Positions 1-35,161 of a DNA stretch of 35,161 nt are shown one piece after another. The translations under genes and the position numbers were made by a program. This DNA comes from a bacterium (GTDB lineage Bacteria; Sumerlaeota; Sumerlaeia; MVZB01), in NCBI GenBank assembly GCA_021372575.1, contig JAJFUE010000059.1:80359-115519 (forward strand), written 5' to 3'. Position 1 is the first letter of the stretch; every line of letters starts with the position of its first letter. The notes under the pieces are model-generated. The model searched no databases and had not been told where the DNA came from. It saw nothing but the letters and a program-made list of their open reading frames with translations.

Positions 1-1352
1 AATTGATTTTCCGGAAGAGTTCCGGTCGTGTAATTATTAAGGAACGAACAATATGTCACGATGGCATCGGAATAAAGAGCACCGCCGCAACGAATAGATG
101 AATTCTGAATGAACACGCAATGCGACACAGGCCCGCCCACCACAGTGGCCGCACCCGCGGCGCCGCCACTTGCTATTGCCGAAACTCTTTCAACCGAGTT
201 CCCAATGAACGTGCAGTTCTCAACGCTCCCGGCCATGGATAAGGCTCCATCTCCAAATGTCGCCGAATTCCCAATGAAATCGCAAACGGATATGGTTTGC
301 AACTCACCGCTGCTATCAATTCCCCCGACATCGTCGGCGGAATTTTCTATTATTTTGCAATTCGTGATCGTGCCTGATTTTCCGTAATTACTGACCGCAC
401 CACCCCTGCCGTAACCACTACCACCAAAAGCCTTGTTGCCACGCAACGTGCAACCGCTCATTGTCAGGCCGTTTGACCAATTATAGAGACCTCCACCAGC
501 ATGGTAAACCAATCTTCCAGAGACAATGTTATTGTTAAATGCACAGCCTATCAACGTTGGAGAAGTTCCATAGTTGTGAACGGCGCCGCCACTGGCAAAA
601 TCGGCATCAACTGAATTGCCATTAAAAACGGCATTGATGATTTTCAGGGAATGACCACTGTTGTATAAAGCGCCTCCACAACCAATGTAACCGGTCGGCG
701 AATGACCAATTTTAAAGACGGAATCGCTGATGACCGAATTGTTGAGGAACCTGCAGTTCATGATGGTCTGGGCATCACCGGTGTTATAAATCGCCCCACC
801 ACACGACGTCGCCGTGTTATCGGAAAAAGTGCAGTTGACCAGGCTCATCGTCGTCGCACCGTCGCAATAAAGCCCCGCGCCGGATTTGGAAGATGACACG
901 CTGGAATCCGCACGACCGTTCTTCACCGTGAATCCATCAAGCGTGGCGAGACTTGCGCCGATCACCACGTGATAAGAATTGTCCAATGGCGTTGTGGTCG
1001 ATCCGATGTTCCCGTTCAGGGTCGTGACTCGGGAAGCCCAGTCGCGCTGGCTGCGTTCCGTTTCGGTCCCGGCGAATCCGCCGTAAATCGCCACATCCTC
1101 CGGCAGGACAAATGAAATTGTGCGGTCGGTTCCCTTCGTAGGCTTATACGTCGCTGCCGCGACCCAGATTTCGTCGCCCGGTCTCGCATTCTCCAGCGCT
1201 GAATTCAATTTTGTGAACGCGTCTGCCCATGATGTCCCATTGTTGCCGCCGGCGGCGCCCTGCTTGACGTAAATCGTCTTCCCCCACGCCGCGCTGATCA
1301 TGCACGAAAACAGAGTCGCCACCAAGACACACGTCAAAGCCGTGTTGCGCAT
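1..1352 (-). CDS. Secreted right-handed beta-helix protein, partial (C-terminus beyond window)
   Basis: Reading the minus strand from ATG at 1352 gives an uninterrupted frame of about 450 codons that runs off the left edge. It starts with a signal peptide (MRNTALTCVLVATLFSCMIS, then AAWG) followed by TIYVK and NNGTSWADAF, the usual opening of secreted beta-helix proteins. The rest is a run of roughly 22-28-residue rungs of the type NCTFxxNxA and GGAxYNxG, as in polymorphic-outer-membrane-protein or choice-of-anchor Q adhesins. A GAGGAGAG ribosome site lies 6 nt upstream (complement of 1359-1366). It is clearly paralogous to the next gene along nearly its whole visible length and lies 50 bp from its stop, so the two are probably co-transcribed. 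Likely exported to the cell surface; the ligand is unknown. The C-terminal tail is not visible. Confidence 0.88.
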   Translation of the reverse strand, partial: MRNTALTCVLVATLFSCMISAAWGKTIYVKQGAAGGNNGTSWADAFTKLNSALENARPGDEIWVAAATYKPTKGTDRTISFVLPEDVAIYGGFAGTETERSQRDWASRVTTLNGNIGSTTTPLDNSYHVVIGASLATLDGFTVKNGRADSSVSSSKSGAGLYCDGATTMSLVNCTFSDNTATSCGGAIYNTGDAQTIMNCRFLNNSVISDSVFKIGHSPTGYIGCGGALYNSGHSLKIINAVFNGNSVDADFASGGAVHNYGTSPTLIGCAFNNNIVSGRLVYHAGGGLYNWSNGLTMSGCTLRGNKAFGGSGYGRGGAVSNYGKSGTITNCKIIENSADDVGGIDSSGELQTISVCDFIGNSATFGDGALSMAGSVENCTFIGNSVERVSAIASGGAAGAATVVGGPVSHCVFIQNSSIRCGGALYSDAIVTYCSFLNNYTTGTLPENQ

Positions 1353-1402
1353 GTTAGGCTCTCCTCGATGGATTTGTTTCATCGATCGTATAGCCCGAAC
1401 CA

Positions 1403-3523
1403 TTACCAGTACATCATCCAACCGCGCGCGGCGTTCCTTGGCGTGATGAACTCGTAGGCTCCGATGTCGGCCGCGCCTTCGCGCGGGATGCCGAGGATGT
1501 CTTTCGACGGCGCGACTACGGTATAACCGGCGTCAATGCACGGCGATCCCGTTTGCAAACGTAACCCGTCGTCCCACGTCATGTATAACCCGTCCGGCCC
1601 GGCCGGATTGGCCGCGCTCACCCACTTCGGATTGCCCTTGATGTTGCCGCCACGATTGGTCCCGAAATTCGGGTTCCAGTGGGAGCCATCCCAATCGGAA
1701 AGATCGCAGTGGCTGACCGTCATGATGCCGCTGTCGATAAAAACGTCGGGCCCGCCCTGCTTCGCGGTGTTGCCCCAGAACACGCAATTCGTGGCCGAGG
1801 TGCTGATGTCCTCCATCGGATACTGCTGATGAAACGCACCGCCGTAATTCGTCGCGCTGTTCTGGGAGAACGTGCAGTTGGCGATTTCCGAATTGGTCCA
1901 GCCGTAAATGCCGGCGCTGTAGGCCTCGATCGCGCCGCCGCTCTTGGCCGAGTTGGCGATGAAAACACAGTTCGAGACCACCACCGGATTGAAGTAGGCG
2001 CTTGTCATGAACAGGCCGCCGCCGTAGCCGTTCAGCCCTTTAGCCGTGTTGCCAACGAACACGCAGTCGGCGACCGATTCGGTCATCGGACCCGAGTTGA
2101 CGGCGCCGGCGGAATCGGCCGAGTTGTTCCTAAAAACGCAGTTCGAAATCTGTCGGGCCTTCGAGATCGCGGCGCCCGCGGTGGATGCCGTGCCGGTCGA
2201 ATAGTTGTCGCTGAACGTGCAATACGTCACGATGGGCGTGTCGTAGAGGCTGCAAATTCCACCGCCCGAATTGGTGAATGTGTTCCGCGTGAACCGGCAC
2301 CACGTCACGACTTGGGGGTTGCCTGTGAAAGTTCCATTCAGGATGCCGCCCCCCATGCCCAGGTTGCTGGAAGGGCCGATCGCGGTGTTGGCATCGAACG
2401 CGCAGTTGGTGACCGTTTGTGAAAGGCCCGCATTCAGGATTCCGCCGCCGCCGTCGCCGGTGGCCGCATTGGCGTTGAACGCACAGACGGAAACGGTCAC
2501 CGTGGTGCCGCTGTTGAAGAGCCCCGCGCCGCCATAGGCCCGGTTGCCGGTAAACGTGCAGCCGGAAACCACGGCCGAATTGCCGGTGTTGTAAATGGCC
2601 CCGCCATACTGTTTGGCCGAATTCGCGCTGAAATTGCATTGCGTGACAACCAGCGACGGGCCGGCGTTGCAGATTGCGCCGCCGTTGGGTGATTCGTAAG
2701 CGGCGCCCGAAAGGACGTAATTGGCCTTGAAGGTGCAATTCACGATCGCCGCGGAAGCGCCGCTGTTGTAGAGCGCACCACCGGCGGGATGAGACGCCGG
2801 CGAGAACGAATACACCGAATTACCCTCGAACGCGCAGCTTGAGACCTTGAGGAACTTGCCGGAGTTGTATATCGCGCCGCCTGCATGACCGCTGTAATTG
2901 TTAATGGAATTGCCCGTGAACGAGCAGGACACGATCGATTGCGAGTCGCCGGTGCTGAAGACCGCGGCGCCGCAGGACGTGGCGGCGTTGTTGCGGAAGG
3001 TGCAATTGGCGACGGTCATGGTCGTCACGCGATCGCAATACAGGCCCGCGCCGCTTTTGAACGCATTGGCGGTGGAATCGGCGAGGCCGTCCCGGACGAT
3101 GAACCCGTCGAGCCGGGCCTTGTTTGCGCCGACCACCACGTGGTACGAGTTATCGGCCGTTCCGGCGGCGCCGATCTCACCGCTGAGCGTCGTCGGGCGC
3201 GCCGTCCAGTTGCGCTGACCGCGCGAGGTCTCCGTGCCGGCGAATCCGCCATAGACGGCCACGCCGGCCGGGAGCATGAACGAGACGCCGCGGTCGGCGC
3301 CGGCGGTTGGCTTGTATGTGGCCGAAGCGACCCAGATTTCGTCGCCCGATTTCGCCGCCGCCAGGGCGGGGACAAGATCCTTGTATGCGTTGGCCCACGA
3401 GGTCCCGTTGTTGCTGCCGGTGGCGGCCGGCTTGACGTAAATCGTCCCGCCCCACGCCGCGCCGATCAGGCACACGAACAGAAAGGCAGGCAAAACACTT
3501 GCGCCAGTCGATTTCCGAATCAC
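1403..3523 (-). CDS. Secreted right-handed beta-helix protein, choice-of-anchor Q type, with W-x-x-Y tail
   Basis: A 706-residue protein. I chose the GTG at 3523 because a GGGGAG ribosome site sits 7 nt upstream and the signal peptide (core VLPAFLFVCLIGAAWG) then falls at residues 9-25. Longer ATG starts at 3556 and 3760 add a non-signal-like leader. Residues about 95-610 are repeated beta-helix rungs (NCTFxxNxA, GGAIYNxG). Residues about 640-695 contain SPCIDAG and DIGAYEF, the signature of the choice-of-anchor Q domain that caps such helices. The last five residues are WMMYW, which match the W-x-x-Y-x ends of the unrelated disaggregatase-like proteins at 7965-18700. A surface adhesin or polysaccharide-binding role is inferred from the fold only; no catalytic residues are recognisable. 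It lies upstream of its paralogue at 1-1352 on the same strand. Confidence 0.88.
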   Translation of the reverse strand: MIRKSTGASVLPAFLFVCLIGAAWGGTIYVKPAATGSNNGTSWANAYKDLVPALAAAKSGDEIWVASATYKPTAGADRGVSFMLPAGVAVYGGFAGTETSRGQRNWTARPTTLSGEIGAAGTADNSYHVVVGANKARLDGFIVRDGLADSTANAFKSGAGLYCDRVTTMTVANCTFRNNAATSCGAAVFSTGDSQSIVSCSFTGNSINNYSGHAGGAIYNSGKFLKVSSCAFEGNSVYSFSPASHPAGGALYNSGASAAIVNCTFKANYVLSGAAYESPNGGAICNAGPSLVVTQCNFSANSAKQYGGAIYNTGNSAVVSGCTFTGNRAYGGAGLFNSGTTVTVSVCAFNANAATGDGGGGILNAGLSQTVTNCAFDANTAIGPSSNLGMGGGILNGTFTGNPQVVTWCRFTRNTFTNSGGGICSLYDTPIVTYCTFSDNYSTGTASTAGAAISKARQISNCVFRNNSADSAGAVNSGPMTESVADCVFVGNTAKGLNGYGGGLFMTSAYFNPVVVSNCVFIANSAKSGGAIEAYSAGIYGWTNSEIANCTFSQNSATNYGGAFHQQYPMEDISTSATNCVFWGNTAKQGGPDVFIDSGIMTVSHCDLSDWDGSHWNPNFGTNRGGNIKGNPKWVSAANPAGPDGLYMTWDDGLRLQTGSPCIDAGYTVVAPSKDILGIPREGAADIGAYEFITPRNAARGWMMYW

Positions 3524-4045
3524 ATCGCATCTCCCCGCGTTTCTTAACTGGAACATCTGTATATTCTTTTTTTGGTAATCGCCACTGGAATCGACGGGGG
3601 CTCGCGGCTCGATGCCAGGCGGATCATCGCATCGGTGGACGCGGGTTGCCATGGGGTGGAGCGCGGCGCCCCAAAATCCATCAGCATGGTGCAGCGCAAA
3701 CGGTCGAAATAGGTGGATACGCCCATCGAGTTTTAACAGTTGAAAATGATTCAACATCATTCCCGATTACACAAAATGCAATTAATAGGCCACAAAATAC
3801 AATCTCCATGGAAATTAAAACAGACCGAGGTAATTCAGGAAAGACATTGTGCCCAATACAGAAATATTCATCTCATTCTTATCATGAATTCGGATCCGCA
3901 GCATTGGGAACCGCTCAATTCACTTTCGCTTTTTTGACGTTTTCTTGCATTTACACGGCGAATTATAATATTGTATTTAATGGAGTTATGTCTATTCCGC
4001 CAAATACGACAACAAAACAATTAAAAAAAGTTTGTGAATTTTTTC
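3524..4045. other. Intergenic region, AT-rich, divergent control region
   Basis: No gene is convincing here; the short open frames show no codon bias and no family resemblance. The left part holds the GGGGAG ribosome site and presumably the promoter of the minus-strand beta-helix gene, but I cannot pick a clear promoter. From about 3705 to 4045 the sequence becomes strongly AT-rich. It shares scattered blocks with 5055-5352 upstream of the second pseudopilin, for example a CCCATCGAG block followed by a TTGAAAAT-like block. It is therefore probably part of the duplicated pseudopilin cassette. Confidence 0.5.
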
Positions 4046-4075
4046 TTGAATGTGCAAATTGGATTAAGATATAAG
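4046..4075 (+). promoter_or_regulatory. Promoter of pseudopilin gene 1
   Basis: TTGAAT at 4046-4051, an 18-nt spacer, then TATAAG at 4070-4075, a sigma-70-like arrangement. The block GTGAATTTTTTCTTGAATGT is preserved at both pseudopilin promoters (4034-4053 and 5341-5360) while flanking sequence has diverged. This supports a functional promoter with an AT-rich upstream element. Confidence 0.6.
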
Positions 4076-4127
4076 TTTCTGTCCTTATGTTAAGGGTTGT
4101 CGCAAAACAGGCTGAAGGAGGATGGTT

Positions 4128-4826
4128 ATGATGCGACGTTCTGGCTTTACACTGATTGAGTTGCTCATTGTTGTGGCGATCATCGCGATTCTGGCGGCGA
4201 TCGCGGTTCCCAACTTCCTGGAGGCACAGACGCGCTCGCGTGTCTCTCGCGCGCAGAACGACATGCGCGCCATCGATCTGGCGATGGAATCCTACCGGAT
4301 CGACAACAACAGCTATCCGCTGTCGGATACCGACTCCTGGTTGCCCGGCCACGGCACATTGTCGGGACTCGACCGGCGTCTGCTGACCACCCCGGTCTCC
4401 TACATCGCCGAATTTCCGCGCGACGTGTTCATGATTGTCGCCGGCATCTCGCAGCCGTGGTTCCGACTGTACGGCGTGTCGTATCCCGGCCCGGGCCCGG
4501 AATACGTTGCATCCGGTGGCGGGCAGAATCCGAGCATGATGGGCACGGCGTATCCCAAGTCGGGATGGATGACATGGAGTCTCGGCCCCGACCAGGTCAC
4601 CAATGCGGCCTACTACTACACCGAACAGATGATCATCGCGAACGAGTCGGCGAATCCACCGGCCATCGGCAAAGACAAAAACGGCAACTGGATCAACCCG
4701 ACCGCGACCCACAGTTACATGCACGGCATGCGGTATGATCCGACCAACGGCACCGTCAGCTGGGGCGACATCTATCGCTTCGGCGGCGACGCCAAGATCC
4801 GTACGCAACCGCTGCCCGGGTCCTGA
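4128..4826 (+). CDS. Type II secretion / type IV pilus-like pseudopilin (GspG-like), copy 1
   Basis: A 232-residue prepilin-type protein. The N-terminus reads MMRRSG|FTLIELLIVVAI: a short basic leader, a Gly-Phe prepilin-peptidase cleavage site, Glu at mature position 5, and a hydrophobic helix ending IAVPNFLEAQ. I chose ATG 4128 because the AAGGAGG site at 4115-4121 is 6 nt upstream; ATG 4122 overlaps that site. The C-terminal domain (residues about 45-232) is not the minimal GspG fold; it carries PGPGPEYVA, KDKNGNWINPTATH and YDPTNGTVSWGDIYRFGG. Proteins with this start and a large lineage-specific domain are abundant in Sumerlaeota, Hydrogenedentota and Lentisphaerae-like genomes. It should be inserted in the inner membrane and processed by PilD. 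It has its own promoter and terminator and no pilus machinery gene beside it. Whether it is structural or cargo is unknown. Confidence 0.9.
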   Translation: MMRRSGFTLIELLIVVAIIAILAAIAVPNFLEAQTRSRVSRAQNDMRAIDLAMESYRIDNNSYPLSDTDSWLPGHGTLSGLDRRLLTTPVSYIAEFPRDVFMIVAGISQPWFRLYGVSYPGPGPEYVASGGGQNPSMMGTAYPKSGWMTWSLGPDQVTNAAYYYTEQMIIANESANPPAIGKDKNGNWINPTATHSYMHGMRYDPTNGTVSWGDIYRFGGDAKIRTQPLPGS

Positions 4827-4850
4827 TACGTCTGATCGGATGATGTGAAA

Positions 4851-4888
4851 CAAAATCCCCACCCGGCCATCGGGTGGGGATTTTGTTT
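4851..4888 (+). terminator. Rho-independent terminator after pseudopilin 1
   Basis: A perfect 15-bp stem (4851-4865 with 4871-4885, core ATCCCCACCCG/CGGGTGGGGAT) with a 5-nt loop GCCAT. It lies 24 nt after the stop and runs into T-rich sequence. The same hairpin follows copy 2, so the terminator was duplicated with the gene. Confidence 0.85.
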
Positions 4889-5352
4889 GGGGTCAGGCAT
4901 GGCCGGCGTGGGGGGGGTAGGAGTTTAGAGTGAGTGACAGAGGTTTTCCGGCAATCAGCCCGATCGGAATCGACCCCGATTTTTCGAAGGATCGATGGAT
5001 TTTGTAACAGCCGAGATTGAGGGACAACATTCGGCAAGCGCTCGAGAATGCGTCAACGCACCCATCGAGCTTCAAAATTTGAAAATTCGGAAGGAAGGCA
5101 ATCCAGCAATAAAATACAGTTATAGAATAGAATGTAGAACACAGTTGAAGCGATTAACGGCAATCTCGGTTCATTACGGAAACTATCATTACATGTTTAT
5201 CTGTTTATGGGGACAAAAGAGATGCTGGGGTATGGGCGTGTTGTGGTGTGCAAGCGGGTTATTAGCGGCTTTCGCGATTCATTTTATTGGATTTGGCGAA
5301 ATTTCAACAAATGCGCCAATATAACAATAGAAAAAAGATCGTGAATTTTTTC
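4889..5352. other. Intergenic region upstream of pseudopilin 2
   Basis: About 460 bp without a credible gene. An open frame at 4995-5324 has no codon bias and no recognisable family, and its sequence overlaps the block shared with the upstream region of copy 1, so I treat it as non-coding. The region becomes AT-rich toward the promoter at 5353. Confidence 0.5.
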
Positions 5353-5381
5353 TTGAATGTAACAATTGGGTAGTATATAAA
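5353..5381 (+). promoter_or_regulatory. Promoter of pseudopilin gene 2
   Basis: TTGAAT at 5353-5358, a 17-nt spacer and TATAAA at 5376-5381. It is preceded by the same GTGAATTTTTTC block as the copy 1 promoter. Confidence 0.62.
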
Positions 5382-5440
5382 GCGCGTCATTATGTCAAGC
5401 GTGTCACGTCACGTGAAAAAACGATTGGAGGAGGATGGTT

Positions 5441-6145
5441 ATGATTCGACGTTCTGGCTTTACTCTGATTGAGCTGCTGATTGTTGTGGCGATCATTGCG
5501 ATCCTGGCGGCGATCGCGGTCCCCAACTTTTTGGAGGCTCAGACGCGCTCGCGCGTCTCGCGCGCACAGAACGACATGCGCACTATCAGTCTGGCCATGG
5601 AGTCCTATCGCCTCGATAACAACAGCTATCCGCTTTCGGAAGCCGATACCTGGCTGATGCCCCCCGTCAGCACGTATGCGGCCACGGACAGGCGCCTGCT
5701 GTCAACGCCTGTTTCCTACATTGCCGATTTCCCGCGCGACGTGTTCATGATCGTCGCCGGCATCTCGCAGCCCGGATTCCGCATGTATGCCGTGTCGTAT
5801 CCCGGCCCGGGTCCGGAATACGTCGCAACCGGCGGCGGCAAGAATCCCACTCTCATGCCCATGGCGTATCCCAAGACGGGCTGGATGACCTGGAGTCTCG
5901 GACCCGATGGGGTCACCAACACCGCCTACTATTACACGCTGCCCATGATCATTGCGAACGAGGCCTCGAATCCGCCGGCCATCGGCAAAGACAAAAACGG
6001 CAACTGGATCAACCCGACCGCGACCCACAATTACATGCACGGCATGCGGTATGATCCGACCAACGGCACCGTCAGCTGGGGCGACATCTATCGCTTCGGC
6101 GGCGACGCCGAAAATCGCACCCAGCCGCTGCCGGGCACCAATTGA
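5441..6145 (+). CDS. Type II secretion / type IV pilus-like pseudopilin (GspG-like), copy 2
   Basis: A 234-residue near-duplicate of the 4128-4826 protein. It has the leader MIRRSG, cleavage before FTLIELL, the same FLEAQTRSRVSRAQNDMR helix, and the same C-terminal blocks including KDKNGNWINPTATH and WGDIYRFGGDA. The start is ATG 5441, 6 nt after GGAGGAGG; the alternative ATG at 5435 overlaps that site. Differences from copy 1 cluster around residues 65-80 (DTWLMPPVSTYAATDRR versus DSWLPGHGTLSGLDRR), while the two ends are almost identical. It has an independent promoter and terminator, so the pair arose as a tandem cassette duplication rather than as an operon. Expected location is the inner membrane before assembly. 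Which machinery uses it is not shown here. Confidence 0.9.
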   Translation: MIRRSGFTLIELLIVVAIIAILAAIAVPNFLEAQTRSRVSRAQNDMRTISLAMESYRLDNNSYPLSEADTWLMPPVSTYAATDRRLLSTPVSYIADFPRDVFMIVAGISQPGFRMYAVSYPGPGPEYVATGGGKNPTLMPMAYPKTGWMTWSLGPDGVTNTAYYYTLPMIIANEASNPPAIGKDKNGNWINPTATHNYMHGMRYDPTNGTVSWGDIYRFGGDAENRTQPLPGTN

Positions 6146-6172
6146 TATACGAAAATACAATGCGTAAAATCG

Positions 6173-6203
6173 AATCCCCACCCGGTCATCGGGTGGGGAT
6201 TTT
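6173..6203 (+). terminator. Terminator after pseudopilin 2
   Basis: A 12-bp perfect stem (6173-6184 with 6190-6201) with loop GTCAT, almost identical to the hairpin at 4851-4888. Sequence on both sides is T/A-rich (CGATTTT when read on the minus strand), so it may also stop transcripts of ahcY from the opposite side. Confidence 0.8.
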
Positions 6204-6210
6204 CATTGGT

Positions 6211-6254
6211 CGGGCTCCGGCATGAGGCAACTCATTCCGGAGCCCGTTTTTTTT
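6211..6254 (+). terminator. Strong hairpin plus T-run between convergent genes
   Basis: CGGGCTCCGG at 6211-6220 pairs with CCGGAGCCCG at 6237-6246. An inner ATGAG/CTCAT stem extends it, and eight T follow at 6247-6254. The T-run points to plus-strand termination. The element lies just downstream of the ahcY stop on the other strand and separates the convergent transcription units. Confidence 0.75.
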
Positions 6255-6259
6255 GAGGA

Positions 6260-7696
<1,437 letters not shown>

Positions 7697-7738
7697 GATC
7701 GAAAGCTCCTTGATGTGGACCGCCGCGCCTGACGCGGC

Positions 7739-7790
7739 TTTTATCCTTAAATCCGGATATTAGGATAAAAGAAAACGAATGGAGGGTCAA
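7739..7790 (-). promoter_or_regulatory. ahcY promoter with overlapping palindromic operator candidate
   Basis: On the minus strand there is TTGACC (complement of 7785-7790), a 17-nt spacer and TATCCT (complement of 7762-7767). The -10 lies inside a perfect inverted repeat, TTTTATCCT (7739-7747) with AGGATAAAA (7762-7770), whose 14-nt centre contains the palindrome ATCCGGAT. A second hairpin, GCCGCG/CGCGGC at 7722-7738, lies in the leader before the ribosome site. Position over the -10 and start point suggests repressor binding; the regulator is unknown. The layout does not resemble a SAH riboswitch. Confidence 0.6.
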
Positions 7791-7964
7791 TCGAAAAGTA
7801 GGCGGCTCGATTCACGGCGGCACAAAATGCAATTACGGTTACCAAATTACAACAAGGCACCTTTTACCCGGCTGATATATCCTACCTTTTGTTCGCATGG
7901 ATGCTGTTGCCGGGAATCTACCTGTTCCTGATTTCAATCGTTGTCTTAAATCGCGGAGACCACC

Positions 7965-10436
7965 ATGGGGTCATTGAGGCACGCATTTTATCGGCTCAGC
8001 CTGACATTGATTGCATGCGCCGCCATTACGGCCCATGCGGCGACGTATTACGTCGCGACCGACGCAGGCGCCAGCGACGGCAACCCCGGCACGCAGGCCT
8101 CGCCATGGCGCACGATCGCCCACGCGGTGGCCACGGTCGTTGCCGGCGACACGGTCATGATCAAGGGCGGCAATTACGGCAACGAATACATCACGATGAG
8201 CAATAAAAGCGGCACGGCCAGCAAGCCGATCGTCTTCGAGGGATATGACGGCTGGCCGGTGCTGGGAACGCTGCCCAGTCCGCGTACGACGCCGCCGAGC
8301 GATGTCACCAAGTGGGGTTTCCGGCTCTATAAGAGTCACTACATCACGCTTCGGAACATCAAATTCACTTATTATTACAACTGCCTTTACGTCGAGCTTT
8401 CCAATTACGTCACCGCAGACAACATTTATGTCAACACGAGCGGTTCGACGGGGGCCGCGGGCACCGGCATCTTCTGGAAGTATTCGAACTACGGAAAGAT
8501 CCTCAATTGCACGGTGATCGACGCCGGCGGCAACGACGTGATGCTCGCCGAGGCCAACTATTGCCTGGTCGATCATCTCACCTGCCGCGGCACGCTGGAG
8601 GACGAAGATCCCTATTGCACCGATTACTACTTCATCATGCGCTGCTGCAATAACACGACCGTCCAGAACAGCTACGTCGAGGACGAAAAAAAATGCGACA
8701 AAGGCAACCACGGATTCATCATCAAGGACATGGATTGCACGGTCAAAAGCTACAACAACCTCATCCAGGACTGCACGGCGATCGGCGTCGGCGAGTGTTT
8801 CGCCGCCGCCCATGGCGCCTATAACAACACATTCCTCAGGTGCCACGGCAACACGGAGGGCAAAGACAACGGCATCAGCTATATCATCAACTGCCGTAAC
8901 GGCGCCCACGGCAACACGTGGCGGGAAATCACCGGCACCAGCCGGCATATCCTGATCGGCCTGTCGGACGAGGCGGAAGGCGCCTACGACGTCAAGTATG
9001 ACAACAAATTCGTCAATTGCGTGCTGAAGGGCACCCATGGCGAGGCACGCAGCCTTGGTGTCCTTTTCCGGAGGACCCGCAACAACACGTTCGAGAACTG
9101 CGTCCTCGACAACGTCGATCACCTCGGGCGCTACATCCAGACGGCCACAACCGGCGACACCAACACCGGCAACGCGTTCAAAAACTGCATTCTCGCCGGC
9201 ATGACCTCAACCTACGACCCAGACAAAGACATCACCAGTTTCTATCCAATGGGCGGCACCTTGCTGCCCTACGACGGCACGGGCGACCTTGTCGTGACGT
9301 ACACCGATTTCTGGGACAATGTGTTCACGGCCCTCGGCGGTTCCGGCAACATGTCGGCCGATCCCCTGTTCGCCGATCGGACGAACCGCGATTATCATTT
9401 GAAGTCCACGATCGGACGCTGGAACGGATCGGAGTGGGTGCAGGACACGGCGAACTCGCCGTGCATCGACGCCGGCGACCCCGCCTCCAGCTACGCCAGC
9501 GAACCGGCGCCCAACGGCGACCGAATCAACATCGGCGGCTACGGCAACACCACCGAGGCGTCCATGTCGCCGACGGGAACGCCCGTCACTTCGATGGACA
9601 ACCGCCTGGCCGAGCGATACCCGACCACGATCTACGGGAACAACACCTACCTGGACATCGGCCACCTGGCCAATTACGACAAGAGATACCGGGATCTGGT
9701 GTGGTTCGACCTGAGCCACTACCAGAACGCGGCGTTGATATCAAAGGCGACGCTGTCGCTTTACTGGTATTTCCCGTCATCGACGCGGACCAACGACACG
9801 GTGGCTGAAGTCTATAAACCCGCGGCGGGCTGGGACCATAACTACGTGTGCTGGGTGAACAAATCCAGCGGGGTTGCGTGGACGCACGCCGGCGGGGACT
9901 GGTATGACAGGAACGGGACGGCGCAAGGAAGCACGCCGTATGCAAGCGTGACGTTCAGCGGCTCGCAGAACGCAACGAACCAGTATTACGCGTTCGACGT
10001 CACCGACCTTGTCAAGGCATACATCGCCGGCGGCCAGAACCCGGGATTCTTCATCAAGGCGCGCACGGAGAACGATAATTACATCGCCTTTGCCGCCCTG
10101 AAAAACACAAATCCCGCCATGCGGCCTAAACTCGAGTTGACGTTGGACGCCGACCTGTGGGTCGATTTCTCGTGGGCCGGCGCGGAGACGGGGTTGCAGG
10201 CCGAGCCCTTCAACACGCTGGTCGAGGGCGTCGGCGCGCTGACCGCGGGCAGAACGCTCCATATCATCGCGGGCACGACCGCCGAAACGGCGCGCATCAC
10301 GAAGCCGATGCGCATCGTCGCCGAGAACGGAACGGTGCGGCTGGGCGCGGCCGTGGGCATGGCATCTCCGCCGTCGCGGACGGCGTCGAGGACGCGCGGC
10401 CGGAACTCGGCCATGGATTGGAGCCTCTACAAATGA
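7965..10436 (+). CDS. Disaggregatase-related beta-helix protein, paralogue A (with extra C-terminal module)
   Basis: An 823-residue secreted protein. It has a signal peptide at residues 1-25 (ends AHA|ATYYVATD), a DUF1565-like opening with PWRTI and GDTVMIKGGNYG, a right-handed beta-helix at about 95-500 rich in NCxxxD/NxxFxNC rungs, SPCIDAGD with GDRINIGGYGN, then a DNRLRE-type module from DNRLAERYPTT at residue 545 to RPKLELT near 730. The module matches the Methanosarcina disaggregatase-related repeat in its motifs YRDLVWFDLS, LSLYWYFPS, GGDWYDxNG and FFIKARTENDNYIAF. Only this paralogue then has another segment (about 733-795, WVDFSWAGAETG to RITKPMRIVAENG). That segment resembles the first rungs of another beta-helix. 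It ends MDWSLYK. GGAG lies 6 nt before ATG 7965. It heads a run of five paralogues. A polysaccharide-binding or cleaving role is inferred from the archaeal relatives. Confidence 0.88.
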   Translation: MGSLRHAFYRLSLTLIACAAITAHAATYYVATDAGASDGNPGTQASPWRTIAHAVATVVAGDTVMIKGGNYGNEYITMSNKSGTASKPIVFEGYDGWPVLGTLPSPRTTPPSDVTKWGFRLYKSHYITLRNIKFTYYYNCLYVELSNYVTADNIYVNTSGSTGAAGTGIFWKYSNYGKILNCTVIDAGGNDVMLAEANYCLVDHLTCRGTLEDEDPYCTDYYFIMRCCNNTTVQNSYVEDEKKCDKGNHGFIIKDMDCTVKSYNNLIQDCTAIGVGECFAAAHGAYNNTFLRCHGNTEGKDNGISYIINCRNGAHGNTWREITGTSRHILIGLSDEAEGAYDVKYDNKFVNCVLKGTHGEARSLGVLFRRTRNNTFENCVLDNVDHLGRYIQTATTGDTNTGNAFKNCILAGMTSTYDPDKDITSFYPMGGTLLPYDGTGDLVVTYTDFWDNVFTALGGSGNMSADPLFADRTNRDYHLKSTIGRWNGSEWVQDTANSPCIDAGDPASSYASEPAPNGDRINIGGYGNTTEASMSPTGTPVTSMDNRLAERYPTTIYGNNTYLDIGHLANYDKRYRDLVWFDLSHYQNAALISKATLSLYWYFPSSTRTNDTVAEVYKPAAGWDHNYVCWVNKSSGVAWTHAGGDWYDRNGTAQGSTPYASVTFSGSQNATNQYYAFDVTDLVKAYIAGGQNPGFFIKARTENDNYIAFAALKNTNPAMRPKLELTLDADLWVDFSWAGAETGLQAEPFNTLVEGVGALTAGRTLHIIAGTTAETARITKPMRIVAENGTVRLGAAVGMASPPSRTASRTRGRNSAMDWSLYK

Positions 10437-10481
10437 TTGTCGCTGCAGTTTCAGAGTACTCAACACGGAGGCGATATAAGG

Positions 10482-12680
10482 ATGTCCGCTAGAATTTACA
10501 TTTTGTTGTTCGCGGTGATCTTGATGGCCCACGGCGCCATTCCGGTTCGGGCGGCGACGTATTACGTCGCGACCGACTCCGGCGCGAGCAACAGCAATGC
10601 CGGCACGCAAGACAAGCCGTGGCGCACCATCACGTATGCCGCTAGCAAGGCGGTGGCCGGCGACACGGTCAAAATCAAGGCCGGCAGCTACGGCCGAGAG
10701 CATGTGGTGGTGAAGAACTCCGGCACGGCCAGCAAACCGATCGTCTTCGAGGGCTATGGCGGGACGGTCCTGCTGGGCACGCTGGATAGTCCGCGCAAGA
10801 TTCCCGCCGACACCGAGATCGGCTTCAGGATCTGGGGCCCGGACTACATCACGGTCAGGAATCTCAACTTCACGTGGTATTACGAATGTTTCAGGGTCGA
10901 TGAGTCCGAATACATCACCTGCGAAAATCTTGTGTGCGACAAATGCGGCGCGGACGGGGCAGGCGGCAGCGCCATCGTGTATAAATACAGCAACCACGGC
11001 AAGATCCTGAATTGCAAGGTGACCGATTGCGGCGGCAACAACGTGTTCCTCAGCCGCGCCAATTACATGCTGATCGACAACCTGACGAGCCTTGGCACGC
11101 TGGTGGCGAGCGACACCTTCTGCACCGACTACTACTGCGTGATGCGCTGTTGCCATGACAACGTGGTCCAGAACAGCTACGCGGAGGACAAGGCCGCCAC
11201 GAACAAGGGCAATCACGGCTTCATCATCAAGGATTCGATCTACACGCCCAACAGCTACAACAATGTCATCAAGGATTGCACGGCCAAATCCTTCGAGGAA
11301 TGCTTCTCGGTCGCGCACCTGGCCTATAACAACCAGTTCATCCGGTGCCATGGGGACAATTCGCAGAAAATCCTCAAATTCAATAATGTGCTGAACTGCC
11401 GTAACGGCGCGCATGACAACACGTTCATCGATTGCGACGGCGTCGGCGACAACATCCTGATCGGCCTGTCGGACTACGCGGAGACCAATTACCAGACAAA
11501 ATACAATAATAAATTCATCAACTGCAGGCTGAAAAGCACCGGCAAAACAACCAGCATCGGCATCAACTACTGGAACACGCAAAATACCGTGTTTCAGAAC
11601 TGCGTCTTCGACAACGCGAATTACTTCGGCCGCTATATCGCGAATAATACCGGCAATTCGTTCAAGAACTGCATTGTGACGGGCATGAAGGCTTCCTACG
11701 ATCCCTACGCGCTGATCGGAACGGGGGATGCCTACTACCCATGGGGGAACCAGAAAACGCCCTACAACGGCACAGGCGACCTGAGCGTGACCTATACGGA
11801 TTTCTGGAACAACAGTTTTTCGGCGTTCAGCGGCGCCGGCAACATGTCGGCCGACCCGAAGTTCGCGAACCAGTCTGCGCGGGACTATCACCTGAAATCG
11901 AAGGCCGGGCGGTGGAATGGATCGGCGTGGGTGTATGACACGGAGGACTCGCCGTTGATCGACAAGGGCGATCAATCGTCGAGTTACACGAACGAACCCG
12001 CGCCCAACGGCGGCCGCATCAACATCGGCGGCTACGGCAACACGGTTGAGGCTTCGAAGTCCTCGTCCGGAAATAACGGACCCGCCACGCCATACGACAA
12101 CCGGCTGTGCGAGCGATATCCGACGACCGTTTATGCGAGCAATACGTTCCTGGATGTCGGCCATAACGCGGGCTACAACAAAATCTATCGCGACCTGATC
12201 TGGTTCGACCTGAGCCCGTACAGCGGATCGATCAAGAAAGCGACGCTCTCGCTGTATTGGTATTTCCCGTCCTCGGCGCGGACCAACAGCACGATCGTTG
12301 ATGTTTATCGGCCGGCATACGGATGGAATCACGATTACGCGTGCTGGAACAACAAGTCCAACGGCGTCGCGTGGACACACGCCGGCGGCGACTGGTATGA
12401 CCAGAACGGCACGGCGCAAGGCAGCACGCCCTACGCCAGCATTACGTTCAGCGCCTCGCAGGCCGCGACGAACCAGTACTACGCGTTCGACGTCACGGCG
12501 CTCGTCAACGAATATTTGAAAAGCGGCCAGAACGCGGGATTCTTCATCAAGGCACACACGGAAAGCGACAACTACATCGCCTTCTACGGCCTGGCATCCA
12601 CTGAGACCGCCAAGCTGCCCAAGTTGGAGATCACCAAGGCCAATCCCGTCCCGGCGGAAGCCTGGGCGCTATACCATTAA
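10482..12680 (+). CDS. Disaggregatase-related beta-helix protein, paralogue B
   Basis: 732 residues, starting at ATG 10482 behind CGGAGG; an upstream in-frame ATG at 10437 would place 15 residues before the signal peptide. The signal peptide core is ILLFAVILMAHGAIPVRA. Then come ATYYVATDSG, PWRTITYAA, the beta-helix (about 95-480), SPLIDKGD with GGRINIGGYGN, and the DNRLCERYPTT module (539 to about 720) with YRDLIWFDLSPYSG and FFIKAHTESDNYIAF. The final residues are EAWALYH. The gap to paralogue A is 45 bp and to paralogue C 43 bp, with no terminator visible, so co-transcription is likely. Its C-terminal third is almost identical at DNA level to paralogue D, while its N-terminal half is less similar, which points to recombination between copies. 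In this copy the SPCID cysteine of the other copies is Leu. Confidence 0.88.
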   Translation: MSARIYILLFAVILMAHGAIPVRAATYYVATDSGASNSNAGTQDKPWRTITYAASKAVAGDTVKIKAGSYGREHVVVKNSGTASKPIVFEGYGGTVLLGTLDSPRKIPADTEIGFRIWGPDYITVRNLNFTWYYECFRVDESEYITCENLVCDKCGADGAGGSAIVYKYSNHGKILNCKVTDCGGNNVFLSRANYMLIDNLTSLGTLVASDTFCTDYYCVMRCCHDNVVQNSYAEDKAATNKGNHGFIIKDSIYTPNSYNNVIKDCTAKSFEECFSVAHLAYNNQFIRCHGDNSQKILKFNNVLNCRNGAHDNTFIDCDGVGDNILIGLSDYAETNYQTKYNNKFINCRLKSTGKTTSIGINYWNTQNTVFQNCVFDNANYFGRYIANNTGNSFKNCIVTGMKASYDPYALIGTGDAYYPWGNQKTPYNGTGDLSVTYTDFWNNSFSAFSGAGNMSADPKFANQSARDYHLKSKAGRWNGSAWVYDTEDSPLIDKGDQSSSYTNEPAPNGGRINIGGYGNTVEASKSSSGNNGPATPYDNRLCERYPTTVYASNTFLDVGHNAGYNKIYRDLIWFDLSPYSGSIKKATLSLYWYFPSSARTNSTIVDVYRPAYGWNHDYACWNNKSNGVAWTHAGGDWYDQNGTAQGSTPYASITFSASQAATNQYYAFDVTALVNEYLKSGQNAGFFIKAHTESDNYIAFYGLASTETAKLPKLEITKANPVPAEAWALYH

Positions 12681-12723
12681 ACCCGTGCCGCTTCGAGCCG
12701 AAGCGGCATGCCGAGGGAATTTC

Positions 12724-14124
12724 ATGATGTCGCCAAAACTCAAAATGATGTTGTTCGGGATCGCGTTGACGATCATGGCGGGCGCCACGCTGGCATGCAC
12801 CACGACATATTACGTTGCGACCGATTCGGGCGCGAGCGACAACAACACCGGCACGCAGGCCAAGCCGTGGCGCACGATCGCCTACGCCGCGAGCAAGGCC
12901 AAGGCCGGCGACAGGGTGATGATCAAGGCGGGAAGTTACGGCAACGAGCATGTGGTCGTGGCGAACGCCGGCACGGGCGAAAACAAACGGATCGTGTTCG
13001 AAGGCTACGGCGGGACGGTGCAACTGGGCGTGTTGCCGAACCCGCGCACGCTGCCGGCCGACACCGAAATTGGATTCAAGATCGAGAAGAAATCGTACAT
13101 CACGCTCAGGAACCTCAGTCTCACCTGGTATTTCGATTGCGTCAGCGTGAAGGGCTCCGATCATGTGAACTGCGAAAATATTCATATCGACATGTGCGGC
13201 TCGGAGAAATGGCTGGGCCACGGCATCATCTATTCGTTCTCGGATTACGGCAAAATCATCGACTGCACGGTCAACAACTGCGGCGGCAACAATGTCGATC
13301 TGGCCCACTCGAATTACTGCCTGATCGACAATCTCAAGACGCTCGGCACGCTGAAGGAGACCGACACCTTCGCCACCGACTATTACTGCGTCCTGATCTG
13401 CTGCCACGATTGCACGATCCGGAACAGTTATGCCGAGGACACGCTCGCCTCACGCAAGGGCAATCACGGCTTCATTATCAAGGATTTGAACGGGACTCCG
13501 CACAGCTGCAACAACAAAATCATCGACTGCAGGGCGGTATCGTTCGAAGAGTGTTTTTCCGTCGCGCACCTGGCCCATCACAACGAGTTCATCCGGTGCG
13601 TCGCGGACAGCACGCGGGTGCCGAACACGATCAACCAGGCCCTCAACTGCCGCAACGGCGCCCACGATAACGTATTCCGGGACTGCACGGCAACCGGCCG
13701 TCGCATCGTCGTCGGCCTTGGGAATTACAGCGAAGGCAATGCGGTCAACAAGTCCGGAAATCGATTCGTCAACTGCAAGCTCAGGGCGACCGGCGAATCC
13801 AACAGCCTTGGTGTCCAGTTCTGGCTGACGAGCGACACCATTTTCGAGAACTGCGTCTTCGAGAATGTCAATTACCTTGCCCGCTATGTCGGCGAAAACA
13901 AAGGCATCGCCTTTAAGAGCTGCAAATTCACCGGGATCAAGGCCGCTTACGACCCAACCGTCATCGGGTATTATCCGTTCGGCAAAGGCGCGACACCGAC
14001 GGACGAGACGAATGCGCTGTCGGTCACTTATTCGGACTTTTATGACAATGCATTCCCTGCATTGAATGGCACAGGCAACACGACGCGGGCGTCAAAAACC
14101 ACGCCATCCGCGGGCAGAAAATGA
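12724..14124 (+). CDS. Disaggregatase-related beta-helix protein, paralogue C, truncated
   Basis: 466 residues from ATG 12724, with GAGGG about 6 nt upstream. The signal peptide core is LFGIALTIMAGATLA, followed by CTTTYYVATDSG and the same beta-helix as its neighbours; it is closest to paralogue D (GTGENKRIVFEGYGG, PRTLPADTEIGFKI, SVAHLAHHNEFIRC). The protein stops just after NGTGN, exactly where the full-length copies continue NMSADPxF. The last 15 residues (TTRASKTTPSAGRK) have no counterpart. The DNRLRE module, the SPCIDAGD segment and the W-x-x-Y tail are all absent. The reading frame is otherwise intact with normal codon use, so it may still be made as a soluble helix-only version; alternatively it is a deletion product on the way to decay. 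The next gene begins 46 bp downstream. Confidence 0.8.
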   Translation: MMSPKLKMMLFGIALTIMAGATLACTTTYYVATDSGASDNNTGTQAKPWRTIAYAASKAKAGDRVMIKAGSYGNEHVVVANAGTGENKRIVFEGYGGTVQLGVLPNPRTLPADTEIGFKIEKKSYITLRNLSLTWYFDCVSVKGSDHVNCENIHIDMCGSEKWLGHGIIYSFSDYGKIIDCTVNNCGGNNVDLAHSNYCLIDNLKTLGTLKETDTFATDYYCVLICCHDCTIRNSYAEDTLASRKGNHGFIIKDLNGTPHSCNNKIIDCRAVSFEECFSVAHLAHHNEFIRCVADSTRVPNTINQALNCRNGAHDNVFRDCTATGRRIVVGLGNYSEGNAVNKSGNRFVNCKLRATGESNSLGVQFWLTSDTIFENCVFENVNYLARYVGENKGIAFKSCKFTGIKAAYDPTVIGYYPFGKGATPTDETNALSVTYSDFYDNAFPALNGTGNTTRASKTTPSAGRK

Positions 14125-14170
14125 AACTGTCCCGCCGAATCGGATCGGGCTAAAGAAGGAGCATTCAATC

Positions 14171-16360
14171 GTGGTGTTCAGAACGTCGATCGTCGCGTTC
14201 GTCCTGGTTTTGATTACGTTACTGGGCGGAATGCCGGCCGGCGCCGCGACGTATTACGTCGCTACCGATTCGGGCGCCAGCAACAGCAACACCGGCACGC
14301 AGGACAAGCCGTGGCGGACGATTGCCTACGCCGCAAGCAAGGCAATGGCCGGCGACACGGTCATGATCAAGGCCGGCAATTACGGCAACGAGCATGTGGT
14401 CGTGGCGAACTTCGGCACGGGCGAAAGCAAACGGATCGTGTTTGAAGGCTACGGCGGCAAGGTCCAGTTGGGCGTGCTGCCCAGTCCGCGCACGCTGCCC
14501 GCCGATACCGAAGTCGGGTTCAAGATCAAAGACAAAAACTACATCACGCTGCGAAACCTCAATTTCACGTGGTATTTCGATTGCGTCTATATCGAAAACT
14601 CCGATTATGTCACCTGTGAAAATCTTTACATCGACAAATGCGGATCGAAGGATTGGCTTGGGCACGGCATCGTCTATACAAGTTCGAATAACGGAAAAAT
14701 CCTGGGCTGCACGGTGATCGATTGTGGCGGCAACAACATGTCTCTCCGTCACTCGAATGATTGCCTGATCGACAACCTCAAGACCCTTGGCACGCTGGCG
14801 GGCAGCAATACTTACGCCACCGACTATTATTGCGTCCTGGTATGCTGCAGTGGCTGCACCGTCCAGAACAGCCGTGCCGAAGATCAGGTCGATTCCGACA
14901 AAGGCAACCACGGATTCATCATCAAGGATCTCAGCAGCACGCCGCACAGTCACGACAACCTGATCAAGGATTGCGTGGCCATTTCGTTCGAAGAGTGTTT
15001 TTCCGCCGCGCACCTCGCCTATAAAAACACGTTCCTCCGGTGCTACGGCGACAATTCGGCCAAGACGAACCGGTTCAGCACCGTCCTGCAGGCGCGCAAC
15101 GGCGCCTACAACAACACGTTCAAGGAGTGCGGGGGCGTCGGCAGCAGGGCCCTGGTCAGCCTGACGAGCTACGATGAAGGCAATGTCACGAACAAGGACG
15201 GCAACAAGTTCATCAATTGCAGGCTGAGGGGCACCGGCCTGAGCGGCAGCCGGGCGATCGTATTCGGTCGAACCACCAACTCCGTCTTCCAAAACTGCGT
15301 TTTCGAGAAGGTGACGTATCTGGCCCGCTGGGTCAACGGCACGACCAACACGGGCAACTCGATCAAGAACAGCATCATCGCCGGCATGCAGGCCACCTAC
15401 GATCCTTACGATCTTGATCCCTATCCCTACGGCACCAATACGCCCTACGACGGCACGAGCGCCCTCACCGTGACGTATTCGGATTTCTGGAGCAACAGTT
15501 TCCCGGCATTCGGCGGCTCCGGCAACATGTCGGCCGACCCGAAGTTCGCCAACCAGGCCGGCGGCGATTATCATTTGAAGTCCAAGGCCGGGCGGTGGAA
15601 TGGAACGGCGTGGGTGTATGACACGGAGGACTCGCCGTGCATCGACAAGGGCGATCAATCGTCGAGCTACACGAACGAACCCGCGCCCAACGGCGGCCGG
15701 ATCAACATCGGCGGCTACGGCAACACGGCCGAGGCTTCGAAGTCCTCGTCCGGCAACAACGGACCCGCCTCGCCATACGACAATCGGTTGTGCGAGCGTT
15801 ACCCGACCACGGTTTATCCGAGCAACGCGTTCCTGGATGCCGGGCATCTTGCCTCGACGATCAACAAAAGCTATCGCGACCTGATCTGGTTCGACCTGAG
15901 CCCGTACAGCGGCTCGGTCAAGAAGGCGACGCTTTCGTTGTGTTGGTATTATCCAACATCGTCGCGCACCAACAGCACGGTCGTCGATATTTACCGCCCG
16001 GCATACGGATGGAATCACGATTACGCGTGCTGGAACAACAAGGCCAATGGCGTCGCGTGGACACACGCCGGCGGCGACTGGTACGACAAGAACGGCACGG
16101 CGCAGGGCAGCACGCCGTATGCGAGCGTCACGTTCAACGCCACGCAGGCCGCGACGAACCAGTATTACGCGTTCGACGTCACGGCGCTGGTGAACGAATA
16201 CCTGAAAAGCGGCCAGAACGCGGGATTCTTCATCAAGGCGCGCACGGAGAGCGACAATTACATCGCCTTCGACGGGCTGGCCGCGACAGATAGCGCGACG
16301 TTGCCGAAGCTCGAAGTGGTCAAGGCCAACGATGCCGCGACCTGGGCTGTTTATCAATAA
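14171..16360 (+). CDS. Disaggregatase-related beta-helix protein, paralogue D
   Basis: 729 residues. The start chosen is GTG 14171, 9 nt after AAGGAG; a longer frame from ATG 14066 would overlap paralogue C and lacks signal-peptide features. The signal peptide core is IVAFVLVLITLLGGMPAGA, followed by ATYYVATDSGASNSN, the beta-helix (about 95-480) with many Cys residues (YYCVLVCCSGC), SPCIDKGD, and the DNRLCERYPTTVY module (537 to about 720) with WFDLSPYSGSVKKATLSL and FFIKARTESDNYIAF. It ends ATWAVYQ. The N-terminal half resembles paralogue C and the C-terminal third paralogue B, so it is a mosaic. By analogy with the archaeal disaggregatase-related family it should act outside the cell on aggregated polysaccharide; no catalytic residues can be named from sequence alone. 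Confidence 0.88.
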   Translation: MVFRTSIVAFVLVLITLLGGMPAGAATYYVATDSGASNSNTGTQDKPWRTIAYAASKAMAGDTVMIKAGNYGNEHVVVANFGTGESKRIVFEGYGGKVQLGVLPSPRTLPADTEVGFKIKDKNYITLRNLNFTWYFDCVYIENSDYVTCENLYIDKCGSKDWLGHGIVYTSSNNGKILGCTVIDCGGNNMSLRHSNDCLIDNLKTLGTLAGSNTYATDYYCVLVCCSGCTVQNSRAEDQVDSDKGNHGFIIKDLSSTPHSHDNLIKDCVAISFEECFSAAHLAYKNTFLRCYGDNSAKTNRFSTVLQARNGAYNNTFKECGGVGSRALVSLTSYDEGNVTNKDGNKFINCRLRGTGLSGSRAIVFGRTTNSVFQNCVFEKVTYLARWVNGTTNTGNSIKNSIIAGMQATYDPYDLDPYPYGTNTPYDGTSALTVTYSDFWSNSFPAFGGSGNMSADPKFANQAGGDYHLKSKAGRWNGTAWVYDTEDSPCIDKGDQSSSYTNEPAPNGGRINIGGYGNTAEASKSSSGNNGPASPYDNRLCERYPTTVYPSNAFLDAGHLASTINKSYRDLIWFDLSPYSGSVKKATLSLCWYYPTSSRTNSTVVDIYRPAYGWNHDYACWNNKANGVAWTHAGGDWYDKNGTAQGSTPYASVTFNATQAATNQYYAFDVTALVNEYLKSGQNAGFFIKARTESDNYIAFDGLAATDSATLPKLEVVKANDAATWAVYQ

Positions 16361-16424
16361 ACAGAAGGCGCAAGCCCACCCCTGCCCCCCGGCCCAAAGC
16401 GGACGCCTGACCGAACCTGCCGAC

Positions 16425-16453
16425 TTGCAAGCGTTTGTTCCTTTTTGTTACAG
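16425..16453 (+). promoter_or_regulatory. Possible promoter of paralogue E
   Basis: TTGCAA at 16425-16430, a 17-nt spacer and TTACAG at 16448-16453, in the longest gap of the paralogue run (165 bp between D and E). The -10 is weak. The longer spacing suggests that E can be transcribed separately. Confidence 0.35.
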
Positions 16454-16525
16454 TCAAGATGGCGTTTTGCGTCGTCGATTCAACATCATGGGTTAAACGC
16501 GTTAGCACTTTCGGCGGAGTTCAGC

Positions 16526-18700
16526 ATGATGATGTCGCATTTCAGAATCCTGGCGTCCCTCGCCCTGGCGGCGATCGTCACAAGCGCCATGCCGGCCTTC
16601 GCCGCGACGTATTACGTATCCACGGCTTCCGGCGCCAGCAACAGCAACACCGGCACGCAGGACAAGCCGTGGCGCACGATCACCTACGCCGCGAGCAAGG
16701 CCGTGGCCGGCGATACGGTCTATATCAAAGCCGGCAACTACGGCAACGAGACGGTTGTCGTCAAGAACTCGGGCTCCTCGGGCAAGCCGATTACGTTTGA
16801 AGGCTACGGCGGGACGGTGCTGCTGGGCACGCTGCCCAATCCGCGCACGACGCCGGCCTCGACCTTTTACGGGTTTTACATGAGCGGGAAGAACTACATC
16901 ACGCTCCGCAATCTGAACTTCACCTATTATTTCGAATGCGTCTATGTCAATTCGTCCGACTATGTAACGCTCGACAACCTTTACATCGACAAGTGCGGCG
17001 GCGAAGGCGCTTACGGCGACGGCATCATCCTGTCGTATGCGGATCACTGCACAATCACCAACTGCACGGTCAAAGATTCCGGCGGCGACGACGTGTTTCT
17101 CAATCACTCGAATTACAACACGATCGACAACCTCAAGTGCATCGGCACGCTCGCATCCAGCGACACCTATGCGACCGACTATTACTTTGTGGGGCGCTGC
17201 TCGAGCTACAATACGATCAAGAACTGCGCCAACGAGGACACCGTCTCGAGCAAGGGCAATCACGGCTTCATTTTCAAGGACCTGACCTACACGCCCAACA
17301 GCACGGGCAACGTCGTCCAAGACTGCACGGCCAAGAACTTCGAGGAGTGCTTTTCCGTCGCGCACAAGGCCTATGGCAATACGTTCCTCAGGTGCACCGC
17401 CGACAATTCCAAGCGCACCATGGGCTACAATGCGTGCTTCCAGGCGCGCAACGGCGCCCACGACAACACCGACCGCGAGTGCAACGGCACCGCCGGCAGC
17501 GTCGGGGTGAGCCTATCCAACTACGCCGAAGGCAACACCACGCTCGACAAGCCGAACAACAGGTGGATCAACTGCCTGCTGAAGAGCGGCAACCAATCCA
17601 GCAGCATCGGCATCTACTTTGACCGCACCAGCGGGACCGTGTTCGAGAATTGCGTGTTCGACAAGTTCGTTTATTTCGCGCGCTACACCAACACGAACAC
17701 GGCCATCACGCTCAAGAACAGCATTCTGACCGGCATGACCAACCGCTACGACGGGAGAAACATGTCCTATCCGCTCGGCGGAAAGGTGGGCACCGACGGC
17801 ACGAGCGCCATCACTGCAACCTACAACGACATTTTCGGCAATACGTTTGCCTCGTTCGGCGGCGAAGGCACGATCTCGCAGGATCCGCTGTTCGCCTCGA
17901 CGACCGACTACCACCTGAAGTCCAAGGCCGGCCGCTGGAATGGATCGGCGTGGGTGCAGGACGCCGAAAGCTCGCCGTGCATTGACGCCGGCGACCAGTC
18001 ATCCGCCTACACGAAGGAACCGGCGCCCAACGGCGGCCGAATCAACATCGGCCGCTACGGCAACACGACCGAGGCCTCCAAGTCCAGCGGCGGCGGCCCG
18101 ATCGTCTATCCGCCCAGCGACAACCGCCTGCTCGAGCGCGACCCGACGATCGTGTATGCCTCCAACACGTTCCTCGACATCGGCCATATGGCCTCGAATG
18201 GCAAGAAATATCGCGACCTGATCTGGTTCGACCTGAGCCAGTATCACGCTTCGGTCAAGCAGGCGACGCTTTCGCTTTACTGGTATTTCCCCTCCGCAAC
18301 GCGAATAAACGACACGATCGTTGACATCTACCGCCCCGCCGCGGGCTGGGATCACAACACGGTCTGCTGGAACATCAAGTCCGGCACGACCGCTTGGACG
18401 AACGCCGGCGGCGACTGGTTCGACAAGAACGGCACGGCGCAAGGCAACGTTCCCTACGCGAGCATCACCTTCAGCGGATCGCAGCCCGCGACGAAACAAT
18501 TCTGCGCGTTCGACGTCACATCCCTGGTCAACGCGTATATCCAGAGCGGCCAGAACGCCGGCTTCTTCATCAAGGCCCGCACCGAGAACGACAACTACAT
18601 TGCATTGTACGCGCTCAACGCGACCGACACAGCGACGCGCCCCAAGCTCACGATCTCCGACGCCCGCAACGCCGCCGAATCGTGGGCGCTATACAAATAG
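16526..18700 (+). CDS. Disaggregatase-related beta-helix protein, paralogue E
   Basis: 724 residues from ATG 16526 (GGAG 6 nt upstream; the next two codons are also ATG). The signal peptide is ASLALAAIVTSAMPAFA, followed by ATYYVSTASGASNSN, PWRTITYAA and the beta-helix (about 95-480) with NCTV, NCVF and NSIL rungs. Then come SPCIDAGDQ, GGRINIGRYGN and the DNRLLERDPTIVY module (532 to about 715) with YRDLIWFDLSQYHASVKQ, GGDWFDKNG and FFIKARTENDNYIALY. It ends ESWALYK. Codon use matches its neighbours. It is the last of the run and faces a minus-strand gene 30 bp downstream; a small CAAACT-TC-AGTTTG hairpin at 18725-18738 overlaps that gene's stop. Role inferred as for its paralogues: surface or secreted polysaccharide-active or adhesive protein. 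Confidence 0.88.
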   Translation: MMMSHFRILASLALAAIVTSAMPAFAATYYVSTASGASNSNTGTQDKPWRTITYAASKAVAGDTVYIKAGNYGNETVVVKNSGSSGKPITFEGYGGTVLLGTLPNPRTTPASTFYGFYMSGKNYITLRNLNFTYYFECVYVNSSDYVTLDNLYIDKCGGEGAYGDGIILSYADHCTITNCTVKDSGGDDVFLNHSNYNTIDNLKCIGTLASSDTYATDYYFVGRCSSYNTIKNCANEDTVSSKGNHGFIFKDLTYTPNSTGNVVQDCTAKNFEECFSVAHKAYGNTFLRCTADNSKRTMGYNACFQARNGAHDNTDRECNGTAGSVGVSLSNYAEGNTTLDKPNNRWINCLLKSGNQSSSIGIYFDRTSGTVFENCVFDKFVYFARYTNTNTAITLKNSILTGMTNRYDGRNMSYPLGGKVGTDGTSAITATYNDIFGNTFASFGGEGTISQDPLFASTTDYHLKSKAGRWNGSAWVQDAESSPCIDAGDQSSAYTKEPAPNGGRINIGRYGNTTEASKSSGGGPIVYPPSDNRLLERDPTIVYASNTFLDIGHMASNGKKYRDLIWFDLSQYHASVKQATLSLYWYFPSATRINDTIVDIYRPAAGWDHNTVCWNIKSGTTAWTNAGGDWFDKNGTAQGNVPYASITFSGSQPATKQFCAFDVTSLVNAYIQSGQNAGFFIKARTENDNYIALYALNATDTATRPKLTISDARNAAESWALYK

Positions 18701-18730
18701 ATGTTGGAATTCCTGTTCGGAGTTCAAACT

Positions 18731-19489
18731 TCAGTTTGCTCTGGAACTGCCGGCATTCTGCCATCTCTCGGGCCCTTCGTAGGGAAGCGATTTGATAATT
18801 GGAACCAATCTCGAATTTGATACCAATTTGCGCGCGACAGAGCCCGACACGATTCGCCACTGCCCGTAAAATCCATCCTTGCGCCAGTAGTAAACGGCTT
18901 CATCCCAGTTGCCGCGTCCCTCACTGTTGACGGCCACGGCTTTCCAGTTGCCGAAGCGAATCCCAATTTCATCGTGCTCATCGGTGAGTTGATCTTCGAG
19001 GCTTTTCATAATTCGGCGGAACTCGAGCCTTGCCGCCTCATCCCTTCCACCGGCGTCCTGCCACACCTTATAAAAATCGTTATTCGCACGAACGAATTTC
19101 TCCCGCATGATCGAGTACGATTGATAGGCTTCCCGATCTGTTTTAAAGCCATTTTTATTAACGCGCCAATCCCGGATCACGCGATCGAGCCCGGCCAAAT
19201 GAACGTTGAATTCATCACGATGCTCGCGAACAAAGCCCGGAAGATCGGGGCTGTCGGAAATCATCGCAGCCGCAAGCATTGCAGAAGTCGTGTGAATGGA
19301 TGAATGGGCCGGTTCCGACCCAAATCGTTCCACAACTTTGGGAACACGCACTTCTCGGGTGAGGTCGGACCAGCCGGTGACAATCGCGGCAATCAATAAC
19401 ATGACCGCAAGCGCCGCAATACATATAATGAAAAAGAATACAAAACGAACTCTTCGCTTGGTGTCGGGTGTTTTCCCGGATTCAGGCAT
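18731..19489 (-). CDS. Hypothetical protein with one N-terminal membrane segment
   Basis: 252 residues, no family recognised. A basic N-terminus (TKRRVR) is followed by a single hydrophobic helix at about residues 16-39 (VFFFIICIAALAVMLLIAAIV). After it comes a soluble, charged and probably mostly helical domain with Trp/Tyr-rich segments (YQSYSIMREKFVRANNDFYKVW, NWDEAVYYWRKDGFYGQW). By the positive-inside rule the soluble part should lie outside the inner membrane. AGGGAAG precedes ATG 19489 by about 5 nt. It is convergent with paralogue E and divergent from mdh. GC at third positions is lower than in its neighbours, which could mark a lineage-specific or acquired gene. No function is proposed. 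Confidence 0.72.
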   Translation of the reverse strand: MPESGKTPDTKRRVRFVFFFIICIAALAVMLLIAAIVTGWSDLTREVRVPKVVERFGSEPAHSSIHTTSAMLAAAMISDSPDLPGFVREHRDEFNVHLAGLDRVIRDWRVNKNGFKTDREAYQSYSIMREKFVRANNDFYKVWQDAGGRDEAARLEFRRIMKSLEDQLTDEHDEIGIRFGNWKAVAVNSEGRGNWDEAVYYWRKDGFYGQWRIVSGSVARKLVSNSRLVPIIKSLPYEGPERWQNAGSSRAN

Positions 19490-19568
19490 GATTCTTCCCT
19501 GAATATCGTATCGGCGGGCGCGAATGATGGCGATAGCTGAAGATGCGGCAAGAATGCAACAGGGCTGC

Positions 19569-20588
<1,020 letters not shown>

Positions 20589-20600
20589 GACGTAAAGATC

Positions 20601-20745
20601 GTAGTCCCGGCTTCAGCCGGAACAAATTGAATGAGAAATGGGAAATGAGAAATTTAAAATGAGAAATGAAAATCGATAAGTCGCATTTCATCCGCGGCAT
20701 TTTCGGTTTCTCATTTCTCATTGCTCATTTCTCATTTCTCATTAA
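20601..20745. repeat. Intergenic repeat region: CCGGCT hairpin and ATGAGAAATG word inverted repeat
   Basis: First comes CCGGCT-TC-AGCCGG at 20607-20620, a small perfect hairpin that may end mdh transcription. Then come repeated words ATGAGAAAT(G) on the left (20631-20668) and their complements CATTTCTCAT on the right (about 20707-20743), separated by about 38 nt, so the RNA or single strand could fold into a long imperfect stem. The sequence is very AT-rich against a GC-rich background. The right arm ends about 14 nt before the next gene's ATG. Confidence 0.75.
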
Positions 20746-20757
20746 TTGGAAATTAAA

Positions 20758-21324
20758 ATGTCCCATCACATCGACAACCCCGACTCGCTCGCCTTGCCCG
20801 AATCGCTTTACGGCGGCGGGCTTGTTCTTTCCTATGGCGACAAGAAGCCCGCGATCGGCAACGATGTCTTCATCGCGCATCACGCCTCGGTGATCGGCGA
20901 GGTCACGCTGGGCGACAATGTTTCGATCTGGTTTGGCGCGGTGCTGCGCGGCGATATCGCGCCTGTGAAAGTCGGCAACGGCAGCAACGTGCAGGACAAC
21001 AGCGTCTGCCACGTCGGCGACGACGACCCGTGCGTGATTGGGGAAAATGTGGTCGTCGGGCACAACTGCATTTTGCACGGCTGCACGATCGAGGACGACT
21101 GCCTGATCGGCATGGGCGCGATCGTTTTGAATAAAGCCGTGATCGGAAAAGGTTCGGTCGTCGGCGCCGGCGCGCTGGTCACGCAGGAAACCGTGATCCC
21201 GCCGTACAGCCTCGTCCTCGGCGCGCCGGCCAAGGTCCGCCGCGAACTGACCGAAGAAGAGCGCGCGCACCACGCCGTCTTTGCGCCGAAATATACCCGG
21301 GTGGCGCAGAAATATAAAAAATAG
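20758..21324 (+). CDS. Gamma-class carbonic anhydrase-like / PaaY-YrdA family hexapeptide protein
   Basis: 188 residues of left-handed beta-helix built from hexapeptide repeats (IGEVTLGDNVSIW, VIGENVVVGHNCIL, CLIGMGAIVLN, VVGAGALVT). Metal ligands fit the gamma-carbonic anhydrase pattern: His85 in NSVCHVG, His102 and His107 in VGHNCILHGC, with Arg64 and Asp66 in LRGD and Gln79. Family members form trimers with zinc or iron at subunit interfaces; some hydrate CO2, others are inactive or acyl-transferase relatives, so the exact reaction is open. I use ATG 20758; a TTG four codons earlier is possible. The ribosome site is weak (GGAA). The stop codon lies inside the left arm of the TAGGTCCTAT hairpin. 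Confidence 0.9.
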   Translation: MSHHIDNPDSLALPESLYGGGLVLSYGDKKPAIGNDVFIAHHASVIGEVTLGDNVSIWFGAVLRGDIAPVKVGNGSNVQDNSVCHVGDDDPCVIGENVVVGHNCILHGCTIEDDCLIGMGAIVLNKAVIGKGSVVGAGALVTQETVIPPYSLVLGAPAKVRRELTEEERAHHAVFAPKYTRVAQKYKK

Positions 21325-21349
21325 GTCCTATTGGACTTATAGGACCTAT
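21321..21349 (+). terminator. TAGGTCCTAT-family hairpin at the end of the carbonic anhydrase-like gene
   Basis: ATAGGTCCTAT (21321-21331) pairs perfectly with ATAGGACCTAT (21339-21349) around the loop TGGACTT. A further ATAGGACC follows. It overlaps the stop codon and lies between convergent genes, so it may act on both strands, although no T-run follows. It shares its words with the terminator at 24864-24903. Confidence 0.6.
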
Positions 21350-21365
21350 AGGACCCATCGGAACA

Positions 21366-22484
21366 TCAATAGCGCAAGATCGCGCCGATGCCGCCGTGCT
21401 CGCGAAGCCAATCGCGCGGGGTGCCTTCGAGCGACTCGATGCGCGCGCCGTCCAGCAGCGCGCGCTCCATGGCGAGATCGACGATGTTATCGGCCTCGCG
21501 GCCAGCGGCGCCGCACGCGGGGCAATGATCGAACGGCCGCGTGTCGAGGTGGCCGCATTTTTCGCACACGGTTCCCTTCAGCTCGACCTGCTCGGCCACG
21601 ATCAGGTGATCGATGCGGTGCTCGGCGAGACGCTTGAGCGTCTGGTCGAGCCCGACCACGCCCCGGCCGCCGGGGTGCTTGGCCTCGTCGAGCCGATCAA
21701 CAAGCTCCTGTTCGGTCTTGCGCTCGTATTCCTGGTTGATCCGGCAGGCCTGCTCGAGGATCTCGTCCTCGGACGCGTGCTTGAAGTCGATCGGGAACGT
21801 GCCGATCACGCGTTTTGAGATCGAGTCGGGCAGCAGCCGCAGGGCCTCGGCGACGGTGTCGGGCGTGCCGCCGATGGCCAGCCGGCCAAACGGGTTTTCG
21901 GTCTGCAACCGCGCGAGCGCGTCGATCACGTCCTTGAGGTGCACGCGCACCTGGTAGTCGATGTGGCGCTGGAACCGCGACTGCGAACGGCCGCCCTGGT
22001 CGTGGCGCCCCTGGACCTCGCTCTCGACGCGGGCGCGTTCCCCGCCGCGGCGCAGTTCGGTCGTGTAGATCACGCCCTGATCCTTCTGCACGACCATCAC
22101 CGCGAGGCGCGGATACTGCTCGATGATCCGCATGAGGAACGACGTCACCGGCCGCGTTTCGACCGCCAGGTGACTCGGCGTGAGGACGTCGAGGTTGATC
22201 GGTTCCCACAAGCCGGCCGGTTCGCACGCGAAGATCACGACGCCGCGGCTGGACGGGCCAAGCCCCTGCAAATGGCGCTCGATGCGTGGGCGCTCGCGTT
22301 CCAGCGCGTCACGGCGCGCGCGGTCGGGGCAGAATTGATCGAACCGGCGCACCAATCCCTTGAACTGCGTCAGCGGCTGGTGCCGGTCGCAGGCCAGGCG
22401 CGGGTCGGCGCGCAGGTAGGCCGATACGATGAATGCGTCATGCTTCAGGCTGGTCAGTTCTTCCAAGCGTTTTAGAGAAATCAT
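21366..22484 (-). CDS. Bacterial archaeo-eukaryotic release-factor-like protein (baeRF/VLRF1-type) with zinc ribbon
   Basis: 372 residues from ATG 22484, chosen because GGGGAGG is 9 nt upstream; a frame extending to 22529 exists. Residues about 1-150 form an N-terminal domain with VSAYLRAD and VVIFACEPAGLWE. Residues 120-230 form an eRF1-middle-like domain (LAVMVVQKDQGVIYTTEL, then GGRSQSRFQRH at 164-174, then HLKDVIDAL and RLAIGGTPDTV). Residues 290-335 carry a C-terminal zinc ribbon, CEKC at 307-310 and CPAC at 321-324. This order is known for bacterial relatives of eukaryotic/archaeal release factors and Vms1-type peptidyl-tRNA hydrolases. GGRSQSRF stands where eRF1 has GGQSxxRF, so the catalytic Gln position is Arg here, with another Gln two residues on. 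A role in ribosome rescue or peptidyl-tRNA cleavage is inferred. Confidence 0.82.
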   Translation of the reverse strand: MISLKRLEELTSLKHDAFIVSAYLRADPRLACDRHQPLTQFKGLVRRFDQFCPDRARRDALERERPRIERHLQGLGPSSRGVVIFACEPAGLWEPINLDVLTPSHLAVETRPVTSFLMRIIEQYPRLAVMVVQKDQGVIYTTELRRGGERARVESEVQGRHDQGGRSQSRFQRHIDYQVRVHLKDVIDALARLQTENPFGRLAIGGTPDTVAEALRLLPDSISKRVIGTFPIDFKHASEDEILEQACRINQEYERKTEQELVDRLDEAKHPGGRGVVGLDQTLKRLAEHRIDHLIVAEQVELKGTVCEKCGHLDTRPFDHCPACGAAGREADNIVDLAMERALLDGARIESLEGTPRDWLREHGGIGAILRY

Positions 22485-22662
22485 CGCCGGGGTCCTCCCC
22501 GAGGTCATTTTGGTGAGATTCATTTTCAACGGTCTGGTAGTGGATGGTGAAGGAGATCACGTCGTGCCCATCGGAGCCGAGGCTCTGCCGGGCGGTTGCG
22601 CGGAACGCCTCCATGATGGGCCATTTCAGCCGGGCCTCCCGCCATGAAAACCTGAGTTTCAT
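22438..22662 (-). CDS. Small hypothetical protein upstream of and overlapping the baeRF gene
   Basis: A 74-residue frame starting at ATG 22662 (MKLRFSWREARLKWPIMEAF). GAGGTG lies 6 nt upstream. The first 50 codons have strong G/C at third positions, like real genes of this genome, then the bias fades where it overlaps the baeRF start by 47 bp, which would allow translational coupling. The sequence (FRATARQSLGSDGHDVISFTIHYQ) is faintly like one helix plus strand of a ribosome hibernation factor (HPF/RaiA), which would suit a release-factor neighbour, but this is too weak to assign. It may also be a remnant of a longer gene. Confidence 0.45.
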   Translation of the reverse strand: MKLRFSWREARLKWPIMEAFRATARQSLGSDGHDVISFTIHYQTVENESHQNDLGEDPGDDFSKTLGRTDQPEA

Positions 22663-22688
22663 CTATCACACCTCACATCCCGACAACG

Positions 22689-22721
22689 ATCTCCTGCCGG
22701 CGACACGCGCCGGCAGGAGAT
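22689..22721. repeat. Perfect 14-bp hairpin between the small ORF and the DUF892 gene
   Basis: Positions 22689-22702 (ATCTCCTGCCGGCG) pair exactly with 22708-22721 around the loop ACACG. There is no T-run on either strand, so it is not a classical intrinsic terminator. It lies 11 nt before the stop of the DUF892 gene as numbered on the plus strand, that is, just downstream of that minus-strand gene and upstream of the small ORF. It may slow or process a shared transcript. Confidence 0.7.
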
Positions 22722-22732
22722 GCGAAACGGCT

Positions 22733-23239
22733 CTAGCGCCGGGGCTCTTTCCTGGCTCCGGAGGATTTCAAGCAGGCCTCGGCGATCTTGGTCAGCTTCT
22801 TGTCGGTTTCCTTCTCCTCCGTCAGCGTCTGCTGGAGCGAGTCGAGGGCATCCTGCTCGCCCAGGTGCTGGGCGTAGTTGCAGACGGTGCCATAGACGGC
22901 GATCTCGTAGTGCTCGATGCGCTGGGCCATGGAGATCATGAGCGCGTCGCGGACCCAAGTTTCGGCGGGTTCGTTGACCATGGCCTCGCATTCGCGCACG
23001 AGGCCCTCCATGGCATCGCATTTTTCGCCGAGCGGGCTCTCGCCGAGTTGGTTGAAGATCCGGTCGAGGCGGCGGATCTGCTCGCGGGTTTCGTCCAGGT
23101 GGTCCTCGAAGGCTTCCTGAAGATCCGACGAGGATGCGGCTTCAATGCAGCGCGGCAGCAGCGTGACGACGCGATTCTCGGCGTCATATACATCGCGGAG
23201 TTCGGTGACGAACAGATCGCGAAGCGAATTCAGGGCCAT
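22733..23239 (-). CDS. YciE/YciF ferritin-like family protein (DUF892)
   Basis: 168 residues of almost wholly helical sequence. It opens with SLRDLFVTELRDVYDAENRV, followed by FEDHLDETREQIRRLDRIF, CDAMEGLVRECEAMV, ALMISMAQRIEHYEIAVYGTV and SLQQTLTEEKETDKKLTKIAE. The E-x(6)-Y, ExxxH, ExE and HYE positions match the di-iron ferritin-like four-helix bundle of YciF-type stress proteins. ATG 23239 follows AAAGGAGG by 7 nt; a longer frame up to 23443 would lack a ribosome site and family similarity. Members are induced by general stress in enterobacteria; here only a TTGACC promoter is visible upstream, so regulation is not known. Divergent from the sulfhydrylase gene. Confidence 0.9.
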   Translation of the reverse strand: MALNSLRDLFVTELRDVYDAENRVVTLLPRCIEAASSSDLQEAFEDHLDETREQIRRLDRIFNQLGESPLGEKCDAMEGLVRECEAMVNEPAETWVRDALMISMAQRIEHYEIAVYGTVCNYAQHLGEQDALDSLQQTLTEEKETDKKLTKIAEACLKSSGARKEPRR

Positions 23240-23344
23240 ATGATTCCTCCTTTTTGATTCGCAAAAGCTATGCAAAGAGGACGAGCGCACCCCTTGTCGC
23301 GGGCAAGGCGCTCCCGGATTCATCGACTCCATGAAATCTAATTC

Positions 23345-23374
23345 ATGATATCGTGCGGCAAGCGACGGGGTCAA
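23345..23374 (-). promoter_or_regulatory. Promoter of the DUF892 gene
   Basis: On the minus strand there is TTGACC (complement of 23369-23374), an 18-nt spacer and TATCAT (complement of 23345-23350). It uses the same TTGACC -35 as the ahcY and blaI promoters. The rest of the 319-bp divergent region (23240-23558) shows only an AT-rich stretch near 23430-23475 that may hold the sulfhydrylase promoter; no gene is seen in it. Confidence 0.48.
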
Positions 23375-23558
23375 ATTTTTGCTCGAAAACACGGGCTGTC
23401 CTGCCCCATGCGGCCCATGATCAAGATCATTTTGTCTTATCATTGCGTTAATCCATTAATGATTGATTTTCATTGGGCGCGCGAGAATGATGGAATCTGC
23501 CTGCGCGAAGCACGCTTTATCGAACGCGCTTGCGATTCCTTTTCAGGGAGCAACTCAC

Positions 23559-24842
23559 ATGGCGAAAATAGAGACCCTTTGCCTGCACGCGGGGCAGACT
23601 CCCGATCCCACGACGATGTCGCGCGCGGTGCCGCTTTACCGCACCAGTTCGTACGTGTTCCGCAACACCGAACACGCGGTCAACCTGTTCGCGCTGAAAG
23701 AGGCCGGCAACATCTACACGCGCATGGGCAATCCGACGACGGACGTGCTCGAGGCGCGCATGGCGGCGCTGGAGGGCGGCGCCGGCGCGCTGGCGCTTTC
23801 GTCCGGCACGAGCGCGATCTTCTACACGGTCATCAACGTCTGCCGCGAGGGCGACGAGGTCGTCGCGGCCTCGAACCTCTACGGCGGCACCTACACGATG
23901 TTCGACTCGATCCTGCCGCAGTTCGGGATCAAGGCGCGCCTGATCGACGGCCGCGACCCGGAAAATTTCAAGAAGGCGATCAACGGCAAGACCCGGCTGC
24001 TGTATTGCGAGACGATCGGCAACCCGGGCCTCGACGTCGCCGACGTGGGCGCCATCGCGAAGATCGCGCACGACGCGGGCCTGCCGCTCGCCGTCGATTC
24101 GACGTTCACCACGCCGTTCCTCATGCGGCCGATCGAGCTCGGCGCCGACATCGTCGTCCACTCGCTCACGAAGTGGATCAGCGGCCACGGCACGGGGATC
24201 GGCGGCGTGGTCGTCGATTCAGGCAGGTTCAACTGGGCGAGCGGCAAGTTCCCGCTCTACACCGAGCCCGACGACAGCTATCACGGCATGCGCTGGGCGC
24301 TCGATTTCGGCGACATGAACCCGCTGGCGTTCATCCTGCGCATGCGGCTCGTGCCGCTGCGCAACCTCGGCGCGTGCATCGCGCCCGATAATTCATGGAT
24401 GTTCCTGCAGGGGCTCGAAACGCTTCACCTGCGCATGGAGCGGCATTGCTCAAACGCGGCGGCGGTGGCCGATTACCTGTCGGCGCACCACCTCGTCGAT
24501 TGGGTGCGCTACCCGGGGCTCGACGGCGATCCGTCGCGCGAGCTGGCGAAGAAATACCTGCCGCGCGGCTGCGGCGGGATGGTCGTATTCGGGATCGGCG
24601 GCGGCCGCGACGCCGGCGCGAAGTTCATCAACGCCCTCAAGCTCATCTCGCACCTGGCCAACGTCGGCGACGCCAAGAGCCTCGCGATCCACCCGGCCTC
24701 GACGACGCACAGCCAGCTCAGCGAGGAGCAGCTCGAGCAGGCCCAGGTCAAGCCCGAGCTGATCCGGCTGTCGATCGGGTTGGAGCACATCGACGATATT
24801 CTCGCGGATTTGGACCAGGCGCTGCTGGCGTCGCAGGGCTGA
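23559..24842 (+). CDS. metY: O-acetylhomoserine sulfhydrylase (O-acetylhomoserine aminocarboxypropyltransferase)
   Basis: 427 residues of the Cys/Met metabolism PLP-dependent family. It would replace the acetyl group of O-acetylhomoserine with sulfide to give homocysteine. Landmarks are YTRMGNPT (53-60) contacting PLP phosphate from the partner subunit, SSGTSAIFY (81-89), Asp180 in VDSTF pairing with the PLP nitrogen, the Schiff-base Lys205 in HSLTKWISGHGTGIGG, and IHPASTTHSQLS with RLSIGLEHIDDILADL near the C-terminus. These features favour MetY over cystathionine gamma-synthase, although substrate choice (acetyl versus succinyl) cannot be read with certainty. ATG 23559 lies 8 nt after AGGGAG. 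It ends in a strong terminator; no other methionine gene adjoins it. Confidence 0.92.
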   Translation: MAKIETLCLHAGQTPDPTTMSRAVPLYRTSSYVFRNTEHAVNLFALKEAGNIYTRMGNPTTDVLEARMAALEGGAGALALSSGTSAIFYTVINVCREGDEVVAASNLYGGTYTMFDSILPQFGIKARLIDGRDPENFKKAINGKTRLLYCETIGNPGLDVADVGAIAKIAHDAGLPLAVDSTFTTPFLMRPIELGADIVVHSLTKWISGHGTGIGGVVVDSGRFNWASGKFPLYTEPDDSYHGMRWALDFGDMNPLAFILRMRLVPLRNLGACIAPDNSWMFLQGLETLHLRMERHCSNAAAVADYLSAHHLVDWVRYPGLDGDPSRELAKKYLPRGCGGMVVFGIGGGRDAGAKFINALKLISHLANVGDAKSLAIHPASTTHSQLSEEQLEQAQVKPELIRLSIGLEHIDDILADLDQALLASQG

Positions 24843-24863
24843 CGAACGAAAAAAGGAAAAAGA

Positions 24864-24903
24864 ATAGGTCCTATAGGGCTGATAAGTCTTATAGGACCTT
24901 TTT
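24864..24903 (+). terminator. Terminator after the sulfhydrylase gene, TAGGTCCTAT family
   Basis: AGGTCCTAT (24866-24874) pairs with ATAGGACCT (24891-24899). AGGGCT/AGTCTT extends the stem inward with three G-U pairs around a GATA loop, giving about 15 continuous pairs. Five T follow (24899-24903). The element overlaps the stop of the convergent BlaR1-like gene. Confidence 0.8.
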
Positions 24904-27900
24904 CATTTGGCGATCACAATCTCGACCATCCCGCCTGAATTCACTTCCGCCTTCTCGTCAATCCCCTCGCCCACGACGTGCACCGGGCCGGCCATGAGGC
25001 GCTCGAAGACAAACTTACCCGAGGAATCGGTTTGGGCATAGTCGTCAAACCACACCTTGGGCCGGTTGGGGTCGGAGGCGTCGCAGAACGGCCGGTCGTA
25101 TTTGATTCTCAACAACATCCCCGCCGCCGGTTTCCCACCAACACTCACCGTTCCTTGCAACTTCCCCCACGCATTAAGCCGGATTTCGGGATTCTTCCGC
25201 AGCTCGCGATCGTTCACGTCCGCGTAGCCCCACTCACCCACAACGATGAACTCATACGGCGGATAGAACGGCGCCGTCATCTCAAAGTGTCCATTGCCGG
25301 AGGAAGCCAAATGCGCGGTCCATCCGCCGCCGGAGACCGCCTTGCCGTTGCAAACCGTCACATAGCTGTCCGGCGTGCACATGAAAAAATCCAAGTTCTG
25401 ATGCGTCTTGCCCGCGGGATCGACCACACGCCCCTCAACCTTGGACTCCGGCGTTTTTTCGTAAAGCGGAATCGGCCGCCCGGCGCTGTCGGCCAGCCAC
25501 GCCGTCCCGACCGCGTCCTTCCTCAGCTTGACGTCGCACACCACGCCCCCGGCCTGGTAGTGGAATTCGCGCGTGGCGACAGTCTGGTAACCTTCGGCGC
25601 TGAACTCGAGCTGATAGGCCTGGCATCCGCCGCGATTCGATTCGAGCTTGTAGCGTCCGTCCTTGCCGATCGCCGACTCATCGCGCCACCAATCGGTCGA
25701 GAATCTCCAAAAGGTTCCCGGCGCGACCTTGAAGCTTTTGATCGGCTGGCCGGTTTCGGCGTCGGTCACCTCCCCCGAAACCGTAAGCAGTTTCTGGACG
25801 GTGATCACGACATCTCGCCCCGGCACAAGCGGATACTTCGTGTCGCAGATCGTCCCGTTGGTGCCGCCAACACTCGCGAGGACGGCATCTTCCGGCGCCT
25901 CGGTCCAGCGGAAACGGCCCTCGCCGTCAGCCTTCACAAACCAGCAACCGGGCCCCACATCAAAGAGATTCGAGACATTGCGCCACGTGTGCGGATACAT
26001 AAGCGTATTCGGAGCCGGTTTGCCGTCGCCGTCAACGACGCGACCTTCGACCACGTGCCCCGGCCCGAGCGCGATCCGCACCGGCTTCGCATTCGGTTCG
26101 GCGCTCACCGGAATGATCTCCGGTGCGTGCAGCGGCGCGGTCGCCGCGATCGCGCCTTCGCCTTTATCGACCGCCGCGAACACGAACCGGCCGTCATCGC
26201 CGCTCACAACCGAATTTTTGATGAACCGATCGACCATCCACATCACCTTCGCGGCCTTGATCGGCCGACCGGTCTTCGCATCGACGACAAGGCCATCCAA
26301 CGCCACGCCCTTTTTCATGACGACAACCGCCGTCCCGGCGCGCAGCTGTGGATATAGCCGCTCGTTCCCGATGTTGTATCCCTCGCTCGACGCGTAATCG
26401 GGATGCGTCACCTGGACGTCGTTCAAGGATCGCGTCGGCGACATCCGCTTGAATTCCCAGCGCCCGTCGGCATCGGTTTTGACCACGTCGTCGCCGCGCG
26501 GCCAGTCGCGCCGGCCTTCATACGGCGTTTGCTGCACGAAAATTTCCACGCTCGCGCCCTCAACCGGCTTGCCTTTCTCGTCCTTCACCACCCCGCCGAT
26601 CGTGATCCCTTTCTCGAGCCGGAACGTGTATTCGGCGGGAACGGGGTCGGTCGCGCGCTGCGACCAGACCGCCTGCGCCGAAACGCAGTCGTCCGCCTCC
26701 GCGAGGAGGCTCACGTATTTCGTCTTCGGTGCGATCCGGATGCTCGCGGTCCCGCCTTCGGCAATCAGCGTTTGCGTCGTGTTGTCCTGACGAACCCTGA
26801 TGCTTGCACCCGGCAAGGTCTCGCCCTTGGTGTTCGTGACGCGCAAGAGCACCATCTGCTCCGGCAGCGGCGCTTCGTTGGATTTGGCGACTTCAGGCGT
26901 CGCAGGCGATTGTGCGTAAGCAAACCGCAGCGAGCCGATGAGCAGCGCGCCGAGCATGAACGCCAGCACGAACGCCGCGAGGTATTGGCGCGAGATCGAT
27001 TTTGCGAACACGTGGCGGCGCAGGCACGCCAGGCGGCGCATGACTTCCGGAACGCGCGCCATAGCGATCCCGCCGACCGGCGACGGCAGTTCGGCCAGCT
27101 CCACGGCGACCCGCGCCAGCGTCCGCGAATACGCGCCGGCATCACCGATGTAAGCGGCCGAGATCGCGTCGCTGACCTCCTCGCATGCGGCGGCATGAGC
27201 AGCCGGCGCCTTCCAGATAAAAGGATGGAACCACAGGAGCATGCGCGCGAAGGCGAGCGCGTGCGACCAGAACATGTCACCGGCTCGCAGGTGCGAGAAC
27301 TCGTGGGCAAGGATCGCCGGCAGTTGCTCCCGATACGACTCGCCCGCCATGCGCGCCGGCAGAAGCAGCACCGGCCGGCGCCAGCCCATCACGAACGGAA
27401 TTGAAATGCCCTCGGTCAGGCGCAGATCGAGGCCGCGGCCACCGAGGTCCCACGCCACGCGCGCGGCGACGTTGGTCAGCGCCTCGGGCGCCGGCATGGC
27501 CTGCCTCGCGATCGCGCGAAGCCGACGCCAACCCACCACGCACCGCAGCGCGATCGCCACGACGCCCATCGCCCACAAGCAGGCAACGACTGCGGGGACA
27601 GGGATTCTGAAATGGGAGGCGCGAGTTGGCGCGGTGATCGTCGGCTGCGCCGCGACAGGCGGCGCGTCACGGCCGGCGCCGGCAACCATCGTGATGTTCG
27701 GAATCGGCCGCGGCGCATCCGCGGTTGCGTCCGGTTGCGTAACCGATTCGACCGCCACGGCCGCCGGGCGGATGATCTTGAACTCGATCGACGGACCCCA
27801 GATCGAGACCGGCAGCAGCGCCAGCCCAACCGCGACGACGCGCCACAGAAGCACCCGCCAGCGCGGATTCGCGCGCCCGAGCGTGGCGTGGATCGCCCAG

Positions 27901-27995
27901 CCGAGCGCCAGCACGAGCGTTGCCTTGCCGAGCAACTGCGCCCAGACAGGGGCAACCGGCAAGCCGAATATGATGGCATGAAGCGCCGTGTTCAT
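24903..27995 (-). CDS. BlaR1/MecR1-like M56 metallopeptidase sensor with carboxypeptidase-regulatory-like repeats
   Basis: 1030 residues. The N-terminal part has membrane helices at about 20-40, 48-66 and 133-153 and a cytosolic M56 protease domain with zinc motif HEFSHLRAGD (231-240), WFHPFIW (255-261) and the CEEVSDA glutamates (271-277). A last helix at about 338-358 is followed by about 670 extracytoplasmic residues. Here BlaR1 would have a penicillin-binding sensor. Instead there are several beta-sandwich repeats of the carboxypeptidase-regulatory type: VTNTKGETLPGASIRV, GVVKDEKGKPVEGASVEIF, GLVVDAKTGRPIKAAKV, GRVVDGDGKPAPNTL, GEVTDAETGQPIKSFKV and GRVVDPAGKTHQN. The ATG overlaps the BlaI stop by 4 bp (ATGA). 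Likely an inner-membrane sensor that cleaves the repressor on an envelope or ligand signal; beta-lactam sensing is not supported because no SxxK sensor domain is present. Confidence 0.9.
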   Translation of the reverse strand: MNTALHAIIFGLPVAPVWAQLLGKATLVLALGWAIHATLGRANPRWRVLLWRVVAVGLALLPVSIWGPSIEFKIIRPAAVAVESVTQPDATADAPRPIPNITMVAGAGRDAPPVAAQPTITAPTRASHFRIPVPAVVACLWAMGVVAIALRCVVGWRRLRAIARQAMPAPEALTNVAARVAWDLGGRGLDLRLTEGISIPFVMGWRRPVLLLPARMAGESYREQLPAILAHEFSHLRAGDMFWSHALAFARMLLWFHPFIWKAPAAHAAACEEVSDAISAAYIGDAGAYSRTLARVAVELAELPSPVGGIAMARVPEVMRRLACLRRHVFAKSISRQYLAAFVLAFMLGALLIGSLRFAYAQSPATPEVAKSNEAPLPEQMVLLRVTNTKGETLPGASIRVRQDNTTQTLIAEGGTASIRIAPKTKYVSLLAEADDCVSAQAVWSQRATDPVPAEYTFRLEKGITIGGVVKDEKGKPVEGASVEIFVQQTPYEGRRDWPRGDDVVKTDADGRWEFKRMSPTRSLNDVQVTHPDYASSEGYNIGNERLYPQLRAGTAVVVMKKGVALDGLVVDAKTGRPIKAAKVMWMVDRFIKNSVVSGDDGRFVFAAVDKGEGAIAATAPLHAPEIIPVSAEPNAKPVRIALGPGHVVEGRVVDGDGKPAPNTLMYPHTWRNVSNLFDVGPGCWFVKADGEGRFRWTEAPEDAVLASVGGTNGTICDTKYPLVPGRDVVITVQKLLTVSGEVTDAETGQPIKSFKVAPGTFWRFSTDWWRDESAIGKDGRYKLESNRGGCQAYQLEFSAEGYQTVATREFHYQAGGVVCDVKLRKDAVGTAWLADSAGRPIPLYEKTPESKVEGRVVDPAGKTHQNLDFFMCTPDSYVTVCNGKAVSGGGWTAHLASSGNGHFEMTAPFYPPYEFIVVGEWGYADVNDRELRKNPEIRLNAWGKLQGTVSVGGKPAAGMLLRIKYDRPFCDASDPNRPKVWFDDYAQTDSSGKFVFERLMAGPVHVVGEGIDEKAEVNSGGMVEIVIAK

Positions 27996-28366
27996 TTCCC
28001 CGCTCCCTTCTTGTCTTCCTGCTGGGCGAGTTTCTTGAGCTCAAGGAGTTGCTCGCCGGTGAGCTTCTCGGATTTGATCAGGCGAAGCAGGAGCGCCTCG
28101 GTCGAGCCGCTAAAGAAGACATCGACCATCTTGCGCAGCATGGAGCTGAACGCCGGGTCCTCCTGCGTGACGGCCTTATAGAAGTAAGCCTTGCCGACCT
28201 TGCTGCGGGTAACGTGGCCCTTGCGGAGAAGCACCGAAAGGAACGAGCGCATGGCCGGGTTTTTAATCGGACGCGGGAAGCGGGCGATTATGTCAGCCGG
28301 CTTGAGTTCGCCGTGTTCCCACAGGATGCGCATGACATCGAGTTCGCCATCGGTAAATTTGCTCAT
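27992..28366 (-). CDS. BlaI/MecI family transcriptional repressor
   Basis: 124 residues, the usual length. A winged-helix domain fills residues about 1-75 (FTDGELDVMRILWEHGELKPADIIARF, then AMRSFLSVLLRKGHVTRSKVGKAYFYKAV), followed by a dimerisation helix pair (FFSGSTEALLLRLIKSEKLTGEQLLELKKL). Family repressors bind as dimers to dyads in their own promoter and are cleaved when the partner M56 sensor is activated. The start is ATG 28366, with GAGG about 10 nt upstream; the frame continues to 28450 but the extra part lies in the operator region. It overlaps the sensor gene by 4 bp, so the two are a coupled operon. Two identical dyads lie upstream. Confidence 0.93.
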   Translation of the reverse strand: MSKFTDGELDVMRILWEHGELKPADIIARFPRPIKNPAMRSFLSVLLRKGHVTRSKVGKAYFYKAVTQEDPAFSSMLRKMVDVFFSGSTEALLLRLIKSEKLTGEQLLELKKLAQQEDKKGAGK

Positions 28367-28388
28367 GGACAGGAGACCTCGCCTGATA

Positions 28389-28453
28389 TGTGCACAATAT
28401 ACTGCACATTCACGAATGGGGTCAAGAAATATGTGCAGATGTTTATGCACATG
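28389..28453 (-). promoter_or_regulatory. blaI-blaR1 promoter with two identical operator dyads
   Basis: ATGTGCA-N8-TGCACAT occurs twice, at 28389-28410 and 28432-28453. The two are exactly identical in their half-sites with centres 43 bp apart, about four helical turns. On the minus strand the promoter is TTGACC (complement of 28421-28426), an 18-nt spacer and TATATT (complement of 28397-28402). The first dyad covers the -10 and the second lies just upstream of the -35. This is the arrangement expected for autorepression by BlaI dimers, although the half-site differs from the staphylococcal TACA/TGTA boxes. Confidence 0.8.
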
Positions 28454-28639
28454 CAGGGAGCGATCGGGACCGGCAAGGGAAAAGGGTTCCCAAGAACCCC
28501 GAACGGATGGAGCAGAACCAATCCGATTGCCGGTTTTGGGAGGGCGAACCGGTGATTGGTTCGACAGCGATTACGGGCACGATTACAAGCACGAGTGAAA
28601 ACGAAATGGGTCGGGCTCCTGTCTGACAAAAAAAATACT
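28454..28639. other. Intergenic region with nested inverted repeats
   Basis: No gene is seen. It contains GGGTTC-CCAA-GAACCC at 28485-28500. It also has a nested element in which AACCAATC (28517-28524) pairs with GATTGGTT (28555-28562), enclosing CCGGTT (28531-28536) paired with AACCGG (28548-28553). A CGATTACG/GCACGA word repeat follows at 28567-28595. The elements lie upstream of the rplY promoter, so they are not in its leader. Confidence 0.55.
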
Positions 28640-28667
28640 TTGCAATCGGCTGGTGAATCGGTAGGAT
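28640..28667 (+). promoter_or_regulatory. Possible promoter of rplY
   Basis: TTGCAA at 28640-28645, a 16-nt spacer and TAGGAT at 28662-28667. It would give a leader of about 100 nt containing GCCGG-AC-CCGGC and other G/C-rich pairs before the ribosome site. Confidence 0.4.
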
Positions 28668-28777
28668 ACCGGTTTTGGTTGCCCAGCCACCCCCGCCGGA
28701 CCCGGCTCGGGAAGGGCGGACCGTGAGCCTCCAGAGGGGGCATCGGGATGGCGGGCGTGACATAGGAGCAGTGGACG

Positions 28778-29455
28778 ATGGAGCAGGTGACCATCCAGGG
28801 CGAACTTCGCACGAAAGTCCTCAAGGGCGACAACAAGCGTCTGCGTCGCGACGGGCGCGTCCCGGCCGTGATTTACGGCGGCGAGGGCGAAGTCAAGTCG
28901 ATCAGCGTCGGCGACCACGACATGGAGTTGGTGCTGCGCGGCGCGCGGCGCACCAACACGATTTTCAGCCTGGCCCTCGGCGGCGCCCAGGAACCCGCGC
29001 TCGTGCGCGAAATCCAGCGCCATCCGGTCACGGAAAAGCTCATGCACATGGACTTTGTGCGCGTCGATCTGACGAAGGAACTGGAAGTCGAGGTCCCGGT
29101 GCGCGCGACGGGCGACATTCCGCCGGGCGTCAAGGCGGGCGGCATCCTCGAGCACGTCCAGCGCGCCGTCACGATCATGTGCCGCGCGCTCGAGATTCCG
29201 GATTACCTCACGGCCAACCTGAGCGGGCTGGGCATGAACCAGACGTTCCACGTCAGCGACCTGCAGCTTCCCGAAGGCATCCGGGTCATCGACGAGCCGG
29301 AGACGGCACTGTTCTCGGTGTTGCCGCCGCGCAAGGAAGAGGAAGTCGTCCCGGCCGTTGCTGCCGAGGGCGCCGCTGTCGAACCCGAACTGATCGGCAA
29401 GAAGAAGGAAGAGGGCGAGGATGCGGAGGAAGGCAAGGAGAAGGAGAAGAAGTAA
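28778..29455 (+). CDS. rplY: 50S ribosomal protein L25, long (Ctc/TL5) form
   Basis: 225 residues; binds 5S rRNA in the large subunit. The N-terminal L25 domain (1 to about 95) shows LRRDGRVPAVIYGG and HPVTEKLMHMDFVRVDLTKELEVEVPV. The C-terminal TL5/Ctc beta domain (about 100-187) shows VPVRATGDIPPGVKAGGIL and LPEGIRVIDEPETALFSVLPP. A charged Lys/Glu tail (from about 188) ends in KEKEKK. Long forms are typical of most bacteria outside enterobacteria and are often stress-linked. TAGGAG lies about 10 nt before ATG 28778. It begins the translation-related cluster; pth follows after 82 bp, most of it a word repeat. Confidence 0.95.
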   Translation: MEQVTIQGELRTKVLKGDNKRLRRDGRVPAVIYGGEGEVKSISVGDHDMELVLRGARRTNTIFSLALGGAQEPALVREIQRHPVTEKLMHMDFVRVDLTKELEVEVPVRATGDIPPGVKAGGILEHVQRAVTIMCRALEIPDYLTANLSGLGMNQTFHVSDLQLPEGIRVIDEPETALFSVLPPRKEEEVVPAVAAEGAAVEPELIGKKKEEGEDAEEGKEKEKK

Positions 29456-29478
29456 TTCTTCCGTCGCGAGCCGTTTAT

Positions 29479-29520
29479 TCGTGCTCGTGCTCGTGCTCGT
29501 AATCGTAATCGCGATCGTTC
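29479..29520. repeat. TCGTGCTCG/TAATCG word repeat between rplY and pth
   Basis: Three TCGTGC-type words are followed by two TAATCG words, then GCGATCG. It includes the 21-bp sequence shared with copies at 31790-31834 and, inverted, at 31944-31964. It lies inside a conserved gene pair and ends 17 nt before the pth ATG. Confidence 0.75.
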
Positions 29521-29537
29521 ACGAATTGGTTCTTTGA

Positions 29538-30137
29538 ATGAAGCTGATCGTCGGACTTGGCAATCCCGGCCGCCGCTACGCGGCCACGGCGCACAACATG
29601 GGCTTTGAGGTCGTTGACCGTCTGGCCCGGCGCTGGGGGATGGCCTTCCGGATGAACGAGCGCTACGAGGCCGAGATCGCGGATGGTCAGCTCGCACGCG
29701 TCGCCGCGATGCTGGTCAAGCCGCAAACGTTCATGAACCTGTCGGGCAAGGCGGTGGCCGCCATCGCCCGGCAGCGGGAACTGGGGTCCGATGACCTGCT
29801 GGTCATCACCGACGATGTAAACCTGCCGATCGGCAGGCTGCGCATCAGGGCCGGCGGCCGCGCGGGCGGCCACAACGGCCTCAAGTCGATCATCGCCTGC
29901 CTCGGCAGCGACACGTTCGCGAGGCTGCGGGTGGGGATCCACCCCGGCGAGGAGATCGACGACCTGGTCCAGTACGTGCTGGCGAAGCTTCCGCCGGAGG
30001 AACGCCGCCGGCTGGACACGATGCTCGACCTGGCGGCCGATGCCGTCGAGCACTGGGTGGCCAACGGGACGGTCTCGACGGCCGACCGTTACAACGGCAT
30101 GAAGCCGTTTGATGCCGCCCCCGGCGATGATGTATGA
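29538..30137 (+). CDS. pth: Peptidyl-tRNA hydrolase
   Basis: 199 residues; hydrolyses peptidyl-tRNA released from stalled ribosomes so that the tRNA is reused. It has the family opening VGLGNPG with Asn9, catalytic His19 in AHNMGF, Asn67 in KPQTFMNLSG, Asp92 in ITDDVNLPIGRLRIR and GGHNGLKSI (110-118). The length and order rplY-pth are typical. No ribosome site precedes ATG 29538 (the upstream sequence is TTGGTTCTTTGA); the space it would occupy borders the word repeat, so translation may depend on coupling or be weak. A hairpin follows the gene at 30142-30177. Confidence 0.96.
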   Translation: MKLIVGLGNPGRRYAATAHNMGFEVVDRLARRWGMAFRMNERYEAEIADGQLARVAAMLVKPQTFMNLSGKAVAAIARQRELGSDDLLVITDDVNLPIGRLRIRAGGRAGGHNGLKSIIACLGSDTFARLRVGIHPGEEIDDLVQYVLAKLPPEERRRLDTMLDLAADAVEHWVANGTVSTADRYNGMKPFDAAPGDDV

Positions 30138-30141
30138 TTTT

Positions 30142-30177
30142 AATCGGTCCGGACCGCTGAAAGCCGGGCCGATTTCG
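30142..30177 (+). terminator. Possible terminator after pth
   Basis: AATCGGTCC (30142-30150) pairs with GGGCCGATT (30166-30174), with one G-U pair. Only TTT follows (30173-30175), so it may be a weak terminator or an attenuator before rpsF. Confidence 0.4.
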
Positions 30178-30272
30178 CACACCGAAAACCATTCGGTACC
30201 CCCTGTTCCGCCCATCGCACCCTGCGACACTGGGGCGGGACTGTTGAAACCAGAGGGAGGTCGTTACCATCC

Positions 30273-30806
30273 ATGCCCGGTAAGGAAGTCCGTAACTACG
30301 AGGCAATGGTGATCCTCAACGCCCAAATGGGCGATGAGGACATCAACGCCATGGTCCAACGCCTTGAGGGGATCCTCAACGGCGGCGGGGCCACCATCCG
30401 CGAGATCGCACGCTGGGGACGCCGGCGTCTCGCGTATGAGATCGCCCGCAAGAAGGACGGCTACTACGTCATCTTCTACTTCAACATGACCGGCAAGAGC
30501 CGCGACACGCTCGACAACTTCGAGAAGGCGTGCCGGTTCGACGAGAACGTGCTGCGCCACATGGTGATCACGGTCCCGGTCAAGAAGCGCGACCGCGAAG
30601 TCGCGCAGCTCGTGCCGCAACCCGGTTACCTGGCGGATTTCCGCTTCGAGCCGCGTGGCGGCGGCATGCGCCGCCGTTATGAGGACCGCCCGGCGCCCGC
30701 GCCGGCCGCCCCGGTTGAAGCCGCCCCGGCCGAAGCAGCCCCGAGCGAGGCCGCTCCGAGCGAGGCCGCGCCGGCCGAGCCCGCCCCCGAAAAACCAGCT
30801 GAATAA
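30273..30806 (+). CDS. rpsF: 30S ribosomal protein S6 with extended Ala/Pro/Glu tail
   Basis: 177 residues, compared with roughly 95-135 in common S6 proteins. The S6 core (about 6-105) shows NYEAMVILNAQM, WGRRRLAYEIARKKDGYYVIFYF, FDENVLRHMVITV. Residues 105-140 form a basic linker (RGGGMRRRYEDR). From about 140 the tail is low-complexity APAAPVEAAPAEAAPSEAAP, encoded by repeated GCCGCCCCGG-type units. S6 binds 16S rRNA together with S18, encoded two genes downstream. GGGAGG lies 12 nt before ATG 30273, a long spacing. The gene begins an rpsF-ssb-rpsR operon; the gap to ssb is 21 bp. Confidence 0.95.
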   Translation: MPGKEVRNYEAMVILNAQMGDEDINAMVQRLEGILNGGGATIREIARWGRRRLAYEIARKKDGYYVIFYFNMTGKSRDTLDNFEKACRFDENVLRHMVITVPVKKRDREVAQLVPQPGYLADFRFEPRGGGMRRRYEDRPAPAPAAPVEAAPAEAAPSEAAPSEAAPAEPAPEKPAE

Positions 30807-30827
30807 GGAACGCGGGAGCAATACAGC

Positions 30828-31319
30828 ATGGAACTGAACAAGGTATTACTGGTCGGTCGGTTGACGCGCGATCCGGAGTACCGCAACACGACGTCGGGAC
30901 GTCCGGTCGCGAACATGCGCATCGCCGTCAATCGCCGCCGCTCGTTCGACCGCGAGTCGGGCGAAGGGGCGCAGGACGAAACGGTGTTCGTCGATATCAC
31001 GGCGTGGGAAAAGCTTGCCGAATTCAGCCACAACTACCTGACCAAGGGGCGGCTGATTTTCGTCGAGGGGCGCCTGCGCCAGGAAAACTGGCAGGACCGC
31101 GAGACGGGGGCCAATCGGACCAAGATCAGCGTCGTCGCCGAGCGCGTGCAGTTCGCCGACCCGAAGCCCGAGGGCTCGGGCGGGACGATGCGACAGGGCG
31201 AGGAAATGCAGGACGAGGAGCAGCGGCCGGCCTCGAATTGGCCGGCGGCACCGGCGCAGAATGCGGCGCCGGCTCCGGCTCCGAAGAATCCCAGCACCGA
31301 GGACGACCTGCCGTTTTAG
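30828..31319 (+). CDS. ssb: Single-stranded DNA-binding protein
   Basis: 163 residues. The OB fold (1 to about 108) shows MELNKVLLVGRLTRDPEYR, GRPVANMRIAVNR, FVDITAWEKLAEF, YLTKGRLIFVEGRLR and ISVVAERVQF. A flexible linker rich in Gln, Pro and Ala follows, and the protein ends in the acidic tip EDDLPF that recruits repair and replication proteins. It binds single-stranded DNA as a tetramer during replication and repair. It sits between rpsF and rpsR, its usual place. AACGCGGGAG lies just upstream of the ATG. Confidence 0.97.
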   Translation: MELNKVLLVGRLTRDPEYRNTTSGRPVANMRIAVNRRRSFDRESGEGAQDETVFVDITAWEKLAEFSHNYLTKGRLIFVEGRLRQENWQDRETGANRTKISVVAERVQFADPKPEGSGGTMRQGEEMQDEEQRPASNWPAAPAQNAAPAPAPKNPSTEDDLPF

Positions 31320-31383
31320 CCAGGTCCGAGTGCAGAAGACTGAGCAATAACTTTTTGAAATACAATCAGGAGCCATCCAGGTT

Positions 31384-31701
31384 ATGAGCGAATCAAGTTC
31401 TTACGATCGCGACCGCGGAGATCGCGGAGACCGTGGCGATCGCGGAGATCGCGGCGAAGGTCGCGGTTTCCGCCGCGGCGGGCGGCGCCCGCACCGGGGG
31501 AAAACCTCCGAGTACGTCCTCGAGAACGCGAATTATATCGATTACAAGGACATCGCGCGGTTGCGCGCCTACATGGGCGACAGCGGCAAGATCCTTCCGC
31601 GGCGCATGACGGGCAACACGGCCCGCCACCAGCGCATGGTCGCCCAGGCGATCAAGCGCGCCCGCTACATGGCTCTGCTGCCGTACGTCAGCCAGAAGTA
31701 G
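31384..31701 (+). CDS. rpsR: 30S ribosomal protein S18 with Arg-Gly-Asp repeat N-terminus
   Basis: 105 residues. The S18 core (about 42-105) shows [28 protein letters not shown] and [22 protein letters not shown]. In front of it is a repetitive extension: DRGD units repeated five times (residues 8-24), then [15 protein letters not shown]. The DNA under it is a near-repeat of GATCGCGGAGA. S18 pairs with S6 on the 16S rRNA platform. GGAG lies about 11 nt before the ATG. It ends the rpsF-ssb-rpsR unit; rplI, which usually follows rpsR, is not present and dnaN comes next instead. Confidence 0.95.
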
Positions 31702-31789
31702 TTCCGGCGCCGGCATCACAAGAGCCTCGAAAAAGACCTCTCCGTCTTCCTTCATAGGGGGGCGGAGAGTTACTATTAATCCCTGTCTT

Positions 31790-31967
31790 TCGTGCTCGTG
31801 CTCGTGCTCGTAATCGTAATCGTAATCGTGCTCGAACTTCTATTGACAACCCCGCCTGTTCGCCTAAAGTGGAGCAGTCGAGTAACCGGGAGCACAAGTA
31901 GTAGCCCGAGCGTGAGCGAGGGACAACCGGACGTGGGGCTTTTCGATTACGATTACGAGCACGAACA
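31790..31967. repeat. Inverted TCGTGCTCGTAATCG word repeats flanking the dnaN promoter
   Basis: The left copy (31790-31834) has three TCGTGC words, three TAATCG words and a last GTGCTCG. The right copy (31944-31964) is an exact 21-bp reverse complement of part of the left copy. The 109 bp between them hold the dnaN promoter and the word CCCGAGCGTGAGCGAGGG. Just before the left copy is CTCTCCG (31738-31744) paired with CGGAGAG (31763-31769), possibly a weak terminator of the rpsR operon. The whole 31702-32000 gap contains no gene. Confidence 0.75.
31843..31870 (+). promoter_or_regulatory. Promoter of dnaN
   Basis: TTGACA at 31843-31848, a 16-nt spacer and TAAAGT at 31865-31870. The -35 is a consensus match. 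The context resembles the mdh promoter at 19569-19598. Confidence 0.6.
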
Positions 31968-32000
31968 AACGCGAATTCAATATCATCGGGAGATAGCGGC

Positions 32001-33128
32001 ATGAAGGTCATATTTGAACGGCAGTCACTCGCCAGCGGGATTTCGCTGATCCAGAACATCGTTAACTCGGCCTCAACGATGCCGATCCTGGCCAACATCC
32101 TGATCGAGGCGGGCGCGGAATCGACGACCATTTACGGAACCGATCTCGAGTCCTTCGGCCGGGTCGAGATGAAGGCGCAGGTCGAGGAGGGCGGCCGCGT
32201 GACGGTCAACGCCCGCCTGCTCGCCGACATCGTCAAGCTGATGCCCGAGGGCGAGGTGGTCATGGACGCGACCGGCAACAAGCTCACGATCAGCGGAGGG
32301 CGCAACACCTACGCGATGGGGACGATGCCGTCGGACGACTTCCCGGAATGGCCACGCATCGAGGCCGAGACGACGCTCGTGCTGCGCCAGGCCGACCTGC
32401 GCCGCATCCTGCACAACACGATGTTCGCGATCCCAGTGCGCGACCCGCGCAAGGTGCTGATGGGCGTGCTGTTCGAGCTCAACGGCGGGCGGCTGACGTG
32501 CGTGGCCACCGACGGTCGCAAGCTCGGCAAGATCACGATCGAGCCGACCGAAATCCGCGGCCGCGACTCGATCTCCGTCATCCTGCCCAAGCGCATCCTC
32601 GAGGAACTGGACAAGGCGATCGGCGAGGAAGGCGAAATCGAGCTCGGCATCAGCGACCGTCAGGTCAGCTTCACGCTGGACAACCTGAGCTACGTGTCGG
32701 CGCGGCTCGAGGGCACGTATCCGAAATACGATGCCGTCATCCCGCAGTCGTTCAAGCGCACGATCCGCATCCAGAAAACGACGCTGGCCGACGCGATCAA
32801 CCGCGCGGCGATCGTCGCCGAGCGCCGCCATCACTCGATCCTCCTCAAGTTCTCGACGGGGCAGATCGAGATCCAGGCGCAGTCGTCCGAGGACGGCACC
32901 TACGAGGGCGCGATCGAGACGGATTACCAAGGAGAGTCGTTCAAGCTGGCGTTCAACCACCAGTACCTGCAGGAAATCTTCAAGGTCACGCCCGATCCGC
33001 AGGTCGATCTCAAGATCAAGGACGTCAACGCGCCGATCGTCTTCGAATGCGAAAGCGATCCGCAGTCGCTGTTCCTGGTCATGCCGGTCCGCATCAGCGA
33101 GATCGAGGAAGCCGAAGCGAACGTTTGA
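32001..33128 (+). CDS. dnaN: DNA polymerase III beta subunit (sliding clamp)
   Basis: 375 residues, the normal length of the three-domain clamp. Recognisable segments are MKVIFERQSLASGISLIQNIV and MPILANILIEA in domain I, PSDDFPEWP and RKVLMGVLFELNGGRLTCVATDGRKLG in domain II, and LEGTYPKYDAVIP, RAAIVAERRHHSILLKF, FNHQYLQEIF and the closing FLVMPVRI in domain III. The dimeric ring tethers polymerase to DNA and binds partner proteins through the pocket formed near the C-terminus. GGGAG lies 8 nt before ATG 32001. It is not beside dnaA or recF here, so this is either a relocated single copy or one of two clamps. It has its own promoter, enclosed by inverted word repeats. Confidence 0.97.
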   Translation: MKVIFERQSLASGISLIQNIVNSASTMPILANILIEAGAESTTIYGTDLESFGRVEMKAQVEEGGRVTVNARLLADIVKLMPEGEVVMDATGNKLTISGGRNTYAMGTMPSDDFPEWPRIEAETTLVLRQADLRRILHNTMFAIPVRDPRKVLMGVLFELNGGRLTCVATDGRKLGKITIEPTEIRGRDSISVILPKRILEELDKAIGEEGEIELGISDRQVSFTLDNLSYVSARLEGTYPKYDAVIPQSFKRTIRIQKTTLADAINRAAIVAERRHHSILLKFSTGQIEIQAQSSEDGTYEGAIETDYQGESFKLAFNHQYLQEIFKVTPDPQVDLKIKDVNAPIVFECESDPQSLFLVMPVRISEIEEAEANV

Positions 33129-33190
33129 TCGTGAATCGTGGATCGTGAATGGTGGATGGTGAGGGGATCGATTACGATTGCGAGCACGAA
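33127..33190. repeat. GATCGTGAATCGTGG and CGATTACGAGCACGA word repeats after dnaN
   Basis: GATCGTGAATCG / GATCGTGAATGG / GGATGGTGA words run from 33127 to 33163 and begin at the dnaN stop. CGATTACGATTGCGAGCACGA follows at 33169-33189, another copy of the family found at 28567, 29479, 31790 and 31944. No gene lies in 33129-33273. Confidence 0.65.
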
Positions 33191-33273
33191 CACAGGCACG
33201 GGGTCTTCATACGTATTTTCGTAGAGCACGAAATAAGCAGACGAACGAACGCGGAAACCGACAAAGAAATAAT

Positions 33274-33915
33274 ATGGGAAAACAACCGGAAACAAATCCT
33301 GTCACGAACGAAGGGATTAAAAAGGAATACCTCGGGCTTGATCTGCTGACGTGGATCATCCTGGGTTTCTTTGTGCTGCTGACGCTGGTGCTGGCGGTCA
33401 GGAGCTACCCGCCGTATCGGATGCTCAGCCGGCGCATCGCCGCGACCAACGCCATCAAGGAGCAGCGATACGCCGACGCGATCCCGTATCTGCTGGACCT
33501 GTCGAACAATCCCCGGGCCGACCAGAAAGCCGCTTGGATCGACCTGGCGAACGCCTATCTGAACCTGAAGCAGCCGGACATTGCCCTGAAGTACTTGGAT
33601 CAATTCCAGAAGGCGAACACGGGCCGCAACATCGACGATATGCTCGGATGGGCGTATTTCGAGAAGAAGGACCACAAGAAGGCCGGCGAATATTTCACCA
33701 GGATTCTTCGTGAAAAGCCCGATGACCCGCAGGCCAACTTTTACTTGGGGGTCATGCTTCTCGATGGCGGAAAGCTGGCGGAGGCGGGGCAGAGATTCCA
33801 GCGCGCGGCCGGCGATCCGAAGTGGGACAACATGGCGGTTCCGTACCGGCAGGAAATCGCGAAGCGGCTGCAGACCAAAGACACTGCCACGACGGCCACG
33901 GCAGTGGCGAAGTGA
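33274..33915 (+). CDS. Membrane-anchored TPR protein
   Basis: 213 residues from ATG 33274; the ribosome site is weak (AAAGAAAT). One membrane segment at about 23-43 (LLTWIILGFFVLLTLVLAV) is followed by tetratricopeptide repeats from about 58 to 190: RYADAIPYLLDLSNN, AAWIDLANAYLNLKQPDIALKYLDQF, IDDMLGWAYFEKKDHKKAGEYFTRIL and PQANFYLGVMLLDGGKLAEAGQRFQRA. The repeat domain should face the periplasm by topology, though this depends on the orientation of the short N-terminus. TPR domains bind other proteins; no partner is indicated. Its stop is 15 bp before the most likely galT start (4 bp overlap if GTG 33912 is used), so the two are probably co-transcribed. Confidence 0.85.
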   Translation: MGKQPETNPVTNEGIKKEYLGLDLLTWIILGFFVLLTLVLAVRSYPPYRMLSRRIAATNAIKEQRYADAIPYLLDLSNNPRADQKAAWIDLANAYLNLKQPDIALKYLDQFQKANTGRNIDDMLGWAYFEKKDHKKAGEYFTRILREKPDDPQANFYLGVMLLDGGKLAEAGQRFQRAAGDPKWDNMAVPYRQEIAKRLQTKDTATTATAVAK

Positions 33916-33929
33916 GTCCAGGAATGTCC

Positions 33930-34970
33930 ATGCTGCGAAAAGATCCGGTGAGTGGCGGGTGGGTCATCATGGCGCGGGAAGTGATCCCGCGGCCGCCGGC
34001 GCTTGTGCCGATCAACGAGACCGAAACGACCAGTGAAGCAAGCTGCCCGTTCTGCGAGGGCAACGAGCGCATGACGCCTCCGGAGATCTGGGCCGACCGC
34101 CAAAGCGGGATGGCGAAGAACTCGCGGGGATGGTCGGTACGCGTGATCCCAAACAAGTTCGCGCTGCTGCGCATCGAGGGCGAGGTCACGCGCTCGGGCG
34201 AAGGCATCTACGACATGGTCAACGGCGTCGGCGCGCACGAAGTTGTCATTGAAAGCGCGCGCCACAACGCCCGCATGGCGCACTACAGCCAGAGGCGCAT
34301 GGAGACGGTCGTGCGCACGTGGCGCGACCGCATGAGCGACCTGTATCGCGACCATCGCTTCCGCTACGTGCAGGTGTTCCGCAACTACGGCCAGATGGCC
34401 GGCTCGCGCATCTTCCACGCGCACTCGCAGATCATGGCGCTGCCGATCACGCCGCGCTGGATCGCCGACGAAATGCGCAGCACGCATGAATACTACGACT
34501 ACAAGGAACGCTGCCTGTTCTGCGACATCATCCAGCAGGAGATCAAGAGCAACGTGCGGATCGTGTCGATGAACGAGGGGTTCATCGCAATCGAGCCGTT
34601 CGCGGCGCGGTTCCCGTTCGAGACGTGGATCCTGCCGCGGCGGCACAGCCACGATTTCCAGTTCCTGAGCGACGGCGAAATCCCGAGCCTCGCGGCGGTG
34701 ATGCGGCAAACGCTGTCGGGCATCGAGCAGTCGCTGCAAAACCCGCCGTTCAATCTGGTGATTCACAGCGCGCCGCAGGCCAAGCCGAGCGACACCGGCG
34801 GCCTCAGCGCGCGGCAATACCACTGGCACATGGAGATCATCCCGAGGCTGACCACGGTGGCCGGGTTCGAGTGGGGAACGGGATTCCACGTCAACCCGAC
34901 GCTGCCCGAAGAAGCGGCCGAGTTTTTAAGGCAGGTGATCGACGAGGGGCACGTGGAAGAGGAAGAGTGA
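33930..34970 (+). CDS. galT: Galactose-1-phosphate uridylyltransferase family protein (HIT superfamily)
   Basis: 346 residues. Start options are GTG 33912, ATG 33924 and ATG 33930; I use 33930 because AGGA is 6 nt upstream. The family pattern is clear: MLRKDPVSGGWVIMA, zinc-type CPFC at 39-42, His112 in ESARHN, and the active site HAHSQ at 163-167, where the first His aligns with the Leloir-enzyme ligand and the second with the uridylylated nucleophile. E. coli GalT has HPHGQ, so the Pro is Ala and Gly is Ser here. A second CLFC at 195-198 and HWHMEIIP near the C-terminus follow. The enzyme would exchange UMP between UDP-glucose and galactose-1-phosphate; an ADP-glucose-type or other nucleotidyl donor cannot be excluded. 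No other Leloir gene is adjacent. Confidence 0.88.
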   Translation: MLRKDPVSGGWVIMAREVIPRPPALVPINETETTSEASCPFCEGNERMTPPEIWADRQSGMAKNSRGWSVRVIPNKFALLRIEGEVTRSGEGIYDMVNGVGAHEVVIESARHNARMAHYSQRRMETVVRTWRDRMSDLYRDHRFRYVQVFRNYGQMAGSRIFHAHSQIMALPITPRWIADEMRSTHEYYDYKERCLFCDIIQQEIKSNVRIVSMNEGFIAIEPFAARFPFETWILPRRHSHDFQFLSDGEIPSLAAVMRQTLSGIEQSLQNPPFNLVIHSAPQAKPSDTGGLSARQYHWHMEIIPRLTTVAGFEWGTGFHVNPTLPEEAAEFLRQVIDEGHVEEEE

Positions 34971-34980
34971 ATTAATATTT

Positions 34981-35042
34981 AACGCCAAGACGCCAAGGAC
35001 GCCAAGAGAGATTGCTCTTGGCGTCCTTGGCGTCTTGGCGTT
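34981..35042. repeat. Perfect 28-bp inverted repeat of CGCCAAGG words between convergent genes
   Basis: Positions 34981-35008 pair exactly with 35015-35042 around the loop AGATTG. Each arm is made of three CGCCAAG words spaced 8-9 bp. It starts 10 bp after the galT stop and ends 35 bp before the stop of the minus-strand pseudopilin fragment. It could act as a bidirectional terminator, though no T-run follows. Similar word palindromes recur between genes in several bacterial phyla. Confidence 0.9.
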
Positions 35043-35077
35043 CGGAAGTTCGATAAAATTTAAAGGGGCTGTTCACG

Positions 35078-35161
35078 TTAGTTTAATTTTATCAGTCTGA
35101 ATCTGAATCCTTGTGACACCGTGCCATTGGTGGGGTCGTATAGGAACCGATGGGCCTGAGT
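35078..35161 (-). CDS. C-terminal fragment of a third pseudopilin-like protein (partial)
   Basis: The minus strand read from the window edge gives an open frame of 27 codons ending at a stop at 35078-35080. It encodes LYDPTNGTVSQGFRFRLIKLN at its end. The block YDPTNGTVSxG is the same as in the two pseudopilins at 4128-4826 and 5441-6145 (YDPTNGTVSWGDIYRFGG), so this is very likely the end of a further family member whose body lies beyond the window. The fragment is short, so confidence rests on that shared block alone. Confidence 0.65.
   Translation of the reverse strand, partial: TQAHRFLYDPTNGTVSQGFRFRLIKLN

Follow-up and report, generated by a model that had tools for sequence, protein, structure and literature searches.

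The window analyzed here is a 35,161-nucleotide stretch of bacterial DNA whose + strand carries, at positions 7965-18700, five tandem paralogous genes for exported beta-helix proteins (Table 1). About 43-46 bases separate genes 1 to 4 and 165 lie ahead of gene 5, a GGAGG Shine-Dalgarno sequence precedes the gene 2 ATG at 10482, and the five genes probably form a single operon. All five products feature a plausible signal peptide upstream of an (A)TYYV stretch, and their helix regions are 50.9-66.8% identical in pairwise comparison. The first-pass annotation had described five copies in a row; five genes do lie here, but only four of them encode the C-terminal Disaggr_repeat module, with gene 3 breaking off directly behind NGTGN and reading into the gene 4 leader. 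The window helices, that of the truncated gene 3 included, are nevertheless under purifying selection, with dN/dS values of about 0.3-0.5 between copies (gene 3 again included) and of about 0.3 between genes 3 and 4. The longest exact match between any two copies is shorter than 48 bases, which makes collapse of the array during assembly unlikely.

Table 1. Coordinates of the array genes and of their modules, C-caps, tags and conserved helix residues in the window.
Feature	Position	Strand	Description
Gene 1 (P0001, 823 aa)	7965..10436	+	likely ATG 7965; signal peptide, beta-helix, PF08480-type C-cap, Disaggr_repeat module, 90-aa extension, tag
Gene 2 (P0002, 732 aa from likely ATG)	10482..12680	+	gene 1 architecture without the 90-aa extension
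Gene 3 (P0003)	12724..14124	+	likely ATG 12724; helix only; C-cap, module and tag missing
Gene 4 (P0004)	14171..16360	+	likely start GTG 14171 or 14174; full architecture
Gene 5 (P0005)	16526..18700	+	likely ATG 16526; full architecture
PF08480-like C-cap, gene 1 helix	9342..9476	+	profile 150-194
PF08480-like C-cap, gene 2 helix	11826..11969	+	profile 147-194
PF08480-like C-cap, gene 4 helix	15518..15652	+	profile 150-194
PF08480-like C-cap, gene 5 helix	17687..17992	+	profile 91-194
Disaggr_repeat module (DNRLRE superfamily), gene 1	9597..10136	+	PF06848 233 bits (DNA search)
Disaggr_repeat module, gene 2	12096..12632	+	PF06848 220.5 bits (DNA search); 52.5% identical to M. hollandica
Disaggr_repeat module, gene 4	15779..16318	+	PF06848 211 bits (DNA search)
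Disaggr_repeat module, gene 5	18119..18655	+	PF06848 219 bits (DNA search)
C-terminal tag, gene 1	10401..10436	+	RNSAMDWSLYK-stop
C-terminal tag, gene 2	12654..12680	+	AEAWALYH-stop
C-terminal tag, gene 4	16334..16360	+	AATWAVYQ-stop
C-terminal tag, gene 5	18668..18700	+	NAAESWALYK-stop
Same tag on unrelated PMP-repeat beta-helix protein P0008 (1403-3760, -)	1403..1435	-	NAARGWMMYW-stop
Helix stretch with conserved charged residues, gene 2	11127..11402	+	D231 (11127), K257 (11205), E288 (11298), R322 (11400)

The kinship with archaeal disaggregatase families that had been read from the letters was borne out by profile search, with significant matches to both PF06848 (Disaggr_repeat) and PF08480 (Disaggr_assoc) in four of the proteins. 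In a Pfam protein search, genes 1, 2, 4 and 5 match PF06848 with 208-228 bits (E 1.4e-61 to 7.5e-68) against a curated cut-off of 33.9 bits and span profile positions 1-178/179, whereas their PF08480 matches (45-53 bits) mostly cover the last 45-61 of 194 positions; gene 3 has neither a PF06848 module nor a PF08480 match in this search. These E-values exclude chance. The modules belong to a superfamily known since 2004 from both archaea and bacteria (PMC2447325), together with the generic DNRLRE domains (NF033679, 113-135 bits) and CBM96 (PF24517), which is related to DNRLRE and binds alginate (PMC9971899) and which scores above its cut-off of 26 in the window proteins (36-48 bits, E 6e-9 to 1e-12), with PF06848 far higher. 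Judged from these sequence families, the module presumably binds carbohydrate. Its weak resemblance to the TGF-beta propeptide, with E 0.0022 against Pfam and E 1.2 against the PDB (located at L022 43973-46372), perhaps reflects a shared jelly-roll fold.

Within this superfamily the closest relatives found for the window modules are archaeal. They are 48-55% identical to modules of Methanomethylovorans hollandica, and among 72,556 plasmids searched with the module at E<=1e-5 the sole matching record was that species' pMETHO01 (52.5% identity, 11 places). A joint profile scored 328-343 bits on the archaeal modules, 283-299 on the window ones and about 48 on the best other bacterial stretch fetched, where the former two scores are self-included, the profile having been built from both sets; the independent Pfam PF06848 model gave 314-325 bits for the archaeon and 211-233 for the window in a DNA search. 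Two genome sets were scanned, 40 genomes from the host phylum and 392 from the phylum of the Planctomycetales relatives described below, a different and larger group: PF06848 exceeds its cut-off in just 1 of the 40, the host genome itself, with generic DNRLRE domains present in 21, and reaches at most 58 bits in the 392. Of 14 control genomes, Methanosarcina acetivorans was the only one with PF06848 or PF08480. In a maximum-likelihood tree sampling one archaeal species (M. hollandica) and bacteria from two phyla, the four window modules and 11 archaeal ones form one clade (support 96/93; stem length 0.8 changes per column), separate from 19 DNRLRE modules drawn from those two phyla, and we conclude from these comparisons that the window module is a member of the Methanosarcinaceae subfamily of Disaggr_repeat.

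The same tree groups the four window modules in a single clade (99/94), which indicates that the module multiplied inside the host lineage; the expansion proposed earlier is upheld by this clade. The accompanying proposal of gene movement between domains stands insofar as the tree joins window and archaeal modules, but its direction is not proven: the tree gives weak support (72/95) to monophyly of the archaeal modules with respect to those of the window, and transfer from archaea to the bacterium, although likely, is judged from one archaeal species available as sequence and two bacterial phyla searched, such that other bacterial carriers may exist.

Like Methanosarcinaceae disaggregatase-related proteins such as METHO_RS13045, the window proteins run from signal peptide through beta-helix and C-cap to a Disaggr_repeat module, with 48-55% identity in the module and about 37-53% in the cap. 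The full archaeal architecture attributed to them is nevertheless not present: the helix is another one, PF08480 is represented by its C-cap only, a PKD domain is absent from the window proteins, a lineage-specific tag is added, and there is one module per protein vs. two or three in several archaeal ones. METHO_RS13045 features a full PF08480 region plus a PKD domain and its helix opens unlike that of the window proteins, such that the two helices agree solely in their last coils and C-cap; none of the window proteins matches PF08480 at full length, gene 5 reaching 104 positions in another search. Full-length relatives of the window helix are instead found in two Planctomycetales proteins of DUF1565 type (L013 and L014), which are 37-38% identical to it across helix and C-cap, carry neither module nor tag, and terminate directly behind the shared C-cap (EASKSSK-stop). 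Of two features named earlier, the DUF1565-like opening is weak, with two of the five proteins reaching the Pfam cut-off of 20.3 bits, and SPCIDAGD, though present, is part of a common C-cap for which Planctomycetales proteins score as well; a similar SPCIDAG stretch is found at the end of a PMP-repeat protein of the window that is unrelated to the array.

The archaeal-type helix is found elsewhere in the host genome. Contig C177 carries at 23.5-31 kb (L025 5530-13113) a second tandem array, encoding five disaggregatase-type helix proteins without the module, with full or near-full PF08480 matches (75-177 bits) and about 40% identity to METHO_RS13045 (30-39% in another alignment). One of these helices, searched against the plasmids, matched only METHO_RS13045 on pMETHO01 (38.5% over 90%). 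The last gene ends in AWRLWE-stop some 23 bases from the contig end, and the array may continue beyond it. Related helices of about 30% identity occur in 1 of the 392 genomes from the Planctomycetales relatives' phylum (G352), so the helix family is older in bacteria and may have moved in either direction; that genome has at least three disaggregatase-type helices on one contig (L103, L132). The second-array profile weakly matches mannuronan C5-epimerase in a sequence search of solved structures (E 2.5e-6), and a GH28-like residue layout (ND, GHDG, R) serves as a lead only; a relative of a Methanomethylovorans disaggregatase-related protein has been listed as a putative GH28 (PMC9599418). The second array is immediately preceded by a tandem pair of genes whose products combine an M23 peptidase with PKD (L025 2257-3771 and 3807-5405).

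As judged by sequence, then, the two arrays of the host genome hold both halves of one archaeal protein, and the window proteins are chimeras of a bacterial-type helix and a methanogen-type module, since their helix resembles that of module-less Planctomycetales proteins and the archaeal-type helix sits in the second array. It is in this light that we regard as improbable a simpler account by which the window encodes bacterial disaggregatases that were acquired whole from Methanosarcina and hydrolyze a methanochondroitin-like matrix: module and C-cap do match disaggregatase families and the genome, with its PF08480 helices, possesses both halves, but the window helix is not archaeal and has bacterial relatives devoid of the module, the PKD domain is missing, and the disaggregatase-type helix sits in the other array, where it in turn lacks the module. 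The separation of helix and module in two bacterial arrays provides natural proteins for measuring the activity of each half. A disaggregatase-related region in a large protein of the PVC bacterium Ca. Menyafoubacter has been reported before (PMC12057145); there it is one region alongside PL6 and other domains, whereas the window encodes smaller, tandem secreted proteins.

That the host is a bacterium follows from rplY, pth, rpsF and dnaN, which share the 115-kb array contig. Contamination or misbinning of methanogen DNA could be entertained for an assembly of 214 contigs and a module otherwise archaeal in the material searched, but we consider it extremely improbable: the array shares its long contig with these bacterial ribosomal and replication genes, its proteins bear the C-terminal tag of the host lineage, and its codon usage is fully that of the host (third-position GC content, GC3, of 0.79-0.86 in the window genes and 0.71-0.91 over both arrays; host 0.83 +/- 0.07, archaeal gene 0.29). 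The host-like GC3, so unlike that of the archaeal gene, further implies that the acquisition, if one occurred, is old. A viral origin was also considered and set aside, as scans of viral contigs gave distant single hits or none and phages gave none. Upstream on the array contig, L026 496-13712 (C170 ~60.9-74 kb) carries ParB-like, DUF932, PD-(D/E)XK nuclease and phage-type integrase genes, a possible integrated element, and near the array the window encodes a bacterial archaeo-eukaryotic release factor family 10/VLRF1-like protein (21366-22529, -).

Structure prediction offers some insight into function. The AlphaFold2 model of the gene 2 helix, a parallel beta-helix of carbohydrate-active type predicted with good confidence (pLDDT ~70-93 over most of residues 50-410), finds its best PDB folds by Foldseek in GH136 lacto-N-biosidase (LnbX), PL6 chondroitinase B, GH87 and GH28, at TM-scores of 0.1-0.5 that are low partly owing to the disordered module part, and with the caveat that beta-helix folds match one another generically; a separate model of the module has a mean pLDDT of 47.5. 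In sequence searches of solved structures, likeness of the window helix to such enzymes is restricted to ~40-70 N-cap residues, where the Chondroitinas_B profile also matches weakly. The fold resembles that of PL6, at low TM-scores; no catalytic constellation was identified in the window helices, and the chondroitin link put forward by the first-pass annotation finds no backing other than family names. Four charged residues, D231, K257, E288 and R322, are shared without change by the five copies and the two Planctomycetales relatives; spaced by 26, 31 and 34 residues, they possibly fall on neighboring coils and would make up a candidate ligand or active site. PL6 membership was considered from the E...R motif layout and is not claimed: E288 and R322 are retained, but superposing the motif by eye puts H (window proteins) or E (relatives) at the K position.

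These features bear on whether the proteins are enzymes at all. They could be adhesins or structural surface proteins in which the helix serves as a spacer and the module attaches to a glycan of the cell itself or of a neighbor, with a role in sheath formation or cohesion and not in dispersal. This possibility, to which we assign a lesser but real share of our confidence, draws on no catalytic constellation having been identified, on the PL6 lysine position, which by eye is not conserved, on the presence of the streptococcal adhesin PfbA among the fold matches, and on the binding-type module being joined in M. hollandica to unrelated N-terminal parts (by eye, LVIVD-type repeats, PKD proteins, a lipase-like and a glycosidase-like protein). 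On the other hand, the top fold matches are enzymes, and retention of D, K, E and R across 37-38% identity to the Planctomycetales proteins exceeds what a spacer needs. In either case the window proteins are likely to act at the cell surface through polysaccharide binding or cleavage, and we lean, by a modest degree of confidence, toward exported right-handed beta-helix proteins whose target would be an acidic polysaccharide outside the cell, which they bind and possibly also cleave, formed as a module of archaeal relationship was fused to a resident helix and multiplied. Under such a model, an ancestor of the host would long ago have acquired a disaggregatase-related gene from archaea, or traded such a gene with a methanogen; the module would have been fused to a resident bacterial helix, perhaps via the shared C-cap, and the fusion multiplied toward varied ligand specificity. 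The module could then anchor the protein on a glycan, as the related CBM96 does on alginate, with the helix surface bearing the conserved D, K, E and R providing the binding or catalytic site. A methanogen-type surface module in a bacterium, remodeled by domain exchange and expanded, makes cross-domain exchange of cell-surface glycan tools testable.

Genes 1, 2, 4 and 5 further end in W-x-[LV]-Y-x soon behind the module (in gene 1, behind its 90-residue extension), whereas archaeal modules coincide with the protein end. The consensus of this C-terminal tag, RNAAxxWxLYx-stop (in wider form [R]NAAxxWx[LVIMF]Y[ERKQ]-stop), is found on ~23 exported host proteins from many unrelated families and is nearly confined to the host's bacterial family. 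In a 683-kb host sample, nonrandom in that three of its contigs were chosen for earlier hits, the ending recurs on other exported proteins. A strict DNA pattern (NAAxxWx[LVIMF]Yx-stop) gave 11 matches in the host, 3 in one further genome of its family and 1 in another, plus 1 in the order and 1 in the class, with none in 35 other genomes and none anywhere for the reversed control; a relaxed pattern gave 25 matches vs. 2 for its control, of which 24 close an open frame, many of them mutually unrelated in sequence. All six complete tagged proteins longer than 66 aa start, by eye, with a signal-peptide-like stretch, and the domains represented include DUF5122 propellers, PMP helices, cadherin plus dockerin, and GLUG. 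Because codons and stop codons vary, the constraint on the tag acts on the protein.

The tag contains no transmembrane stretch, and no C-terminal model in Pfam or NCBIfam matches the window proteins; PEP-, GlyGly- and MYXO-CTERM, LPXTG and T9SS signals were accordingly rejected, there being neither a curated-model match nor a transmembrane stretch. It is probably best read as an undescribed sorting or display tag, which would target its carriers to a defined site at the cell surface or beyond it, and it suggests an export or display route for which the libraries searched contain no curated model. We propose, with somewhat more reserve than for polysaccharide binding itself, that such a tag serves many unrelated exported proteins of this bacterial family and that the methanogen-type module was drawn into host display by helix fusion and tagging. 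Its occurrence on beta-propeller, cadherin and PMP proteins would also suit nonenzymatic adhesins. Adjacent Chlamydia-PMP-repeat beta-helix proteins with the tag at their end are encoded at window positions 3-3760 (-) and at L026 19262-19996 (-).
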